Origin: Thermoleophilum album
Lineage (GTDB): Bacteria; Actinomycetota; Thermoleophilia; Solirubrobacterales; Thermoleophilaceae
Length of the DNA stretch: 64,000 nucleotides
Reading direction: 5' to 3'
Assembly (NCBI RefSeq): GCF_900108055.1
Contig: NZ_FNWJ01000002.1
Span: 444,382-508,381, forward strand
A model generated the notes under the pieces. That model did not search any database. It was not told the origin of the DNA and saw only the letters and a list, made by a program, of their open reading frames with translations. The position numbers and the translations under genes are program-made. Each line of letters begins with the position of its first letter. The stretch's first letter is position 1. Of this stretch, positions 1 to 64,000 are shown piece by piece.

Positions 1-535
1 GCGCGATCTTCTTCTTGAGCGCGCCCGCAGCGCGCACCATTTCGTCTGGTGGCGCTGCTGCAAAGGCCTGCACGACCGCCGTGCGCCGATCCTGAGCGAT
101 CGTCGCGCCTGGCTGCGGCAGGCGCACGGAACGCACACGGCGATCGCTCAACAGCGTGCGCCGAAGCTCCCTCAGGAAGCCCACCACACGCGGGTCGTCG
201 ACGTTCGCGCGGCTGCTGGTGACGATCACCTGGAGAGCACTCGAAGACGCCCCGCCGAAGTGCTTGTCGGCGGCGTTACGAACCGCCACCGACTCGGACC
301 CTGAGGCTTCCCAGCCGGCGCCGGAGAGTGCATGCTCGGCCCGTGGTGCGAGAACGCCGAGCCCGAGCACCAACACCGCCCAGCCCGCGGCGACCAGCTT
401 GCGGCGGCGACCTGCGAGCACGCCGAGTCGACCGATCGGCCCGGCCGAATCGCGCCAGCGCTGATCGGACCCTGCCGGGGAATCCGCATGCTGACCCTGA
501 GCTATGGGCGACTGATGATCGGGCGCTCCTGACAT
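1..535 (-). CDS. MMPL/RND-family transporter, N-terminal part (cut by window edge)
   Basis: I read this by translating the minus strand from the ATG at 533-535, which follows a good ribosome-binding site (GAGGTGA). The visible 178 residues have a basic stretch, one hydrophobic segment at about residues 47-65, and then a periplasmic region with LSGAGWEASGSES and a GGASSSALQVIV stretch. Both are typical of the first extracytoplasmic loop of MMPL transporters, which export lipids or drugs by proton motive force. The rest of the gene lies left of the window, so the substrate cannot be judged. It is divergent from the SDR gene at 687. Confidence 0.8.
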   Translation of the reverse strand, partial: MSGAPDHQSPIAQGQHADSPAGSDQRWRDSAGPIGRLGVLAGRRRKLVAAGWAVLVLGLGVLAPRAEHALSGAGWEASGSESVAVRNAADKHFGGASSSALQVIVTSSRANVDDPRVVGFLRELRRTLLSDRRVRSVRLPQPGATIAQDRRTAVVQAFAAAPPDEMVRAAGALKKKIA

Positions 536-686
536 CTGCTCACCTCTCAGTTGGGGCTCGCTCTCCCTTCAGTTCGCTGGGCGGCGCACTCGGCGAAGTG
601 CTACCGCCCATCGAAGGGACGACTATACAACTGGACAGTTGGAAAGCGACAGGCGGTTTGAGAGGTCTCTCCTATGCTGTGCCTTG

Positions 687-1409
687 ATGGCAGCCGTCTC
701 AAGTGACCCGCCAAATGGCGACGGCAAGCGCACGCTCGTGATCACGGGCGCCTCGAGCGGCATCGGCGCAGCCACCGCGCGCGCCGCTCGGCAAGCTGGC
801 TGGCGGGTGATCTTGAGCGCCCGCAGCGGAGATCGCTTGGAGCGTCTGGCCGACGAGCTTGGCGGTCCGGAGGTGGCGCTACCGGTGGTGTGCGACGTGA
901 CCGACTTCGATCAGCAGCAACGGCTCGTCGAGCGCACATTGGAGCACTTCGGGCGTCTCGACGCGTTCTTCGCGAACGCCGGGTTCGGGGCTCGCCGCGG
1001 TTTTCTCGAGGAAACGCCCGAACACTGGCGGGCGATGGTCGAGACCAACGTCCTCGGTGTCGCCTACTCGATCCGCGCCGCCCTGCCCTACTTCCTAAAA
1101 CAGGGTCGCGGGCACTTTCTGGTTACGAGCTCGGTGGCGGGCCGCCGGGCCTTGCCCGGCTCGCTCTACTCGGCGACCAAGTTCGCCGTGACGGCCATCG
1201 GCGAGGCGCTGCGGCAAGAAGTTGCGGAGACCGACATCAAGGTCACCCTGATCGAGCCGGGAATGGTCGACACACCGTTTTTTGACGAGCGACCGACGGG
1301 GGCGCTCGAGGCCGACGACGTCGCGCGCTGCGTCGTCTTCGCCCTCGAGCAGCCGCCCCACGTCGATCTCAACGAGATTCTCCTGCGGCCGATTCGCCAG
1401 AAGCTCTAG
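687..1409 (+). CDS. Short-chain dehydrogenase/reductase (SDR)
   Basis: A 240-residue classical SDR, probably NAD(P)-dependent, acting on an unknown alcohol or ketone. Visible motifs are TGASSGIG at 20-27 (cofactor loop), NAG at 97-99, Asn121, and the catalytic Ser149, Tyr161 and Lys165 in YSATK. An in-frame upstream start at 639 would add 16 residues of poor SDR character, so I chose the ATG at 687, which places the Rossmann glycine motif at the usual distance. The neighbours give no pathway context. Its stop is only 11 bases from the convergent RlpA-like gene. Confidence 0.9.
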   Translation: MAAVSSDPPNGDGKRTLVITGASSGIGAATARAARQAGWRVILSARSGDRLERLADELGGPEVALPVVCDVTDFDQQQRLVERTLEHFGRLDAFFANAGFGARRGFLEETPEHWRAMVETNVLGVAYSIRAALPYFLKQGRGHFLVTSSVAGRRALPGSLYSATKFAVTAIGEALRQEVAETDIKVTLIEPGMVDTPFFDERPTGALEADDVARCVVFALEQPPHVDLNEILLRPIRQKL

Positions 1410-1420
1410 CGCTAGCCGGC

Positions 1421-2404
1421 TCAGTAGGCGACCCAGACGACACCGGTCGACCCGAAACCGAGTCGCTGCTTGAGGCCGGCAGTGAGGTCCCATTCGCGGC
1501 CCCCGACGTACGGGCCACGGTCGACCACGCGGGCGACCACCGTGCGACCACCGAACCGGAAAACCACCCGCGTGCCGCAGGGAAGCCAGCGGTGCGCGAC
1601 GCCCACCGTCGCAGGTGTCAGACGCCCACCGCAGGCGAGCCCGCCGCCGTAGAGCCCCGGTCCGTACCACGAGGCGTACGACGGTCGGTAGACGAACACT
1701 CGACCAAGCAGGCGGCTCGCGCCCCGCTCGAGGCCGCGCGCGAGCGGTTGCGCAACGATCCGTACACGCCAGACACCAGGGCCGCTCAAGCGCCCAAGCA
1801 AGCGCACCCGACCACTGCGCATCACGCGTCGGCGCCCGATCGTCGACCAACGGCCGTTGCGCGGGCGCACCTGCAGTTTCAGGGTAAGCGCGCCGGGGGT
1901 CCCGAGGCGCGCTCGTACAGCGAGTGTTCCACCACCTAGGAGATGCCGGCGACCGAGTGCCGCACGCAGTCGCACCGCGACCCGCAGTCGCTGGGGCTTC
2001 GAACGACCGATCAGCGCCGCGCCGGCGAACGAGGTCGCTCGCAGCACTCCGGAGCGCCGCGCCGACCACGTGAAGGCAAAGCCGCCGCGGGCGTTTGGAC
2101 GGACGGCGGCGATCGGCGTGAATCCGCGCGGTGGCCGCCGCTCCTCGAGTACGACCAGGTCAGCACCCGGCGCGTGGCCGCTAGCCGTGGCTGGTTGCCC
2201 GTAGACCGGTCGCCGCGGTTTAACCCTGAGTTCCAGGCCTGCTGCTGGTGTCGACGCAGCAGTTGCGGCTTCTGGGATCCCGTTCGTCAGCTGCGTCTGG
2301 TTGGCCTGCGCGGCGTAGGCAGTGCCGCCTGCGCTCGCGATCACCATCGCGAGCGCGCCGATCGCACGCCCACGCGCGCCGGCCGGGCCGGCGTTGGGGG
2401 ACAC
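1421..2404 (-). CDS. Secreted RlpA-like double-psi beta-barrel cell-wall protein
   Basis: A 327-residue protein with a GTG start, an N-terminal signal-like segment (about residues 12-32, ending in AYA) and a long basic, beta-rich middle. The C-terminal RlpA-like double-psi beta-barrel spans about residues 240-327: ASWYGPGLYGGGLACGG, LPCGTRVVFR and VVDRGPYVGGREWDLT. Such domains occur in lytic transglycosylases and resuscitation-promoting proteins that remodel peptidoglycan. The Shine-Dalgarno AAAGGAG lies 8 bases before the GTG. A c-di-AMP riboswitch lies in the leader, so expression is probably tied to c-di-AMP and turgor. Catalytic activity is inferred from the fold only. Confidence 0.85.
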   Translation of the reverse strand: MSPNAGPAGARGRAIGALAMVIASAGGTAYAAQANQTQLTNGIPEAATAASTPAAGLELRVKPRRPVYGQPATASGHAPGADLVVLEERRPPRGFTPIAAVRPNARGGFAFTWSARRSGVLRATSFAGAALIGRSKPQRLRVAVRLRAALGRRHLLGGGTLAVRARLGTPGALTLKLQVRPRNGRWSTIGRRRVMRSGRVRLLGRLSGPGVWRVRIVAQPLARGLERGASRLLGRVFVYRPSYASWYGPGLYGGGLACGGRLTPATVGVAHRWLPCGTRVVFRFGGRTVVARVVDRGPYVGGREWDLTAGLKQRLGFGSTGVVWVAY

Positions 2405-2419
2405 GAGTTGCGCTCCTTT

Positions 2420-2585
2420 CCCGGCCCTGCCTACGGAGTTAGCTGACGGGCTCGCGCGGGGCTGCCTCCTGCGCTCGCGCTACAGCCGGAACACCGGCCG
2501 ATTCGCCCCTGTACGCACAGATCGCTGAGCGATCAGCGCGGACCTTGGTTCCCCCGCCCGCTACGCCCTGGGCGCAGCGGCTCGG
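2420..2585 (-). ncRNA. ydaO-yuaA (c-di-AMP) riboswitch
   Basis: On the minus strand the leader of the RlpA-like gene contains the conserved blocks of the ydaO-yuaA class in the right order. These are GCGGGGGAACCAAGG (near 2541-2556), GGGGCGAATCGG (near 2505) and CCCGTCAGCTAACTCCGTAG (2431-2450), followed by GGC. The last block is nearly invariant in this class. The element ends about 10 bases before the Shine-Dalgarno sequence. The class binds c-di-AMP and usually switches off cell-wall hydrolase or potassium/osmolyte transport genes. Boundaries are approximate. The rest of the 352-base gap (2586-2756) shows no gene and no promoter I would defend. Confidence 0.9.
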
Positions 2586-2756
2586 CTGGGCCGCGTATGT
2601 CTTGGTCGCTTCCTTACACGACGACCCCGGGAGGCTACGGCGTAGTTGGCCGGCCAGCGTGAGGTGCGTCACATAGCGCGCTTGCGGCGTTTGCGTGCCG
2701 AACGCGACGCTTGGGGCACGCCGCGCTAGCGTTCAGGCTTTGCGTAAAAGCCTCGA

Positions 2757-4283
2757 GTGGAGGTTCCGAACGTGGTCGGTGAGCGTCTGGGTGGCCTGGA
2801 TACGGCCTTCCTTCAGATAGAGAACGAAAACGCGCACATGCACATCGGCGTGGTGCTGACTTTCGCCGGCGAAGCTCCGCGCTATGACGATTTGATCGAA
2901 GTGTTCGAGCGCCGGTTGCACCTCGTACCCCGCTACCGCCAACGTCTCCTTGCGCCGCCGCTGCCGCTCGATCGCCCACGCTGGGTTGACGACCCCCACT
3001 TCAACCTGCGCTTCCACGTCAGGCACACCGGCCTCCCGGCACCGGGCTCCGAAGAGCAACTCAAGGAGCTCGCCGCGCGCATCCTCGGCCAGCGGCTCGA
3101 CCGCGAGCGCCCGTTGTGGGAGTTCTGGCTGGTCGAGGGCCTCGAAGGTAACCGTTTCGCCGTGATCGCCAAGACGCACCACGCAGTGGTCGACGGCGTT
3201 TCCGGCGTCGACGTCGTCACGCTTTTGCTGGATGCCACGCCCGAGCCCTCCCCCACCCCGCCGCCCCCTCCTTGGCTACCGCGTCCGTTGCCGAGTCGCG
3301 CGGAGCTGTTGGTCGAATCGCTGGCCGGGCCGCTGCGGACGCCGCTCGAACTGGCCAAGGTCGCGCAACGCAGCCTGGCCCACCCCGAGGAAGTGGTTTC
3401 CGATCTAAGGCGGGGGATCGGCGGTGCGCTGGAGTTCGCGCGCGCGGCCTTTCTGCGTGGCGGTCCCCGCACCCCCTACAACGGCAAGATCGGACCCCAC
3501 CGCCGTTTCGACTGGGTGCGCTTCTCGCTCGCCGACCTTCGCGCGATCAAGGCACGCTTGGGCGGCACCGTCAACGACGTCGTGCTCGCGTGCGTCGCCG
3601 GTGCCCTTCACCACCACTTGCTGGTTCGCGGCGAACGGGTCGAGGGTGTCGAGCTAAAGACGTTGGTGCCGGTCAGCGTTCGTGCCGACGTCGAGCGGGG
3701 CGCGCTCGGCAACCGCGTGTCCCTGATGATCGCGACGCTTCCGGTGTGGTGCGCCGATCCGGCCACGCGCTTCGCAATCGTGCGCGATCAGATGGCGGCG
3801 CTCAAGGAGTCGGGGCAGGCCGTCGGTGCGAAGGTTCTCACCGAGCTCGGTGACTTCGCGCCGCCCACAATCCTCGCTCAAGCCAGCCGGCTGTTCGCGA
3901 CCCAGCGCGTCTTCAACCTGGTCGTCACGAACGTTCCCGGACCCCAGTTCCCGCTCTACATGCTCGGGCGGCGGCTGATCGACCCCTTCCCGGTGGTGCC
4001 GCTAGCTCCCGATCAGACCCTCGGCGTAGCGTTGATGAGCTACGACGGCCGCATCAACTTCGGGCTGATCGGCGACTACGACCGAATGTGGGATCTGCGC
4101 ACGCTCGCCCGCTGCGTGCGGCGGTCGATGGCCGAGCTGGCGGAAGCGGCTGGCATCGAGCTCGAGGAGCCTTCGCCCTATCCGCGACCGGAGTGGTTGG
4201 CGGAAGGCGGCGAGGGCGCCGAGGCGAAAACCGGGAGCGAAGGCCGTGGTGCGGCCCGCGGCACGAGCGACGGGATTGGATAA
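2757..4283 (+). CDS. Wax ester synthase/diacylglycerol acyltransferase (WS/DGAT)
   Basis: A 508-residue WS/DGAT-family acyltransferase. It transfers acyl groups from acyl-CoA to diacylglycerol or long-chain alcohols to make storage triacylglycerol or wax esters. The catalytic HHAVVDG is at residues 141-147, after RPLWEFWLVEG. The C-terminal half has the family NVVLACVAGAL-like stretch (VNDVVLACVAGAL) and NVPGPQFPLYMLGRRL. The start is a GTG at 2757; a second GTG at 2772 is possible. The last 40 residues are low-complexity and rich in Gly and Glu. It ends 7 bases before nadE, so the two may be cotranscribed. Confidence 0.93.
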   Translation: MEVPNVVGERLGGLDTAFLQIENENAHMHIGVVLTFAGEAPRYDDLIEVFERRLHLVPRYRQRLLAPPLPLDRPRWVDDPHFNLRFHVRHTGLPAPGSEEQLKELAARILGQRLDRERPLWEFWLVEGLEGNRFAVIAKTHHAVVDGVSGVDVVTLLLDATPEPSPTPPPPPWLPRPLPSRAELLVESLAGPLRTPLELAKVAQRSLAHPEEVVSDLRRGIGGALEFARAAFLRGGPRTPYNGKIGPHRRFDWVRFSLADLRAIKARLGGTVNDVVLACVAGALHHHLLVRGERVEGVELKTLVPVSVRADVERGALGNRVSLMIATLPVWCADPATRFAIVRDQMAALKESGQAVGAKVLTELGDFAPPTILAQASRLFATQRVFNLVVTNVPGPQFPLYMLGRRLIDPFPVVPLAPDQTLGVALMSYDGRINFGLIGDYDRMWDLRTLARCVRRSMAELAEAAGIELEEPSPYPRPEWLAEGGEGAEAKTGSEGRGAARGTSDGIG

Positions 4284-4290
4284 TCGCCGT

Positions 4291-6192
4291 GTGCGGCTTG
4301 CGCTAGCTCAATTCGACGCCGTCGTCGGTGACCTCACTGGTAACCGCGAGCGCATCGTTGCGCTCGCGCGCGACGCCGCCGGCGCGGGAGCCGAGCTCGT
4401 CGTGTACCCGGAGCTCGCACTCACCGGGTATCCGCCCGAGGACCTGTTACTCAAGACGCACTTTCTGGAGCGGGCAGCTGCCGAGCTCGAGCGTCTGGCT
4501 TGCGAGCTGCCACAAACGCTGACAGCGCTCGTCGGTGCTCCCTTGCTCGCCGACGACGTCTACAACACGGCCGCGGTGATCGCCGGCGGACGCGTGATCG
4601 CGGCACACCGCAAAATCCACCTGCCCAACTACGGGGTCTTCGACGAGCGTCGTTACTTCCGGCCGGGGACCCGTCCGTTGATCGTCGAGCTCCCCGCTGC
4701 GACGCTCGGAATCACCGTCTGCGAGGACATCTGGATTCCCGACGGCCCCCATGTCGATCAGGTGCTGGCGGGTGCCGAGGTGGTGGTCAACCTCTCGGCC
4801 TCGCCGTACCACCGCGGCAAGGGTCACGATCGCGAACGGATGCTTCGGCAGCGCGCTGCCGACATGGTCGCTTACGTGGTCTTCTGCAACTTGGTGGGTG
4901 GCCAGGACGAGCTCGTGTTCGATGGGCACTCGCTGGTCTGTGACCACCGTGGCGGCGTGGTTGCGCGGGCTGCCCAGTTCCATGAAGAGCTGTTGCTGGT
5001 CGATGTCGATCCGGCGGCGGTCCGTGCCCAACGGTTGCGCGACCCCCGCCACCGCTCGGCGGCAGCCCCGTTGATGGACGTGGCGCGCCAGGTCAGCGTC
5101 GAGCGGGTAACGGCGGCGCCGCACCGCAGCATCAGCAGCAGCACCAGGAGCAGCGGGAGCGACAGCGACACCGACAGGAGTGGCAGCAGCAGCGGCGGCG
5201 GCAGCGGCGCCCGTGACCGCAGCGAGCCGGCAGCTAAGGGGCCGACCGGGCGCTGCGCCGAGCTGCTCGGCACCGACGAGGAGATCTACCGCGCGCTCGC
5301 GCTGGGCCTGCGCGACTACGTCGAGAAGAACCGCTTCGCCAAGGTCTTGATCGGTCTCTCCGGGGGCATCGACTCGGCCTTGACGGCAGTGATTGCCGCC
5401 GACGCGCTTGGCTGCGAACGGGTCGAGCTGCTCACAATGCCCTCGCCTTACAGCTCCGAGGGCACTCGTCGCGACGCGCACGAGCTCGCCCAACGCATCG
5501 GGGCGCGCCTGCGAGAGATACCGATCACGCCAGCCATGGACGCTTTCAGCGCAATGCTGCGACCGGCTTTCGAGGGGCGGCCGCCCGACGTCACCGAGGA
5601 AAACGTTCAGGCTCGCATCCGCGGAACGCTCTTGATGGCGCTCTCCAACAAGTTCGGCTGGCTGGTCTTGACGACCGGCAACAAGTCGGAGCTGTCGGTC
5701 GGCTACGCCACTCTCTACGGCGACATGGCCGGCGGCTTCAGCGTGCTGAAGGACGTCTTCAAGACCACCGTCTACCGGCTCGCGCGCTGGCGCAACGAGC
5801 TTGCGGTGGCGCGGGGCGAGCGGCCCCCGATCCCCGAGAGCGTGATCGAGCGACCGCCAAGCGCAGAGCTGCGACCGGGCCAGCGCGACGAGGACTCGTT
5901 GCCGCCCTACGAGCTCCTCGATCGCATCCTTGAGGGCTACGTCGAACGCGATGAAGACGCTGCCGAGCTAATCGCTGCGGGTCTACCGGCGGAGACGGTG
6001 GAGCGCGTCATCGAACTCGTCGACCGCGCCGAGTACAAGCGCCGACAGGCACCACCGGGGGTGCGTGTCTCGGTGCGAGCGTTCGGCCGTGACCGGCGCC
6101 TGCCGATCACGAATCGGTACCGGCCGACTCCTGTGGAGAGTCGGCGCGAGCCGCCCCCGGCAGCTGATCGAGCGGCCGCACGGCAAGCGTGA
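4291..6192 (+). CDS. nadE: Glutamine-hydrolysing NAD+ synthetase
   Basis: A two-domain enzyme that makes NAD+ from deamido-NAD+, ATP and glutamine. The N-terminal carbon-nitrogen hydrolase domain shows the catalytic triad Glu41 (YPELALTGYPPEDL), Lys108 (HRKIHLPNYG) and Cys144 (TVCEDIW). The C-terminal synthetase domain has the ATP-binding SGGIDS motif, then TTGNKSELSVGY and GDMAGGF. I chose the GTG at 4291 because VRLALAQ begins the domain; a GTG at 4246 would overlap the previous gene by 38 bases. Between the domains is an unusual Ser/Gly/Asp/Arg-rich insertion, encoded at about 5125-5235. The 3' end overlaps the convergent thioesterase gene by 86 bases. Confidence 0.95.
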   Translation: MRLALAQFDAVVGDLTGNRERIVALARDAAGAGAELVVYPELALTGYPPEDLLLKTHFLERAAAELERLACELPQTLTALVGAPLLADDVYNTAAVIAGGRVIAAHRKIHLPNYGVFDERRYFRPGTRPLIVELPAATLGITVCEDIWIPDGPHVDQVLAGAEVVVNLSASPYHRGKGHDRERMLRQRAADMVAYVVFCNLVGGQDELVFDGHSLVCDHRGGVVARAAQFHEELLLVDVDPAAVRAQRLRDPRHRSAAAPLMDVARQVSVERVTAAPHRSISSSTRSSGSDSDTDRSGSSSGGGSGARDRSEPAAKGPTGRCAELLGTDEEIYRALALGLRDYVEKNRFAKVLIGLSGGIDSALTAVIAADALGCERVELLTMPSPYSSEGTRRDAHELAQRIGARLREIPITPAMDAFSAMLRPAFEGRPPDVTEENVQARIRGTLLMALSNKFGWLVLTTGNKSELSVGYATLYGDMAGGFSVLKDVFKTTVYRLARWRNELAVARGERPPIPESVIERPPSAELRPGQRDEDSLPPYELLDRILEGYVERDEDAAELIAAGLPAETVERVIELVDRAEYKRRQAPPGVRVSVRAFGRDRRLPITNRYRPTPVESRREPPPAADRAAARQA

Positions 6193-6565
6193 CGCGCGCG
6201 ACCGCGCACAAGCGGCCGGCGTCGTCGGTGAGGTCGACGTCCCAAACCCAGGTCGTCCTGCCACGGTGACGGACCCGCGCTTGCGCGTGCACCGTGCCTT
6301 CTGACACGGGCCGCAGGAAGCTCGTCTGGTTCGACAGTCCGACCGCGTACTTGCCTTCGCCGGTCACGGCGAGGTGCGTACTCGCCGAGCAGAGCGACTC
6401 GGCGAGCGCCGCGTAGGCACCTCCGTGGACGATTCCGAACGGTTGCCTCACGCGGTCCTCAACACGGAAGCGAGCGCGCGCCTGCTCTGGCTTGAGCTCG
6501 AGAAGCTCGAAGCCGAGCACGCCATCGAGTGTCCGACTCGGGTCGAGGGACCGTCCTTGGCGCAT
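6107..6565 (-). CDS. PaaI-type hotdog-fold thioesterase
   Basis: A 152-residue protein with the PaaI/YbdB hotdog-fold signature: GFELLELKPEQARARF, then PFGIVHGGAYAALAES with HGG on the central helix, then NQTSFLRPVSEGTVHAQARVRHRGRT split across the next strands. It probably hydrolyses an acyl-CoA or aromatic acyl-CoA thioester. I placed the start at the ATG at 6563-6565; longer upstream extensions have no family character. Its start lies only 27 bases from that of the divergent RskA-like gene. Its end overlaps nadE tail to tail. Confidence 0.82.
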   Translation of the reverse strand: MRQGRSLDPSRTLDGVLGFELLELKPEQARARFRVEDRVRQPFGIVHGGAYAALAESLCSASTHLAVTGEGKYAVGLSNQTSFLRPVSEGTVHAQARVRHRGRTTWVWDVDLTDDAGRLCAVARVTLAVRPLDQLPGAARADSPQESAGTDS

Positions 6566-6592
6566 GCCGCCGCAGGCTATCGTTCGGCCGCG

Positions 6593-7756
6593 ATGAGCGC
6601 AGGCCTCGACGGCCTCTCGGCTGAGCAGCGGGAGCTTTTGGTGCTGCTTTTGCAGCGTCGCCTCAGCTACCGGGAGGCCGGTCGGCAACTCGGGCTCTCG
6701 GAGGCGCGGGCGCGCGCTCTCGCCGAGGACGCCTTGGTGGCGCTCGCTCCGGTGACCTCGCGTGCTGTCGACCCCGAGTGGCGCAGCGACGTGGTGGACT
6801 ACTTGCTGGCGCAGCAGGACGACGTCGATGCGGAGGCAACGCGCGGTCACCTGCGTCGCGCCGAGGCGGCGCGGGCATGGGCGGCATCGGTTCTCGACGC
6901 GCTCGCGCCGTTGCTCGGGGATGAAGTACCGGAGGTGCCCGGGGTCACCGGGCGCTTGAACGGTGCCAGTGCGCGGCCAACGCCAGTCGCCCGCGGCGAA
7001 AGCGCAACCCCCAAGCAGTCGACCGCTGCGCACCGCCCCGCACCAGCGCCGAGCGCCTCGGCCACCACGCAGAGCACGCGTGCACGCCCCCGGCGGTCCC
7101 GGGCCCGCGCCGAACGTGTGCGACCCCTCGGCGGGCAAATTCGGCTCTTGCGTGAGCGCTTTGCGCGCTTGCGCACGGGTGATAGCGCCGTGCAGCTGGC
7201 GCGGCGCTCGCCACGCCTTTTGTACGCCGCCTCCGCGGTGGTGCTCGCGGTGCTTGCGCTGGCCGTTGCCGTCTGGCCGATTGGCCTCTTGCGCGGTGGC
7301 GGTAGCGAGCGACCAGGTGCCGAGGCGGCACGCCGGCCAGTCAGCAGCGCCAGAAGTGTGGCGCCGGTCGTACTTGGCTACACGCTGCTGCAACCGCCGG
7401 CCGATTCGCCCTATGCGCAGGCGCAAGTGGCTGCCAAGCGCCGGCCCGCGGGCATCGTGATCCTCGTCAGACGGGGCAACTCGCTCGAACTGAACATTCA
7501 GGCAGCCGGGCTACCGCCGTCTACGAGGCGCGAGGTGTACGAGGTGTGGCTCTACAACGACCGTCGCGACCTCCGCTCGCTCGGCGGCCAGGTAACGGAC
7601 GCGCGGGGCGACTTCGTCGGTATTGCGCGCCTGCCGCGCGACGCTGGGCGCTTCCGGTTCGTCGAGATCTCGCGCGAGGCGCTCGACGGCAACCCCGCAC
7701 ACTCCGGTCGGTCGATCCTGCGCGCGCCCCTCCCCCGGCCTCGCTCCGCCCGTTGA
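6593..7756 (+). CDS. HTH-membrane-RskA domain protein (putative anti-sigma/regulatory protein)
   Basis: A 387-residue protein with three parts. Residues 5-45 form a sigma region-4-like helix-turn-helix (LSYREAGRQLGLSEARARAL), followed by an Ala-rich helical segment. After a basic linker there is one membrane segment near 205-230. Residues about 255-385 form an RskA C-terminal domain (VYEVWLYNDRRDLRSLGGQ, FVEISREAL). RskA proteins normally carry an N-terminal zinc anti-sigma domain; here an HTH stands in its place. I recall this layout as common in Thermoleophilia, which supports the taxonomic guess. A TATCGT hexamer 9 bases before the ATG could give a leaderless transcript. The partner is unknown. 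Confidence 0.75.
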   Translation: MSAGLDGLSAEQRELLVLLLQRRLSYREAGRQLGLSEARARALAEDALVALAPVTSRAVDPEWRSDVVDYLLAQQDDVDAEATRGHLRRAEAARAWAASVLDALAPLLGDEVPEVPGVTGRLNGASARPTPVARGESATPKQSTAAHRPAPAPSASATTQSTRARPRRSRARAERVRPLGGQIRLLRERFARLRTGDSAVQLARRSPRLLYAASAVVLAVLALAVAVWPIGLLRGGGSERPGAEAARRPVSSARSVAPVVLGYTLLQPPADSPYAQAQVAAKRRPAGIVILVRRGNSLELNIQAAGLPPSTRREVYEVWLYNDRRDLRSLGGQVTDARGDFVGIARLPRDAGRFRFVEISREALDGNPAHSGRSILRAPLPRPRSAR

Positions 7757-7792
7757 CCGGCAGTGGCCGGCGCGCGAAGCCGGTCGCCGGAG

Positions 7793-9478
7793 TCACTCGT
7801 CGGGCAGCAGTTTGCCGGGGTTCATGACGCCCTGCGGATCGAGTTCACGCTTGAGCGCTCGCAGGGCATCGAGGCTGCGCTCGCCGTCCTCGTGCACGAG
7901 CCAGTCACGGTGATCGCGACCGACACCATGGTGGTGGCTGATGGTGCCGCCGTGGGCGACGATTGCATCGCAAGCCGCCCGCTTCGCCTGCGCCCAGCGC
8001 TGTAGACGCTCGTCGGGCGCGACCGGTGCGAGAAAGGTGAAGTACAGGGAGGCGCCGGTTTCGTAGAGGTGCGATACGTGGCACATCACTACGGGCTCGC
8101 TGCTTGGCGTGGCAAGCGCCGTGCGGAGCGCCTCGCGGACCGCGCCGTAAAGCTCCCCGAGTCGCGACCAGGTCGTGGCCGTTTCGAGCGTCTCCACGAG
8201 CACACCGCGGTCGAGCAGCTCGTCGCGCAGGTAAGGACCGCGGAAGCGCTCACGCTCCCAGCTGCGGGCGGGCGCCGCGCCTAGCGGCACACCTCCGTGC
8301 GCACGCAGGGCGCGTCGACAGCGGGCGCGCCGCCAAGCCACCTCGTCGCCTTCCCCTTCGTAGATCGTCACTACCAGGCACGGTCGGCGCTGCCCGCGCA
8401 GGCGAAGGTACCGCCGGAGCCAAGCCACAGCGGTCGTGTTGCTGGCCAAGGTGAGCGAGACGTCCGTCTCCTGCTCGTCGGAGAGACGTGCTACGTCGGG
8501 TAGACAACGGCGCTGGGCAAGCTGTCGCAGGGCCGCGCAGCCCGCTTCGAAGGAGGGCAGCGACCAGGCCTCCGCGTGACGCGCCTGCGGGCGCGGGCGG
8601 ATTCGCAAAGTGCACGAAGTGATCGCGCCCAGCACCCCCTCGCTGCCGAGCACCAAGCGCCGCAGGTCGGGACCAGCCGCGTTGGGCGGCAGCGCTGGCA
8701 GCGAGATCGTGCCCGTCGGTGTCGCCAGGTCGACGCCCGCCAAGAGGTCGTCGATGCGTCCGACACCGCTCGAGGCTTGCCCGGCGGAGCGCGCAGCAAC
8801 CCAGCCGCCCACGGTCGAGTATTCGAACGACTGGGGATAGTGTCCGAGCGCGAACCCGCGCTCGGCAAGCGCACGCTCGAGGGCGGGGCCAAGGATTCCT
8901 GCTTCGACGTGCGCCAGTCGCGAGCGCTCGTCGACCTCCCGCAGCGAGGAGAGGCGGCGCAAGTCCAGCGAGATAACAACGTCGAAGCGCCCGCGTAGGG
9001 GCTCGACGCCGCCGACGACGCTGGTTCCACCGCCGAATGGGACTACCGCGATGCCTTCCGCGCTGGCGAGCGACAGGAGCTGCGCTACCTCGTCCGCCGA
9101 GCCTGGCATCACCACGGCATCCGGAGGATGCTCGACCGCTCCCGAGCGCAGGCGCACGAGATCCGGGTAGCTGCGGCCGGCGGCGTGACTGATGCGCGCC
9201 AGGCGATCGGTATGGACGTGTGCCTCGCCGACACACGTCCGCAGCGCCGCCAAAGTCGCCGGCGGCAGGTTTGGCTCCGACAACGCAACATCGGTGATCC
9301 GCACCGGCGCGTCAACCCGAGCGCCGTCCAGCCCGAGCCGCTCGCGGAGCAAGGCGAGCGCGGTAGGTGACAGCTGCGCGGCTTGTGCGTCGCTGCCCCA
9401 GCCCCACCAGCGCATCGGCGCGACCGGCGGCGACGGCCCGGCACGCGGAGCGTCGAGATCGAAGCGGACGGCGCTCAT
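7793..9478 (-). CDS. FAD-binding oxidase, alkyl-DHAP synthase-like
   Basis: A 561-residue protein of the PCMH/FAD-linked family. The FAD diphosphate loop is VVPFGGGTSVVGGV, followed by ALGHYPQSFEYSTVGGWVA, as in alkyldihydroxyacetonephosphate synthases. Near the C terminus is SHHHGVGRDHRDW, matching the HHHGVG catalytic motif of that enzyme, and the protein ends with LDPQGVMNPGKLLP. The eukaryotic enzyme exchanges an acyl for an alkyl group to form ether lipids; a bacterial role in ether lipids is inference. It is the last gene of an apt-SRPBCC-oxidase unit, with ATGA overlap to the SRPBCC gene. Confidence 0.85.
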   Translation of the reverse strand: MSAVRFDLDAPRAGPSPPVAPMRWWGWGSDAQAAQLSPTALALLRERLGLDGARVDAPVRITDVALSEPNLPPATLAALRTCVGEAHVHTDRLARISHAAGRSYPDLVRLRSGAVEHPPDAVVMPGSADEVAQLLSLASAEGIAVVPFGGGTSVVGGVEPLRGRFDVVISLDLRRLSSLREVDERSRLAHVEAGILGPALERALAERGFALGHYPQSFEYSTVGGWVAARSAGQASSGVGRIDDLLAGVDLATPTGTISLPALPPNAAGPDLRRLVLGSEGVLGAITSCTLRIRPRPQARHAEAWSLPSFEAGCAALRQLAQRRCLPDVARLSDEQETDVSLTLASNTTAVAWLRRYLRLRGQRRPCLVVTIYEGEGDEVAWRRARCRRALRAHGGVPLGAAPARSWERERFRGPYLRDELLDRGVLVETLETATTWSRLGELYGAVREALRTALATPSSEPVVMCHVSHLYETGASLYFTFLAPVAPDERLQRWAQAKRAACDAIVAHGGTISHHHGVGRDHRDWLVHEDGERSLDALRALKRELDPQGVMNPGKLLPDE

Positions 9479-9933
9479 CTACCCGGACCTCCAGTCTCTA
9501 GTGCCTGAGCGAGGGCACCAAGGGCATCGTCCAGCGTGCGGCGGAAGGCACGCCGCACCTGCCAGCCTCCGAGCCGCGCGAGGCCACGCAGCTCGAGGTC
9601 GGCGCGGCCGCGCACGCGCGTCTTGGCAGGCGCCTCCTCGTGCAGTTCGAACGACCACGAGACCGCTCGGAAGGTGCGTGCGAACGGTGTCCCCTCGACG
9701 ACTTGGCGGAACGAGAGCAGCGTTGGTCGGCGGGCCTGCCCGCGCTCGTAGAGAACCGCGACGGTCGCTTGCGGCCGCCGGGGAGGCGCTAGCCACGCTC
9801 GCCACCTGCCCCCCGCAGCGCGCTCCGCACGCACCGCTCGCGGCCACCAGCGGCTGAAGTTGCGCGGCTCAGCGATCAGCTCCCAGACGCTGTCACGCGG
9901 CGCCGCCACGGTTCGTTCGCGACTTACGGTCAC
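9475..9933 (-). CDS. SRPBCC-family (START-like) protein
   Basis: A 152-residue protein of the polyketide cyclase/START-like fold, which binds hydrophobic ligands. The start RERTVAAPRDSVWELIAEP followed by NFSRWWP is typical. The alternating beta-strand pattern and C-terminal helix (RRAFRRTLDDALGALAQAL) complete the fold. The GTG start at 9931-9933 overlaps the apt stop (GTGA), and the stop overlaps the next ATG (ATGA), so the three genes are translationally coupled. The ligand cannot be told; a lipid is plausible given the following ether-lipid-like enzyme. Confidence 0.78.
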   Translation of the reverse strand: MTVSRERTVAAPRDSVWELIAEPRNFSRWWPRAVRAERAAGGRWRAWLAPPRRPQATVAVLYERGQARRPTLLSFRQVVEGTPFARTFRAVSWSFELHEEAPAKTRVRGRADLELRGLARLGGWQVRRAFRRTLDDALGALAQALETGGPGR

Positions 9934-10451
9934 GGCGAGTCGAACACCACCAGGCTTTCCACGCGGCGACCGGCAAGCCGCGCGCGGCCGCCGAGAAACG
10001 CGAGCTCGATGACGAACGCGCAAGCGACGACCTCGGCTCCCTTGCGCTCCACCAACTCGCAGAGCGCGGAGGCGGTACCCCCGGTGGCCAGGAGATCGTC
10101 GTGGACCAGCACGCGGGCGCCGCCGGCGAGCGCGTCGGCGTGCATCTCGAGTGCATCGACGCCGTACTCCAGCTGGTACTCGACGGACTCCGTCTCGCGC
10201 GGCAGCTTCCCCGGCTTGCGGGCGAGCACGAAGCCAGCGTCGGCTGCCGCAGCGATCGCTCCACCCAACACGAAGCCGCGCGCTTCGGCAGCAAGCACGA
10301 AGTCGGCGCGCAATTCGCGAGCGAGCTGTGCGAAGCGGTCGACGACGTAGCGCAACGCGGCACGGTCGAGAAACAGCGGTGTGATGTCCTTAAAGACGAT
10401 CCCGGGGCGCGGGAAGTCGGGGATATCCGCGATGTAGCGACGGAGATCCAA
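9930..10451 (-). CDS. apt: Adenine phosphoribosyltransferase
   Basis: A 173-residue enzyme converting adenine and PRPP to AMP (purine salvage). It begins with the family hallmark IADIPDFPRPGIVFKDITPL, has EARGFVLGG, the RKPGKLP loop, and the PRPP-binding VLVHDDLLATGGTA near residues 120-133. The start is a TTG at 10449-10451; no better in-frame start exists nearby and the length is normal. It lies 13 bases after the MerR gene. Confidence 0.96.
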   Translation of the reverse strand: MDLRRYIADIPDFPRPGIVFKDITPLFLDRAALRYVVDRFAQLARELRADFVLAAEARGFVLGGAIAAAADAGFVLARKPGKLPRETESVEYQLEYGVDALEMHADALAGGARVLVHDDLLATGGTASALCELVERKGAEVVACAFVIELAFLGGRARLAGRRVESLVVFDSP

Positions 10452-10464
10452 GGCGGGCGGGAGC

Positions 10465-11283
10465 CTAACCGGCGAGCCTGCGGAGATCGCGCAGGAGCAT
10501 CAGCTGGCGCAGCTGCGACAACCGCTCGGCCAGCCGTTCCAGCTGCTCGAGCGCCTGTTTGCGGCGCTCTGGGTTGCGCGAGCGCAAGCTCGGTGCCAGC
10601 AGCTGCTCGAGGAGCGCCGCCTCGCGGTCCGCCGAGGTCCGTAACACGCGGAGGTTGCGCCCACCGACGCCGTATGAGCGGAGTTCTGCAGCGACCCGCA
10701 GAATCTCGCGCTCGCTCTCGTCGAGTAGAAGTTCGCCGTCGCGGAGCGTCCCCTCGACGATCCCGTAGTCGCGCAGCTCGCGCAGCAGCGCGGGGTCCAG
10801 TGAGAGTTCGGCGAGAACCTCCGAGGCGGGTCGCAGCGAGGGCGGATGACGCAGCGAAAGGGCGGGTTGGCGGCGGCCGACGACGCCCGAGTGAACCGCC
10901 GCCCCGCGCTCACTGATCGCCTGACCCCGCGCCTCCAACTCCTGCCGGATGACCCGCAGCGGCAGGAACTCGTCACGCTGGAGACGCAGGATCGTGCGCA
11001 GGCGTTCGACGTCCGCGTGCGTGTAGATGCGGTAGCCGCCGGGCGTGCGCCGTGGCGAGATCAACTTCTGGTCTTCGAGGTAGCGGATCTTCGAGACCGA
11101 GAGTCCGGGAAACTCGCGCTCGAGCTGCTTGCAGACAGCCCCGATCGTGAGCCCGCGCGAGGTCGCGGGGCGCGCTTCCGTGGCCGGTGTGGGGGCGCCG
11201 GTGGAGCGCTCGTCGGGCGTTTCGGAGGCCGTCTGCGCCGCCTGCGCCGCGGCCCCCGCCTCGCTCTCGACCTGGCGGACCAC
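10465..11283 (-). CDS. MerR-family regulator of the FtsR type
   Basis: A 272-residue regulator. After a disordered 45-residue N terminus comes a MerR winged helix: LTIGAVCKQLEREFPGLSVSKIRYLEDQKLISPRRTPGGYRIY, followed by DVERLRTILRLQRDEFLPLRVIRQEL. The spacing EFP..(S/T)KIR.LE is typical of the actinobacterial FtsR/Rv1828 group, which regulates cell-division genes such as ftsZ. The gene next to the FHA protein gives the same pairing as garA-ftsR in mycobacteria and corynebacteria. The C-terminal half is helical with many Arg/Leu heptads and is probably the dimerisation region. Confidence 0.85.
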   Translation of the reverse strand: MVRQVESEAGAAAQAAQTASETPDERSTGAPTPATEARPATSRGLTIGAVCKQLEREFPGLSVSKIRYLEDQKLISPRRTPGGYRIYTHADVERLRTILRLQRDEFLPLRVIRQELEARGQAISERGAAVHSGVVGRRQPALSLRHPPSLRPASEVLAELSLDPALLRELRDYGIVEGTLRDGELLLDESEREILRVAAELRSYGVGGRNLRVLRTSADREAALLEQLLAPSLRSRNPERRKQALEQLERLAERLSQLRQLMLLRDLRRLAG

Positions 11284-11292
11284 TGGTCTCTG

Positions 11293-11754
11293 CTACCGCT
11301 CGAGGAAAGTGAGCTTGTACTTCCCGATCTGCAGCTCGTCGCCGTGCGCCAGACGGTGCGAGTCGATTCGCCGGCGATTCACGTAAGTGCCGTTCAGGGA
11401 ACCGAGATCGTCGATATAGAAGCCGTCGCGGCGGCGAACGATCACCGCGTGGTTGCGCGAAACCGTGACGTCATCGAGGAAGACATCGGAGTCGGGACTC
11501 CGCCCGATCGTCACCCGATCCGCCGCCAGTTCGAAAACCTCGCCGGCGCGTCCACCGCCCGCGCGGATCACCAAGGCGCCGGTCCCGGCCGCGACCTCCT
11601 CGATGTCGACCGGTCGCAGCTCGCCGCTTTCGTCGATCTGGTACGCCTCGGTGGTGCCACCCTCGACCTCCCCGACCCGCGCCAGGAAAGCACCGCAGCG
11701 CTGGCAGTAGCGCGCTGCCTCGGGGTTCAGCAGTCCGCACTCCGGGCAGTGCAC
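11293..11754 (-). CDS. GarA-like FHA domain protein with zinc ribbon
   Basis: A 153-residue phosphothreonine-binding protein. Residues 3-21 form a zinc ribbon (CPECG...CQRCG). Residues 34-38 are TTEAY, resembling the TTSVF phosphoacceptor site of mycobacterial GarA. Residues about 60-153 are an FHA domain with GRSPDSDVFLDD, VSRNHA and SLNGTYVN. In GarA a Ser/Thr kinase phosphorylates the threonines, the FHA domain then folds onto them, and control of TCA-cycle and glutamate enzymes is released. No kinase lies in the window. The zinc ribbon is an addition to the mycobacterial form. Confidence 0.85.
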   Translation of the reverse strand: MHCPECGLLNPEAARYCQRCGAFLARVGEVEGGTTEAYQIDESGELRPVDIEEVAAGTGALVIRAGGGRAGEVFELAADRVTIGRSPDSDVFLDDVTVSRNHAVIVRRRDGFYIDDLGSLNGTYVNRRRIDSHRLAHGDELQIGKYKLTFLER

Positions 11755-11760
11755 GCCGCA

Positions 11761-12018
11761 CTAGCCCTCGTCGTCGGGAAGCGACTTACCCGCGAGGATG
11801 TTGGTGAGCTGCTCAACGTCGGCGCCGGTGATGATCGACTCACCCTCCTCGCGCCTACGACGCAGCCGGTTTACGAGCTCCGCGCGCAGGATGTCGATCT
11901 TGCCGTGGAGGATCCGGCGCTTGTAGGAGATCTCCTGCTCTTCCTCGGTGAGCTGCTGGATTAGCTGCTTGAGCTCTTCGTCGCTCAGCGACCCGAGGTC
12001 GGGAAAGGTGTCCATCAT
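11761..12018 (-). CDS. RsiG-like anti-sigma protein with c-di-GMP-binding signature
   Basis: An 85-residue helical protein: SLSDEELKQLIQQLTEEE, then EQEISYKRRILHGKIDILR and RAELVNRLRRRRE. It fits E(X)3S(X)2R(X)3(Q)(X)3D, the c-di-GMP contact motif of RsiG, with His at the Gln position. RsiG holds the sigma factor WhiG inactive when loaded with c-di-GMP (Streptomyces, Rubrobacter). Only one copy of the motif is present, as in the Rubrobacter form that acts as a dimer. I chose the ATG pair at 12013-12018 because AGAGGAG lies 10 bases upstream. The only WhiG/FliA-type sigma factor seen is at 57746. Confidence 0.75.
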   Translation of the reverse strand: MMDTFPDLGSLSDEELKQLIQQLTEEEQEISYKRRILHGKIDILRAELVNRLRRRREEGESIITGADVEQLTNILAGKSLPDDEG

Positions 12019-12059
12019 CCGGGTACCGCTCCTCTCGTTCGACTGCGAGTATAGGAACC

Positions 12060-12767
12060 TCAACCGAAGCTTGAAGCTTCCTCTGCACCTGGCTTATCGT
12101 CGCGCCTCTGGCCTCTCGACGAGGATGGCCGGCGCAGGCCATCTAGCACGTAAAGGGTCGTGGCCGCAAGCGAGTTGGCCACCCCTATGGCCAGTAATAC
12201 GACCCACAGCGCGGATTCCTGCCAGAGCGCTCCAGCGAGCGCCGCGAAAACGAAGGCGACAGCGATACGTCCAGGCCAGTTGATGCGCAAGGCCTGCCCA
12301 CGCGCGAGCGCGACCCGTGCCAACGCGAGCGTCACAAGCTCGCGCGCGACCAGGGCCAGCAGCAAGGGTTCCGGGAGGAACCCGTAAGCCAGGCAAACCC
12401 CGGCCCCGGCCAGCGCGAGCAGGCGATCGACCAGCGGGTCGAGCAGCAGCCCGAGCCGACTGAACTGCCCGGTCAGCCGAGCCAGCAGTCCGTCGAGGTA
12501 GTCGGCGGCGGCGATCGCTGCGAACAGCAGGGCGAGGCCAGCGCTGCGATGGCCGACTTCGACGGCCAGGGCGATGAACGCGCCGAGGGCCACGAAGCGC
12601 GCGTAGTCGACCAGGTTGGGCAGCGTCAGCGGTCGCAGCGGCCCGGCCGCGATCTCTTCGGGCGACGGCAGCGGGCGACGGTCGATCCCGGCGAGCACCC
12701 GGAAGCCCCGGCGCGCGCGGCGTCGCTCGGGCGAGGGTGTTGGATCCGGCGTCGAGCGGTCGTCCAC
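12060..12767 (-). CDS. CDP-alcohol phosphatidyltransferase (PgsA-like)
   Basis: A 235-residue integral membrane enzyme. It shows the complete CDP-alcohol phosphotransferase motif DYLDGLLARLTGQFSRLG followed by LLLDPLVD, which fits DxxDGxxARxxxxxxxxGxxxDxxxD. About six hydrophobic segments follow a 45-residue basic N-terminal tail. It probably makes phosphatidylglycerol phosphate, or a related phospholipid, from CDP-diacylglycerol supplied by the CdsA of this same array. The substrate alcohol cannot be fixed from sequence alone. The start is a GTG at 12765-12767. Confidence 0.88.
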   Translation of the reverse strand: MDDRSTPDPTPSPERRRARRGFRVLAGIDRRPLPSPEEIAAGPLRPLTLPNLVDYARFVALGAFIALAVEVGHRSAGLALLFAAIAAADYLDGLLARLTGQFSRLGLLLDPLVDRLLALAGAGVCLAYGFLPEPLLLALVARELVTLALARVALARGQALRINWPGRIAVAFVFAALAGALWQESALWVVLLAIGVANSLAATTLYVLDGLRRPSSSRGQRRDDKPGAEEASSFG

Positions 12768-12782
12768 GGTGCGGCGGCGCCT

Positions 12783-14513
12783 CTAGCCAGCACCAGCCGC
12801 GGCTGCCGTGTCTGCGACTCCTTGTCGCACGAGGGCGGCCAGCTGCTCGGGCGCCTGGTCGAGTGGCAGACGCCATGTCTCGCCGTCGGAGCGGCGGCGC
12901 AAATCGACTACCCCCTGCTCGACGCCCTTCCGACCGATCGTCGCGCGGAGCGGCAGCCCGAGGAGATCGGCGTCCATGAACTTCTCTCCTGGCGTCGCCG
13001 TCTCGCGATCGTCGTAGAGCACGGCCACGCCCCGTGCGCACAGCTGCTCGTAAAGCGAGTCTGCCACCTCACGGGCGCGCTCGCCGGGAGGCCCCAAGGC
13101 GACCAGATGGAGGTCGAACGGCGCCAGCGCTTGCGGCCAAACGATGCCTGCTTCGTCGGCACGCTGCTCGATCGCCGCGGCGACGACGCGCGCCGGCCCA
13201 ATTCCGTAAGACCCCATCACGATGGGCCGTTCCCGCCCCTGCTCGTCGAGATAGGTCGCCCCCAGTGGCTCCGAGTAACGCGTGCCGAGCTTGAAGATGT
13301 TGCCAACCTCGATCGCCGGCTCGATCCTGATCGTGCCGCCCAGCGGACAACGGTCACCGGCCTCCACGCGGCGCACGTCGGCCCACGCGCAGTCGAAATC
13401 GCGACCCGGCTCGACGCCGACCAGATGGGCATCGGGTTGGTTGGCTCCAGCGACCAGACCGCGCAGGCCCCGCAGAGCCTCGTCCGCTAGCACCGGCACG
13501 TCGATCCCGACGGGGCCGATGAACCCGGGGGGCACGCGCAGATCGGTCTCGATCTCTTCGGCGGTGAGCTGTCGCACCTCCTCGCCCAGGTGGTTCCGGA
13601 GCTTGACCTCGTTGAGGCGGTGGTCGCCGCGCACCAGCACCAGCAGCGTGCGTCCCGAGCGCGTGCGCACAGGAAGCGCTTTGATCAGCGCAGCCGCAGG
13701 CACTCCGAGCAGCGACGACACCTCCTCGATCGTGCGGGCACCGGGCGTCGCGACCCGCTCCGGCGCCGGTCGTGGCGCGGGCAGTCCCTCCGCGGGCGCG
13801 GGTTCAGCGCGTGCCACCTCGACGTTCGCGGCGTAGCCGGCGTCGGAGAGGGCGATCTCGTTCTCGCCGGCCGGGCACGGCGCCATGTACTCGTGGGCCG
13901 CCGAGCCGCCCATCATCCCGACGTCCGACTGGACCTCGTACCACTCGAGGCCGGAGCGGTCGAAGATCCGCGCGTACGCGCGCCGGTGCAGCTCGTAGGC
14001 GGCGTCGAGGCCCTCTTCGTCGCGGTCGAAGCTGTAGGCGTCCTTCATTACGAACTCGCGCACACGCAAAAGCCCTGCGCGCGGCCGCGGCTCGTCGCGC
14101 ATCTTCACCTGGAACTGGTAGAGGATCATCGGCAGCTCGCGGTACGAACGGACCTCGCGAGCGACGTGCCAGGTGATCGCCTCCTCGTGCGTCATCGCGA
14201 GTACCAGCTCGGCGTCGCGGCGGTCGCGCAGCTTGAACAGCTCCTCAATCTCGAGGCGGCCGGTGCGCCGCCACAGCTCGGCGGGCTGGAGGACCGGCAT
14301 CAGCAGTTCTTGCGCGCCGATGGCGTCCATCTCTTCGCGGATGATTTGCTCGCAGCGGCGATGGGCGCGCCAGAGTGCCGGCATCAGCGTCCACAGCCCG
14401 GCTCCGAGTTGGCGCGCCAAACCCGCGCGTACAACCAGACGGTGCGATACCGACTCTGCATCCGCAGGGTCCTCGCGCAGCGTGGGCAGGAAGTAGCGCG
14501 ATAGCCGAGCCAT
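12783..14513 (-). CDS. proS: Prolyl-tRNA synthetase
   Basis: A 576-residue class II aminoacyl-tRNA synthetase of the bacterial type. Motif 2 is around RDEPRPRAGLLRVREFVMKDAYSFD (two overlapping parts), and motif 3 is VMGSYGIGPARVVAAAIEQ. Between them sits a YbaK/ProX-like editing insertion (IEEVSSLLGVPAAALIKALP, GDHRLNEVKL), which removes mischarged alanine. The C-terminal anticodon-binding domain has PFDLHLVALG and YDDRETATPGEKFMDADLLG. It lies in the ispG-proS-pgsA stretch of the housekeeping array. Confidence 0.97.
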   Translation of the reverse strand: MARLSRYFLPTLREDPADAESVSHRLVVRAGLARQLGAGLWTLMPALWRAHRRCEQIIREEMDAIGAQELLMPVLQPAELWRRTGRLEIEELFKLRDRRDAELVLAMTHEEAITWHVAREVRSYRELPMILYQFQVKMRDEPRPRAGLLRVREFVMKDAYSFDRDEEGLDAAYELHRRAYARIFDRSGLEWYEVQSDVGMMGGSAAHEYMAPCPAGENEIALSDAGYAANVEVARAEPAPAEGLPAPRPAPERVATPGARTIEEVSSLLGVPAAALIKALPVRTRSGRTLLVLVRGDHRLNEVKLRNHLGEEVRQLTAEEIETDLRVPPGFIGPVGIDVPVLADEALRGLRGLVAGANQPDAHLVGVEPGRDFDCAWADVRRVEAGDRCPLGGTIRIEPAIEVGNIFKLGTRYSEPLGATYLDEQGRERPIVMGSYGIGPARVVAAAIEQRADEAGIVWPQALAPFDLHLVALGPPGERAREVADSLYEQLCARGVAVLYDDRETATPGEKFMDADLLGLPLRATIGRKGVEQGVVDLRRRSDGETWRLPLDQAPEQLAALVRQGVADTAAAAGAG

Positions 14514-14541
14514 CGAGGTGGCTGGAGTCTAAGACCGAGGC

Positions 14542-15891
14542 CTAGCGCGCGCGGGTGAAGCGGCGCCCGGCAACCCGTTCGCCGCTGGCCGCCGCGGGCC
14601 GCTCGCCCTGCGCGCCGCGCTCGTCGTCGCGCGCGACCTCGATCCGCCTGGCTTTGGGCGCGCCGGGTGTCGCTGCAAGGGGCAGGGGCGCCGCCTCCTT
14701 AAGCGCCTGTTCGGCGGCGGCCGCAGCCTCCATCGCCGCCAGCCGTTCGGGCGTCAGGTCACCGGCGTTCTCGCGCTCGATGCGTTCCAGCCAGGCGGCC
14801 CCCTCGGCTGCTTCGCGCTCGTCGTACACGGTGCGCCCGGCCGCGAGCGACTCGTCGATCACCCGGAACAGTTCGTCCACCAGCCGCTCCTGCGGGACTT
14901 TGCGCAACGGCTTGCCGTGGGCGAAGATAAGTCCCTCGTTGCGCGCGCCGGTGATTCCGAAGTCGGCGTGCGCAGCCTCGCCGAGCCCGTTCACGGCACA
15001 ACCGAGCACCGCCACTTCGATCGGCTCGCTGTAGGCCTGCAGCCGCTCTTCGATTTCGGCGACCACGGTGTCCATGTCGAACTGCAGGCGCCCGCAGGTC
15101 GGGCAGGCGATCAACACCGGACCACGCGAGCGGAGCTTGAGGGCCCGCAGAATCTCCCACGCGACCTTTACCTCCTCCTCCGCGTGGAAGGTCGAGAGCG
15201 AGATGCGGATGGTGTCACCGATCCCATCCGCGAGGAGCGCACCGAGCCCGACCGCCGACTTGATCGTCCCCGACCATTTGGTTCCGGCCTCGGTGATCCC
15301 GAGATGCAACGGGTAGTCGATCCTTTCGGCGAGCATCCGGTTGGCGGCGATCGTGTCGGGAACGCTCGTGGACTTCACCGACACTTTGAAGTTGTGGAAA
15401 TCGAGCGACTCGACCAGCTCGACCGCCTCGACCGCCGCCCGCACCAGCGCCTCGACCGGGTTTTCACGCTCGAGCTGGTGGAGGTGCTTGGGTAGCGATC
15501 CGGAGTTCACGCCGATGCGCAGCGGTACGCCCGCGCTGCGCGCCTTCTCGACGACCTCGCCGAGTTTCTCGCGACCACCGATGTTTCCGGGGTTGATGCG
15601 CACGCAGTGGGCACCGGCATCGACGGCCTTGAGGGCGAGCGTGTGGTTGAAGTGGATGTCGGCGACGATCGGAATTGGCGACCGCCGCACCAGCTCCCGC
15701 AGCGCCTGAACGTCCTTGTCGCGTGGCACAGCGACGCGCACGAGGTCGGCGCCGGCCTCGGCGATCCGTTGGATTTGGGCGAGCGTCGCCGCGACGTCGG
15801 CGGTCTCGGTCTTCGTCATCGACTGCACGGCGACGGGTGCGCCCCCGCCAATCGGGACGCCGCCGACGCGGATCTGTCGCTTCGAGGCCAC
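14542..15891 (-). CDS. ispG: 4-hydroxy-3-methylbut-2-enyl-diphosphate synthase (IspG/GcpE)
   Basis: A 449-residue iron-sulphur enzyme of the MEP isoprenoid pathway. The TIM barrel begins with VGGVPIGGGAPVAVQSMTKT, then ADIHFNH and RINPGNIG. The 4Fe-4S cysteines are in ACPTCGR and LGCAVNGLGE, and the C-terminal FITGARNEGLIF-like stretch is seen as DFGITGARNEG. The last about 75 residues are an extra, low-complexity Ala/Arg/Glu-rich tail not needed for catalysis. Dxr, of the same pathway, lies a few genes upstream in the same array. Start is GTG at 15889-15891. Confidence 0.96.
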   Translation of the reverse strand: MASKRQIRVGGVPIGGGAPVAVQSMTKTETADVAATLAQIQRIAEAGADLVRVAVPRDKDVQALRELVRRSPIPIVADIHFNHTLALKAVDAGAHCVRINPGNIGGREKLGEVVEKARSAGVPLRIGVNSGSLPKHLHQLERENPVEALVRAAVEAVELVESLDFHNFKVSVKSTSVPDTIAANRMLAERIDYPLHLGITEAGTKWSGTIKSAVGLGALLADGIGDTIRISLSTFHAEEEVKVAWEILRALKLRSRGPVLIACPTCGRLQFDMDTVVAEIEERLQAYSEPIEVAVLGCAVNGLGEAAHADFGITGARNEGLIFAHGKPLRKVPQERLVDELFRVIDESLAAGRTVYDEREAAEGAAWLERIERENAGDLTPERLAAMEAAAAAEQALKEAAPLPLAATPGAPKARRIEVARDDERGAQGERPAAASGERVAGRRFTRAR

Positions 15892-15977
15892 CGCCGCGGA
15901 TGCTAGTGGTCGGCGCGGGTGGCCCGACCGCCTTCCTAGCGGCCGCCCGCCTTGCCTGCCTTACTAGCGACCGCCTA

Positions 15978-17861
15978 CTAGCGGCTCACCGACTCGGCCG
16001 ATTCGGAGACCGGCGCCGGCTCCTCGCCGCCGCCGCTGTAAAGTTCCTCGATGATCTTGGCGTACTTCTGCTCGATCGGCTTGCGCTTGAGCTTCATCGT
16101 CGGGGTCAGCTCGTCGCCGCCCGGTTCCCACTGCTCGGCTAGCAGCGCGAAGCGCTTGATCTGCTCGACCCGCGCCAGCCGCTCGTTGGCGAGCGCCACC
16201 TCGCGTCGCACTTGTTGGATGACGAGCGGGTGCCGTGCCAACTGTGCTGGGTCGCTCACATCGAGCTGATGCTCGTGCGCGAACGCCTGCAACCCGTCGA
16301 GGTCGAGCGTTAAGAGCGCGACGTTGTAAGGGCGACGGTCGCCGATCACGGCCGCCTGACCGATCAGCGGTCCCGCGGTCTTAAGTCGCGCCTCGATGTT
16401 CGCCGGCGACATGTTTTTGCCGGCGGCGTTAATGATCAGCTCCTTCTTGCGGTCGACGATCCGCAGGTAGCCGTCGTCGTCGAACTCACCCACGTCGCCG
16501 GTACGCAAGAAGCCGTCGTCGGTGAACGCCTCGCGAGTCTTGTCCGGCTTGTTGCGGTAGCCGCGCATCACGAACGGCGCACGGATCAGGATCTCGCCGT
16601 CGCTGGCGAGTTTGATCTCCGCGCCGGGCAGCGGCGGGCCGACCGTGCCGATCTTGATGCGCTCCGGTGGGTTGCAGGTGCCGGCACCCGCCGTCTCCGA
16701 CATGCCCCACAGCTCGGCCAACGGAATGCCGAGCGCGTGGAAGAACTCGATCACCTCCGGCGGGCACGGGGCCGCTCCGACGTTGCACATCACGAGCTCG
16801 TTCATCCCGAGCATCGCCCGTGCACCTGCCAGCACTTGCTCGTCGACCTCGCGCCACTCGGCCAGCAAGCGCTCGTCCGGACCGGGGCCCTCGCCGCGGA
16901 AGGCGGCCTGCTCGGCACGGGTGCGGCGCAGACCGACTTCGAGTGCGCGCTCGAGCGGGTGGCGGCGATCCTCGGGCAGGTTCGCGACCATCGCCTGCAG
17001 CCCCGCCCGCAACTTCTCCCACACGCGCGGCGGCGCGAAGAACCAGGACGGGCGCACCTCCGGCAAGTACGCAACCACCTCGCGCGGATCCGGACACGAG
17101 GTCGCGCTGAAGCCGCAAAGCATCGGCAGGTAGTGGCTAACCGCGCGCTCGGCGATGTGTGCCATCGGTAGGTAGGAAACGACGCGACCGCCGAGCGGGA
17201 ACTTGAGGACAGCGTCGTAGGAGCGGGCACCAGCGCAGAGGTTGCCGTGCGTTAGCTCGACCCCTTTCGGCGGTCCGGTGGTACCAGACGTGTAGATCAA
17301 AGTCAGCACGTCGTCTTCGCCGACCGAACGCCAAGTCGCCTCGAAGTCGAAGCCGGACGGTGCCCTCGCCGCTACCTCTTCCAGCGACAGACACCCCTCG
17401 GGGGTCGGTTCGTCGACGACGATCACGTGCTCGACCATTGGCAGCTCGCGCAGCGCCTCACGGATTCGCGGCTCGAATGCACGCTCACACGCGATCACGT
17501 GCGAGTCGGCGTCGCGCACCTGGTATGCGATCTGCTCCGGTGAGCAGGTGTTGTAGATCGAGTGCGGCGTCGCGCCGAGATGCATGGCCGCCGCGTCGAT
17601 CAAGTGGAACTCCGGGCGGTTGGACATCATGAGCGCAATCGTGCGCCCGCGCTCGAGCCCGAGCCCGGCCAAGCCTGCGGCGATCTCGCGCACCCGGCGG
17701 TCGTATTCGCGCCAGGTGTAGACGACTTGGTCGCCGCGGGTGCGCAACGCCGGCGCGTCGCCCATGGCCCGCGCGGTGATCTGAAAAGCCTCGCACGCCG
17801 TCCTTGCGTCGAGCGCCGGTGGGCGCTCGGTACGGCGCTCGACCTGCGCCGTAGTGGCCAT
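15978..17861 (-). CDS. Long-chain acyl-CoA synthetase (AMP-forming)
   Basis: A 627-residue ANL-superfamily ligase that activates fatty acids with ATP and CoA. The P-loop is LIYTSGTTGPPKGVELTHGN, followed by SYLPMAHIAER, WGMSETAG, the core motif FLRTGDVGEFDDDGYLRIVDRKKELI (in pieces) and KNMSPANIE. The long insert before the catalytic domain is typical of FadD15-type enzymes. It is inserted between rseP and ispG. The 86-base gap to ispG shows repeated CTAGCGG-like units but no gene. Confidence 0.93.
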   Translation of the reverse strand: MATTAQVERRTERPPALDARTACEAFQITARAMGDAPALRTRGDQVVYTWREYDRRVREIAAGLAGLGLERGRTIALMMSNRPEFHLIDAAAMHLGATPHSIYNTCSPEQIAYQVRDADSHVIACERAFEPRIREALRELPMVEHVIVVDEPTPEGCLSLEEVAARAPSGFDFEATWRSVGEDDVLTLIYTSGTTGPPKGVELTHGNLCAGARSYDAVLKFPLGGRVVSYLPMAHIAERAVSHYLPMLCGFSATSCPDPREVVAYLPEVRPSWFFAPPRVWEKLRAGLQAMVANLPEDRRHPLERALEVGLRRTRAEQAAFRGEGPGPDERLLAEWREVDEQVLAGARAMLGMNELVMCNVGAAPCPPEVIEFFHALGIPLAELWGMSETAGAGTCNPPERIKIGTVGPPLPGAEIKLASDGEILIRAPFVMRGYRNKPDKTREAFTDDGFLRTGDVGEFDDDGYLRIVDRKKELIINAAGKNMSPANIEARLKTAGPLIGQAAVIGDRRPYNVALLTLDLDGLQAFAHEHQLDVSDPAQLARHPLVIQQVRREVALANERLARVEQIKRFALLAEQWEPGGDELTPTMKLKRKPIEQKYAKIIEELYSGGGEEPAPVSESAESVSR

Positions 17862-17923
17862 CTTCCCCTCCTGAGTCCTCGCTCCCTCGCTGGGCCCGAC
17901 TTTAACGCAGCCTCGACAGGGTG

Positions 17924-19003
17924 TCAGCGCACCTGGAAGCCTTCGCCCGCGAGCCGATCGATGTCGTTCGTAAGACCGATCAAGAACAGCATCAGCACCA
18001 GCGCGAAGCCGATCGCCCCTGCGCGCTCCATCACCGCGACCGGAACTGGGCGGCGCCGGACCTTTTCGACCAGTGCCCAGAACACGTGGCCGCCGTCCAA
18101 AGGCAGGAACGGGAAGAGGTTCACGATCGCTAGCGAAAGCGAGATGATCGCGATGATCGGCAGGGCGTCGGCGGCGTCAGCGACGATCGTGCGGCGAGTT
18201 ACCTCGTAGCCGCCGACAACGCTGCTGATCTCGCGCCGCCGCTCGGCATCGAACAGCCGCAGCGGCAGCGCCGCCGTCTCGCGCGCCACGAACCAGAAGT
18301 TGCGCGCCGCGACGCTCACGCTCGTAGCGAACGGCAGCGGATCGCGCGGCCCGTCGGCGCCGAAACGAAAACCGACGCGCATGCGCCGAGTTTGCGGATC
18401 GTAGACGGGACGGACGGCGATTGTGAAGGTCCGACCGTCCCGGCGCACGGTTAGCCGCGCCGGCTCGGCGGCGGCGCAGCCGGCGCGCGGGGGACCCGCG
18501 CAGCGGTGTCGCTGCAAGGTCCGGGCGAGCACCAGCGCGTCGCCGCGGCGCCCGTCGACCGCGACGATCTCGTCGCCCGGTCGCAACACGCCCGCGGCCG
18601 GGAAGCCGCTTTCGACCGCCGCGATCACACGCGAGGGCTCCCGCGGACCGATCTGCCAGAAGAAAATGAACATCAGCAGAAAGGCGAGCAAGAGGTTCAT
18701 CGCCGGGCCGGCGAGGATCACCACCACCCGCTTCCAGACCGGTTGCGCGAAGTACGCGCGCGCGCGAACCTCGGGAGGAAGTTCCTCCTCGGGGTTCATA
18801 CCGGTGATCTTCACGTAGCCCCCGAGCGGCAGGAGGCCGAGCGCGTACTCGGTCTCACCCCGCCGCACCCGGGCGATCGTCGGGGGGAAGAACAGCGAGA
18901 AGCGCTCGACGCGCATGCCGGTGGCTTTGGCGGCGGCGAAGTGACCGAGCTCGTGGATCACGATCAGCGCCGCGAAGCCGGCGAAGGCGAGCAGCCAGCT
19001 CAT
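17924..19003 (-). CDS. rseP: Site-2 intramembrane metalloprotease RseP
   Basis: A 359-residue membrane zinc protease. HELGH is at residues 17-21 in the first membrane helix. The next segment carries GLLPLGGYVKITGM, a PDZ-like domain follows near 115-205 (VESGFPAAGVLRPGDEIVAVDG), and the second zinc motif is NLFPFLPLDGGH. The family cleaves anti-sigma factors inside the membrane and may also clear signal peptides. The ATG at 19001-19003 overlaps the dxr stop (ATGA), so dxr and rseP are translationally coupled. The substrate here is unknown. Confidence 0.94.
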   Translation of the reverse strand: MSWLLAFAGFAALIVIHELGHFAAAKATGMRVERFSLFFPPTIARVRRGETEYALGLLPLGGYVKITGMNPEEELPPEVRARAYFAQPVWKRVVVILAGPAMNLLLAFLLMFIFFWQIGPREPSRVIAAVESGFPAAGVLRPGDEIVAVDGRRGDALVLARTLQRHRCAGPPRAGCAAAEPARLTVRRDGRTFTIAVRPVYDPQTRRMRVGFRFGADGPRDPLPFATSVSVAARNFWFVARETAALPLRLFDAERRREISSVVGGYEVTRRTIVADAADALPIIAIISLSLAIVNLFPFLPLDGGHVFWALVEKVRRRPVPVAVMERAGAIGFALVLMLFLIGLTNDIDRLAGEGFQVR

Positions 19004-20148
19004 GCGCGCACCGCCGTCACCAACTCCTGTGCGACACGACGCGCCTCGGCATCGGCCGCAGCGACGTCCATGAAGTGACGCAGCGGCTGGCGCGGGCAAC
19101 GCTCCAGGGTCCGTTCAACGACCTCCGCGATTCGCCCGAACGGAAGTTGCCCGGCCAGAAAGGCGTTGACGGCGACCTCGTTGGCCGCGTTCAAAACGCA
19201 GGGTGCGCTGCCGCCCGCTATACCGGCCTCGCGCGCCAGGCGCAGGCAGGGGAAAGTCGCGAGATCGGGCGGCTCGAAGGTCAAGGTGCCGACACGAGCT
19301 AGATCCAGTCGGGGCACGTCGACATCCGCCCGCTCGGGGTAGTGCAAGGCGTAGGAGATCGGCACCCGCATGTCGGGAAGTCCGAGATGGGCGAGCAGCG
19401 CCCGATCGTTGAGCTCCACCAAGGCGTGCACGATCGACTGCGGGTGGATCACCACATCCAGGCGCTCGTAAGGTACCGCGAACAGGTGGTGGGCTTCGAT
19501 CAGCTCGAGCCCCTTGTTCATCAACGTCGCGGAGTCGACCGTGATCTTGCCGCCCATCCGCCAAGTCGGGTGGGCGAGTGCCTGGTCGACGCTCGCGTGC
19601 TCGATCTCCTCGCGGCGGCGGCCGCGAAAGGGACCGCCGGAGGCCGTCAAGACGAGCCGCTCGATGGTCCCCGGCGGCTCGTTGCGGACCAGCTGAAAGA
19701 GCGCCGAGTGCTCGGAATCGACGGGGATGATTCGGGCTCCCGTGGCCTCCGCAAGCGCGGTAACGAGCTCGCCTGCAACCACCAGGCTCTCCTTGTTAGC
19801 GAGCGCCAGATCGATGCCCTCGCCGAGCGTGGCGACGGTCGCGGTGAGGCCGGCGGCACCGACGGCGGCGTTCAACACCAACTCGCAAGCGGTGTCGCAA
19901 ATCAGAGCGATGGTGCCTTCGCTGCCCGCCTCCACGCGTCCGGAGAAGTGCTCGGCGGCTTGTGATGCGGCCTCGGGGTCGGCGAGCGCGATGTGCTCGA
20001 CCTCAAGCTCCTCCGCCAAACGGAGGAGCGTGCGCCAGTCGCGTCCAGCGGCGAGGCCCACGACCCGCAGCTCCGGGCTGCTGCGTACCACCTCGACCGC
20101 CTGACGGCCGATCGAACCCGTTGCCCCCACGATCACCAGGCTGCGCAC
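19000..20148 (-). CDS. dxr: 1-deoxy-D-xylulose 5-phosphate reductoisomerase
   Basis: A 382-residue NADPH enzyme that converts DXP to MEP, the committed MEP-pathway step. It begins with VIVGATGSIGRQAVEVV (NADPH loop). ANKESLVVAGELV, IPVDSEHSALFQL and LTASGGPF carry metal and substrate residues, and KITVDSATLMNKGLELIEAHHLF completes the active site in pieces. The start is GTG at 20146-20148. It is followed by the coupled rseP gene. Confidence 0.97.
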   Translation of the reverse strand: MRSLVIVGATGSIGRQAVEVVRSSPELRVVGLAAGRDWRTLLRLAEELEVEHIALADPEAASQAAEHFSGRVEAGSEGTIALICDTACELVLNAAVGAAGLTATVATLGEGIDLALANKESLVVAGELVTALAEATGARIIPVDSEHSALFQLVRNEPPGTIERLVLTASGGPFRGRRREEIEHASVDQALAHPTWRMGGKITVDSATLMNKGLELIEAHHLFAVPYERLDVVIHPQSIVHALVELNDRALLAHLGLPDMRVPISYALHYPERADVDVPRLDLARVGTLTFEPPDLATFPCLRLAREAGIAGGSAPCVLNAANEVAVNAFLAGQLPFGRIAEVVERTLERCPRQPLRHFMDVAAADAEARRVAQELVTAVRA

Positions 20149-20190
20149 CGCCGCCAGTCTAGGGTGGTACGGCCCGCCGCCCGCCCGGCA

Positions 20191-21906
20191 CTAGCTGAAG
20201 CCGACCACGCGCAGCGAGCGAATGCGGTTGAGCGCCGCCGCCAGCTCGTAGCGGCGCGGTCGCGCGAGGTCGACGCCCAGGCGCTCGGCCCAGCGATGCA
20301 GGGCGCGATCCTCGAACGCCTGCTCGCAGCGGTCGAGCAGCAAGCGCAGTGACGTCGAGCCGTCGAGCGCACCGCTGCGCTCGAGCTGGGCGATAGCGAC
20401 GCCGATCGCGAGCGTCTGGGAACGCTCGGCGAGTTGCTCGACCGCGGAGAGGTCGACAAGCTCGTCGCCGAGCCGCAGCTCGCGCACCGAGGGCGCACGC
20501 AGCCGCGGAAACTCGGCGCCCCGCCTACGCGCGATGGCGAGCTGCGGGAGCCGCTCGCGGATCGCGCCGAAGCGCTCGGCTTCGCTTCGGCGCGCCGGCA
20601 GCGACGCGGCGATCCGGTGGGCCTGCTCGGTCACCTCCTCGGGTACGAAACGTCTCATTAGGACGACGGTGTTGGCGACGCCCAGGTAATCGCCGACGCC
20701 ACCGCTGACCAAGACGATCGAAACGCCGTGTTCCCGTTCGAGCGGCGTCAGCAGATCGATCAGCGGCGTGATCGGCTCGTCGCGCTTTGGGACCAGCGCT
20801 TGCATGCGCGCGTCACGGATCAGCAGGTTCGTCGCCGAGGTGTCCTCATCGATCAAAAGCAGTCGCGAACCGGCCTCCAGCGCCTCGCAGATCGATGCTG
20901 CCTGCGAGGTCGATCCAGACGCCGCCTGGGTCGAAAAGTCGCGGCCGGTCGTGCCCGTCGGCAACTCGCCGATGAACGCACCGATGTCGACGCGAGTGAC
21001 GGCGCGTCCGTCCTCGGCCCGTACGTGAACAGCGTCGGAGCGCGTAACGCAAAGCTCGCGGCCATCCCCCGGCAGGTGGTCGTACACGCCGTCGGCGAGT
21101 GCGCGCAGCAGCGTCGATTTGCCGTGGTACCCGCCGCCCACGAGCAGCGTCGTCCCCTCGCGCAGCGCGAGACCACGCACCCGGCCGCGGTTCGGCAACT
21201 CGACCACGCTCGCCAGCGAAGCGGGCGCGCGCAGCGGCACCGCCGCCCGGGCGGGACGCTCGTCGACGCCGCTGCGCCGGGGTAGCAGCGAGTCGTCGGC
21301 GAGGAAGGCGATCCAGCGGTGCGCGGGGAGCATCGCGCGTAGCGCCTGGGCATCCTCGACCGTGGCCGCATGCAGCGCTATCCGCTCACGCCCGAGCTCC
21401 CCGTAACGGAGCGCGCGCGCGAGGGCAGGCAGGTCGCGGCAGATCAAGCGCTCGGCGTTGCGCCCGTCGATCCGTCGACCGCGGCCCGGCAGCTCGAGAC
21501 CGAAGCGCAGCGTCACGGCACCGTCGTCAGCGACCTCGCAGGATGAGCGCTCGATGATCCGTTGCCCCCCTGCGTCGATCCGCACCTCGCGCGGCGCGCG
21601 GCTGCGGCCCTGGCGAGCGATCAAGTCCGCAAGCGCTCGGCGCCGGTCGGCGGTGCACGTGAACTCGCGCGGCAAGCCGGTCCACCGAGCATCGAGCACA
21701 AGGCGAGCGCGCGACGGCGGAGCGAAGGGGTCCGGCTGGACACGATCGATCGCGAGCACACCACCGTCGAACGACCAGTTGCCGCGCAGGCGGCGGTAAG
21801 AGCCGTAGGAGGAACCGTCGAGGCGCTCCAGGAGCCTCGCAAGCTGAACGAGGTCGCCGCTCGCACCGGCGCGCGCAAGTGGCTGCTCAGGCGAAGCCGA
21901 AGCCAC
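20191..21906 (-). CDS. Predicted ATPase of the ABC class (COG3044-like)
   Basis: A 571-residue protein with an ABC-type nucleotide-binding core and no membrane segment. The Walker A is GGGYHGKSTLLRAL (about residue 260), a signature-like region is FSTQAASGSTSQAAS, and the Walker B is RLLLIDEDTSATN. VLVSGGVGDY follows. The N-terminal half holds conserved strands seen in this family (RGNWSFDGGVLAIDRVQPDPFAPPSR, in pieces). The bacterial role is unknown; a trypanosome relative binds RNA. The GTG start overlaps cdsA by 20 bases. It interrupts the usual cdsA-dxr pairing. Confidence 0.85.
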   Translation of the reverse strand: MASASPEQPLARAGASGDLVQLARLLERLDGSSYGSYRRLRGNWSFDGGVLAIDRVQPDPFAPPSRARLVLDARWTGLPREFTCTADRRRALADLIARQGRSRAPREVRIDAGGQRIIERSSCEVADDGAVTLRFGLELPGRGRRIDGRNAERLICRDLPALARALRYGELGRERIALHAATVEDAQALRAMLPAHRWIAFLADDSLLPRRSGVDERPARAAVPLRAPASLASVVELPNRGRVRGLALREGTTLLVGGGYHGKSTLLRALADGVYDHLPGDGRELCVTRSDAVHVRAEDGRAVTRVDIGAFIGELPTGTTGRDFSTQAASGSTSQAASICEALEAGSRLLLIDEDTSATNLLIRDARMQALVPKRDEPITPLIDLLTPLEREHGVSIVLVSGGVGDYLGVANTVVLMRRFVPEEVTEQAHRIAASLPARRSEAERFGAIRERLPQLAIARRRGAEFPRLRAPSVRELRLGDELVDLSAVEQLAERSQTLAIGVAIAQLERSGALDGSTSLRLLLDRCEQAFEDRALHRWAERLGVDLARPRRYELAAALNRIRSLRVVGFS

Positions 21907-22738
21907 GCGCGACGTAATAGCCGACGACGATCGCGAACAGGGCCGCGTCGAGCCGATCGAGCACTCCGCCGTGAGCGCCGAACAAGCGTCCCAGGTCCTT
22001 GACCCCGAGGTCGCGCTTTACGAGCGACTCGAAGAGGTCGCCAATAGGCGCGGCCACCGCTACCGCCAGCCCCAGCAGCAGCGCGTCGGTGCCGGCCAGC
22101 CAATCTTGGTAAAGACCGGCTACCCAGACCGCGACGGTGCCGCCGACGATCCCACACAGCAGTCCCTCGACCGTCTTGTTCGGCGATATCCGTGCAGCGA
22201 GCGGTGTCGTGCCGAGCGCCCGGCCACCGAGGTAAGCGGCGCTATCGCCGACGAACGTCCCGACCAGCACGTCGACGACGAGGCCCGCGCCGTGGTCGAG
22301 CTCCCGCAAAAGCACGGCGTGCGCCAACGGGACGCCGACCCAGAGGGTGGCGAACGCCACCACGGCGGTCCCCCACGCGGCGCGACGACGGTCGCGGCGG
22401 AACAGGTACAGGCCGAAGGCGAGCGGCAGCGACAGGGCGACGGCGGGCGCGATCGCCGAAGGGCCGAAGGCCAACGCGCCGAATACCGCAGCGCTCGTGG
22501 CAAGCACGGCCGCGCCCATCGGCGGTCGCGCACGGGCCATCGCCGTCCCGATCTCCGCCAACGCCGCCCAGCCGAGAACGAGTATGCCGAGGGCGAACAC
22601 CCAGCCGCCCGTCACGATGATCGCGACCGCGTAGGCGAGCGCGGGAACGGCGACCAGCACGCGCGCCCCGAGCTCCCCCCGACGCGCCGGACGGCGCGCG
22701 CTCGGCCGTGCCGCCTCTCCGCTCCGGACCCGGGCCAT
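21887..22738 (-). CDS. cdsA: Phosphatidate cytidylyltransferase
   Basis: A 283-residue integral membrane enzyme with about eight hydrophobic segments. It converts phosphatidic acid and CTP to CDP-diacylglycerol. The C-terminal half contains GDSAAYLGGRALG, ISPNKTVEGLLCGIVGG and the family signature FESLVKRDLGVKDLGRLFGAHGGVLDRLD (in pieces), with the conserved Ser, Lys-Arg and Asp residues. It feeds PgsA further along the array. The stop overlaps the start of the ABC-class ATPase gene. Confidence 0.95.
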   Translation of the reverse strand: MARVRSGEAARPSARRPARRGELGARVLVAVPALAYAVAIIVTGGWVFALGILVLGWAALAEIGTAMARARPPMGAAVLATSAAVFGALAFGPSAIAPAVALSLPLAFGLYLFRRDRRRAAWGTAVVAFATLWVGVPLAHAVLLRELDHGAGLVVDVLVGTFVGDSAAYLGGRALGTTPLAARISPNKTVEGLLCGIVGGTVAVWVAGLYQDWLAGTDALLLGLAVAVAAPIGDLFESLVKRDLGVKDLGRLFGAHGGVLDRLDAALFAIVVGYYVARGFGFA

Positions 22739-22753
22739 CGGCTAACGCGACTC

Positions 22754-23437
22754 CTAGAGACGCGCTCCGAAGCGCCGTTGCCGGGCCGAGAACTCGGCGA
22801 GGCACTGCTCGAACGCTTGGCGATCGAAGTCGGGCCACAGCTCGTCGCGGAAGACGAGCTCTGAGTAGGCGATCTGCCAGAGCAGATAGTTCGAGATCCG
22901 ACGCTCGCCGCTGGTGCGGATCAAGAGGTCAGGATCATGCATATCGGGGGCGTACAGCAAGCGTCGGAAGGCCTCCTCGCCCCCGCCGTGGTAACGCGCA
23001 GCGGCGTCCACGATCTCCGCGCGACCGCCGTAGTTGAAGGCCACGAAAAGCGTGATCCGCTGGTTAGCGGCAGTCAGCTCCTCGGCCCAACGCATGCGTT
23101 CCACGAGGTCCTCGGCAAGACCCTCGCGCCGGCCGATGAACCGCATCCGCACGCCCTCCTCGTGCAGTTCCGGCGTCTCGCGATCGATGCGCTCGCGGAA
23201 CATCCGCATCAGACCCTCGACCTCGTCGCGCGGGCGTTGCCAGTTCTCAGTCGAGAAGGAGTAGATCGTGAGCTCTTCGATGCCCAACTCGACGGCGTCG
23301 CGCAAACGCGCCTTGACGTTGTCGGCCCCCGCCTCGTGCCCCGCCAGCGTCGGCAGACCGCGCCGCTGCGCCCAGCGGGCGTTGCCGTCGGTGATGATCG
23401 CGACGTAGCGCGGACGCGACGGGTCGCGCTCGCTCAC
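22754..23437 (-). CDS. uppS: Isoprenyl (undecaprenyl) diphosphate synthase
   Basis: A 227-residue cis-prenyltransferase that builds the lipid carrier for cell-wall synthesis. Catalytic Asp17 lies in ITDGNARWAQRRGLP; most family members have MDGNGRWA, so Met-to-Thr and Gly-to-Ala changes sit around a conserved core. GHEAG, YSFSTENWQRP, RTSGERRISNYLLWQ and ELVFRDELWPDF are present. The GTG start overlaps the frr stop (GTGA). Confidence 0.96.
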   Translation of the reverse strand: MSERDPSRPRYVAIITDGNARWAQRRGLPTLAGHEAGADNVKARLRDAVELGIEELTIYSFSTENWQRPRDEVEGLMRMFRERIDRETPELHEEGVRMRFIGRREGLAEDLVERMRWAEELTAANQRITLFVAFNYGGRAEIVDAAARYHGGGEEAFRRLLYAPDMHDPDLLIRTSGERRISNYLLWQIAYSELVFRDELWPDFDRQAFEQCLAEFSARQRRFGARL

Positions 23438-24003
23438 ACCTCGAGGATCTCGCGTTCCTTGCCGGCGAGCAGCTGATCGATCTCGCCGACGAAGCGATCG
23501 GTGAGCCGCTGCAGTTCGGTTTCGGCGCGACGCTCCTCGTCTTCCCCGAGCTCGCCCTCGCGCTTGAGCTCACGCAGCTCGTGCATCACCTCGCGCCGTA
23601 CGTTGCGCACCGCCACTCGCCCCTGCTCAGCGATGTTGTGAACGACGCGCACCAGCTCGCGCCGTCGCTCCTCCGTGAGTTCGGGGATCTTCAGACGAAT
23701 CACGGTGCCATCGTTGCTGGGAGTGAGACCGAGATCGGACTCGAGCAACGCCTTCTCGATCGCTCCGATTGAGCTTTTGTCGTAGGGCGTAACCACCAAC
23801 AGGCGTGCCTCCGGCGCCGCAACCTGCGCGATCTGCCGCAGCGGCGTGCGCGCCCCGTAGTAGTCGACCTCGATGCGGTCGAGCAGATGCGGCGAGGCGC
23901 GGCCGGTACGGACGGTGTGGAGCTCCTGGCGCGTTGCCTCCACCGATTTGGCCATTCGCCGCTCGGCGTCCTTCAGAAAGTCTTTGACCAGTTCTTCGCT
24001 CAT
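23434..24003 (-). CDS. frr: Ribosome recycling factor
   Basis: A 189-residue factor that splits post-termination ribosomes with EF-G. It shows the family features [59 protein letters not shown] and the long C-terminal helix. The ATG at 24001-24003 overlaps the pyrH stop (ATGA). Upstream in-frame residues do not resemble RRF and were left out. Confidence 0.97.
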
Positions 24004-24773
24004 GAGGAAACCAGCGTCCCGACGCGCTCGCCCGAGACGATGCGGTCGATGTTGCGCTCGTCGTCCATGTTGAACACGTAGATCGGAACCCCTTCCTCGC
24101 GGCACAGCGAGAGGGCGGTCGCGTCCATCACCGCGAGGCGTCGCTCGAGCGCTTCTTGATGCGTGATGTGCGTCAGCAGCTTGGCGCTCGGGTCGCTCCG
24201 CGGGTCGGCCGTGTAGACGCCCTCGACCGCGTTCTTGGCCATCAAGAGGGCGTCGGCGTGAATCTCCAGGGCACGCAAGGCCGCGGCGGTGTCGGTGGTG
24301 AAGAACGGGTTGCCGGTGCCCGCCGCGAAGATCACGATCCGGCCCTTCTCGAGATGTCTGATCGCGCGCCTACGGATGTAGGGCTCGGCGACCTCGGAGA
24401 TCGTGATCGCCGACTGCACGCGCGTGTCCGCGCCGATCTTCTCCAAGGCGTCCTGCAAAGCGAGCGCGTTGAGGACCGTCGCGAGCATCCCCATGTAGTC
24501 GCCGGTAGCGCGATCCATGCCACGCGCCGCGCCGGCCAGGCCGCGGTAGATGTTGCCGCCGCCAACGACCACTGCCACCTGCACGCCGCGGTCCGCGACG
24601 CCCTTGACGGCGCGCGCGATCGACTCCACCCGGGCCGGATCGACGCCGTAGGGCTCGCTGCCCATCAGCGCCTCACCGGACAACTTGAGAAGGATGCGGC
24701 GGAAGCGCGGGGCGCCGTCGGCCGTGCCCGGCGAGCTCTGTTGCGTGCGCGCGCCCTCGCCGCCAGTCACCAC
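24000..24773 (-). CDS. pyrH: Uridylate kinase
   Basis: A 257-residue UMP kinase of the amino-acid-kinase fold. After a 24-residue Gly/Ser-rich N-terminal extension come [64 protein letters not shown] and [15 protein letters not shown]. It supplies UDP for nucleotide and cell-wall precursor synthesis. The start is a GTG, 6 bases after tsf, inside the rpsB-tsf-pyrH-frr block. Confidence 0.96.
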
Positions 24774-24779
24774 CAGCTC

Positions 24780-25382
24780 CTACTCGCCCACCGCGAGCCG
24801 TGCGAAGCGCCGAATGACGATGTTCTCGCCGGTCTTGGCGGACAGCTCGGCCCGCATCTCCTCGATCGTCTTGCCGCCGTGCTTTTCGCGGTTGGCATGC
24901 TCCTGGCGCAGCAGCACGACCTCGTCGAGCCACTTGGCGAGCCGCCCTTGGGCGATCCGCTCCTGCACCTCCGGCGGCTTTCCATCCTGGGCGGCTTGCT
25001 CGCGCAGCACGCGCAGCTCAGCCTCCCGCTCGCTCTCGGGAACCTCGTCCTCCGACACGTACCGGGGGGCCGCCCAAGCGATGTGCAACGCGACTTCCTG
25101 GGCGAACTCGCGCAGCTCATTGCTGCGCGCGACGAAGTCGGTCTCGCAGTCGACCTCGACCAGCACCCCGATCTTCCCGTCGGCGTGCACGTAACTGCCG
25201 ATGTACCCCTCGGCCGCTTCGCGCTCGGCTCGCTTGGCGGCCTTCGCCTGACCGCGCACCCTCAGGATCTCGATCGCCTTCTCGAGATCGCCGCCAGCCT
25301 CCTCGAGCGCGGCCTTGCAATCCATCATTCCTGCGCCCGTACGGTCGCGCAGCTCCTTTACGTCGCGGGCGGTAACGCTCAC
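24780..25382 (-). CDS. tsf: Elongation factor Ts, short form
   Basis: A 200-residue EF-Ts, shorter than the 280-residue enterobacterial form but normal for the compact type of Thermus and many actinobacteria. It has the N-terminal UBA-like domain VKELRDRTGAGMMDCKAALEEAGGD and the core GYIGSYVHADGKIGVLVEVDCETDFVAR (in pieces). It recycles EF-Tu-GDP. The gene directly follows rpsB. Confidence 0.96.
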   Translation of the reverse strand: MSVTARDVKELRDRTGAGMMDCKAALEEAGGDLEKAIEILRVRGQAKAAKRAEREAAEGYIGSYVHADGKIGVLVEVDCETDFVARSNELREFAQEVALHIAWAAPRYVSEDEVPESEREAELRVLREQAAQDGKPPEVQERIAQGRLAKWLDEVVLLRQEHANREKHGGKTIEEMRAELSAKTGENIVIRRFARLAVGE

Positions 25383-25387
25383 GTCTC

Positions 25388-26293
25388 TCAGACCTCCTCG
25401 TCAGGCTCAAAGGTGCGCAGCTCGCGCATAGCCACCTCAGCGGGTTCCGCATCCGCCGGTGCATCAGGCGAGAAACCGGCAGCCAGCGCTTCTTCGCGCG
25501 CTCGCCGTTCGCGCTCTTCTCGCTCCCGCTCCTCGCGCTCGCGGCGCTCCCGCTCCTCGCGCTCCCGCTCCTCCGCCTCGCGCTGCGCGCGCTCCGCCTC
25601 AAGCACCGCGAACTGCTCGCGGCCCTCGGCGATGGCGTCGGCGATGGCGTCGACGATCAGTTTGCAAGAGCGGATCGAATCGTCGTTACCAGGAATTACG
25701 TAGTCCACGGGGTCGGGGTCGGCATTGGTATCGACCAGCCCGATGATCGGTATGCCCAGGCGGCGCGCCTCGCGGACGGCGATTTCCTCGGTCTTGAGGT
25801 CGACGATGAACACCGCGTCAGGCAGTCGCTGCATGTTGCGTACGCCGCCGAGGTTGGTGCGCAGCTTCGCGAGCTCGTGCTGAGCGTGGATACGCTCGCG
25901 CGTCGGCAGCAGTTCGATGGTGCCGTTCTCCGTCCACTGCTCGAGCTCGTGAAGGCGATCGATGCGCTTGGAGATCGTCGCCCAGTTGGTCAACAGGCCA
26001 CCCAGCCAGCGGTTGTTGACGTACGGCATCCCGCAGCGCTTAGCTGCTTCCTCGATGGCCTCACGGGCCTGCTTTTTGGTGCCCACGAAGAGGATCGTTC
26101 CGCCGCGCGCAGCGACGTCGCGGGCGAACTCGCAAGCACGCTTGAGCAGCGGCTCCGTCTGGGTTAGATCGATGATGTGAATGCCGTTGCGCTCGCCGTG
26201 GATGAAGCGGCGCATCTTCGGGTTCCACCGGCGCGTCTGGTGACCGAAGTGGACCCCGGCTTCGAGCAGCTCCTTGATGCCGATCTCTCGCAC
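25388..26293 (-). CDS. rpsB: Ribosomal protein S2 with charged C-terminal extension
   Basis: A 301-residue S2, against about 235-260 in most bacteria. The core is canonical: [67 protein letters not shown] and [13 protein letters not shown]. From about residue 225 a run of nearly pure Glu/Arg follows, encoded at about 25495-25590 by short CTCGCGCTC-like repeats, then an acidic tail. The GTG start follows AAAAAAGGGAG. A structured leader precedes the gene. Confidence 0.95.
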
Positions 26294-26319
26294 TTCCAGC
26301 TCCCTTTTTTGAAGGTGTC

Positions 26320-26400
26320 GTTTGGGCTCCGCACCGGCACACGGGACCCGGTCGGTCCGGGCAGGGCCGCGCGCCGCTTGTGCGGAGGTCGCCTGCGTGT
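26320..26400 (-). promoter_or_regulatory. Structured 5' leader of rpsB-tsf (possible S2 autoregulatory site)
   Basis: In the rpsB leader an 8-base-pair stem can form between CTCCGCAC (26327-26334 on the plus strand) and GTGCGGAG (26380-26387). It encloses a second perfect stem, CCCGG-TCGGT-CCGGG (26347-26361). The E. coli rpsB-tsf mRNA is repressed by S2 binding to its leader, so this may serve the same purpose. I see no similarity to a named leader class and rate this as inference from pairing only. Confidence 0.4.
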
Positions 26401-26422
26401 CGCGGCAAGGATACGGGAGCGC

Positions 26423-27043
26423 TTACATGCGCACGTAACCGATCACACCGGCGGCGTCGTGCACGCGGCGGGCGACGCTGTCGGAGGTGTTGCCCTCGAT
26501 CGTTTGGATGCGCCCGTCCGGCAACACGCGTTCGACGATGCCGATGTGCTCGTCCCACACCACCAGATCACCCGGACGCGGGACCTCCTCGGGCCCGTAG
26601 GTGCGCCCGGCGGCGCGCGCCCACGACCACAGCGCGTCGACGCTGGCGAAGCCTTGACCACGGTCGCCGAGCGGAGCTCCGGCCTGCCTTGCGAGCCACG
26701 ACACGAAGTAGGCGCACCAGGGACCAACCGGACCGCCCGGGACGGCGCTTCGGTAGAGGGCGATACGGGGGCCGTCGTTGGAGCCCGGCGGTGCTTCGCG
26801 CACCCCGAGCTCGGCGCGCGCCAGCGCCAGCATGCGCCCGCCCACCGCGCTCGCCGACACTGGCGCCCGTAGGCCGACGGACCCGGACGCCGCAGCAGTG
26901 GCGGTCGCCCCCGGTGCCTCGAGGTTCCCCCGTAGCAGCGCAGCGAAGGAAGTAGCGGCGGCGGCCGTCGGCCGGGCGTTCGTAAGGGCGTCGATCCTGG
27001 CCTCGATCGCCGCGATGCGGGCCAGTGTGGCTTCGATCCCCAC
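26423..27043 (-). CDS. CHAP-type peptidoglycan hydrolase, flagella-associated
   Basis: A 206-residue protein without a Sec signal. Residues 1-45 (TLARIAAIEARIDAL, then SFAALL) match the N terminus of the flagellar lytic transglycosylase at 43849-44430. Residues about 72-206 form a CHAP-like amidase/endopeptidase domain. The catalytic Cys is in GPWCAYFVSWLARQAG, the His is in DEHIGIVERV, and an EGNTSD follows. It probably opens peptidoglycan during flagellar assembly. It sits downstream of fliC and has its own sigma-28-like box, with 7 bases between the box and the GTG start, so its transcript may be leaderless. Confidence 0.8.
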   Translation of the reverse strand: MGIEATLARIAAIEARIDALTNARPTAAAATSFAALLRGNLEAPGATATAAASGSVGLRAPVSASAVGGRMLALARAELGVREAPPGSNDGPRIALYRSAVPGGPVGPWCAYFVSWLARQAGAPLGDRGQGFASVDALWSWARAAGRTYGPEEVPRPGDLVVWDEHIGIVERVLPDGRIQTIEGNTSDSVARRVHDAAGVIGYVRM

Positions 27044-27050
27044 GCCCCGT

Positions 27051-27077
27051 TGCTCGGCCGAGCCCCGGCGACCTTGA
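27051..27077 (-). promoter_or_regulatory. Sigma-28-like promoter of the CHAP hydrolase gene
   Basis: Minus strand: GCTCAAGG, with TCAA at 27077-27074, a 15-base spacer, then GCCGAGCA (27058-27051) followed by ACGGGG. It fits the CTCAAG-N14-GSCGAWTA box shared by the flagellar units, with two mismatches in the -10 half. Only 7 bases separate it from the GTG start at 27043, which predicts a leaderless mRNA. Confidence 0.55.
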
Positions 27078-27161
27078 GCTGCAAGGCGGCCTGCAGAGTG
27101 CTGTGGAGAGCTGTTGTCGCGACCTCCCGCGGCCGATAAACGCGATGGCTTGCGAAACGCC

Positions 27162-27187
27162 GGCGGGCGGCCCGAAGGCCGCCCGCC
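27162..27187 (-). terminator. GC-rich hairpin, likely fliC terminator
   Basis: A perfect 11-base-pair stem (27162-27172 with 27177-27187) closes a 4-base loop, about 80 bases after the fliC stop. On the minus strand it is followed by GGCGTTTCGC, so the T-tract is poor. Given its strength and place between two boxed transcription units, a terminator or mRNA-stabilising end for fliC is the likely role. Confidence 0.6.
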
Positions 27188-27265
27188 GTTCCTCCGCCCT
27201 TGAGGAGTGCCCTCGTCCGAGGACTGCTATGTGCTCCCGGAAGTTGGCCCCGGGAGTGGCCCTGC

Positions 27266-28066
27266 CTAGCGCAGGAGCGCCAGGACTGCTTGCCCCGCCT
27301 GATTGGCCTGCGCCAGCATCGCGACACCGGACTGCTGGAGCACCTGGTACTTGGCCAGGGTGACGGCCTCCTGAGCCATATCGACGTCGCGGATCCGGCT
27401 CTCGGCGGAGACCAGGTTCTCCTGGTACGTCGAGAGGTCGTTGAGCGTGTACTCGAGCCGGTTCTGAACCGCCCCGAACTTGGCTCGCTCGGAGCTGACG
27501 GCGTCGATCGCCGCGTCGATCTGCGCCAGGTCGTTGGTTTCGCCCAGCACGAAGACGCTGGCGGTGACGATGCTGCCAAGGCTGACGGTCGCCACCGAGA
27601 TCGTCTGGCCGTCGTTCGGGCCGACCTGGAAGGTGACCGTGCTCGCGGTGCTCAGCAGCTTGATGCCGTTGAACTCGGAGCTCTGGCCGATGCGCTCGAT
27701 CTCCGACGCGAGCTGGTTGACCTCGGACTGGATCGCCGCCCGGTTGGTGGCCGACAGCGTTCCGTTCTGGTACTGGACCGCCAGCTCACGGACCCGCTGG
27801 AGCATCGAGTGCACCTGGGAGAGCGAGCCTTCGGCCGTCTGCACCATCGAGACGGCGTCCTGGACGTTGCGCTGCGCCTGTCCGAGGCCGCCGATCTGGC
27901 CGCGCATCTTCTCGCTGATCGCGAGGCCCGCCGCGTCGTCGGCGGCGCGGTTGATGCGGAAGCCCGAAGACAGCCGCTCCATCGACTTCGAGAGCTTCCA
28001 GCTCGTGTTCTGGAGGTAACGCTGGGCGGTAAACGCCTCGACGTTGTTCTGGATCCGAAGGGACAT
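27266..28066 (-). CDS. fliC: Flagellin
   Basis: A 266-residue flagellin, the filament subunit. The N-terminal D0/D1 region has SWKLSKSMERLSSGFRIN and ADDAAGLAISEKMRGQI; the C-terminal region has ESRIRDVDMAQEAVTLAKY and ends QAGQAVLALLR. Only about 60 residues of variable centre remain, so the filament surface is small (D0/D1 with a minimal outer domain). The ATG at 28064-28066 has AAGGAGG 5 bases upstream. The gene has its own sigma-28-like promoter and a hairpin leader. Two glycosyltransferase genes in the locus suggest that it is glycosylated. Confidence 0.97.
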   Translation of the reverse strand: MSLRIQNNVEAFTAQRYLQNTSWKLSKSMERLSSGFRINRAADDAAGLAISEKMRGQIGGLGQAQRNVQDAVSMVQTAEGSLSQVHSMLQRVRELAVQYQNGTLSATNRAAIQSEVNQLASEIERIGQSSEFNGIKLLSTASTVTFQVGPNDGQTISVATVSLGSIVTASVFVLGETNDLAQIDAAIDAVSSERAKFGAVQNRLEYTLNDLSTYQENLVSAESRIRDVDMAQEAVTLAKYQVLQQSGVAMLAQANQAGQAVLALLR

Positions 28067-28067
28067 C

Positions 28068-28108
28068 CATGCCTCCTTGGTTCGTCCCTGGGCGACTCCC
28101 TGTCGCCC
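28068..28108 (-). promoter_or_regulatory. fliC leader hairpin with GGA loop plus GGA in the Shine-Dalgarno (candidate CsrA sites)
   Basis: The fliC leader contains a perfect 7-base-pair stem, GGGCGAC (28108-28102) with GTCGCCC (28096-28090), and a five-base loop AGGGA. The Shine-Dalgarno AAGGAGG, about 15 bases further on, contains a second ANGGA. A GGA exposed in a hairpin loop together with one in the ribosome-binding site is the pattern by which CsrA represses Bacillus flagellin. No csrA or fliW lies in the window; they often follow flgL, which would lie just to the right. Confidence 0.5.
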
Positions 28109-28120
28109 GCTTCGGCCCGG

Positions 28121-28147
28121 TAATCGCCGGCCCCCTCGGCAACTTGA
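28121..28147 (-). promoter_or_regulatory. Sigma-28-like promoter of fliC
   Basis: Minus strand: CCCTCAAGTT (TCAA at 28147-28144), 15-base spacer, GGCGATTA (28128-28121), then CCGGG. The E. coli/Bacillus flagellin consensus is TAAA-N15-GCCGATAA. The predicted leader of about 50 bases contains the candidate CsrA hairpin. Confidence 0.75.
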
Positions 28148-28172
28148 GGGGCGGCGCCGGCGGTTGTGCGCG

Positions 28173-29369
28173 CTAGCCGTCGCCGTGGTTGCGGGCGATC
28201 GTGAACGGACGCAGCACGACGCCCGGGTGCTTGCGCTCGAAGTGCGCGCGATCGAGCTCACGGCGCGCGCGCACCCAAGCCGACAGCTCAGGATCGTCGC
28301 TCTCGACCGTCTCCGAAAGGCCGTGACGCACGCGCGCAGCCGGCACCAAGCGGGGCGGGCGCCCGCACGCCGCAAGCCGCAACAGCAGGTCAGTGTCTTG
28401 GTACCAAACCCGAAGTTCGGGATCGAAGAACTCGCCCGGGGCGACCGCGAGCTCCTCCACGGTCGCTCGCTTGAGCGCGAAACACCAGGCTGCGAAGTCA
28501 GCGCGGCGGAAGCCGCCAACGGTGTCCGGAAAAACCACCGTCGCGCCGTTGTCCAGCGCCTCGCGCAGCGGTGGCCACCAACCTGGCAAGGGCTCGACAT
28601 CGTCGTTGATCATGACCACGTACTGGCCGCGCGCGGCGCGCAGCCCAGCGTTTACCGGCGCGCTGAAGCCCTGCGCGGGCGCGCCGTTGTCGACCACCAC
28701 GATCTCGTGCGGCTGCTCGAGCGTGCGCTGCACGGCGCGCAGGCAGCGCTGGGCACGCTCGCTGGCTGCATCGAGCGTTGGGATCACCACACTCAGCTCG
28801 GGCTCGCCACCCACCGCCGCCCGCAGCAGTGAGCGCGGTGCCGGGAAGCTCGCCGCGCGCGCGTCGGCGACCGCCACCCGCCCCTTCGCCGCGACCCGCA
28901 ACAAGAGCTCGGCGATCACCAGGTCGTCGTCGACCTCGAAGGCGCTCGCTAGGGCCGCGTAGGTGGCCGCATCGAGGGCCACTGCCGGTGAGTCCGCGAG
29001 CGTCGAGCGCGCACCCGGGGGCACGGCCGCGAGCACCGTGTCCTCGTCGAGCGGCGCGAGCAGCGCTGCGAGCCAGCTGGGACCGAACACGATCGGTCGA
29101 GCGACGAGGACGACCTTTCGGCCACGTGCGCGCTCACCGGCACTCGCGAGCGCCGCGGCCGCACCGAGGTGGCGGCCCGTGCGCAGGACCGTGACATCGC
29201 CGTCGAGCGCCGCCAGTAACGGCTCGAGGCGTGGCGCCGAATCGGCGATCAAGACGACCTCGTGGCGCGGCTGCGCCGACAGCGCGGCTAGCGACTCGCA
29301 GAAGGCGCGCGCAGCAGCCGGCTCGTCCCCGAGGTAGGCGACAACCGTGACCCCCTGCGCAGCGCTCAT
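28173..29369 (-). CDS. Family 2 glycosyltransferase with two GT-A-like modules
   Basis: A 398-residue protein. Residues about 1-190 look like a degenerate GT-A module (VVLIADSAP, GRKVVLVARPI). Residues about 200-390 are a proper GT2 module: ELSVVIPTLDAASERAQRCL, EIVVVDNGAP, the metal-binding NDDVEPLPGWW, and YQDTDLLLRLAACG. As the last gene of the main flagellar run and the neighbour of fliC, it most likely glycosylates flagellin or makes its glycan; this is inference from context. The ATG overlaps the preceding stop (ATGA). Confidence 0.8.
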   Translation of the reverse strand: MSAAQGVTVVAYLGDEPAAARAFCESLAALSAQPRHEVVLIADSAPRLEPLLAALDGDVTVLRTGRHLGAAAALASAGERARGRKVVLVARPIVFGPSWLAALLAPLDEDTVLAAVPPGARSTLADSPAVALDAATYAALASAFEVDDDLVIAELLLRVAAKGRVAVADARAASFPAPRSLLRAAVGGEPELSVVIPTLDAASERAQRCLRAVQRTLEQPHEIVVVDNGAPAQGFSAPVNAGLRAARGQYVVMINDDVEPLPGWWPPLREALDNGATVVFPDTVGGFRRADFAAWCFALKRATVEELAVAPGEFFDPELRVWYQDTDLLLRLAACGRPPRLVPAARVRHGLSETVESDDPELSAWVRARRELDRAHFERKHPGVVLRPFTIARNHGDG

Positions 29370-29581
29370 GCGCGCACGTCGATCGTTGCCGGCGGGTCGT
29401 CGTCGGGCCCGGGCCTGGGCGGCGGACTTTTTCTTCCGCGCGACCGCTCGCGCTGGCGACCGCGCTCGCCCGGACGCTCCTCACGCTCCGTGCGCCGGGA
29501 CCGCGCGACCCGCGTCAGCGGTTCGACTCCGGGGCGTGGACCCGGCGGAGGTATCGGACCGATGCCGTCGGACGTGCTCAT
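29366..29581 (-). CDS. Small Pro/Arg-rich protein of the flagellar operon
   Basis: A 71-residue protein that I do not recognise. It starts GIGPIPPPGPRPGVEPLTRV, continues as a strongly basic stretch (SRRTEREERPGERGRQRERS) and ends in an acidic PDDDPPATIDVRA. It has no hydrophobic segment and is likely disordered. It is coupled to both neighbours by ATGA overlaps, which supports it being translated. Its function is unknown. Confidence 0.55.
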   Translation of the reverse strand: MSTSDGIGPIPPPGPRPGVEPLTRVARSRRTEREERPGERGRQRERSRGRKSPPPRPGPDDDPPATIDVRA

Positions 29582-29883
29582 CTAGTTACGACATCGGCTT
29601 CTCGCGGCGGTTGCGCAGACTCGCTGGCGGCGCGACGGATCTCCGCAACGATCAACGCACGCCAGATCTGGACCGCAGCGGCCCACACCGCGAGATAGGT
29701 GACGACCCCGGCGACGAGCGCCCGTGCGCACGCAACCGCGAGCGGCGTGCCGGCCCGCAGCGAGAGACCAGCCGCGAGCAGGAACGCGAGCAGCGCCGCA
29801 CGCGACCGCCACTCCACGATCTGTCGGCGCGCCCGTGGATGAGCGGCTACGCAAATGCGCTCACCAGCGGGGGTCTCAGCCAC
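29578..29883 (-). CDS. Small two-helix membrane protein of the flagellar operon
   Basis: A 101-residue protein of unknown family. A basic N terminus (AAHPRARRQIVEWRSR) is followed by two hydrophobic helices at about residues 29-45 and 52-72, and a polar C-terminal tail. I chose the GTG at 29881-29883, which overlaps the PilZ gene stop by 8 bases. Coupling to the PilZ gene upstream and the Pro-rich gene downstream suggests a motor-related accessory role, but nothing in the sequence names it. Confidence 0.55.
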   Translation of the reverse strand: MAETPAGERICVAAHPRARRQIVEWRSRAALLAFLLAAGLSLRAGTPLAVACARALVAGVVTYLAVWAAAVQIWRALIVAEIRRAASESAQPPREADVVTR

Positions 29884-30502
29884 CGCTGATGACCTCCCGA
29901 CGCCGGCGGATCTGCTCGCGCTGGTAGCGCAGGGTGAAGCGGATGATCCGCTCACGCTGGCGATCCGAGATGTCGGTGAAGCGCAGCGCCAGGCGCGTGC
30001 GCTCGACTACCCGCACCACCTCCGCCCTCAGCAGCAGATCGGGACCGCCGTCACCCAGGGCAAGGCAGACGGTGAGCGGTTGGCCGGGCTTCATACCAGC
30101 GGGGCCAACCACCAGCGCGCCGCCGCCGCTGAGGTCGAGCGTCGTGGTGCGCAGCGTCCGGACCCCGACCGTCGTCTGCCAGCGCAGCACGACCGGCAGC
30201 ATCACGTCGACACGCACCAGCTCCCGCCGCTGCTCGACCTTGCCGGCACGCACAGCGAACAAAACGCGTCCCTGGCCGTCGTTCGCCGCGAGCGTCCCGT
30301 GCAGCTCGTGCAGACCGCGCTCGCCTGCGAACTTCAGGCAAGCCGGAAACGGCGTCCCGGCGAGTCCGGACGCCGGCACCAACAGCACGAGAGTCCACAA
30401 GCCGGGCTCGCGCTCGCCTTCGACGAGCGCCGGGAGCTCGTGGTCGCGCACCGCCAGCGTCACGCGCTGCAGTCGCCGCGGTACCACGCTCGGAGCGGGC
30501 AT
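29876..30502 (-). CDS. PilZ-domain c-di-GMP receptor (YcgR-like flagellar brake)
   Basis: A 208-residue protein. The N-terminal about 100 residues resemble a YcgR-N/PilZN barrel. The C-terminal PilZ domain has both c-di-GMP motifs: RELVR within EQRRELVRVDV, and DLSGGG. FTDISDRQRERIIRF follows and ends the domain. YcgR-type proteins bind c-di-GMP and slow or bias the motor. The gene follows flhF with a 3-base gap, inside the main operon. Confidence 0.88.
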   Translation of the reverse strand: MPAPSVVPRRLQRVTLAVRDHELPALVEGEREPGLWTLVLLVPASGLAGTPFPACLKFAGERGLHELHGTLAANDGQGRVLFAVRAGKVEQRRELVRVDVMLPVVLRWQTTVGVRTLRTTTLDLSGGGALVVGPAGMKPGQPLTVCLALGDGGPDLLLRAEVVRVVERTRLALRFTDISDRQRERIIRFTLRYQREQIRRRREVISGG

Positions 30503-30505
30503 CGA

Positions 30506-31921
30506 TCACCTCACGAGACGTGCCGCCAGGTCGCTGGGATCGGCCGGGGCAACGCCGCAGTTTCCGAGACCGGGAGCGGCGACGAAGGCGACCGGCAGGC
30601 GCACCCGGATCAGCGCCTCGAGGAGCGCGGCCGGTGCCGGTTCGAGGTCGAGCTGGGTGATCGCCGCGGCGACCTGCTGGCGCCCGACGAAGGGCGCGAG
30701 CAGCCGCTCGGCGGTGCGGCGAGCGAGCGTTGCCGGCAGGGCCAGGAGCAGCAGGTCCGGCTGCAGCCGGTCGACGTCCGCGAGGGCTCGTTCGGCGCCG
30801 TCGGTCCCCCCTGCGAGCGCTGGCAACTCGACCGCTACGACCGCCTCGCCGCGCCACTTCGGAAGCTCCTCCTCGAGCGCGGCGAGTGGCCGGAGCGCCG
30901 CTGCTTCGCTGCCCGCGTCGGTCACCTCCCGGCCGGCCGCTCGCTCGGCCAGCAGGGCCACCGCCTGCCCCCGGTCGGCGAGGAAGGCCACCGCCGGCCG
31001 CTCCCTGGCGTAGCTACGGGCAAGCGCCAAGGTCACTGCCGTGCGTCCGCTGCCGGGCGGGCCGAGCACGGCGAACAGCGGTCTCGCCGATTGCAGAAGC
31101 GGCGCTGGTGGCAAGCGCCGCGCGAGCGCCTGGCGGGCCAGTCGCCGCAGCGCCCTGCTCGACGCGAACGGCAGCAGGTGATCGGAGACCTCCTGCACCA
31201 GGTCGCCGGCGAACTCGCCGCTCAAGCCGCTCGCCTCGAGGTTCGCGCGCAACGAGCGCAGGGGCCGCGCGGTCGACGCCGCGAAGGGCGCTGCGTCGCG
31301 GCCCTCCTCGACGGAGGAGGCCGCATCGGCAGCGGGCTCGGCGGCCGTCGCGCTCACACCCTCCCCGTCGGCGGGCGCGTCGAGACCGGCCGCTGCGGAG
31401 GGCGCGCCAATATCCGCCGCGGTGGCTTCCCGGTCCTGCCGGGCGCGGTTGGTGGCACGCGCCAAAAGCTCGCGGAAATCCCGCACGCGCGGCGTTCTCT
31501 CGCTCGTCTCGTCGACGCCCGCATCGGCCGCGTCGACGCCCGTCGCGTCGATTGGTTCGCGCGGCGGGGGCAGTACCGGCTCCGCCTCGTCGTAGGCGTC
31601 GAAACTGGCGTGCGCGGGCCGTGCCTCCACCTCCACGCAGCGCCGCTGGAAGAAGCCGGCGAAGCCCCCTGTGAGCCCCTCGCGCTGGCGCACGATGATG
31701 GCGTCCGGCCCCAGTTCCGCCCGCACCAACGGCAGGATCTCGGCCAGCGTGCGCGCACGATAGATCACGCTGCCGCTGCGGCCCGGCAGCCGCTCAACTT
31801 TGTCGCCGGCGGGTTTGCCCGCGGCGTGCGGCGCCGGCTGAGCAGAGCGGGCATCGCTCGCGACAGCGCCGTTTTTGCCACTTCCGTGGCCGTTGCGTGA
31901 AACGAGTCCGTTAACGAGCAC
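30506..31921 (-). CDS. flhF: FlhF-like flagellar SRP-family protein with degenerate GTPase motifs
   Basis: A protein of about 471 residues encoded directly after flhA. The N terminus contains the FlhF stretch YRARTLAEILPLVRAELGPDAIIV and a long Ala/Glu-rich linker. The C-terminal SRP-like G domain (about 285-470) aligns in order, but its P-loop is GPPGSGRT (Lys replaced by Arg), the DTAG loop reads VELPA, and TKLD is TQLD. GTP hydrolysis is therefore doubtful. FlhF recruits early flagellar proteins to the cell pole. The GTG at 31919-31921 overlaps flhA by 11 bases; an ATG at 31959 is also possible. FlhG is absent. Confidence 0.8.
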   Translation of the reverse strand: MLVNGLVSRNGHGSGKNGAVASDARSAQPAPHAAGKPAGDKVERLPGRSGSVIYRARTLAEILPLVRAELGPDAIIVRQREGLTGGFAGFFQRRCVEVEARPAHASFDAYDEAEPVLPPPREPIDATGVDAADAGVDETSERTPRVRDFRELLARATNRARQDREATAADIGAPSAAAGLDAPADGEGVSATAAEPAADAASSVEEGRDAAPFAASTARPLRSLRANLEASGLSGEFAGDLVQEVSDHLLPFASSRALRRLARQALARRLPPAPLLQSARPLFAVLGPPGSGRTAVTLALARSYARERPAVAFLADRGQAVALLAERAAGREVTDAGSEAAALRPLAALEEELPKWRGEAVVAVELPALAGGTDGAERALADVDRLQPDLLLLALPATLARRTAERLLAPFVGRQQVAAAITQLDLEPAPAALLEALIRVRLPVAFVAAPGLGNCGVAPADPSDLAARLVR

Positions 31922-34058
31922 CGATCGCTCCCGTGGTCTCCACTCCCGTTTCCATCCCATCGGCCGATTGCGGCAATCCGATAACTGCGACGTTCTCCAC
32001 GCGCACGCTCGGCGGCAGCTCCGTGAATGCACACACCGCAAGTTGTGGTGCGACCGCCTCGGCGAGTCGGCGAACGTGGCGACGCACGCGTGACGAGCAG
32101 AGCAGCACGCGCGGCTCGCTGCGCTCGCCGACCAGCTCGCGCAGGCGCTCGGCGAGGGCCCGTGTGCGTTCGGGCGGCAGCGCGAGCAGCTCGCCGTCGG
32201 CCGTCTGCACGACCGCCTCGGCGAGCTCCTGCTCAAGCGCCGGGTCGAGCGTCGCCGCGCGCAGCACGTCGCCGTCGAGGTACGGCTCGACGATCGTGCG
32301 GCCCAGTGCCTGGCGCGCGTACTCGATCAGTTGCGCGGGATCCCGGTTGATGCGCGCGCGGTCACCGATCGCCTCGAGGATCGTGCCGAGGTCGCGGATC
32401 GACACGCCCTCGCGCAGCAGGCCTTGCAGCACCCGCTGCACCTCGCCGACGGTGAGCACGTCCGGCACGACCTCTTCGACGACGGCGGCGTTGCGCTCCT
32501 TTAGCTGGTTTAGCAGCAGGCGTACGTCTTGGCGCGTCAAGAGGTCGGCCGCGTGCCTGCGCACGACCTCCGTGAGATGCGTCGCTAGCACCGACTCCGC
32601 GTCGACCACCGTGTAGCCGAGCGCCTCGGCGTGCGGGCGCGCCGACTCTTCGATCCATCGCGCGGGCAGGCCGAACGCCGGTTCGCGGGTCTCCACGCCA
32701 GCTACCTCGCCGGCGACCTCACCAGTGTCGATCGCCAACTGATGGCCGGGCATCAGGCGGCCGCGCGCGACCTCTGAACCGCGCACCCGGATCACGTACT
32801 CGTGGGAGTCGAGCGTCGCATCGTCGCGCACGCGGACCGGCGGAATCACGATTCCCAGCTCCGCCGCCATCTGGCGGCGGATCACGCCGATGCGGGCGAG
32901 CAGCGTGCCGCCAGAGCGGCTGTCGACAAGCGGTACCAGGGCGAAGCCGACCGCCAGCTCCAAGGGATCGAGCTCGAGCGCCTGCAGGGCGGCATCGCGC
33001 GGGCTCGGCTGCTCGCTTTGCTGCGGCGCCGCCGACGCTTGCCGATCCTCGCCAGCGGGCTCGGTGGGCCGCTGCGCGAGCGCACGACCTGCAGCGAGCA
33101 GTAGGCCGCCGATCACCAAGAACGGCAGCTTCGGGAGACCCGGTACGAGCGCCATCGCTGCCACCAGACCGCCGGCCACCAGCGGCGCTCGACGCTGCCG
33201 GGCGATCTGGGTGATGACGTCGCGACCAAGGTCGCGGTCGGAGGCCGCGCGCGTGACGATCACACCGGTCGCGACGGAGATCAAAAGGGCCGGGATCTGC
33301 GCCGCCAAACCGTCACCGACGGTCAAAAGCGAGAAGCGCTGCGCGGCCTCGGCGAACGGCAGGCCGTGCTGGACGACGCCGACGACCATGCCGCCGACCA
33401 GGTTGATCAGCACGATCAGCACCGCCGCGATCGCGTCACCTTTGACGAACTTCGAGGCGCCGTCCATGGCCCCGTAGAAGTCGGCCTCGCGGGCGATCTC
33501 CGCACGCCGCGCCTTCGCCTCCTCGTCGGTGATCAGGCCGGCGTTGAGGTCGGCGTCGATCGCCATCTGCTTGCCCGGCATCGCATCGAGCGTGAAACGC
33601 GCGGCGACCTCCGCCACCCGGCCCGCGCCGTTCGTTACCACGACGAACTGGATCACGACAAGGATCAGAAAGACGACCAGGCCGACGACGACGTTGCCGC
33701 CGACCACGAACTCGCCGAACGAGCGCACGACGTGACCGGCGTCGGCGTGCAACAGGATCTGCCGCGTCACCGAGACGTTGATCGCCAGTCGGAAGAGAGT
33801 CGTCAAAAGCAAAAGTGAGGGGAACGCCGCGAACTCGAGCGGACGCCGCAGGTACAAGGTCGTCACCAGGATCGCCAGGCCCGCGCTGATGTTGAGCGTG
33901 ATCAGGAAGTCGAGGAGCGCCGGTGGCAGCGGCACCACCATCATCACGACCACCACCGCGACCACCGCCGCCGCCGCCAGGTCGGTGTTGCGGGCGAGCC
34001 GGGCGAGCGCCTGCTGACCCTGGGCAGGCGAGCCGCCGCTGTTGCGCCGGCCACTCAC
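31911..34058 (-). CDS. flhA: Flagellar export gate protein FlhA
   Basis: A 715-residue protein of the flagellar type III export gate. Eight hydrophobic segments lie within residues 25-330, with the conserved LNISAGLAILVTTLYL, FRLAINVSVTRQIL and FVKGDAIAA regions. The cytoplasmic domain follows, with HLTEVVRRHAADLLTRQDV and LREGVSIRDLGTILEAI. It binds FliH/FliI-delivered substrates and chaperones such as FliS, FliT and FlgN, all encoded here. The GTG start overlaps the flhB stop. Confidence 0.97.
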   Translation of the reverse strand: MSGRRNSGGSPAQGQQALARLARNTDLAAAAVVAVVVVMMVVPLPPALLDFLITLNISAGLAILVTTLYLRRPLEFAAFPSLLLLTTLFRLAINVSVTRQILLHADAGHVVRSFGEFVVGGNVVVGLVVFLILVVIQFVVVTNGAGRVAEVAARFTLDAMPGKQMAIDADLNAGLITDEEAKARRAEIAREADFYGAMDGASKFVKGDAIAAVLIVLINLVGGMVVGVVQHGLPFAEAAQRFSLLTVGDGLAAQIPALLISVATGVIVTRAASDRDLGRDVITQIARQRRAPLVAGGLVAAMALVPGLPKLPFLVIGGLLLAAGRALAQRPTEPAGEDRQASAAPQQSEQPSPRDAALQALELDPLELAVGFALVPLVDSRSGGTLLARIGVIRRQMAAELGIVIPPVRVRDDATLDSHEYVIRVRGSEVARGRLMPGHQLAIDTGEVAGEVAGVETREPAFGLPARWIEESARPHAEALGYTVVDAESVLATHLTEVVRRHAADLLTRQDVRLLLNQLKERNAAVVEEVVPDVLTVGEVQRVLQGLLREGVSIRDLGTILEAIGDRARINRDPAQLIEYARQALGRTIVEPYLDGDVLRAATLDPALEQELAEAVVQTADGELLALPPERTRALAERLRELVGERSEPRVLLCSSRVRRHVRRLAEAVAPQLAVCAFTELPPSVRVENVAVIGLPQSADGMETGVETTGAIGAR

Positions 34059-35128
34059 GCGAGCGCCCTCCGGCGGTCAGCGGCGAGTCGGTACACGTAG
34101 GCGAGTAGCTCCGCTACCGCCTGGTAGAGGTGCACCGGTATCTCCTGACCGAGCGGTACCTCGCGCTCGAGCGCCCTCGCCAACGGCGGATCGCTGACGA
34201 TCGGCACGCCGTGCTCGGCGGCGATCGCCCGGATGCGCTGGGCGATCGTGCCCCGCCCCTTGGCCACGACCTCCGGCGCCGGCTTGGAGCCGTCGTAGCG
34301 CAAAGCGACCGCTACGTGGGTGGGGTTGGTCACGACGACGTCGGCTCCCGGCACGGCCGCCATCATCCGTCGCCGTGCGTTCTGCATTTGGCGCCGGCGC
34401 AGCGCCTGTTTGATCTCCGGCGCGAGTCCGTAGTGGCGCATCTCGTCCTGCACCTCGCGTCGGGTCATGCGCAGGCTGCGCTCATGCTGACGGCGTTGCC
34501 AGGCGTAGTCGATCGCGGCGATCACCGCGTAAGCGACGACCCCGCGCGTACCGATCGCGATGGACTCTGCGACGAGCCGCTCGGCAAGTGCAAGCGGCGG
34601 CATCCCGAGCGAGCCGACCAGTTCCGGGAGGCTTGGAACCACCGCCAGCGCGACGATCGCGCCGACCAACGCCACTTTCAGTGCTGCCTTAAGCGCCTCG
34701 AACAAGCCCTGTGGCCCGAAGATCCGACGCAAGCCCTGGAGCGGATCGACCCGCCGCCACTGTGGCTTCACGGCTTGGGCGCTGGGCTTGAAACCGACCT
34801 GCGCAACCGCCGCAGCGCCCCCCGCCGCAACGCACACGAGGGCGATCGGGGCGCTTGCCAGTGCGACCTGAGCGAGCCCGTCGGCAAGCGCCGACAACGT
34901 CTGATCGCGGTTGAGCGTGGCCCCGGCGACGGCGCTCGCGAAGGAGCTGCGCATCAGCCCAGCTACGCGGTCCACCAGCGCCCCGCCCCCGAACGCAACC
35001 GCGGCGAGACCGGCGCCGAACGTTACCACCCCCGCGACGTCGGCACTGCGCGCGACCTGGCCACGCTTGCGCGCCTCCTCGCGCCGGCGCGGCGTCGGTG
35101 CTTCGGTGCGTTCTGCTGACCCAGCCAT
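34055..35128 (-). CDS. flhB: Flagellar export switch protein FlhB
   Basis: A 357-residue export-gate protein: ERTEAPTPRRREEARKRGQVARS at the N terminus (in pieces), four membrane helices, and the autocleaving NPTH motif in VVTNPTHVAVALRY. The cytoplasmic C domain switches export from rod/hook to filament substrates with FliK. The ATG at 35126-35128 overlaps the fliR stop (TGATG). A second, C-domain-only paralogue is at 58561-58866. Confidence 0.97.
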   Translation of the reverse strand: MAGSAERTEAPTPRRREEARKRGQVARSADVAGVVTFGAGLAAVAFGGGALVDRVAGLMRSSFASAVAGATLNRDQTLSALADGLAQVALASAPIALVCVAAGGAAAVAQVGFKPSAQAVKPQWRRVDPLQGLRRIFGPQGLFEALKAALKVALVGAIVALAVVPSLPELVGSLGMPPLALAERLVAESIAIGTRGVVAYAVIAAIDYAWQRRQHERSLRMTRREVQDEMRHYGLAPEIKQALRRRQMQNARRRMMAAVPGADVVVTNPTHVAVALRYDGSKPAPEVVAKGRGTIAQRIRAIAAEHGVPIVSDPPLARALEREVPLGQEIPVHLYQAVAELLAYVYRLAADRRRALA

Positions 35129-35910
35129 CAGCCGTTCGGAACCAGACCCCTGATGCCGTCGAGCAAGCTTGCGGCCAGCCGATCGCCGAGCCACGGCGCA
35201 AGGAACGGCAGCGAAGCCCCGATCACCACCAAGCCAACCAGGATCTTCAGGGCGAAGCCGAGCTGCAGGATGTTCAACTGCGGCGCGACGCGAGCGATCA
35301 GAGCGAAGGCCGCATCGGTCACGAAAAGGGCGATCACCACCGGCGCGGCCACCTCCAGCGCCGCTGCGAAAACACCGCTGAAGGCGGTCTGCGCAGCCTC
35401 GGCGATACCGCCGATCGCGGGGGTTGCTGTGAGGGGCAGCGTCGTGTAGGTGCGAGCGAGACCCCCGACCAGCCAAGCGTCACCGCCGATCGCCAGGAAG
35501 ATCGCTGCTGCCAGCAACGCGTAGAGCTGCGCGAGCACGGCGTTCTGGTTGCCGGTGAGGGGATCGACGATCGCCCCGTAGGAGAAGCCGGTGAAGGCGT
35601 CGAGGAAAGCCCCGGCGGTCTGGATCGCGGCGAACAGCACACCGACCGCGAACGCAAAGGCGAGCCCCACCAACAGCTCCTTGGCAGCAAGGGCGGCCAG
35701 CGCGACGGCGTCGCCCGGTGGCCTTCCGCCCCGCAAGGCGAGCTGTGAAAGCGCCAGGGCGAGGGCGCTTGCCACCACCAGCCGCGCACGCAGCGGCACG
35801 GCGCGCGACGAGAAGACCGGCGCGAACAGAAACAGCGGACCGACACGCGCCAGCGCGAGCACGAAGCCAGTGGTCTGCGCGGCGCCAAATTGGCTCACCA
35901 GCTCGGCCAC
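35128..35910 (-). CDS. fliR: Flagellar export gate protein FliR
   Basis: A 260-residue polytopic protein of the FliPQR gate. FVLALARVGPLFLFAPVF, ELLVGLAFAFAVGVLFAAIQTAG and FSYGAIVDPLTGNQ are typical. I chose the GTG at 35908-35910, 8 bases after the fliQ stop; longer in-frame extensions overlap fliQ and lack family character. Confidence 0.95.
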   Translation of the reverse strand: MAELVSQFGAAQTTGFVLALARVGPLFLFAPVFSSRAVPLRARLVVASALALALSQLALRGGRPPGDAVALAALAAKELLVGLAFAFAVGVLFAAIQTAGAFLDAFTGFSYGAIVDPLTGNQNAVLAQLYALLAAAIFLAIGGDAWLVGGLARTYTTLPLTATPAIGGIAEAAQTAFSGVFAAALEVAAPVVIALFVTDAAFALIARVAPQLNILQLGFALKILVGLVVIGASLPFLAPWLGDRLAASLLDGIRGLVPNG

Positions 35911-35918
35911 CGCTCGCG

Positions 35919-36188
35919 TTACCTCACGAGGTTTGGAATCTCGCTGTACAGCTCGGCGGTGTAGCCGACGATCTGGTCCAGCATCCACGGTCCGGCGACG
36001 ACCACAACGACCGCGATTGCGGCCAGCTTCGGCACCATCACCAGGGTCATCTCCTGAATCTGGGTCGCCGCCTGGAACACGCCGACGACGAGACCGACCA
36101 CGAGCGCCACACCGAGCAGGGGCAGCGACAGGCGCACGGTGACGTCGAGCGCCTGTTGAGCGAGGTGGATGGCGGTGTCGGCGCTCAC
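35919..36188 (-). CDS. fliQ: Flagellar export gate protein FliQ
   Basis: An 89-residue two-helix protein with ALVVGLVVGVFQAATQIQEMTLVMVPK, the family hallmark (in pieces). It is part of the FliP5-FliQ4-FliR1 gate. The start is GTG, 10 bases after the fliP stop. Confidence 0.96.
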   Translation of the reverse strand: MSADTAIHLAQQALDVTVRLSLPLLGVALVVGLVVGVFQAATQIQEMTLVMVPKLAAIAVVVVVAGPWMLDQIVGYTAELYSEIPNLVR

Positions 36189-36198
36189 TGCTCGCTCC

Positions 36199-36840
36199 TC
36201 ACACGTGGAAGCTCTCGACCAGCGAGCGGGTGATCAGGTCCCAGCCATCGACCAGCACGAACAGCAGGACCTTGAACGGCAACGAGATGAAGACCGGGGG
36301 CAGCATGATCATGCCCATGCTCATCAACGTCGCCGAGACCACGAGGTCGATCACCAGGAACGGCAGCAACACGAGAAAGCCAATCTGAAAAGCGGTCCGC
36401 AGCTCGCTCACCACGAAAGCGGGGATCAAGACCCAGGTCGGCACATCGGCCCGCGTGCGCGGCCGACGGATGCGCGCCAGCTGCACGAACATGCCGAGCG
36501 TCTCCGGTCGGGTTTGGCGGAACATGAACTCGCGCACCGGCACCTGACCGCGACGGATCGCCGTCTCCTGGCTGATCTGTTGAGCGCGCAGGGGATCGAT
36601 CGCGACCTCCTTGACGCGAGCGAAGGTCGGGGCCATCACGAACAGCGTGAGGAACAGGGCGATCCCCACGAGCACCTGGTTCGGGGGGGCGTTCGGCATG
36701 CCGAGGCCGACCCGCACGAAGCCGAGCACGATCAGGATGCGGGTGAAGCTGGTAACGGTGAAGAGCAGCGCCGGCAGCACGCTCAGCGCCGTGAGCAGCA
36801 AGAACAGCTGGACGGCGTCGCTGGTTCCCGGCAGCTTCAT
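36199..36840 (-). CDS. fliP: Flagellar export gate protein FliP
   Basis: A 213-residue membrane protein. It has SFTRILIVLGFVRVGLG and PNQVLVGIALFLTLFVMAP, with the later PFLVIDLVVSATLMSMGMIMLPP block, all diagnostic. No cleavable signal peptide is seen, unlike E. coli FliP. The ATG overlaps the fliO stop (ATGA). Confidence 0.96.
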   Translation of the reverse strand: MKLPGTSDAVQLFLLLTALSVLPALLFTVTSFTRILIVLGFVRVGLGMPNAPPNQVLVGIALFLTLFVMAPTFARVKEVAIDPLRAQQISQETAIRRGQVPVREFMFRQTRPETLGMFVQLARIRRPRTRADVPTWVLIPAFVVSELRTAFQIGFLVLLPFLVIDLVVSATLMSMGMIMLPPVFISLPFKVLLFVLVDGWDLITRSLVESFHV

Positions 36841-37385
36841 CCGCGCACCGTCATCCGCCTAAGTCGCTCAACCAGCTCCGCCGCCAAGCCGCGACCACTG
36901 GCGAGCGCCGGCGCGCTCGCCGACTCCCCTTCGTCGCCGAGCGTCGGGAACCCCTGGGCCGCCGCCTCACGCTCGTCGAAGCGCGCTAGCGCTGTGACGC
37001 AACGCTCGGCACTCGCCACCAGCACCACCTGGCGCCCGACCTGAACGAGGTGCAGCGAGCGGCCCGGCGCCAGCGGCAGCGCAGCGAGCTGGCGCAACGC
37101 CCGGCCTTGGACCCGCGGCTGCGCACCCAACTTGAAGCGCCGCATAACCCAGTACAGGCCGTAGATCGCGGCCACCACGATCACCAGGCCGAGCAGCATG
37201 CGCCCGAGGCCGGAGCCGCCGCCGGTGCTGGCTGCCTGCGCTGGATCGGGCGCCGGTCCGAGATCCAGTGGCGTGCGCTCACCGAGGTCGCGCGCGGCCT
37301 CGGCGGGGGGCGCCAGCACGGAGACGAGCAGCGCACCGCCGAGACCGGCTACACGCAAGCTCAGCGCAGTCGCTCGTGTGACCAT
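36837..37385 (-). CDS. fliO: Flagellar biosynthesis protein FliO
   Basis: A 182-residue protein with a signal-like N terminus, one membrane segment at about 64-81 (MLLGLVIVVAAIYGLYWVM), and the FliO domain: ALRQLAALPLAPGRSLHLVQVGRQVVLVA (in pieces). FliO assists assembly of FliP. It has its own sigma-28-like promoter in the 123-base gap after fliN, so the export-gate genes can be transcribed separately. Confidence 0.88.
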   Translation of the reverse strand: MVTRATALSLRVAGLGGALLVSVLAPPAEAARDLGERTPLDLGPAPDPAQAASTGGGSGLGRMLLGLVIVVAAIYGLYWVMRRFKLGAQPRVQGRALRQLAALPLAPGRSLHLVQVGRQVVLVASAERCVTALARFDEREAAAQGFPTLGDEGESASAPALASGRGLAAELVERLRRMTVRG

Positions 37386-37405
37386 TCGGACGGACGGACT
37401 TCCGC

Positions 37406-37423
37406 GGCGCCCCGTGGGGCGCC
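37406..37423 (-). repeat. Perfect 18-base palindrome in the fliO leader
   Basis: GGCGCCCC-AC-GGGGCGCC on the minus strand forms an 8-base-pair palindrome between the sigma-28-like box and fliO. It could be an mRNA hairpin (attenuation or stabilisation) or an operator. It is flanked by two GGACGGAC copies at 37387-37399 and 37429-37436. Confidence 0.6.
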
Positions 37424-37443
37424 AGCAAGGACGGACGCCCGCG

Positions 37444-37470
37444 TAATCGGAGGGTGCTCGCCGCCCTTGA
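37444..37470 (-). promoter_or_regulatory. Sigma-28-like promoter of fliO and the export-gate genes
   Basis: Minus strand: GCTCAAGG (TCAA at 37470-37467), 15-base spacer, TCCGATTA (37451-37444), then CGCGGG. The predicted start lies about 52 bases before fliO. The bases after the -10, GGGCGTCCGTCCT, are the same as after the flgB box. Confidence 0.65.
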
Positions 37471-37508
37471 GCGGACGCGCTGCGGCGCGCGCAGCTGCGG
37501 CCGAGCGC

Positions 37509-37916
37509 TCAGGCGGCGGCTACGTGGGTCCCCGCCTCGTCCGGCCCCTCCGCCCCATTGGGCCGCTGCGGGCGTGCCGGGTCGGCCTCGGGTGGTGCTT
37601 CAGGCGGGCGACCGCGGGTGCGGCGGGAAGGCGACACGACCTCCGTCACCCGCAGCCCGAACTCATCGTCGATCACCACCACCTCGCCGCGACCGATGCG
37701 CCGGCCGTTGACGAGTAGGTCGACGGGATCGCCAGCCGGGCGGCCAAGTGCGATCAGCGAACCTGGGGCGAGCTCGAGGGTTTCGGCGATCGTCATGCGC
37801 CGCCTGCCGATCTCGACGCTCACCTCGACCTCGACGTCCGCCAGCCGCCCAAGGTCGGCGTCGCTCACTCCGGCGTCGCCCGCGGGCAGTTGCTCGAAGT
37901 GGATTTCGTCGGCCAT
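37509..37916 (-). CDS. fliN: Flagellar switch protein FliN
   Basis: A 135-residue protein with a SpoA (FliN C-terminal) domain at about 25-95: DVEVEVSVEIGRRRMTIAETLELAPGSLIAL and DLLVNGRRIGRGEVVVIDDEFGLRVTEV (in pieces). It forms the C-ring base with FliM. A 40-residue Pro/Glu-rich tail follows. I chose the ATG at 37914-37916, preceded by GAGGAGCG. A second SpoA protein is encoded at 44892-45248. Confidence 0.92.
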   Translation of the reverse strand: MADEIHFEQLPAGDAGVSDADLGRLADVEVEVSVEIGRRRMTIAETLELAPGSLIALGRPAGDPVDLLVNGRRIGRGEVVVIDDEFGLRVTEVVSPSRRTRGRPPEAPPEADPARPQRPNGAEGPDEAGTHVAAA

Positions 37917-37929
37917 CACCGCTCCTCTC

Positions 37930-38382
37930 TCACTGCACGGTGACGTCGGTGAAGAGAACGTCCTCGACCTTCACGTCGCTGTGCTTCTCGATTGCTCGCG
38001 CGATCCGTCGTTTGAGGGCGTGGCGAGCAGCGCGATCGATCAGGTCGCGGTCGGAGGCGGCGGTCAGCTCGTCGACGACCACGTCGCGCACCACGGCTTC
38101 CTGCGGGAGTGGGCCGTAGCCCTCTGGTGGCGAGCCCCCACCGCCATGGCCCCCACCAGACGCTGCGGCTTCGCCCGGCGCCAGCACCAGCGCCACGCTC
38201 ACCTTCGCGTAACGCCCGTCGGCGAGGTTCACGAGGAACTCCTTCGGGAGCACGTAGACCTCGCCCTCGATCTTGTGTTTCTCGGCGGGCGACTTGGCGA
38301 AGACGACCTTCCAGGCGCCGAGTACCACGACCAGCGCGAGGACCGGTACGAGCACTTTCTTGTTTTTCAAAAACTTCCCCAT
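37930..38382 (-). CDS. fliL: Flagellar basal body-associated protein FliL
   Basis: A 150-residue single-pass membrane protein: a lysine-rich start (GKFLKNKKV), a helix at about 9-27, then VLPKEFLVNLADGRYAKVSVAL and a C-terminal domain ending VEDVLFTDVTVQ. A Gly/His-rich loop at about 78-92 (GGGHGGGGSPPEG) interrupts the domain. FliL forms a ring around the stator. Its ATG overlaps the motB stop (TGATG). Confidence 0.92.
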   Translation of the reverse strand: MGKFLKNKKVLVPVLALVVVLGAWKVVFAKSPAEKHKIEGEVYVLPKEFLVNLADGRYAKVSVALVLAPGEAAASGGGHGGGGSPPEGYGPLPQEAVVRDVVVDELTAASDRDLIDRAARHALKRRIARAIEKHSDVKVEDVLFTDVTVQ

Positions 38383-39224
38383 CAGCGCGTCGCTCCCGCA
38401 CCCTGGGTGATCGACACGCGCAGCGCGTTCGTGAGCGGCCCGGTTTGCCTTTGGGCTAAGCCGCTGCGCAGCAGCACGATTTCGACCCGGCGGTTGCGTG
38501 CGCGTCCGGCGGGTGTGGCGTTGGACGCAATCGGGTGCAGCCACGCGTAGCCCGTGGCGCTGAGGCTCTGGGCGGGGATTCCTCGCGCGACCAGTGCCCG
38601 CACGACGCGCGCCGCACGCGCCGTTGAGAGTTCCCAGTTGCTCGGGTAGCGGCCGCTGATCGGCACCGGATCGGTGTGTCCCTCGACGGAGATCGGGAGA
38701 CCCGCCCGCAGCTTCAACATGTCGGCAACCGCCGACAACAACGGCGCGGACTGCGACTTGAGTTCCGCGGAGCCGGAGTCGAAGAGGATGCGGTCGGTGA
38801 GCAAGCGGATCATCAGACCGCGCTCGTCGATCAGCGTTCGCACCTCGCGTTCGAGATGGTGGGCATGGATATAGCGGTCGAGGCGACGCTTGATTTCCCG
38901 GAAGTCAGCGTCGTCGCGCTGGATCTGGTTTTCGACGAGCTCCGACTGCGCTTGTCCGGCCTGCGGTGGCGCGGGACTCCGCGAGGGTGGCGCGACTTGG
39001 CGGACGGTGTGACCGCCCGGCAGGATTGCACCGGAGAAGGCTTGTTCGAGTGACTGCCGCAGCGCCTCCAGCTTCGACTTGTTCACGTTCGAGATCGCAA
39101 ACATCACGATGAACAGCGCCATCAGCAAGGTGATCATGTCGGAGTAGGTGAGGAGCCACCGCTCCTCGTTCTCGTGCTCGGCATGGGCGGCGCGGCGCCG
39201 CCGTGACGCGCGCCTGCCGGCCAT
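38382..39224 (-). CDS. motB: Motor stator protein MotB
   Basis: A 280-residue stator subunit. The N-terminal helix WLLTYSDMITLLMALFIVMFAISN carries the ion-binding Asp. The C-terminal OmpA-like domain (about 130-255) binds peptidoglycan, with SVEGHTDPVPISG and NWELSTARAARVVRAL. It pairs with MotA, encoded 4 bases upstream. The ion type cannot be decided by eye. Confidence 0.95.
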   Translation of the reverse strand: MAGRRASRRRRAAHAEHENEERWLLTYSDMITLLMALFIVMFAISNVNKSKLEALRQSLEQAFSGAILPGGHTVRQVAPPSRSPAPPQAGQAQSELVENQIQRDDADFREIKRRLDRYIHAHHLEREVRTLIDERGLMIRLLTDRILFDSGSAELKSQSAPLLSAVADMLKLRAGLPISVEGHTDPVPISGRYPSNWELSTARAARVVRALVARGIPAQSLSATGYAWLHPIASNATPAGRARNRRVEIVLLRSGLAQRQTGPLTNALRVSITQGAGATR

Positions 39225-39228
39225 CCCG

Positions 39229-40077
39229 CTAGGCCGCTACCGCCTCGGCCGCCGGTTCGGCGGCGAGGGAACCTTGCTCAGCGGGGGCGCGCCCCGCAGC
39301 GCGCGCCTGACCCCCGGAGCTGGCCGCGGCGAGCTCCGGCGGCACGAAGCTCAGAAGCTTCTCGCGTAGCACCCGCGGGTTCTCGCCCTCGAGCACCGCG
39401 AGCACTGCGTCGAGGGTCATAGTGCGCAGTCGCACCTCCGCCTCGGTGAGCTCCTTGAGGCGGTTGGCCACCGGAAAGAACACGACGTTGGCGGAGCCAA
39501 CGCCGAACAGCGTGGCGATGAAGGCACTCGAGATCGCGGGCCCCAGGCTGCCTGGGTCATCGAGGTTCTGGAGGACGTTAACCAAGCCCAGGACGGTCCC
39601 AAGAATGCCCATCGTGGGCGCGAAACCGGCGGCCTTTTCGAACACCCGCCGCGCGTCGGCGTGGCGCTGTTCGAGCGCCTCGATCTCGATCTCCAGGACG
39701 TCCCTCATGACATCGGGGTCGGTGCCGTCGACGACCATCTGGATGCCCTTGCGGGTGAAGCGATCGTCGACTTGGTCGAGCTCCGCCTCGAGCGCCAGGA
39801 GACCCTCGCGACGGGCGGTCTCCGCCAGCCTCGTCATCAGGTCGATGCGTGCCATCGGATCGGGCTCCTCGCCCTTGATCGCTATCTGGTACAGGCGCGG
39901 GATGGCCTTCACCCGCTCGAAGCTCGTGCCGGCCATCACCGCACCGAAGGTGCCGCCGAACACGAACAGGGTCGCCGGAATGTTGATGAGGGCGGCAAGC
40001 TGCGTTCCCTCCATCCGCGCGCCGATCGCGATCAGGCCGCAGGCAAGCGCAATGCCGATGGCGGTAGTCGCCTTCAT
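39229..40077 (-). CDS. motA: Motor stator protein MotA
   Basis: A 282-residue membrane protein with four hydrophobic segments. PATLFVFGGTFGAVMAGTSFE (first 20 or so) and GFAPTMGILGTVLGLVNVLQNLDDP, then SSAFIATLFGVGSANVVFFPVANRL, are characteristic (in pieces). The long cytoplasmic loop contacts FliG. An Ala/Gly-rich tail of about 40 residues follows. Confidence 0.95.
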   Translation of the reverse strand: MKATTAIGIALACGLIAIGARMEGTQLAALINIPATLFVFGGTFGAVMAGTSFERVKAIPRLYQIAIKGEEPDPMARIDLMTRLAETARREGLLALEAELDQVDDRFTRKGIQMVVDGTDPDVMRDVLEIEIEALEQRHADARRVFEKAAGFAPTMGILGTVLGLVNVLQNLDDPGSLGPAISSAFIATLFGVGSANVVFFPVANRLKELTEAEVRLRTMTLDAVLAVLEGENPRVLREKLLSFVPPELAAASSGGQARAAGRAPAEQGSLAAEPAAEAVAA

Positions 40078-40125
40078 CGGTCCCCCACTCCGGTGATCGA
40101 CCGGGGCCGGCGGATCTTCAGCGCG

Positions 40126-40359
40126 CTACCGCCGCGCCACCGCGGCAGGGTCGACGTCGCCTGCGAGCGCGGCGGCCGCAACGCTGGCGTGCCACGCGCG
40201 GATGCGCTCGATCACCTGCTCGCACGTCTCCGAGACGACCACCTTGCTGCCAGTGACCAGCGTGATCGTGGTGTCCGGGCAGGCTTCGACCTGTTGCACG
40301 AGCTGGCAGTTGAGGTACAGCTCGGCGTGGTCGTGGCCGATGCGATGAAGCCGAATCAT
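40126..40359 (-). CDS. flbD: FlbD-family flagellar protein
   Basis: A 77-residue protein of the short FlbD/SwrD family (not the Caulobacter NtrC-type FlbD). It starts MIRLHRIGHDHAELYLNCQLV and has CPDTTITLVTGSKVVVSETCEQV. In Bacillus the homologue SwrD raises motor torque and is encoded beside flgE and fliL, as here. The ATG at 40357-40359 is preceded by GGAGGAGGGCGG. The 156-base gap upstream holds two GTCCGTCC copies (40453-40469) and a GCGCCC/GGGCGC hairpin near 40381-40399. Confidence 0.87.
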   Translation of the reverse strand: MIRLHRIGHDHAELYLNCQLVQQVEACPDTTITLVTGSKVVVSETCEQVIERIRAWHASVAAAALAGDVDPAAVARR

Positions 40360-40515
40360 CCGCCCTCCTCCGGTGTCTCTGCGCCCTGCAGCGGGGCGCG
40401 CACGGCGCCAGTCGCCGGTTCGCGCCCCGCCAGGAGCGGAGGGTCCGTCCACGTCCGTCCTCACTAGTCCGTGGCCTCCGCTCCCGCCGGGGCGCGTCCC
40501 GGCGCTGACCAAGCG

Positions 40516-41340
40516 CTAACGCTTGAGGTTCACGAGGTCCGCCAACATCTCGTCGGTCGTCGAGATCACCCGTGAGTTCGCCTGGAATCCGCGTTGCGCG
40601 GTAATCATGTCGGTGAACTCGCTGGCGAGGTCCACGTTCGACATCTCAAGGGTGCCAGCGATCGTCTGGCCGAAGCCGTTGGAGCCGGGCGCTCCAAGCT
40701 GCGGCGCCCCGGAGTTCGGCGTCTCCGCCCAACGGTTGCCCGACATGCGCATGAGCCCCGCCGGGTTGCTGAACTTCGCGAGCTCGATCTGCCCCGCTGT
40801 CTGAAGGGTGCCGGTGTTGTCGATGTAGGTGACGGTGCCGTCGCTCCCGATTGAGACGTTGGTCGAGCCCGCCGGGATCTGGATGTACGGCGGGTTGGCG
40901 CCGCCGGTGCCGAGCACGTACCAGCCCTCTTGGGTGACCAGGTAGCCCTGACTGCTGAGGGTGAACGACCCGGCTCGCGTGTACTGAACCGAGGCGGCAG
41001 CCGGTGCCGCCGGTGGCGTACCGAGAGCAACCCTGAAGAAGCCGTCGCCTTGCAGCGCGACGTCGAGGGGGTTGCCGGTGGACTGCAGGGCACCGGTCGT
41101 CATCTGGTTGTCGACCGAGCCGAGCTGCACACCGAGCCCCACCTGCAGAGGATTGGTGCCGCCCTGGCCGCCCGCGGGCGCGGACGCTCCGCGCTGGAGC
41201 TGTGCGAGCGAGTCCTTGAAAGTGGTGCGCGCACCCTTGTAGCCGACGGTGTTGACGTTGGCGAGATCGTTCGCCGTCACGTCGAGCATCGTTTGGTGCG
41301 TGCGCAAGCCGCTGATCGCGGCGTACATCGAGCGCATCAT
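40516..41340 (-). CDS. flgE: Flagellar hook protein FlgE (short form)
   Basis: A 274-residue hook/rod-family protein. The N terminus is SMYAAISGLRTHQTMLDVTANDLANVNTVGYKGART (in pieces). The middle domain has NPLDVALQGDGFFRV and YTRAGSFTLSSQGYLVTQEGWYVLG. The C terminus, TLEMSNVDLASEFTDMITAQRGFQANSRVI, is typical of FlgE/FlgG. It is short for a hook protein; position after flgD and the flagellar operon protein supports FlgE. The start ATGATG follows AAGGAGG and GGAAG. Confidence 0.88.
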   Translation of the reverse strand: MMRSMYAAISGLRTHQTMLDVTANDLANVNTVGYKGARTTFKDSLAQLQRGASAPAGGQGGTNPLQVGLGVQLGSVDNQMTTGALQSTGNPLDVALQGDGFFRVALGTPPAAPAAASVQYTRAGSFTLSSQGYLVTQEGWYVLGTGGANPPYIQIPAGSTNVSIGSDGTVTYIDNTGTLQTAGQIELAKFSNPAGLMRMSGNRWAETPNSGAPQLGAPGSNGFGQTIAGTLEMSNVDLASEFTDMITAQRGFQANSRVISTTDEMLADLVNLKR

Positions 41341-41364
41341 CGCTTCCTGCCCTCCTTGTCAGTG

Positions 41365-41430
41365 GCCGCCGCCCGGCGGCGGGTCGCTGTGTCCCGGTGG
41401 GCGGCGGGAAACGAACGTCCCCCGCCGCGT
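41365..41430 (-). repeat. Two GC-rich hairpins in the flgE leader
   Basis: The 124-base gap before flgE holds two inverted repeats. One is CCGCCGCCCGGCGGCGG near 41366-41382. The other has GCGGCGGG at 41401-41408 pairing with CCCGCCGC at 41421-41428. No sigma-28-like box is seen here. They may stabilise or partially terminate the message so that hook protein is made in a different amount. Confidence 0.45.
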
Positions 41431-41464
41431 GCGCGGTCCTCTCCGTGAGGTGCTCCCACCCGCC

Positions 41465-41869
41465 TCATGCGATCACCGCGCTGTCGATGTTGGTGAAAAC
41501 GTGTTCGCGCATGTGCTCGCGGTCGACTGCCGTCACCACCGTGCGGTTCCGCACGGACACCACGAAGGCGACACCGTCGACGAAGACCACGGCGTCGCGG
41601 GAACCCTTCGCCGCTGCCCGCTCGACACCGGCGTGCAGTCGCGCGAGGCGCGCCGGGTCGAGTTCGATGTTGCGTCGTTCGAGCCGCTGCAGCGCATGCT
41701 TGGAGAAGCTCAGCTGGCGCGTAGCGCGCGCCAGATGCTCGGCGAAACTCGGCTGCCCCGGCCGTGCCGTGTCGCCGGCGCGCGGCGCGCGCAGCGGCGC
41801 CGCGCGCGTCGCCTCGCTAGCCGGCGCGCCCGGCAGGAAGGGACCGATGCGAGGATCGCCGTTCGTCAC
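41465..41869 (-). CDS. Flagellar operon protein (TIGR02530 family)
   Basis: A 134-residue protein recognised by its C-terminal half: LSFSKHALQRLERRNIELD, DAVVFVDGVAFVVSVRNRTVVTAVD and HVFTNIDSAVI (in pieces). This small family is found between flgD and flgE in many Gram-positive flagellar operons; its role is not established. The GTG start overlaps the flgD stop (GTGA). Confidence 0.87.
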   Translation of the reverse strand: MTNGDPRIGPFLPGAPASEATRAAPLRAPRAGDTARPGQPSFAEHLARATRQLSFSKHALQRLERRNIELDPARLARLHAGVERAAAKGSRDAVVFVDGVAFVVSVRNRTVVTAVDREHMREHVFTNIDSAVIA

Positions 41870-42306
41870 GGGCTCACCCCAACCACCCGCTCGAGGCTCG
41901 TGCGCCCGCCGTTGTCGAGCACCAGAGCCGGTCCGTCGTCGGCCAGCTCGACCCGCACCACACGGCCACTCTGACGCTCGTTCTCCGGGCCGTAGGTGAC
42001 GGTTTTGCCGATCAACGAGATCGCCCGCTGCTGGGCTTCCGCACGCTCGACGCGGGCGCTCGAGGCGGCTACCGCCTGGACCTGCTCGAGCGTCGCGAAC
42101 TGCGTCATCTGCGCGATGAACGCCTCGTTGTCGAGCGGCGACAGCGGGTTCTGCATCCGCAGCTGCGCGACCAGCAGCTTCATGAAGGCGTCCTTGTCGA
42201 TTCCCGCAGCGCCGAGCGAGCGCGTGCCAGCGCCACCGCTGGTCGAGCCGCCGACGGCGGGCGTGGCGCTGGTGGCGGTGCTGCTCGTTCCTTGAACCGT
42301 GCTCAT
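41866..42306 (-). CDS. flgD: Hook scaffold protein FlgD
   Basis: A 146-residue hook-cap protein. After a Ser/Thr/Gly-rich export region come KDAFMKLLVAQLRMQNPLSPLDNEAFIAQMTQFATLEQ (in pieces), the hallmark of FlgD, and a short beta domain with SLIGKTVTYG. It lacks the long C-terminal Ig-like domain, as in Bacillus. ATG at 42304-42306. Confidence 0.94.
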   Translation of the reverse strand: MSTVQGTSSTATSATPAVGGSTSGGAGTRSLGAAGIDKDAFMKLLVAQLRMQNPLSPLDNEAFIAQMTQFATLEQVQAVAASSARVERAEAQQRAISLIGKTVTYGPENERQSGRVVRVELADDGPALVLDNGGRTSLERVVGVSP

Positions 42307-42322
42307 CGCTCCCCTCCCCGTG

Positions 42323-43852
42323 CTAGGCCAGCACGTCGATCACGAAACCTCGTGCGACAACGACGGTGCGAGCGGTCGCTTCCGGTGCTTCCTCCTCCCC
42401 CTCGCCGCTCGCCAGGCGCAGCGCCTCGTTGCCGGCCGCGTGCCCTTGCGCCGGAGCGCCGGTCGGCGAGCGTCCGTCAGTGCCCTGTCGCTCGCTCGGC
42501 GCGCCCGTGCCAGGCGAGCTCGCCGGCGCGCTCTCCACCTCGAGCGTCACGACCCGCAAGTCTTGGCGCTCGAGAGCGCGTCGCAATTGGTCGGCGGTGG
42601 CCGCCAACGCACGCGCGCTGGACTCTTCGCTGGCGACGATACGCACCTGCAAAGCCCCCTCCCGCTCGTGCAGGCGCACTTCGAGCTCGCCGAGCGTCGG
42701 TGGGCGCAGGCGCAGGCGCGCGTGTTGCCCACCGCGCGTGGCGAGCGTCCACACCGCGGTTCGGGCCGCCTCGAATAGGCGCTGGTGCGGCGGCTGCGCG
42801 ACGCTCGGCCCGCCGGACGAAGGCGTGGTGCCCGTTCCGCTGGCAGCTGCCCCGGCGCTGCTTGTGGCCGCGCCAGCAGTGCTCGCAGCGGCGCCGTCGC
42901 CGGCCGGGGCGGCGCTGCCGGGCCGCTCGGCGACTGTCGTCTCTGCGCTCTTGTGTCGCGCGTCGGCGGTCGTTTGCGGAGGGCCGTGCTGTTGGTCGCT
43001 GGCAGCCGTCGGCGGACTCTCGGGGTCGGGGTGTGCCCCCGGTGGTACCGCCGACCCTGGCTGCGCGCCGTAGGTCACTGTGACGCCCGCGGGGTGCGAT
43101 GCAGGCGACTGCGGCGGCTGCGCGCTCCCGCTGGCGTCGGGGGCACTTCGCTCGGCAGCAGCGTGCCCTCCCGCTGCCGCAGGCTGGTCGTTCGGGACGA
43201 CCGGGGGTTGGCCGGCTGCGCCATCGCTCGCGCCCGTAGCTGGTAGCGGCGTCGGCGGCGCTGCTGGCCGCTGCTCGCCCTCGACGTTCGCGGGCACCGG
43301 CACGCCCGCAGGCAACGCGCGGAGACCGGCGCCGGACTGCGAGGAGGGCTCGCCGGTCGTCACGCCCTGCGGCTGGCCGGTCGTCGCGATCTGCGGCGCG
43401 CCAGCAGGCGCGCCTCGCGGCTGGCTGGGCAGCGCGGGCGAACCGATGCCTGTGGACCTGCGCTCCCCGCTGCCGGGTTCGCCAGCGGCCAGGGACGAGC
43501 ACTGCGCGGCCGCTGGCCCTGCGCCCGTGCAGCCGGCGGGGGCCCCGCTGGCACCTGCCGCCGCACTTGCGGCGGGCGCCTCGCCTAGCGGCGAGCTCGC
43601 GCCCGTCGCCTGCTCGACCGGTGCCGCGGCAGCTCGCTCGCTCGGGCCGCGCACGCCTTCCCCGGAAGCCTCGCCGGCAGCGTTCGCTGCGGTATCCCCC
43701 CCTCGGTCTCGGCCCTCCGCGACGGCGGTCCAGGCCGCAAGCAGCAGCGCGAAGCCCCCACCCGGGTCGGGGGGCGGCTCGCCCCGCGGTTCCTTGCTTT
43801 GCCGAGTTGGCAAGGGCGGTGCCAACGCCTGGCTGTCGACGCGCAGAGTCAC
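42323..43852 (-). CDS. fliK: Hook-length control protein FliK
   Basis: A 509-residue protein. Residues 1-365 are Ala/Gly/Pro/Ser-rich and low in complexity, as in FliK molecular rulers. The C-terminal domain (about 380-460) has ARLRLRPPTLGELEVRLHEREGALQVRIVA (in pieces), ALAATADQLRRALERQDL and VVTLEVE. It switches FlhB export specificity when the hook is complete. The GTG start overlaps the transglycosylase stop. Confidence 0.9.
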   Translation of the reverse strand: MTLRVDSQALAPPLPTRQSKEPRGEPPPDPGGGFALLLAAWTAVAEGRDRGGDTAANAAGEASGEGVRGPSERAAAAPVEQATGASSPLGEAPAASAAAGASGAPAGCTGAGPAAAQCSSLAAGEPGSGERRSTGIGSPALPSQPRGAPAGAPQIATTGQPQGVTTGEPSSQSGAGLRALPAGVPVPANVEGEQRPAAPPTPLPATGASDGAAGQPPVVPNDQPAAAGGHAAAERSAPDASGSAQPPQSPASHPAGVTVTYGAQPGSAVPPGAHPDPESPPTAASDQQHGPPQTTADARHKSAETTVAERPGSAAPAGDGAAASTAGAATSSAGAAASGTGTTPSSGGPSVAQPPHQRLFEAARTAVWTLATRGGQHARLRLRPPTLGELEVRLHEREGALQVRIVASEESSARALAATADQLRRALERQDLRVVTLEVESAPASSPGTGAPSERQGTDGRSPTGAPAQGHAAGNEALRLASGEGEEEAPEATARTVVVARGFVIDVLA

Positions 43853-44430
43853 GCGCCACCCCCCTGCCCATAGGCGGCCGCGTACGCCAACACTCGTTGC
43901 ACGTACGCCCGCGTCTCGGCGTACGGCGGCACGCCGCCGAAGCGGCGCACCGCCGCGGGACCGGCGTTGTAGGCGGCGAGCGCTAGGCGGTAGTCGCCGC
44001 CGAAGGCGTCGAGCTGCTGGCGCAGGTAGCGCGCCCCGGCGTCGATCGCTTGCGCCGGCTCGTACGGATCGGAAACCCCGAGGGCGCGGGCCGTCGCTGG
44101 CATCAGCTGGGTGAGCCCGGCCGCACCGGCGGGGCTGGTGGCACGAGGGTTGAAGCCCGACTCGGCGCGGATAAGCCCGCGCAGTACGTTGCGGTCAATG
44201 CCGTAGCGAGCGGCCGCCTGGTCGATCAGCTCCCCGTACGGCACGTCGCCGCCGACGCCGGTGGCGGCCGTCTGCGCGGTGGCGGGGAAGGAGCCCTGCG
44301 GCGAGCTACCGGCAGCCCGCTCGAGGGTCGCTGCGAACGAGACCGAGGCCGCGGCCGGCGCGCTGCCGCTGAGACGGGCGACGATCGCCTCGAGCTCGGC
44401 GACGCGGTTGGCGGCGGTGACGAGAGTCAC
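43849..44430 (-). CDS. Flagellar lytic transglycosylase (SLT domain)
   Basis: A 193-residue protein without signal peptide. Residues 1-37 (ANRVAELEAIVARL, then SFAATL) match the CHAP hydrolase at 26423-27043. Residues about 70-185 form an SLT domain with catalytic Glu in LRGLIRAESGFNPRA, then GAAGLTQLMPATARALG and ALAAYNAGPAAV. It probably clears peptidoglycan for the rod, like the muramidase half of proteobacterial FlgJ, and may be exported by the flagellar apparatus. It is coupled to fliJ and fliK by GTGA overlaps. Confidence 0.88.
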   Translation of the reverse strand: MTLVTAANRVAELEAIVARLSGSAPAAASVSFAATLERAAGSSPQGSFPATAQTAATGVGGDVPYGELIDQAAARYGIDRNVLRGLIRAESGFNPRATSPAGAAGLTQLMPATARALGVSDPYEPAQAIDAGARYLRQQLDAFGGDYRLALAAYNAGPAAVRRFGGVPPYAETRAYVQRVLAYAAAYGQGGGA

Positions 44431-44882
44431 GCGGCCTCACCCCCACGCCGGCGCGCAAGTTCGTCGAGCAAGAGCGCCTCGCGCCGACGCAGCGTCCGCA
44501 GGTGTTGCTCGAGGCGCCGCTCGCGCAGCCGGTCAAGCGCCTTGCGCTCCTGCAGAGCCTGAATCGCTCGGGCCTTGCGCTGCTCCTCGGCGCGGCGCGC
44601 GCGCTCAAGCTCCCGCTGCGCTTCCGCCGCGGCGAACTCGACGCGCTCCAGCCAGGCCTGCAGGGCGACGAGTTCGGAGGCGGCGGCGTACGTTCCGCTA
44701 CCGGCGGTCGCGCGGCTGACCCGTGCGCTCGCGACAAGCTGCCGCGCCTGCGCGAGCAGCGCCTCGCCGCGCAGGCGGTGGCGGATGCTTTCGGCCAACT
44801 CTTCGCGCGCTTCACGCTCGGCGTGCTCGCGCACCGTGCGCACCCGCTCGAGCCGGAACTTGAACCGTTCACCCTGCCCCAC
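44427..44882 (-). CDS. fliJ: Flagellar export chaperone FliJ
   Basis: A 151-residue, almost wholly helical coiled-coil protein rich in Arg, Glu and Leu: FKFRLERVRTVREHAEREAREEL and ALQERKALDRLRERRLEQHLRTL (in pieces). FliJ forms the stalk of the FliI ATPase ring and gates export through FlhA. Here two switch genes separate it from fliI, which is unusual. Confidence 0.85.
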   Translation of the reverse strand: MGQGERFKFRLERVRTVREHAEREAREELAESIRHRLRGEALLAQARQLVASARVSRATAGSGTYAAASELVALQAWLERVEFAAAEAQRELERARRAEEQRKARAIQALQERKALDRLRERRLEQHLRTLRRREALLLDELARRRGGEAA

Positions 44883-44891
44883 GACTCCCCC

Positions 44892-45248
44892 TTAGTCGGT
44901 CCTCCCGGCGCCCTCCGCACCGCCGTTGGACGGCCGTTCGACGGCGCTCGCGCGAACGCCGCTGGCGTCTGCTGTACCGACCGCCTGCGGCGCAGCCGTC
45001 AACACCTCGTCGATCCGCAACGCCCATTCGCCGTCCACCAGCACGAGCTGACCGCGAGCGAACAGGCGCCCCTCGACGAACGCCTCGAGCGGCTCCTCGA
45101 CAGCCTGTTCGAGGTCCACCACCGCCCCGGCGTCGAGCGCCGCCGCCTCGGCGGCGAGCATGCGCGTGCGCCCGAGCTCCACCCACAGACGAACAGGCAC
45201 TTCGAGGAGCGCCTCCGCGGGCACCTTCCGCGGCTGCTGCGCGCTCAT
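44892..45248 (-). CDS. Second FliN-like (SpoA-domain) switch protein
   Basis: A 118-residue protein with one SpoA domain at about 10-85: VPVRLWVELGRTRMLAAEAAALDAGAVVDL and EAFVEGRLFARGQLVLVDGEWALRIDEV (in pieces). A 35-residue disordered tail follows. It is coupled to fliM by an ATGA overlap, so it probably forms the FliM-FliN unit of the C-ring, while the other FliN (37509) lies beside fliL. Whether both enter one ring is unknown. Confidence 0.85.
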   Translation of the reverse strand: MSAQQPRKVPAEALLEVPVRLWVELGRTRMLAAEAAALDAGAVVDLEQAVEEPLEAFVEGRLFARGQLVLVDGEWALRIDEVLTAAPQAVGTADASGVRASAVERPSNGGAEGAGRTD

Positions 45249-46174
45249 CCCGCGGTCCCCCAGCGACGCACGATCTGCACGGCCTTACGCGCCCCGTCGC
45301 GGCCCGGCTGAGCGACGTAGGTGGGCAGGTCGCCGATGCACACCGTCACGCCCTCGGCAGCCGGTCGTCGCAGCGGTAGAACGTCGCCGGGTCGCAGCGC
45401 TAACACTTCGCGCAGGGGCAGCTCCAGGGCGCCAACCTCGACCCGCACGTCGACCTCCACCCGCCGCACCGCCGCTTCGAGGGCAGCCGCCGTTTCGGCG
45501 TCGGCGGGCGGGCCTTCGCCGCGTCGAAACTCCAGGCGATCGAGAATCGGCAGCATCGACGCGTAAGGCAGCAGCAGCACGATCCGCGACTCGAGAGCAT
45601 CGATCCGCGCTTCGAGGTTGAGCGCGAGCGTCGCCTCACTCGGCGAGACGATCTGCGGCGCGAGCGTCGAAGTCGTGGTCGGCCCGGGCGTTAGGGTGAC
45701 GCCCGCGAGGTCCAGCCAGGTCGTCGAAAGCGTGTCGACGAGGCCGGCAATCGCTTTGCGGGCGACGGCTATCTCGAGGTCGGTGGGGTCTTCGGGCTCG
45801 CCCTCTTTGGCGACCTCCCCCGACCCGCCGAGCAGACGGTCGACGAACAACAGCGCCAGCCGCAGGTCGACGAGCAGCGCGATGCGGGTGTCGACGGGCT
45901 GTACCTCGATCGTGGTGATCAGCGAGCGCGTCGTCGACTCCAGCACGACCGCCCCGAACGGCACCTGCTCGGTCTCGCCGACGCTCAGCTCGACGCCCGT
46001 GCGCAGCTCGGTGGCTAGCCGCGTCGCGGCCGAGCGGCAGAACGTCTCGTGGGCGTGCCCGAGCCGCCAAATGTGCTCCCGCGTGAACTTCGCCGGACGC
46101 CGGAAGTCGACGACCTCGACTGTCGGACCGTCGCCGTTGACCGACGACTGGGCTCGGGCGGAGGCTGCCATCAC
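45245..46174 (-). CDS. fliM: Flagellar switch protein FliM lacking the CheY-binding peptide
   Basis: A 309-residue switch protein. VVDFRRPAKFTREHIWRLGHAHETF, then RSLITTIEVQPVDTRIALLVD and ALLFVDRLLGG belong to the CheC-like middle domain. A SpoA domain follows at about 225-300. The usual N-terminal LSQxEIDxLL peptide that binds phosphorylated CheY is missing; the N terminus is only about 20 Ala/Ser-rich residues. The 29-base gap to fliI leaves no room for a longer start. No che gene lies in the window. Confidence 0.92.
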   Translation of the reverse strand: MMAASARAQSSVNGDGPTVEVVDFRRPAKFTREHIWRLGHAHETFCRSAATRLATELRTGVELSVGETEQVPFGAVVLESTTRSLITTIEVQPVDTRIALLVDLRLALLFVDRLLGGSGEVAKEGEPEDPTDLEIAVARKAIAGLVDTLSTTWLDLAGVTLTPGPTTTSTLAPQIVSPSEATLALNLEARIDALESRIVLLLPYASMLPILDRLEFRRGEGPPADAETAAALEAAVRRVEVDVRVEVGALELPLREVLALRPGDVLPLRRPAAEGVTVCIGDLPTYVAQPGRDGARKAVQIVRRWGTAG

Positions 46175-46203
46175 CCCGTTATTCGCCCGCAGCGGCGCGC
46201 GCT

Positions 46204-47652
46204 TCAGGGCTGCCAGGGCGCGAGTTCGAGCGGTGGTATTGCGCTCGCTCCCGTGAGATCGCGCGGCTCCGGAGCGCGGTCGCTGGCCGACGTTTCCGCC
46301 GGCTGCGGCGCGCTCGCCTGAAGCTCCTCGGCGGCGCGCGCAAGCGACAGCAGGCGGGTGTCGGCCTCCTCCAGGGTCGAGGCGTGTTCGAGCGGCTGGC
46401 GCAGGAAATCCTCGATCTCGTCGCGCAGTGCGAGGGCGGCATCGACGCGCGGGTCACTGCCGGATCTATAGGCACCGATCGCGATCAGGTCCTCCTTGTC
46501 GCGCAGCGCGGCGAGCAACGCCCGGAGCGTGCGCCCGGCCGCCAACACGGCGGCGTCGAGCAGCTCGTGTTCGAGCCTGGAAACGCTGGCCAGCACGTCG
46601 ATCGCCGGGTAGTGGCCGGCGTGCGCGAGCTCGCGCGAGAGCACCACGTGCCCGTCGAGGATCGAGCGCACCTGGTCGGCGATCGGTTCGTTCATGTCGT
46701 CGCCCTCGACGAGCACCGTGTAAAGACCGGTGATCGTGCCGGAAGCGCTGGTGCCGGAACGCTCGAGCAGCTTTGGCAACAGGGCGAACACGGAGGGCGT
46801 GTAGCCGCGTGTGGCCGGTGGCTCGCCAACCGCCAGGCCGATCTCCCGCTGCGCCATCGCGAAGCGGGTCACCGAGTCCATCATCAACAGCACGTCGCAA
46901 CCGCGATCGCGGAACCACTCGGCGATCGCGGTGGCGGTGAGGGCGGCGCGAATCCGCAACAGCGCGGGCTGATCCGATGTCGCCACCACCACGACGCTGC
47001 GCTCGAGCGCGCTGCCGAGGTCACGCTCGACGAACTCGCGCACCTCACGGCCGCGCTCACCGACCAGGCAGATCACGTTGACGTCGGCGGAGGTAGCGCG
47101 GGCGATCATCCCCAGCAGCGACGACTTGCCGACGCCCGAGCCAGCGAAGATGCCGAGCCGTTGACCGCGCCCGCAGGGGACGAGCGCGTCGAGTGCGCGC
47201 ACGCCGAGCCGCACGCGCTCACTGATCCGGCGCCGCTCGAGCGCCCCTGGTGGCTCGCGCTCGATCGCCACGGCGCTCAGCGGACCGGTCGGCGCAGCGC
47301 GGTCGAGGGGCCGCCCGAGCGCATCGAGCACGCGCCCCAAAAGCCCCTCGCCGACCCCGACACGCAGCGCCGAGCCGGTCGCGCGGACGTTGGTACCGGG
47401 GCGCACGCCGCTGAGCTCGCCGAGCGGCATCAGCAGCGTTCTGCCCTCGCGGAAGCCGACCACCTCGGCCGGTACCGGTGGTCTCGTGCGACCGGCGTCG
47501 ATCATGCAGACCTCGCCAAGGGGCGCTTCGAGGCCGGTCGCTTCGACGATCAGCCCAATGAGGTCACGAACGCGCCCCCGCCGGCGATGCAGGTCGCCGT
47601 CGCGCACTGCGCGCAGCGCGTCGGCGAGCGGACCGTCGGGCAGCACTGTCAT
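46204..47652 (-). CDS. fliI: Flagellar export ATPase FliI
   Basis: A 482-residue F1-like ATPase. The Walker A is FAGSGVGKSSLLGM, the Walker B is VLLMMDSVTRFAMAQRE, and GLYTVLVEGDDMNEPIADQVRSILDGHVVLSR (in pieces) is the family signature. The C terminus is extended by about 35 disordered residues. The start overlaps the fliH stop. Confidence 0.97.
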   Translation of the reverse strand: MTVLPDGPLADALRAVRDGDLHRRRGRVRDLIGLIVEATGLEAPLGEVCMIDAGRTRPPVPAEVVGFREGRTLLMPLGELSGVRPGTNVRATGSALRVGVGEGLLGRVLDALGRPLDRAAPTGPLSAVAIEREPPGALERRRISERVRLGVRALDALVPCGRGQRLGIFAGSGVGKSSLLGMIARATSADVNVICLVGERGREVREFVERDLGSALERSVVVVATSDQPALLRIRAALTATAIAEWFRDRGCDVLLMMDSVTRFAMAQREIGLAVGEPPATRGYTPSVFALLPKLLERSGTSASGTITGLYTVLVEGDDMNEPIADQVRSILDGHVVLSRELAHAGHYPAIDVLASVSRLEHELLDAAVLAAGRTLRALLAALRDKEDLIAIGAYRSGSDPRVDAALALRDEIEDFLRQPLEHASTLEEADTRLLSLARAAEELQASAPQPAETSASDRAPEPRDLTGASAIPPLELAPWQP

Positions 47653-48254
47653 CGCTCGCCGACGATGCCGGCGACCAGCTCGCGCACGCGCTCGAGCTTG
47701 CTCTCGATCGTGGCGTCCACTTCGCCGTCGGCGGTTCGCACCAACGCGCCGCCGCGCTGCACCCGGCGATCGGCTTGCACCTCCAGGTGCTCGATGCCGC
47801 CGAGCCGCGCAGCGACGTCTTCGATCCCCTGCCGTACCAGCTCGAGGTCTTCGGGACTGACGACGACGGTCACGCGCTCGCGCTCGACCAGCCTTTGTAG
47901 GGCCCCGGCAACGACGTCGAGCACCCGTGCCGGGTCAACCTCGATGGTCCCGGCGACCACCTTCTCGGCGATCCGAAGGGCCAGCTCGACGGCCTTACGC
48001 TCGACGGCCTGGGCGGCCCGTACGCGCTCCTCGGCGAGCAGCGCGGTCGCCTCGGCGAGCGCCGTGAGCGCCGCATCAAGCTGCTCGCGCACTTGCGCCT
48101 CGACTTCTGCCCGACCCGCCTCCCGGCCTGCTTCGAAGCCTTCATGGCGGGCAGCAGCGAGCGCTGCCTCACGCTCTGCTGCCTGAGCTCGCTCATCGAC
48201 CGCCGGAGGCGGCGCCAGTCGCGCGAACGCGAACGGCTCAGGTGACGAGGTCAT
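47649..48254 (-). CDS. fliH: Flagellar export regulator FliH
   Basis: A 201-residue protein with an Ala/Glu-rich helical N-terminal half (AAARHEGFEAGREAGRAE, containing the GxxxG-like spacing of FliH) and a C-terminal VKRTE-type domain: VTVVVSPEDLELVRQG, LEVQADRRVQRGGALVRTADGEVDATI (in pieces). It holds FliI in check. The ATG at 48252-48254 lies inside the end of fliG, an overlap of 17 bases. Confidence 0.88.
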   Translation of the reverse strand: MTSSPEPFAFARLAPPPAVDERAQAAEREAALAAARHEGFEAGREAGRAEVEAQVREQLDAALTALAEATALLAEERVRAAQAVERKAVELALRIAEKVVAGTIEVDPARVLDVVAGALQRLVERERVTVVVSPEDLELVRQGIEDVAARLGGIEHLEVQADRRVQRGGALVRTADGEVDATIESKLERVRELVAGIVGER

Positions 48255-49374
48255 CGTCGCCGCGCCCGATCGTGATCGCACCCGACTCCTCCAGTTTGCG
48301 CACCACCGCGACGATGCGCGCCTGCGCTTCCTCCACCACCGAGCGCCGTTGCGGTGGCTGGAGCTCCATCTCCTCGCGCAGGATCTCCTGCGCCCGCTGC
48401 GAGAGGTTGCGCATGATCTTGTCCCTCACCTCTTCGCTGACGCCCCGCAAAGCGAGGGGCAGGTCGGCCTGGTCAACCTCCTTCAGCACCAGCTGCAGCG
48501 CGCGGTCGTCGAGCTTGACGATGTCCTCGAACACGAACAGCAGGTCCCGCACCTGCTGCGCGAGTTCGGGATCCTGTTCACCCAGACGCTCGAGCACGTT
48601 GCGCTCGGTGGCACGGTCGGCGCTGTTGAGGATCTGCGCCAGCGACTTGACGCCGCCCGCTTCCTCGTAGCCGCTGCCGATCACGCTCGAGAGCTTCATG
48701 CGCATGACGGTCTCGACCTCGCGCACGACGTCCGGGTTGGTCTCGGTCATCGCGGCGATCCGGCGCGCGACCTCCGCCTGCAAGTTCGGCTCGAAACGCG
48801 CCAAGACCTTTGCCGCCAGCGCCGTGTCAAGGTTGGCGACGACCACCGCGATCGTCTGGGGACGCTCGTTCTGCAGGAACGCGGCGATTTGCTCGGGCGG
48901 GGTGCGGCGCAAAAACTCGAACTGGGGGTGCTGTGCGCCGGCGGTGACGCGCGCGATGATCTCCTGCGCCCGCTCGGCACCGAGCGACTGCTCGAGCACC
49001 GCCTGCGCAAAGTCGATGCCCCCCTCGACCACGAAGCGCTGAGCGGCCGCGTTCTCCTCAACCTCGCGCCAGATCTGCTCGATCGCCTCCGGCGGGACCC
49101 CGCGGAGCTTGCCGATTTCCACCGTTAGCTGCTCGACCTCGTACTCGCTGAGGTGGCTCATCACCTGCGCCGCCCGTTCGGGTCCGAGGCTGACGAGGAA
49201 GGCTGCGGCCTTGCGCACCCCGCGTAGCGTTGGCGCGGACCGGCCGCGGCCGCTCGCGGCCGCGCGCGTCGGCTCGGGAACCGGCGGTGGCGGCGACGCC
49301 GCCTGCGGCTCCTCATCGAGCAGCACGGCGCTCGCGTCGGCGGGCGACGGGCCGTTGGCTGCGGTCTCGCTCAT
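48238..49374 (-). CDS. fliG: Flagellar motor switch protein FliG
   Basis: A 378-residue rotor protein with a 50-residue Ala/Pro-rich extension before the FliG core. RKAAAFLVSLGPERAAQVMSHL, EFLRRTPPEQIAAFLQNERPQTIAVVVANL and SLAQILNSADRATERNVLERL (in pieces) are typical. The torque helix is DIVKLDDRALQLVLKEVDQADLPLALRG (in pieces), with charged residues facing MotA. Confidence 0.96.
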   Translation of the reverse strand: MSETAANGPSPADASAVLLDEEPQAASPPPPVPEPTRAAASGRGRSAPTLRGVRKAAAFLVSLGPERAAQVMSHLSEYEVEQLTVEIGKLRGVPPEAIEQIWREVEENAAAQRFVVEGGIDFAQAVLEQSLGAERAQEIIARVTAGAQHPQFEFLRRTPPEQIAAFLQNERPQTIAVVVANLDTALAAKVLARFEPNLQAEVARRIAAMTETNPDVVREVETVMRMKLSSVIGSGYEEAGGVKSLAQILNSADRATERNVLERLGEQDPELAQQVRDLLFVFEDIVKLDDRALQLVLKEVDQADLPLALRGVSEEVRDKIMRNLSQRAQEILREEMELQPPQRRSVVEEAQARIVAVVRKLEESGAITIGRGDDDLVT

Positions 49375-49393
49375 CGTCGCTGCTTGTCACCTC

Positions 49394-50953
49394 TCAGCTC
49401 TCGCGCATCCAGGCGCGAACCTGCTGTGCCAGGCGGTCGGGCTGCTCGTCAGCCAGTCGCTCGACGTCCGTGCGGTGGGCGGAGCTCTCGTAGCCGCCGC
49501 TCGCACCGACCGGCTCGCGCTGCTGCACCGGGCCCGCGGCGACGGCCGGCATCACGCTCGTCGGCTGCTCTTCGGGGCGCATCGCCTCGAGCTCCGCGAG
49601 GCGGCGGGGGGCCGTGATCTCGCGCAGCCAGACGGGGTCGGCCAGCTGCTCCTGCTCACGACGACGGAGCTGGCGGACAACAAAGAACAGGAAGGCGAGC
49701 GCAGCGAGCCCGAGGGCGAGCCACTTGAGGTAACCGAGGGCGTCGCCGATCGGCGATCCCGCGGGCGCTTGCGCGGGCGCGAAGCGGACGCGACTGACGG
49801 TCAGCTGGTCGCCGCGTTTGGGATCGATGCCCGCGGCCGCCGCTACCGCTTGCTGGAGGGCGCGCACCGAGGCCGGCGGCACCGACGTGTCGAGCACCAG
49901 CGCCACGCTCTGACGGCGGATCGTTCCCGGCGCGACACGGCGTCGCTCGACCGTCTTGCTGACACCGAAGTCGGTTTGTTCGTTGCGCCGCCGGTAGTTC
50001 GATCCGGCGCCGGCGCCGACACCTTGCTGGGCGAACGTCGGGATGTTGCCGCCGGTGCCGGCGACGCCACCGGCGCCACCACCACCCTGCAGCTGTTCCT
50101 GCTCGACCGTGCGTCGCAGCGGCGTGCCTTGGCGCGCGTAGATCAGCTTCTCCTGGGTGGTGTGATCGACGTCGAGGTCGGAGCTCACCTGCACCTGGCC
50201 CTTACCGGGACCGATCGTGCGCGTCAGCAGCGCGTTCAGTCGCGTCTCGAGCTCCTGGTCGTAGCGCGCCTCGGCGGCCTGCTTGCTGGCCTCGCCGGCG
50301 CCGTCGCCGCCGGCCTGCGGCCACAGGAGCTGTCCGCTGGAGTCGGTGATGGTGACGTCGTTGGGGTTCAGACCCTCGACGCTGGCCGCCACCAGCCGCG
50401 CCATCCCGCGCACCGCCTGAGGGTCGAGGCCGCCGACGTTCCCCGAGATGACCACTGCCGCGGTCGGTTTCTGGCGGTTGTCGACGAACAGCCGGTCTTG
50501 CGGAAGGGTCAGTTGCACTTGCGCTGAGCTGACGCCGTCAATCTGCTCGAGGGCGCGCGCGATCTCGCCCTCGAGGGCGCGCTGGTAGGCGACTCGCTGC
50601 TGGAAGTCGCTGGCTCCCAGCTTTTGCTTGTCGAGCAGCTCGAAGCCGGGCTGCGAGCGTCCCGGCAGCCCTGCCTGGGCGAGCGCGACCCGCGCCTCTG
50701 CGGTCTTGCTGGAGTCGACGGCCAGCGCCGTTCCGTTGTTCTCGAGCTTGTAGGCGATCCCGTGCTGGTCGAGGGCGGCGGTGACCTTGCCGGTCTCCGC
50801 GGGGTCGAGTCCGGTGAGCATCGTCGTATAGCTGGTGCGCGCGACCAGCGAGTAGAGCAGGAAGGCGACCGCCAGAATTGCCCCGACGGACACGATGATC
50901 CCGAGCCTGCCCCGCAGGTCGGTGTTACGGAGAAGTTGCAGCCGGTCGCCCAT
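49394..50953 (-). CDS. fliF: Flagellar MS-ring protein FliF
   Basis: A 519-residue membrane-ring protein. The first membrane helix is at about 17-36. The ring-building motifs include TMLTGLDPAETGKVTAAL, RSQPGFELLDKQKLGASDFQQRVAYQRALEGEIARAL (in pieces) and VTITDSSGQLLW. The second helix is near 420-440. The short cytoplasmic tail after it should bind FliG. Confidence 0.96.
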   Translation of the reverse strand: MGDRLQLLRNTDLRGRLGIIVSVGAILAVAFLLYSLVARTSYTTMLTGLDPAETGKVTAALDQHGIAYKLENNGTALAVDSSKTAEARVALAQAGLPGRSQPGFELLDKQKLGASDFQQRVAYQRALEGEIARALEQIDGVSSAQVQLTLPQDRLFVDNRQKPTAAVVISGNVGGLDPQAVRGMARLVAASVEGLNPNDVTITDSSGQLLWPQAGGDGAGEASKQAAEARYDQELETRLNALLTRTIGPGKGQVQVSSDLDVDHTTQEKLIYARQGTPLRRTVEQEQLQGGGGAGGVAGTGGNIPTFAQQGVGAGAGSNYRRRNEQTDFGVSKTVERRRVAPGTIRRQSVALVLDTSVPPASVRALQQAVAAAAGIDPKRGDQLTVSRVRFAPAQAPAGSPIGDALGYLKWLALGLAALAFLFFVVRQLRRREQEQLADPVWLREITAPRRLAELEAMRPEEQPTSVMPAVAAGPVQQREPVGASGGYESSAHRTDVERLADEQPDRLAQQVRAWMRES

Positions 50954-50971
50954 CGCTCAAATGCGCTGCTG

Positions 50972-51286
50972 CTAGACCTGCGTCCTGAAGATCTCCTGGT
51001 AGGCCTCGACCGCCTTGTTGCGCACCTGGTTGGCGAGCTGCATCGCGAGCTGCGCGCGCTCCACCGCCAGCACCACCGCGGTCGGGTCTTGCGCCTCGCC
51101 GGCGGCGAGTGCCGCCGCCTGTTCGGAGGCCCGCTGCTGGGAGGCGTCGAGGCCGGCAAGCGCACGTTCCAAGGCACTGGCGAAGCCTTGGTTCGGGGCG
51201 CTCGTGTCGAGCCGTGCCTCTGGGCCGAGTCCCCCGATAGCGGGGATCGACCACTCGCTCGCCTGGATCGGTCCGGGCACGCTCAC
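50972..51286 (-). CDS. fliE: Flagellar rod-MS ring junction protein FliE
   Basis: A 104-residue protein with FASALERALAGLDASQQRASEQAAALAAG and AVVLAVERAQLAMQLANQVRNKAVEAYQEIFRTQV (in pieces); the C-terminal AVEAYQEI..MQ-like end is diagnostic. It links FliF to the proximal rod. GTGA overlap with flgC. Confidence 0.93.
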   Translation of the reverse strand: MSVPGPIQASEWSIPAIGGLGPEARLDTSAPNQGFASALERALAGLDASQQRASEQAAALAAGEAQDPTAVVLAVERAQLAMQLANQVRNKAVEAYQEIFRTQV

Positions 51287-51720
51287 CGCAGTAGTTCGAG
51301 GGTGCGCGTGAACATCTGCTTGGCGGTTTGCATCGACGTGACGTTGGCGTCGTAAGCGCGCGAGGCGGTGATCAGGTCGACGAGCTCCGCCACCGGGTTG
51401 ACGTTCGGCATCCGCACATAACCGCGAGCGTCGGCGTCAGGGTGGCCGGGGTCGTAGACCAGACGTCCCGGTGAGGGGTCGGCGACGATGCCCGCGACCT
51501 CGACGCCGGCCGGTCTCAGCGACGCAAGGCTACGGCCGAGCACCGCCGCGAAGGTGCCCTCGCCAGCTGACCGCAGCAAAACCAGCTTGCGGCGGTAGGG
51601 ACCGCCGCCGCTGGCGCGCGTCGACTCGGCGTTGGCGAGGTTGTCGGCGGCCACGTCCATCCGCACGCGCTCAGCGGTGAGGGCGCTGCCGGCCACATCG
51701 ATCGCGTCGAAAAGCCCCAT
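51283..51720 (-). CDS. flgC: Proximal rod protein FlgC
   Basis: A 145-residue rod protein: LFDAIDVAGSALTAERVRMDVAADNLANAESTRA (in pieces), YVRMPNVNPVAELVDLITASRAYDANVTSMQ and a C-terminal TLELLR. I chose the ATG at 51718-51720, which has AGGAGGTGA 8 bases upstream; the longer in-frame start has no support. It follows flgB by 58 bases. Confidence 0.95.
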   Translation of the reverse strand: MGLFDAIDVAGSALTAERVRMDVAADNLANAESTRASGGGPYRRKLVLLRSAGEGTFAAVLGRSLASLRPAGVEVAGIVADPSPGRLVYDPGHPDADARGYVRMPNVNPVAELVDLITASRAYDANVTSMQTAKQMFTRTLELLR

Positions 51721-51778
51721 CTCGGCGGTCACCTCCTGCTCTCGGCCGCACACCGGCGGTCGGCGCTCGCGACGTCGT

Positions 51779-52132
51779 TCACCGCACCACCCCCATCGCC
51801 GTCTCGAGGATCGAGATCCGCGCGCGCGCGACGCGCACCAAAGCCTCGAAGTCGAGACCGTTCTTGGCGATCTCGGCGGCTTCGCGGTCCGGGTCGACGG
51901 TGTTGCCGTCGGCCCGCATCGGCCCCGCGGCGGCGAAGGTCGGTGCGAACTGCACGTTCTCGGGATCGCCCGCCGCGAGCGCAGCGCGCAGGGCAGCGTG
52001 GAAGTCGAGGTCGCGGCGCTGGTAGCCGGGCGTGTTGACGTTCGCGAGGTTCGAGGCGAGCAGCCCCTGGCGCAGCGACGCCCCGCGGATCGCTGCCTCT
52101 AGCGCTGTTTGGGTGAGGTCGAAGAGCTGCAT
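51779..52132 (-). CDS. flgB: Proximal rod protein FlgB
   Basis: A 117-residue rod protein, first gene of the main run: ALEAAIRGASLRQGLLASNLANVNTPGYQRRDLDF (in pieces), GNTVDPDREAAEIAKNGLDFEALV. A sigma-28-like promoter lies 31-58 bases upstream. The order flgB-flgC-fliE-fliF-fliG-fliH-fliI follows. Confidence 0.95.
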   Translation of the reverse strand: MQLFDLTQTALEAAIRGASLRQGLLASNLANVNTPGYQRRDLDFHAALRAALAAGDPENVQFAPTFAAAGPMRADGNTVDPDREAAEIAKNGLDFEALVRVARARISILETAMGVVR

Positions 52133-52163
52133 CCCGGACGGAGCTCGAGGACGGACGCCCCGG

Positions 52164-52190
52164 TATTCGCCGGGTCGCCGCGCGACTTGA
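52164..52190 (-). promoter_or_regulatory. Sigma-28-like promoter of the flgB operon
   Basis: Minus strand: GCCTCAAGTC (TCAA at 52190-52187), 15-base spacer, GGCGAATA (52171-52164), then CCGGGGCGTCCGTCCT. It lies in the 102-base gap between the fliT-like gene and flgB. The same downstream GGGCGTCCGTCCT follows the fliO box. A sigma-28-type box in front of rod and export genes is unusual, since these are normally class I/II genes. Confidence 0.75.
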
Positions 52191-52234
52191 GGCGGCGCGG
52201 CGTCGCCGCCGCTAGCGAACGGTGGTGCGCGCCG

Positions 52235-52552
52235 TCAGGCGCGGGCCTCGAGCGCCGACGCCTGCGCGACCGGCGTGTAGGCGCCGTGCAGGCGGCGTGC
52301 GCGCGCGATCAGCTGGAGCTCGCCTGCCAGGCGGCCCCGCTGCGCTTCCACCACCCGCAGCGTGGCGGCCTGTAGGGCGCAAGCGGCGTGCAGTGCCCGC
52401 ACGCTGCCAGCACTAGCGGCCGTCGCCGGTGCGGCGGGCGCGCTGCGCCACGCTTCGAGTTCGCGCAGGGCGTGCAGCAACGCCTCCCCGTCGCCGCGTA
52501 GCGCCGCGTCGTAGGCGCGCTCCCAGAGAGCGACCAGCGTATCGGGGTTCAC
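52235..52552 (-). CDS. FliT-like export chaperone
   Basis: A 105-residue helical protein, last of flaG-fliD-fliS-(this). Its N-terminal LVALWERAYDAALRGDGEALLHALRELEAWRS and the C-terminal AAQRGRLAGELQLIARARRLHGAY-like helix (in pieces) fit the small, variable FliT type. Size and position make FliT, the FliD chaperone, the best guess. The GTG overlaps the fliS stop (GTGA). Confidence 0.55.
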   Translation of the reverse strand: MNPDTLVALWERAYDAALRGDGEALLHALRELEAWRSAPAAPATAASAGSVRALHAACALQAATLRVVEAQRGRLAGELQLIARARRLHGAYTPVAQASALEARA

Positions 52553-52974
52553 GCCCGCAGCGCCCCGCTGGCCGTCGCCTCGCCAGCCGCTGCGGGCGGC
52601 GCAGCGGCCTTGGCAGCCTCCGCGAACGCGTCGCGCAGCTCGCCGAGCCAACCGGCGACGCGCGCTACGCCATCACCGTCGCGGGCGATCCGCGCCTGCG
52701 CCAACTGCCGCTTGCAGAAAACGTAGATCGCTTGCAGCCGCTCGGCGATCTCCCCTTGTCGCAGGTCGAGGGTGGCGAGCAGCTCGTCGATGATCGCTTC
52801 GGCCCTCCCTAGGTGGCTGTGAAAGCCGGCCAGGTCACCCCGTTCGAGGTCGCTGCGGGCCCTGGTCAAGAAGCGGACGGCGCCTTCGAACAGCATGACC
52901 ACCAGGCGTTCTGGCGGCGCGGTGAGGATCTCTTGCTCCCGATAGGAGCGAGCGCTCGCATAGGGCGGCTTCAC
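52549..52974 (-). CDS. fliS: Flagellin export chaperone FliS
   Basis: A 141-residue four-helix chaperone: SYREQEILTAPPERLVVMLFEGAVRFLTRA (in pieces), GFHSHLGRAEAIIDELLATLDLRQGEIA, with the family LYxYxxxQL region as LQAIYVFCKRQLAQA. It binds flagellin until export. I chose the GTG at 52972-52974. No clear Shine-Dalgarno sequence is seen. Confidence 0.9.
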   Translation of the reverse strand: MKPPYASARSYREQEILTAPPERLVVMLFEGAVRFLTRARSDLERGDLAGFHSHLGRAEAIIDELLATLDLRQGEIAERLQAIYVFCKRQLAQARIARDGDGVARVAGWLGELRDAFAEAAKAAAPPAAAGEATASGALRA

Positions 52975-53110
52975 GCCCCGGTGATCGGCGCGCCGCGCGT
53001 GGCGTTTAGGCGAACGACGTCGGCTTCGCAGCAACGCGCCCGCAAGCGGACGGTGAGCGCCGAGCTACGGTCGCCAAAAAAAAGATGCTGCGAGCCGAGC
53101 CAGCGGTCGC

Positions 53111-54490
53111 CTAGGAACGCTGCGATCCGAGCAGACCGTTGAGCTGCGATTGCAGCCACGACCCCTGCGACTGCACAGCCGCGAGCGCCTGCTCCATCGC
53201 CGTGAACTGGGCCCTCAGTTGCTGCTCACGGAGCTCGAGACGACGGTCGATCGCCGTCATCCGATCGCGCACGAAGCTGAGCTCCGCGTCGACGCCCGAC
53301 TGACGCTGGTCGAGCACCGCGCCCGGCCCGGCGTAGGCAGCGAGCGCATCCGCTAGTCGCTGTGACACACCACCGCTGCCGGTGAGCGCACCGAGGAGCC
53401 GCTGCACGCCCTGTGGATCGGCGTCGAAGGCGGCGTCGAAGGCTGCCTCGTCGAAGCGCAGCTTGCCGGCAACGGCGTCGGGCGAGGGCGTGCCGCTGCC
53501 GCTCGCGGCGCCCGTGGAGATGCCGATCTCCGCGAGTTCGTCGCGGTTCGTTGGCAAACCAGCGACCGGGTCGGCGATTAGCCGCCGTAGCGAGTCGAGC
53601 ATGTCGCGCAGCCCGGAGTCGGCGTACAGCGCCCCCTTGCGCGCGTCGGCCGTCGTGCGTGGGTCCTTGACCGGCGTTTCAGAGAGGTCGCTGCGCACCA
53701 GATCGACCAGCTGGTTGTAGGCGTCGACGAACGCCCGCAGGCGCTGTTTCACCGCGGCTCGGTCGACCGCCGGCGGCGAGACCGTGATCGTCACCGGCGT
53801 AGTGGGTGTAGTCGCCCGCAACTCGAGGACAACTCCGGCGATCACGTCGTCGACGCGGTTGCTCTGGCGCACGTAGCTGGTGCCATCGACGGTGAACTGC
53901 GCGTCCTGGGCCGGCCGCGCCGCGCTCGTGTCCTCAACAAGGAAGGAGGCGCTCGCCGTGAACGCCCCGCCGCTGCCGGTCGTGCGACTCGAGAGAACCA
54001 GCTTGCCTTGCACGACGACCGCGTAGACCGGCGCGTTGGCGTCGGCGTTGATCTGGGCGGCGAGCTGATCGGCGCTGGTACCCGCCGCCACCGTCGTCGT
54101 CCAAGAACCGATCGTCAGCGCCGAATCGCTGGACGGCGACGAGTAGCTGTAGGTGCGCTGCTCGGCGCGTGCCAACTGCGTGACGTTGACCTGGTAACCA
54201 CCCGGTCCGGCAGCGCCGTTCAAGGTCGCAGAGACAGTTTGGGCGTTACTGGACGTGACCGTTTGCACAGGCGCCCAGGTCGCGGCAGAGCGCAGCGCCT
54301 CGAGCGCGTCGCGCACCGCAATGACCCGCGCCTCCACTTGCCCGAGGGCCTGCTTGCGCGCGTCGAGACGCGCTTGTTGGAGCTCGAGCCGTGCGCGCGG
54401 CTGGCGCTCGATCGCCAGCAGCTGCTGGATGATCGAGTTCGTGTCGAGCCCGCTCGCGAGCCCGCCGAAGGTGAACAACGGTCCCGCCAT
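53111..54490 (-). CDS. fliD: Filament cap protein FliD
   Basis: A 459-residue cap protein. The N terminus is FTFGGLASGLDTNSIIQQLLAIERQP (in pieces). The middle has TSADQLAAQINADANAPVYAVVVQGKLVLSS, and the C-terminal coiled coil LSFVRDRMTAIDRRLELREQQLRAQFTAMEQALA carries ...QSQGSWLQSQL (in pieces). It folds flagellin at the filament tip. A run of eight A (53076-53083) lies in the 136-base gap after it. Confidence 0.95.
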   Translation of the reverse strand: MAGPLFTFGGLASGLDTNSIIQQLLAIERQPRARLELQQARLDARKQALGQVEARVIAVRDALEALRSAATWAPVQTVTSSNAQTVSATLNGAAGPGGYQVNVTQLARAEQRTYSYSSPSSDSALTIGSWTTTVAAGTSADQLAAQINADANAPVYAVVVQGKLVLSSRTTGSGGAFTASASFLVEDTSAARPAQDAQFTVDGTSYVRQSNRVDDVIAGVVLELRATTPTTPVTITVSPPAVDRAAVKQRLRAFVDAYNQLVDLVRSDLSETPVKDPRTTADARKGALYADSGLRDMLDSLRRLIADPVAGLPTNRDELAEIGISTGAASGSGTPSPDAVAGKLRFDEAAFDAAFDADPQGVQRLLGALTGSGGVSQRLADALAAYAGPGAVLDQRQSGVDAELSFVRDRMTAIDRRLELREQQLRAQFTAMEQALAAVQSQGSWLQSQLNGLLGSQRS

Positions 54491-54500
54491 CGCCGTTTCC

Positions 54501-54908
54501 CTAGGTTCGGCGCGGGCCGCCGAGACCGAGGTCCGGCGCGCTCGCCAGGTCGAGCGCGACGCTCGGCGGTACGCGGCGGATCAGGCGACCTTCGAGATCG
54601 CGCACTTCCACGACCACCCGGCCGGTCTGTTCGTCGACCAGGAAGTGCAGCTCGCGGCCGAGACCGCGCAGCTCCTCGAAGCGCGCGGACGCCGCCGCGA
54701 TCTCCGCGTGCACCTCGGTGGGAAGCGGCGTCACGTTCGAGGGCACGAGCGTTGCCGCGGGCTCGGAAGCCACGCGTTGCGGCTTGCGCTCCGCCTCCCG
54801 CGCCGCGTCCGCGTTGCTGGGCGCCCCGGCATCTTCGCGTTGTGGGCGCTCAGGAGCCACGAGCGGTGCGGGTGTGTGGGTGCTTGCTATGCGTGGGAGC
54901 GTGCTCAT
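54501..54908 (-). CDS. flaG: FlaG-family protein
   Basis: A 135-residue protein. The C-terminal half is the FlaG fold: LGRELHFLVDEQTGRVVVEVRDLEGRLIRRVPPS (in pieces). The N-terminal 60 residues are disordered. FlaG affects filament length in several bacteria and is commonly encoded just before fliD, as here. A consensus-like sigma-28 box precedes it, about 58 bases from the ATG. Confidence 0.88.
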   Translation of the reverse strand: MSTLPRIASTHTPAPLVAPERPQREDAGAPSNADAAREAERKPQRVASEPAATLVPSNVTPLPTEVHAEIAAASARFEELRGLGRELHFLVDEQTGRVVVEVRDLEGRLIRRVPPSVALDLASAPDLGLGGPRRT

Positions 54909-54966
54909 CGCCGACGCGCACGCGGGCGTCTGGTGGCCGACACCCGGGAGCGTGCTAGTGCCCGCC

Positions 54967-54993
54967 TAATCGGCGCGAGCGCGGGACCCTTTA
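54967..54993 (-). promoter_or_regulatory. Sigma-28-like promoter of flaG-fliD-fliS
   Basis: Minus strand: CCTAAAGG (TAAA at 54993-54990), 15-base spacer, GCCGATTA (54974-54967), then GGCGGG. This is the best match to TAAA-N15-GCCGATAA, with one mismatch. The -35 overlaps the stop codon of the upstream TPR glycosyltransferase gene. Confidence 0.82.
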
Positions 54994-57483
54994 GGGCCTT
55001 TCGGGGTGTGCGGCCATTTCGTCGCTCCCGGCCCCGGCGAGCCTCGCTAGATGCTGGTGCAGGTGGATGCAGCGGGCGTCGGTCGGTGCGCGCTGACGCG
55101 CCTCCTCGGCGAAGACCAGGGCATCGTCGAGCATGCCTTTCGCGTAGGCCACCTGGGCGAGCCCGATGAGCGCGTCGGGGTCGGGCCCGTGCTCGTGGCA
55201 GGCAGCGATCCACTCCTCCGCCGCGGAATCCAGAAAGCCGCGCCGCAGGTAGATGCCAGCGAGCAGCTCCCGGCGTTCCCGCGCGGCGATCGTGCAGCGC
55301 TCGAGCAGGGGCACGAGCTGCGCGAAGGTGTCGATCTCCTCGACCCGTAGCAGCGCCTCCAGGCACTGGCAGAGAAGCGCTGCCGAAGCGGCCGGCAGCA
55401 GCCCGGGGTCGCGCCCCTTCAAGCGATCGCGCCACCCCTCGAAGACTGCGAGCTCGGCGGCGTCAAGGACCGCCCGCGCCCGCTCCAGCGCAGCTGTCGC
55501 GGTGTCCGCGTCGCCCGCCGCGAGCCGCGCGAAGAGCTCGCAGCGGCGCGCCGCTTCGGCGACCGGCGAGTCATCCGGCACGCCGGCACACGTCGCAGCC
55601 GCGTCTGCCCAGCGCTTCATGCTCAACAAGGCCTCGCCGTGCGCGACGCGCGCGCGGTCGTTGCCGGGCTGCAGCGCGCAGACCTTGCGGAACCGCTCCT
55701 CGGCGGCGGCTACGTGGCCGCCCTCGTAGAGGGCGATCCCCACCAGGAAGGCGTTGGTCGGGGTCGCTGCTAGGCGCCGCTCGACCCTTTCCGTGACTTC
55801 CTCCGCCGACGCGCCCCGGCGGACCAGTACGGAGGCGGCGAACAGCACCGCTGCCGGGTGTGCGAGACCCTCCTCGAGCGCAAGCAGCGCGTGACGCTCC
55901 GCGGCCTCGGTGTCGCCACGTTTGGTCGCGATCTCGGCGAGGCCGATCCGCGCCAGGTGGCTGCCGCAGCCGCGCATGCTCGTGTAGCGGCTGGGCGCCT
56001 CCCCCATCTCGAGGCACCGCTCGAACAAGCGCTCTGCCTCCTCTAGGCGTCCGCGTTCCGCCTCGACCCAGGCGCGCTCGAACACCAGATCGGTGAGGTC
56101 GGGAAACAGCCGCGCGCCTTCCTCCAGCACCTCGATCGCCTCGTCGAAAGCGCGCAGTTGCCGGAGCGTCAGGGCGAGGCGCACGTAGAGCGTCGGCACG
56201 AACTGCAGGACGCGCGGTCCGCCGTCGCGATCGATGTTCGCCCGAGCGCGCCGCAGATGACGGACCGCGCCTGCGAGGTCGCCGATCGCCAGGTACTCCG
56301 AACCGAGGTTGAAGTCGAGAAAGGAGTTCGCCTGCGACTCCTCCGCCTGGCGCAGCAGCAGTTCGATGTTGCGCCGCGCTTTGTCGCGCGCGTCGCGGAC
56401 CACGCCCAGGTACCCGAAGTGCTCGACGCGCACGTCGGTCTGCTCGATGCGCTCCGGCAAGCTGGCCGGCAAAGCCCACGCGAACTGCTCGTGCAGGCGC
56501 CCTCGGAAGCGGTAGATCGGGCGGTTGCGGAACATCCGCAGGGCGCTGTGCGTGACCGCTGTGCCGTGCTCGAGCTCCCCCGTGTAGCTCGTCTCTACGA
56601 GCTGGAAGGCCTCGCGCCAGGTACGGCCGGTGAGCGCCCGCAGCTTCGGAATGTCGTCGGCGACCAGCACCTCGTCAGCGTCGAGGAACAGGATCCAATC
56701 GCCCGTCGCCGCATCCACCGAGACGTTGCGCGCGTCGGCGAACGAACCGGTCCAAGCGAAGTCGATTACGCGCGCCCCAAAGTCGCGCGCGATCTCGCGC
56801 GTGCGGTCGCGCGAACCGGTGTCGACCACGACGATTTCGTCGACCGCCTCACGGGCCGCGGCAAGGCAGCGCGGAAGCATCTCCTCCTCGTCGCGGACGA
56901 TCATGCAGAGGCTCAGGCGAAGCCCGGACACCGGTTGCGCCGCCGCCGCCAGCTCGCGCGCTCGCCCACCAAGGCGTTTGACCGTGGCGACCGTTGCCGC
57001 CGCCAGCGGCGGCACGCGTCGGCGGCTGCGCGCCGCTTGCAGATTGCGGCGAGCGTCGGGGTGCGCGGGATCGAGCCGGAGCGTCGCCTCAAAGAGCGTG
57101 CCGGCGACGTCCCGCGCGGCGAGCTCGTAGAAGGCGACGCCGGCGTAGTTCAGTAGTTCCGGCTCCCGCGGTTCCGGCTCGAGCGCTGTCAGCGCCGCTT
57201 CGCAAAGCAGCAGGTAGAGGCGTTCGAGCCGTCGCGGCTCAAGCTGGCCGGCGAGCGCCAAGCCGCCCTCCAGCATCGCCTTCCGCGCGCGGTACGGCTC
57301 GTGTGGCGGCTCCAGCTGATCGGCCTCCCGCAGGCACTCGAGCAGGGCCCTGCGGTCGAGCGCACGCCAGGCGGTAGCGGCGCGCTGCACCAGCACCGCG
57401 GTCGCCGAGGGCGCGCGCTGCGCCGCGCTCCGTTGGCGAACGCCGCAGCCCTGGTCCCGCGAGGGCGTGAGGCGGAGTCCCAT
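54991..57483 (-). CDS. Large GT2 glycosyltransferase with TPR repeats
   Basis: An 830-residue protein. An N-terminal helical TPR-like region is followed by a GT2 domain at about 185-380: LSLCMIVRDEEEMLPRCLAA, EIVVVDTGSRDRTREIA, SFADARNVSVDAATGDWILFLDADEVL (in pieces, with DAD as metal site) and the LHEQF region. About 430 residues of TPR-like repeats follow. This SunS-like layout is found in O-glycosyltransferases. The flagellar context suggests flagellin glycosylation. I chose the ATG at 57481-57483 because a sigma-28-like box ends 8 bases before it; a TTG at 57543 is the alternative. Confidence 0.82.
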   Translation of the reverse strand: MGLRLTPSRDQGCGVRQRSAAQRAPSATAVLVQRAATAWRALDRRALLECLREADQLEPPHEPYRARKAMLEGGLALAGQLEPRRLERLYLLLCEAALTALEPEPREPELLNYAGVAFYELAARDVAGTLFEATLRLDPAHPDARRNLQAARSRRRVPPLAAATVATVKRLGGRARELAAAAQPVSGLRLSLCMIVRDEEEMLPRCLAAAREAVDEIVVVDTGSRDRTREIARDFGARVIDFAWTGSFADARNVSVDAATGDWILFLDADEVLVADDIPKLRALTGRTWREAFQLVETSYTGELEHGTAVTHSALRMFRNRPIYRFRGRLHEQFAWALPASLPERIEQTDVRVEHFGYLGVVRDARDKARRNIELLLRQAEESQANSFLDFNLGSEYLAIGDLAGAVRHLRRARANIDRDGGPRVLQFVPTLYVRLALTLRQLRAFDEAIEVLEEGARLFPDLTDLVFERAWVEAERGRLEEAERLFERCLEMGEAPSRYTSMRGCGSHLARIGLAEIATKRGDTEAAERHALLALEEGLAHPAAVLFAASVLVRRGASAEEVTERVERRLAATPTNAFLVGIALYEGGHVAAAEERFRKVCALQPGNDRARVAHGEALLSMKRWADAAATCAGVPDDSPVAEAARRCELFARLAAGDADTATAALERARAVLDAAELAVFEGWRDRLKGRDPGLLPAASAALLCQCLEALLRVEEIDTFAQLVPLLERCTIAARERRELLAGIYLRRGFLDSAAEEWIAACHEHGPDPDALIGLAQVAYAKGMLDDALVFAEEARQRAPTDARCIHLHQHLARLAGAGSDEMAAHPERP

Positions 57484-57491
57484 CGCCCCGG

Positions 57492-57518
57492 GTGTCGCCA
57501 GCGGCGCGCCGATCTTGA
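57492..57518 (-). promoter_or_regulatory. Sigma-28-like promoter of the TPR glycosyltransferase gene
   Basis: Minus strand: CCCTCAAGAT (TCAA at 57518-57515), 15-base spacer, GGCGACAC (57499-57492), then CCGGGG. The -10 keeps GGCGA and the following CCGGGG but loses WTA. Only 8 bases separate it from the ATG at 57483, so the mRNA would be leaderless. Confidence 0.55.
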
Positions 57519-57745
57519 GGGCGGCGACCGGACGATCGTCCAAAACGGCAACAGAACGGCTTCATGTCACGGCCGACGCGGCCGAGATGGTGAGCACGGG
57601 CAGGACCGGCGCGGGACCGGTCCGGGAGAGGAACTCGACCCGGCCGTCACCCGTTCGTCGCATCCGAGGCCCGGGAGATACCGCCCATCCGTGGACGAAT
57701 TTGACGGCCCAAGCCGTCCTGATGCGGGAGGAAGGACTGGCCCAA

Positions 57746-58564
57746 ATGCTCAAACTGGAGATCAAAGACGTCCGGCGCCCTGCAGCTCACGATGTACTCG
57801 CACTGTGGCGCGAGTACAAGCGGACCGGGTCCCTGCACCTGCGCAACCGGTTGGTGCTGACCTTCGCACCGTTGGTCAAGCACATCGTGTACCGCAAGAT
57901 CCGCGAGGTTCCTGCCAACTGCGAGGTCGAGGACCTAATCTCGTGCGGTCTGGTCGCTCTGATCAACGCGATCGATCGCTACGACCCCGCCAAGGGCGCC
58001 ACTCTCGAGCAGTTCGCTTGGACGCGGATTCACGGTGCCGTGCTCGACGAGTTGCGCCGCCAGGACTGGGCTCCGCGCTCGCTGCGGGCGCTCGACCGCC
58101 AGATCCGCAAGGTCGATCAGCACTTCATGGCCGTGTACCAGCGGCGACCGTCGACGCGCGAGCTCGCCGAGGCGCTGGGACTCGACGAGCGCGAACTGCT
58201 GCGGCGTCGAGCGGCCCTTGAGAACGCCGAGATCGCGTCGCTCGACCAGGTCGTGGCGAGCGAGGATGACGACACCGAGATCGAGCGCGTCGACACCCTT
58301 GAGTCGACGGCGCGCGAGTCCGATCCCGAGCGAGCGGCGACCGCCCACGAGGCGAAGGAGCGCTTCCGCCGCGCCTTCCGCGAGCTTTCGCGTCGCGAAC
58401 AGGAAGTCGCTGTGATGCTCTACGCGAAGGGCTTGACGCTGCGGGAGATCGGCGACGTCCTAGGGGTCTCGGAGAGCCGCGTTTGCCAGATCCACGGCAG
58501 GCTTAAGCAGAAGCTGCGCGAGGCCCTGGCGGGACACGAGCCGCTGTTCAGCGAGGTCGCTTAG
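57746..58564 (+). CDS. FliA/WhiG-type flagellar sigma factor
   Basis: A 272-residue sigma-70 family protein with regions 2, 3 and 4. Region 2: LRNRLVLTFAPLVKHIVYRK, VEDLISCGLVALINAIDRYDPAKGATLEQFAWTRIHGAVLDELRRQDW (in pieces). Region 3: RRPSTRELAEALGLDERELL. Region 4: LSRREQEVAVMLYAKGLTLREIGDVLGVSESRVCQIH (in pieces). IHGAVLDELR and ESRVCQIH are typical of FliA/WhiG. I chose the ATG at 57746, which has AGGAAGGA 9 bases upstream; 57722 is an alternative. It is the likely reader of the CTCAAG-N14-GSCGAWTA boxes. Its stop overlaps the convergent FhlB gene by 4 bases. Confidence 0.92.
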   Translation: MLKLEIKDVRRPAAHDVLALWREYKRTGSLHLRNRLVLTFAPLVKHIVYRKIREVPANCEVEDLISCGLVALINAIDRYDPAKGATLEQFAWTRIHGAVLDELRRQDWAPRSLRALDRQIRKVDQHFMAVYQRRPSTRELAEALGLDERELLRRRAALENAEIASLDQVVASEDDDTEIERVDTLESTARESDPERAATAHEAKERFRRAFRELSRREQEVAVMLYAKGLTLREIGDVLGVSESRVCQIHGRLKQKLREALAGHEPLFSEVA

Positions 58565-58866
58565 CGGTCCTCTGGGGAGCGCAAGCTGACGTCGAGTCCG
58601 TAGGCCCAGACGAGTAGCTCCGCCACCGCCGCGTACAGCTCGGGCGGGATCTCCGCACCCAGCTCGAGCTGGCTGAGGGCGTCCACCAGAGCGGCGTCCT
58701 CGCGCACCGGCACGCCCGCTTCCCGGGCGATCTCGATGATCCGCTCTGCGAGCTTGCCGCTGCCAGTGGCGACAACGCGGGGCGCCGCGTCTTCACCCGC
58801 GCGGTAGCGCAGCGCAGCTGCCCGCTTCGGCCGCCCGCCGCCACCCAGTCGACGCTCGCTGTCCAC
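58561..58866 (-). CDS. FlhB C-terminal-domain-like protein (FhlB/YlqH type)
   Basis: A 101-residue protein matching only the cytoplasmic domain of FlhB: RVVATGSGKLAERIIEIAREAGVPVREDAALVDAL (in pieces), ELGAEIPPELYAAVAELLVWAYGLD. The NPTH cleavage site region is absent (AALRYRAG remains). Such proteins, as YlqH in Bacillus, are of unsettled function and usually lie beside a FliK-like gene, as here. Confidence 0.87.
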   Translation of the reverse strand: MDSERRLGGGGRPKRAAALRYRAGEDAAPRVVATGSGKLAERIIEIAREAGVPVREDAALVDALSQLELGAEIPPELYAAVAELLVWAYGLDVSLRSPEDR

Positions 58867-58873
58867 CGTCCCC

Positions 58874-59473
58874 CTATCCGTACGCGTCGACCGGCCCCCG
58901 GCGCGCGACGAGCTCCAGCTCCAGCTGCTCCAGGCCGAGACCGCGCAGACGGTCCTCCAGAGCGGGCAGCCGCGCCCGCGCCGCCTCCAGCACCGTGCCC
59001 GGCTCGGCCGCTACGCGCGCGCGCAGCCGGCCCGCAAGCAGCTCGGCGCGGAGGTGGAGTTCGCCGAGGCGCGGCGAGTGCAGCACTAGCGAGACCGCGC
59101 GTCGCTGCGGCCGTTCCCCGCGCGCCTCGCCCTCGCCGTTGGGATCCCGCGAGACCAGCAAGCCGCCAGGCAGCGTGACCGCTGCGAAGGCACTCGCTGG
59201 CGTCGGCGCTGCCGGCGCGCTCGTGCTCTGCGCAGGCGCCTCTTCGACTACCCGCAGCACCAGCTCCTGTGCGGCTTGGCGGGTGACGCGCAGGCGCAGG
59301 TGATCGCCCTCCTTGACGCCCTCCGGCAGGCGCGCCTCGAGCACCGTCCCGGCGAGCGCCAAGAGGCCCCGGTCGCCGCTGCGCTCCAAAACCCGCGCGG
59401 CCAACACGCGGCCCGGCCAGAGCGGCAGCTCCGGCAGCCCGGCCCGCAGCAGCACTACCTCGACCGGCTGCAT
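58874..59473 (-). CDS. FliK C-terminal-domain-like protein
   Basis: A 199-residue protein. The C-terminal part (about 115-195) resembles the FliK C domain: VSLVLHSPRLGELHLRAELLAGRLRARVAAEPGTVLEAARARLPALEDRLRGLGLEQLELEL (in pieces). The N-terminal half has EVVLLRAGLPELPLWPGRVLAARVLERSGDRGLL. The ATG at 59471-59473 is divergent from flgF with a 70-base gap. Together with the FhlB gene it looks like a second export-switch pair. Confidence 0.65.
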   Translation of the reverse strand: MQPVEVVLLRAGLPELPLWPGRVLAARVLERSGDRGLLALAGTVLEARLPEGVKEGDHLRLRVTRQAAQELVLRVVEEAPAQSTSAPAAPTPASAFAAVTLPGGLLVSRDPNGEGEARGERPQRRAVSLVLHSPRLGELHLRAELLAGRLRARVAAEPGTVLEAARARLPALEDRLRGLGLEQLELELVARRGPVDAYG

Positions 59474-59508
59474 CGCGCGTATCGTCGCAGCTTGCTCGGT
59501 GGTCGGTC

Positions 59509-59535
59509 TCAAGCGACCAGCGGCGCCGACGATTA
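59509..59535 (+). promoter_or_regulatory. Sigma-28-like promoter of flgF
   Basis: Plus strand: GTCTCAAGCG (TCAA at 59509-59512), 15-base spacer, GACGATTA (59528-59535), then CGCGGG. Only 8 bases separate the -10 from the GTG start at 59544, so the message is predicted to be leaderless. Confidence 0.65.
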
Positions 59536-59543
59536 CGCGGGCC

Positions 59544-60233
59544 GTGGAGCGCGGGCTGTACATCGCCGCCTCGGGGATGCTCGCCGAGCTCGTTCGCCAG
59601 GACTTGATCGCGAACGACATCGCCAACCTCTCGACGCCCGGCTACAAGCCCGACCGAGCGTCCCAACGGAGCTTCGCCGACGTGATGCTGAGCAACACGC
59701 GCGACGGCGAGGCGGTCGGCCCGCTCGGCCTGGGATCGGTGATCGCCCGTCGCACCACCGACTTCTCGCCAGCGCCGCTGCGCGAGACCGGCGAGCCGCT
59801 GGACTTCGCGATCGAGGGCGAGGGGTTCTTTGCGATTCGCACGCCGCAAGGGGTGCGTTACACGCGCAACGGCCAGTTCCAGCGGGCCGCCGATGGCACG
59901 CTCGTCGACGGGCTCGGCAACGCGGTGCTCGGAAAGGACGGCGCGCCGGTGCGGGTGGGCGGCGATGGGCGGGTCGATCCGCGTAGGCTCGCAACCGTCC
60001 GGCTCGATCGTCCGCGCAAGCTCGGCGACGGCTACGTGGCGGGCGCGGTGGCCGGTAACGGCGGCGCCGTGCGCGCGGGGGCACTGGAGGCGTCGGCGAC
60101 CAACCCCGCGCGGGCGATGGTCGACATGATCGCCTCGCTACGCGCCTACGAGGCGTCGCAGCGCGTGATCACCACGATCGACCAGACACTCGAGCGCACC
60201 GCCACCCAGGTGGCGGCGGTTCCGGGCCAGTAG
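59544..60233 (+). CDS. flgF: Rod protein FlgF (FlhO-like)
   Basis: A 229-residue rod/hook-family protein: RGLYIAASGMLAELVRQDLIANDIANLSTPGYK (in pieces), ETGEPLDFAIEGEGFFAIRTPQGVRYTRNGQF and a C-terminal NPARAMVDMIASLRAYEASQRVI. The GTG at 59544 begins the family N terminus. FlgF/FlgG continue the rod beyond FlgB/FlgC. Its partner flgG lies 1.9 kb downstream, beyond a hydrolase gene on the other strand. Confidence 0.9.
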   Translation: MERGLYIAASGMLAELVRQDLIANDIANLSTPGYKPDRASQRSFADVMLSNTRDGEAVGPLGLGSVIARRTTDFSPAPLRETGEPLDFAIEGEGFFAIRTPQGVRYTRNGQFQRAADGTLVDGLGNAVLGKDGAPVRVGGDGRVDPRRLATVRLDRPRKLGDGYVAGAVAGNGGAVRAGALEASATNPARAMVDMIASLRAYEASQRVITTIDQTLERTATQVAAVPGQ

Positions 60234-60253
60234 TCGGCGCGCGCTGGCGACGC

Positions 60254-62008
60254 CTAGCGACCGGCCAGCGGTAGCGACAAGCGCACCTTCGATACCTCGA
60301 CGCGGAAGCCCTCCTCGTCGTTGGGGCGCAGGAACGGTGCGTCGCGGCCCAGCAGCTCGAGCCGCACACGGTCCCCGGGCGCGAACTGCCAGGCGGTCCC
60401 GAACAGCTGGAACGACACCCGGCCCTGCTGGCGGGGTCGCAGGCGCAGTGCGCCACGCCCGACGAGGATCATCTTGCCGTCGCGAACCGCCCACAGGCGC
60501 GCCGCCAGGTAGGCCCTGCCGCCACTTGCCCGCACGTTCGCTGCGACGCGCGGCAGACCCATCACCAAGAAGCGGCGCGGGACCGTGCGCTCGAGCACGT
60601 ACTCGCCGGGGCCGGAGCTCACCGGCAGCTCCTTGCAGGCGCCGGTCGACAGGGGGTTGATCGCGGTCCCCAGCGCGGGGTCGCCGCCGCTGCTCGTGAC
60701 CTCCGCCTGCGCCGGCGAGGAGATGCGCCAGGCGCGCCGAGCCAGCCGCTCCCAACTCGGTGCTGTGACGGGCCCGAGCGGCGCTGCCGAGGCCGGACAG
60801 GTGACCGCGAAGGCGGTGACGCTGCCGCTGCGCAGCCGCCGCGCTCGACCCTGCAGGAAGCGCTCGAAGAAGGCGAGCCCCTGGCGCGTGAAGAGATCGT
60901 CCTGGGCGAGCTTGTTTTGTGCGCGCGGATGCCCGAGGTCACCGAGCTGCAGCGCCGCGAAGGCGCGGCGACCGGAGCCCGCCAGGCGGTAGGCGTAGAT
61001 ACCGTCGAGCGCCGGGAAGAGGTCGTCGGTCCAACCGTTCTGGATCAAGAGCGGCGCAGCCGAACGCCGCGTGGCGAGCCCGGCCGCGGAGTGCAGCCGG
61101 GTAAGCTGTCGCACCAACGCGCGCGCGGCCGCGGTTTCGAGAGCGGCGTCGGTGATCGCCTTCCAGGCGACCAGATCGGCGGTCGGATCGGCGCCCTTGG
61201 GCGCCAACAGCGCGCTGCCCGCGGCGACCCCGAAGAGGGCCGTGATGTAGCTCTGTTTCGGCACTCCCAGGGGATCGCCGCTGAGGCCGGCGGCGGCGCG
61301 CGGCGAGTCACCGAGGCGGCCGTTGACGGTCAGCGATCCGGCGAGGTCGGCGGTGCCCCAGCGCGCCCAGGCCCCAGCGATCGCCAAGCGCTTGCCGCGC
61401 GGGCTGCGCCAGGCCACGAGGCGACCGCTCGGGAGCCGCAGGCGATCGCGCAGGAAGGCCAACTCGAGGCTCTGGATGCCGCCGTAGGAGATGCCGGTCA
61501 CGCCCAGTGCGCGGGGCGCGGCGAGACCCTGATCGACAAGCAGTCCCAGGAGGTACTGGGTGTCGCGGATCTCGTAGCGCTGGTCGGCGAGGTGCGTCCA
61601 GCCGCGCGCACAGTTGGGCGTGCGCGATGCCGGCAGACCGCACGACCGTCCCCAGCCGCGCGCCGAGTAGTTGACGACCATGAAGCCGCGACGCGCGAAC
61701 CAGACGTTCGAGTAGCGCGCATTGGGGTCGCTCGACTCGAACATCGCTTTGTTGCCACCCCAGCCGTGCAGCATCACGATCGTCGGGAACGGCCCCTCGC
61801 CGCTCGCCGGTAGCGTCACGTCGACGTCCAGGGGGACGCCGTCGAACGACGGCACGCGCGCGTCGTCGCTGAGGGTCGGGCAGAACCGCACGCCCGCCAG
61901 CGGCTGACAGGGGTGACCGAACGGCCGCGGCTCCGCTGCCGCCAGCGGCGCGGCGATGGAAAGGCAAAGCGCTGCGCTCGCCGCGAGCGCGATCACAAAT
62001 CGGCGCAT
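60254..62008 (-). CDS. Secreted CocE/NonD-type (X-Pro dipeptidyl-peptidase S15) hydrolase
   Basis: A 584-residue exported serine hydrolase. A signal peptide covers about 1-25 (ALAASAALCLSIAAPLAAAE). The alpha/beta hydrolase core has IVMLHGWGGNKAMF, VVNYSARGWGRS and the nucleophile elbow GISYGG. NGWTDDLFPALDG gives the Asp and LGDLGHPRAQN the His. The C-terminal jelly-roll domain is typical of S15. The ATG at 62006-62008 follows GAGGAGG. The substrate is unknown. It stands alone between flgF and flgG and is not an obvious flagellar gene. Confidence 0.85.
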   Translation of the reverse strand: MRRFVIALAASAALCLSIAAPLAAAEPRPFGHPCQPLAGVRFCPTLSDDARVPSFDGVPLDVDVTLPASGEGPFPTIVMLHGWGGNKAMFESSDPNARYSNVWFARRGFMVVNYSARGWGRSCGLPASRTPNCARGWTHLADQRYEIRDTQYLLGLLVDQGLAAPRALGVTGISYGGIQSLELAFLRDRLRLPSGRLVAWRSPRGKRLAIAGAWARWGTADLAGSLTVNGRLGDSPRAAAGLSGDPLGVPKQSYITALFGVAAGSALLAPKGADPTADLVAWKAITDAALETAAARALVRQLTRLHSAAGLATRRSAAPLLIQNGWTDDLFPALDGIYAYRLAGSGRRAFAALQLGDLGHPRAQNKLAQDDLFTRQGLAFFERFLQGRARRLRSGSVTAFAVTCPASAAPLGPVTAPSWERLARRAWRISSPAQAEVTSSGGDPALGTAINPLSTGACKELPVSSGPGEYVLERTVPRRFLVMGLPRVAANVRASGGRAYLAARLWAVRDGKMILVGRGALRLRPRQQGRVSFQLFGTAWQFAPGDRVRLELLGRDAPFLRPNDEEGFRVEVSKVRLSLPLAGR

Positions 62009-62054
62009 CGAACTCCTCCTCGGGGACTGGGGCTGGGCGCACCCTAACGCACCC

Positions 62055-62081
62055 TCAAGAAGCGGCGCCAGAGGGCGAATA
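62055..62081 (+). promoter_or_regulatory. Sigma-28-like promoter of flgG-flgJ-flgN-flgK
   Basis: Plus strand: ACCCTCAAGA (TCAA at 62055-62058), 15-base spacer, GGCGAATA (62074-62081), then AGCGGG. The leader to the flgG ATG is about 70 bases and includes AAAGAGGAG as ribosome-binding site. Confidence 0.75.
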
Positions 62082-62157
62082 AGCGGGCAATCGACGGAGG
62101 CAGGCGCCGACCGGACCGCCGCGCGGGGGTCGACGCCCGACAAAGAGGAGTAAGCCC

Positions 62158-62892
62158 ATGCTCGAAGGCCTGTACTCGGGCGCTGCCGGGATGCTCGCGC
62201 AGCAGCAGCGCTTAGACGCACTGGCCAACGACATCGCGAACGTCTCGACCCCGGGCTACCGCAGCCTGCGGGTGGGCTTTCGCGACCTCCTCTACCGGCA
62301 AGACGGCCCGGCCGCGCTTCCCGGCGTCGAGGTTGGAAGCGGTGTCGCCGCCGTCACAACCGGACGCAGCGCACAGCCGAGCGCCTTGCGCGAGACCGGC
62401 GAGCCGCTCGACCTCGCAATCCAGGGCCGCGGCTACCTTCAGGTCCGGCGGCGTGACGGTTCGTTGGCGCTCACGCGCGACGGCTCCTTCCGCGTCGATG
62501 CGCGCGGCGAGCTGGTGACCGCGGCGGGCGACCGCCTGGTACCCCCCTTGCGCCTGCCGGCGGGCACGCAACCGGGCTCGGTGCGCATCGCCCCCGACGG
62601 CCTCGTGACCGTCGGCGAGCGTCGGATCGGCCGCATCGAGCTGGTCGACGTCGCTGCGCCCGAGCAGCTCCTTCCGGTCGGCGACAACCTGTTCCTGCCG
62701 ACGCGCGGCAGCGGGCCGACCACCCGGGTCCGCGACGCTTCGCTCGTGCAGGGCGCGCTCGAGCAGTCGAACGTCGACTTGGGCGAGGCGATGGTCGGCT
62801 TGATCGAGGCGCAGCGCGCATACCAGCTGGCGAGCCGCGTGATCCAAACCCACGATCAGCTGCTCGAGATCGCCAACGGGGTGCGCAAGTGA
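62158..62892 (+). CDS. flgG: Distal rod protein FlgG
   Basis: A 244-residue rod protein: EGLYSGAAGMLAQQQRLDALANDIANVSTPGYR (in pieces), ETGEPLDLAIQGRGYLQVRRRDGSLALTRDGSF and the C-terminal VQGALEQSNVDLGEAMVGLIEAQRAYQLASRVI (in pieces). AAAGAGGAG precedes the ATG. It heads flgG-flgJ-flgN-flgK and overlaps flgJ by GTGA. Confidence 0.93.
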   Translation: MLEGLYSGAAGMLAQQQRLDALANDIANVSTPGYRSLRVGFRDLLYRQDGPAALPGVEVGSGVAAVTTGRSAQPSALRETGEPLDLAIQGRGYLQVRRRDGSLALTRDGSFRVDARGELVTAAGDRLVPPLRLPAGTQPGSVRIAPDGLVTVGERRIGRIELVDVAAPEQLLPVGDNLFLPTRGSGPTTRVRDASLVQGALEQSNVDLGEAMVGLIEAQRAYQLASRVIQTHDQLLEIANGVRK

Positions 62893-63230
62893 CGGCTGTA
62901 CACGTGCCTGTGAGCAGTACTCCGGCGAGCGGCCTGCGGGCCCTCTCCGACACCGAGGTCCCGCGCCCGGTGCGGCAGGCCGGTCGTGAGGCGGTCACGC
63001 TCTATCGGGCAGCCGTCACCTTCGAGTCGCTGCTGGTGAAGGAGCTTCTGGGCGCTTCGGGCGTCCTCGATTCGCTGAGCGCCGCACACCCGCTGCTCGG
63101 CGACCAGGCCGCCGAGGCGCTGGTCGGCGGCGTCGCCAACGGCGGCGGACTTGGCCTAGCGGAGCAGCTCTACCGCGCTCTCGCCGAGGCCGCAGGAGTA
63201 GCCACCAAGCATGCGGGAGGCGCCCGGTGA
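62889..63230 (+). CDS. flgJ: Rod-capping protein, FlgJ N-domain only
   Basis: A 113-residue protein with the FlgJ rod-binding domain: AVTFESLLVKELLGASGVLD and LLGDQAAEALVGGVANGGGLGLAEQLYRAL (in pieces). The muramidase half of proteobacterial FlgJ is missing; that job may fall to the separate transglycosylase (43849) and CHAP hydrolase (26423). GTGA overlaps on both sides. Confidence 0.87.
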   Translation: MTAVHVPVSSTPASGLRALSDTEVPRPVRQAGREAVTLYRAAVTFESLLVKELLGASGVLDSLSAAHPLLGDQAAEALVGGVANGGGLGLAEQLYRALAEAAGVATKHAGGAR

Positions 63231-63796
63231 TCAGCGATCGCGCACCCGCCAACGGCAGGCAAAGCGTGTTGAGCGCACCACCGCGACCGGTCAGGGCAGC
63301 GGCGACACTCGGTGGGCGGCTCAACGATCACCTCGAGCGGCAGCTAGCGGCCGCTCGGCGACTGCTCGCCTGCGTGCTCGAGCAGGGACAGGCGATCCGC
63401 GACCGCGCGGTCGACCGCACGGTCGAAGCGGCCGCCGCAATCCGCAACGAGGTGGCCGCGCGCGAGCGGCTCGAGGAGGAGCGTGCGCTGCTGCTCGCCG
63501 AGGCAGGTCGCGAGCTCGGGGTCTTGCCCGAACAGGTAACGCTCGAGCGGATCTGCGCGCTTTTGCCAGCTACTGAGGCCGATCAGGCGCGCCGCTTGTC
63601 GACCGAGCTGCGCGGCATCCTCGCCGAGATCTCGCGCGAACACCACACCAACCGCGTGTTGCTGCGCCAAGAGCTGGCCTTCCTGGAGCACCTGCTGCGC
63701 CTCGCAGCAGGCCCCCAAGGTGCCGCATACCGCCCGGATGGTGATCCCGTGGCACCCGCGCCAACCGTTCAGACGGTGATCGATCGGAGGGCCTAG
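63227..63796 (+). CDS. flgN: FlgN-family chaperone
   Basis: A 189-residue helical protein. LNDHLERQLAAARRLLACVLEQGQAIRDR and ERLEEERALLLAEAGRELGVLPEQVTLERICALLP (in pieces), then NRVLLRQELAFLEHLL, fit FlgN, the chaperone of the hook-filament junction proteins FlgK and FlgL. In Firmicutes and Proteobacteria flgM normally precedes flgN; no flgM is found here. Confidence 0.82.
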   Translation: MISDRAPANGRQSVLSAPPRPVRAAATLGGRLNDHLERQLAAARRLLACVLEQGQAIRDRAVDRTVEAAAAIRNEVAARERLEEERALLLAEAGRELGVLPEQVTLERICALLPATEADQARRLSTELRGILAEISREHHTNRVLLRQELAFLEHLLRLAAGPQGAAYRPDGDPVAPAPTVQTVIDRRA

Positions 63797-63799
63797 ACG

Positions 63800-64000
63800 A
63801 TGCCGACGATCTCCACCTTCCTCGGACTGCAAACAGCCCTGCGCGGCCTGCTGGCGCACCAGCGCGCGTTGGACGTGACCTCGCACAACGTCAGCAACGC
63901 CAACGCTGCCGGCTACACCCGCCAGGAGGCGGTACTCGGCGCTTCGCTGCCGTTGGAGCTGATGCCGGTGCAAACGCAGACGTTCGGTGGCGCGCAGCTC
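63800..64000 (+). CDS. flgK: Hook-filament junction protein FlgK, N-terminal part (cut by window edge)
   Basis: The first 67 codons, from the ATG at 63800-63802. The translation has TISTFLGLQTALRGLLAHQR and LDVTSHNVSNANAAGYTRQEAVL, the FlgK N-terminal signature. It follows flgN by 3 bases. The rest lies to the right; flgL, and possibly fliW and csrA, would be expected after it. Confidence 0.92.
   Translation, partial: MPTISTFLGLQTALRGLLAHQRALDVTSHNVSNANAAGYTRQEAVLGASLPLELMPVQTQTFGGAQL

What the first reader, a model, noticed from the sequence alone, without database searches (positions are those of the whole stretch)
28068..28108. Flagellin leader carries a GGA-loop hairpin plus a GGA in the Shine-Dalgarno: CsrA-type control predicted
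A perfect seven-base-pair stem exposes the loop AGGGA, and AAGGAGG close to the start codon holds a second ANGGA. This two-site layout is how CsrA blocks translation of Bacillus hag, with FliW releasing it. The window stops in flgK, before the place where fliW-csrA often lies. CsrA control of flagellin has rarely been discussed for Actinobacteria.
Basis: partly seen in the sequence, partly recalled or inferred. Interest (0 to 1): 0.7.

Follow-up and report, generated by a model that had tools for sequence, protein, structure and literature searches.

The report
CsrA-type double-hairpin switch on flagellin mRNA

Summary
Upstream of a flagellin gene (minus strand, start codon window 28066) lie a 7-bp hairpin with loop AGGGA and an AAGGAGG Shine-Dalgarno (SD). 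The genome belongs to Thermoleophilia (same genus as Bacterium HR41).

Leaders from relatives show more than was claimed. Hairpin H1 covaries strongly while its loop CANGGA is nearly invariant. In most relatives the SD itself sits in the loop of a second, covarying hairpin (H3). The linker after H1 pairs with the start codon and codons 2-3 (helix H2), and this pairing follows codon changes. A covariance model finds only this site in the genome. FliW and flagellin co-occur almost one to one in 299 Thermoleophilia genomes. GGA hairpins also precede flagellins in other FliW-bearing Actinomycetota.

Best reading: CsrA represses flagellin translation by binding both sites, and FliW relieves it, as for B. 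subtilis hag and especially C. jejuni flaA. It is a new member of a known kind, with a start-codon helix as a possible variant. Binding itself was not tested.

The parts
28121..28147 (-). sigma28-type promoter: -35 TCAAG (28147-28143), 15 nt, -10 GGCGAT(TA) (28128-28121); predicted RNA start about 28112-28116, so a 5' UTR of about 48 nt
   Evidence: T[CA]AAG-N15/16-[GC]CGA[TA]: 63 matches in a set of 150 leader sequences, spacing 15 (50 cases) or 16 (11 cases); RNA start inferred
28090..28108 (-). H1: GGGCGAC-AGGGA-GTCGCCC, upstream CsrA-type hairpin (loop 28101-28097)
   Evidence: pairing probability 1.0; covariation in 67 leaders; swap test
28084..28089 (-). H2, 5' strand AGGGAC, pairs with GUCCCU at 28064-28059 (holds a further GGA)
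   Evidence: pair probabilities 0.55-1.0; complementarity follows codon 2 across relatives
28072..28078 (-). Shine-Dalgarno AAGGAGG holding the second ANGGA; in most relatives in the loop of hairpin H3, in this species only CC-AAGGA-GG (28080-28072) inside H2
   Evidence: single-sequence fold places it inside the H2 hairpin
28059..28066 (-). start codon AUG (28066-28064) and codons 2-3; GUCCCU is the H2 3' strand
27266..28066 (-). flagellin gene fliC1 (266 aa, P0001)
   Evidence: NCBIfam flagellin families; 85% identical copies in the same genus
63800..64000 (+). start of flgK, the window's part of flgK-flgL-fliW-csrA-fliC2; the rest lies beyond the window (fliW contig C2:510446-510883, csrA 510907-511164, fliC2 511189-512001)

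Best explanation
The flagellin leader is a CsrA-repressed translation switch of the FliW-CsrA-flagellin checkpoint. A sigma28-type promoter makes an RNA whose roughly 48-nt leader is little more than the switch: H1 presents ANGGA in a loop; the SD (AAGGA) is presented in a second small hairpin (H3), or in this species inside the H2 hairpin; helix H2 ties the linker after H1 to the start codon. A CsrA dimer bound to both GGA sites covers the SD and holds the initiation region closed. When the hook is finished and flagellin is exported, freed FliW binds CsrA and translation starts. Shown: the RNA elements, their conservation and covariation, the fliW-csrA operon, and FliW-flagellin co-occurrence. 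Inferred: CsrA binding, repression, release by FliW, and the role of H2.
For: H1: 9 of 9 pairs show two-sided changes in 67 leaders, covariation score 0.385 against 0.173 shuffled (0/500), slid controls at most 0.13. Swap tests: own 3' arms give H1 stems of 7.0 bp against 4.1 with swapped arms, and H3 4.1 against 2.4 (0/2000 each). Loop and flank CANGGAG about 90% conserved or more while stems vary. Both sites fit the C. jejuni in-vivo site (C/A)A(A/U)GGA in loops in their GGA core (PMC6692469). A model that did not include this leader scores it 54 bits; the next best site in the genome has 15.5 bits. fliW-csrA lie next to flgL. FliW in 59 and flagellin in 57 of 299 Thermoleophilia genomes, 55 shared, Fisher p about 1e-52; by my count from the place lists, 43 of 59 fliW genes lie directly beside csrA. 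FliW matches the FliW chain of the solved FliW-CsrA complex 5dmb (E 5e-18). CsrA2 keeps R6, R44, E46 and other residues needed for C. jejuni CsrA to bind flaA RNA (by inspection; list in PMC6692469). One 97%-complete genome with flagellin but no FliW (G050) has a flagellin leader without H1 (L020).
Against: No binding, footprint or expression data. In this species H3 itself is weak (2 bp; probability near 0 in the fold), so the second site relies on H2. CsrA2 falls just below NCBIfam's equivalog cut-off (68.3 against 73 bits), though far above Pfam's. A second csrA without fliW linkage exists, so which CsrA acts is unknown. Shared ancestry inflates shuffle tests.
Confidence: 0.85

Rival explanations
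1. The hairpins are a protein-independent translation-control structure (occluding the SD and start codon, for example opened by heat or by the ribosome), and GGA is in the loops only because the SD is purine-rich.
For: H2 pairs with the start codon and covaries with codon 2; the leader folds very stably (about -27 to -30 kcal/mol).
Against: H1 is upstream of the SD, yet its loop CANGGAG is nearly invariant while its stem changes; a mere blocker would not need the loop sequence. FliW-CsrA co-occurs with flagellin.
Confidence: 0.1
2. H1 is a 5'-end stabiliser of a very abundant mRNA and has nothing to do with CsrA.
For: H1 begins only a few bases after the predicted RNA start, as 5' stabilising hairpins do.
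Against: Loop sequence conservation, the coupled SD hairpin, the unique match in the genome and absence of H1 in the FliW-less G050.
Confidence: 0.04
3. A chance hairpin in a GC-rich genome.
For: About 11 perfect 7-bp GGA-loop hairpins exist in the 64 kb window anyway.
Against: Conservation with compensatory changes across a class; 0 of 62 control starts with such an H1.
Confidence: 0.01

Closest known systems
Campylobacter jejuni flaA leader (CsrA-FliW), PMC4894983
   Same: Short 5' UTR (45 nt) with two stem-loops, each with ANGGA in the loop, the second covering the ribosome-binding site; sigma28 promoter; compensatory changes among relatives; fliW in the genome.
   Different: Other phylum and unrelated stem sequences; here a third helix pairs the linker with the start codon and codons 2-3; here fliW-csrA lie beside flgK-flgL.
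Bacillus subtilis hag leader with CsrA/FliW/Hag partner switching (review PMC7652899)
   Same: Two CsrA sites, one on the SD; FliW as antagonist; flagellin homeostasis.
   Different: Experimentally shown there, only inferred here; a start-codon helix is not described in the texts that I could read.
Clostridioides difficile fliC leader (PMC11898703)
   Same: Two predicted CsrA-site hairpins, at -45 to -34 and at the SD, nearly the same positions as H1 and H3.
   Different: There only the SD site is needed for control; here both hairpins covary, which suggests that both matter.
flg-Rhizobiales RNA motif (Rfam, from memory)
   Same: A conserved RNA upstream of flagellin genes.
   Different: No Rfam family matches the window leader; among 14 other leaders only two sub-threshold matches, one of them to the CsrA-binding sRNA RsmY.

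Membership tests
FliW-CsrA-flagellin checkpoint leader (hag/flaA type) | csrA and fliW in the same genome | tested here: met
   csrA (76 and 82.6 bits) and fliW (95.2 bits); fliW and csrA adjacent
FliW-CsrA-flagellin checkpoint leader (hag/flaA type) | Upstream ANGGA in a hairpin loop in the flagellin 5' UTR | tested here: met
FliW-CsrA-flagellin checkpoint leader (hag/flaA type) | Second GGA site overlapping the SD | tested here: met
   AAGGAGG 28078-28072; SD in a hairpin loop in most relatives
FliW-CsrA-flagellin checkpoint leader (hag/flaA type) | SD presented in a hairpin loop, as in C. jejuni SL2 | tested here: inconclusive
   Clear in most relatives; in this species only 2 bp, the SD lying inside the larger H2 hairpin
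FliW-CsrA-flagellin checkpoint leader (hag/flaA type) | CsrA binds the leader and blocks translation | not testable with these tools
   Needs gel shift, footprint, reporter
FliW-CsrA-flagellin checkpoint leader (hag/flaA type) | FliW binds flagellin and CsrA alternately | not testable with these tools
   Only homology to FliW of the solved complex 5dmb
CsrA protein family (PF02599) | Over Pfam cut-off, RNA-contact residues kept | tested here: met
   76 bits against 27; M1, L2, R6, I18, I34, A36, I42, R44, E46 identical to the C. jejuni set (sequence; list)
Known Rfam RNA families | Match above gathering score | tested here: not met
   none

The most novel reading that the evidence does not exclude
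The leader is a three-helix variant of the CsrA switch, ancestral to flagellated Actinomycetota, in which a start-codon helix (H2) that co-evolves with codons 1-3 works together with CsrA: CsrA bound at both loops stabilises H2 and so closes the SD and the start codon at once, which couples the coding sequence of flagellin to its own repression.
Probability: 0.35. Interest if true: 0.6.

Novelty: new member of a known kind. Interest (0 to 1): 0.5.

Why it matters
It extends the flagellin checkpoint, shown experimentally in Bacillus and Campylobacter, to Actinomycetota with RNA-level evidence, and gives precise base-pair predictions to test. A mechanism kept in Firmicutes, Campylobacterota and Actinomycetota would fit the idea that flagellin control is an old task of CsrA. 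The start-codon helix, if functional, is an added device.

Tried and rejected
Rfam search of the leader: no family. Weak covariance-model hits elsewhere in the phylum (E about 1e-3) lie in unrelated sequence, two of them inside a methionine-aminopeptidase-like and a trigger-factor-like reading frame, and are taken as chance. The phylum search with the model used stricter filters and missed leaders already known from other calls, so its low count (8 of 396) is not used as evidence of absence. MAFFT misaligns the H3 3' arm because loop length varies (5-7), so H3 was judged by the swap test; alignment A2 was selected for H3 pairing and its H3 counts are not used as proof. No structure prediction was run: the protein families are known.

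Full report
Observation. On the minus strand the flagellin leader reads ...GCGGGCGACAGGGAGTCGCCCAGGGACGAACCAAGGAGGCATGGATGTCCCTTCGG.... The 7-bp hairpin with loop AGGGA lies at 28108-28090 and the SD AAGGAGG at 28078-28072. The protein starts at the second ATG (28066; MSLRIQNN...), four bases downstream of the first. The single leader by itself would be a weak find: 11 perfect 7-bp GGA-loop hairpins occur in the window.

Organism and neighbourhood. The closest named relative is Bacterium HR41; next come Thermoleophilaceae, Conexibacter, Patulibacter and Solirubrobacter records, so class Thermoleophilia of the Actinomycetota. The genome (2.2 Mb, 95.6% complete) has two csrA genes and one fliW. 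One csrA lies in flgK-flgL-fliW-csrA-fliC2; flgK starts at window 63800, fliW is at C2:510446-510883, csrA at 510907-511164 and fliC2 at 511189-512001. The other csrA (C1:378590-378739) stands alone.

Comparative evidence. Flagellin leaders were taken from near relatives, 51 loci of genome contigs and further genomes of the class. H1 recurs with different stems around a nearly constant CANGGAG. On 67 aligned leaders, chosen only as flagellins not next to csrA and not near-identical, all 9 pairs show two-sided changes; covariation score 0.385 against 0.173 in shuffles (0 of 500) and at most 0.13 with slid partners. Swapping 3' arms between leaders drops the mean H1 stem from 7.0 to 4.1 bp (0 of 2000).

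Second hairpin. In most relatives the SD AAGGA is itself in a loop with covarying stems: TCATC/GATGA, GATC/GATC, CGTC/GACG, TCGAC/GTCGA, TCAAC/GTTGA, TTCC/GGAA, CTTC/GAAG, GATTC/GAATC, ACACC/GGTGT. Swap test: 4.1 against 2.4 bp (0 of 2000). In the window species this stem is only CC/GG.

Third helix. The linker right after H1 is complementary to the start region. AUGUCCC genes carry GGGAC; AUGGCCC genes often GGGC or GGCC; Solirubrobacter AUGGGCC genes GCCC(A); an AUGAGCC gene AAGGC. Mean best Watson-Crick run 4.66 against 3.93 after swapping start regions, maximum 4.27 in 1000. The number of independent changes is small and relatedness is not fully removed, so H2 is supported but less firmly than H1 and H3. 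In the window leader H2 has pair probabilities of 0.55-1.0 in a single-sequence fold.

Specificity. A covariance model built from 23 leaders, the window's not among them, finds the window leader at 54 bits and nothing else above 15.5 bits in the genome. Of 62 control start-like sites none has an H1-like hairpin; of 66 flagellin leaders 53 do. Flagellin copies that directly follow csrA mostly lack H1 but often keep a small SD hairpin.

Genome-level association. In 299 Thermoleophilia genomes flagellin is found in 57, FliW in 59, both in 55 (Fisher p about 1e-52, not corrected for relatedness). CsrA is found in 118, so csrA also has another life without flagella. G050 (97% complete) has flagellin but no FliW, and its leader has no H1 (one case). 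In the wider phylum FliW is in 58 of 396 genomes, and many of their flagellin leaders show a GGA-loop hairpin near -50, e.g. ATGTAGC(AAGGAT)GCTACAT, CGGGGAGCC(ACGGAT)GGCTCCCCG, GGTCGC(AGGAT)GCGACC; this wider set was read by eye, not tested statistically.

Promoter. T[CA]AAG-N15/16-[GC]CGA[TA] precedes many leaders (63 matches in 150 sequences), a sigma28-type promoter. In the window it predicts a 5' UTR of about 48 nt, beginning a few bases before H1.

Comparison with known systems. The C. jejuni flaA leader is the nearest: 45 nt, two stem-loops, both with ANGGA loops, the second on the ribosome-binding site, compensatory changes among species, CsrA binding with Kd about 50 nM (PMC4894983). 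B. subtilis hag has two CsrA sites, one on the SD (PMC7652899). C. difficile fliC has two predicted hairpins at nearly the same positions (PMC11898703). [quoted passage not shown] A survey of actinobacterial flagella searched for CsrA and FliW but its text mentions each only once (PMC10746217). I found no paper in the held library that describes these leaders.

Verdict. Mechanism shown in part (structure, conservation, gene context), inferred in part (binding, repression, FliW release). New member of a known kind; H2 is the element that could make it a variant.

Noticed in passing
L001 (G000:C1:378590-378739, minus): A second csrA, unlinked to fliW. CsrA occurs in 118 of 299 Thermoleophilia genomes but FliW in only 59, so many flagellum-less genomes keep a csrA of unknown target.
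   Followed up: partly
L057, L058, L153 (upstream of flagellin genes): In Solirubrobacter the sigma28-like -35 and -10 boxes lie inside an inverted repeat such as AAGATCGGCCCCTCGGGGCCGATCTTTTT, which also looks like an intrinsic terminator for the preceding flagellin copy.
   Followed up: no
L157, L160: Leaders with three tandem GGA-loop hairpins (two upstream plus the SD hairpin) in one family of the class.
   Followed up: no
window 28173-29369 (minus): Family 2 glycosyltransferase gene directly upstream of the flagellin gene; possible flagellin glycosylation.
   Followed up: no
window 28064-28070: AUGGAUG: an out-of-frame AUG overlaps the flagellin start in this species but not in its nearest relatives (GTAGCAATG).
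   Followed up: partly
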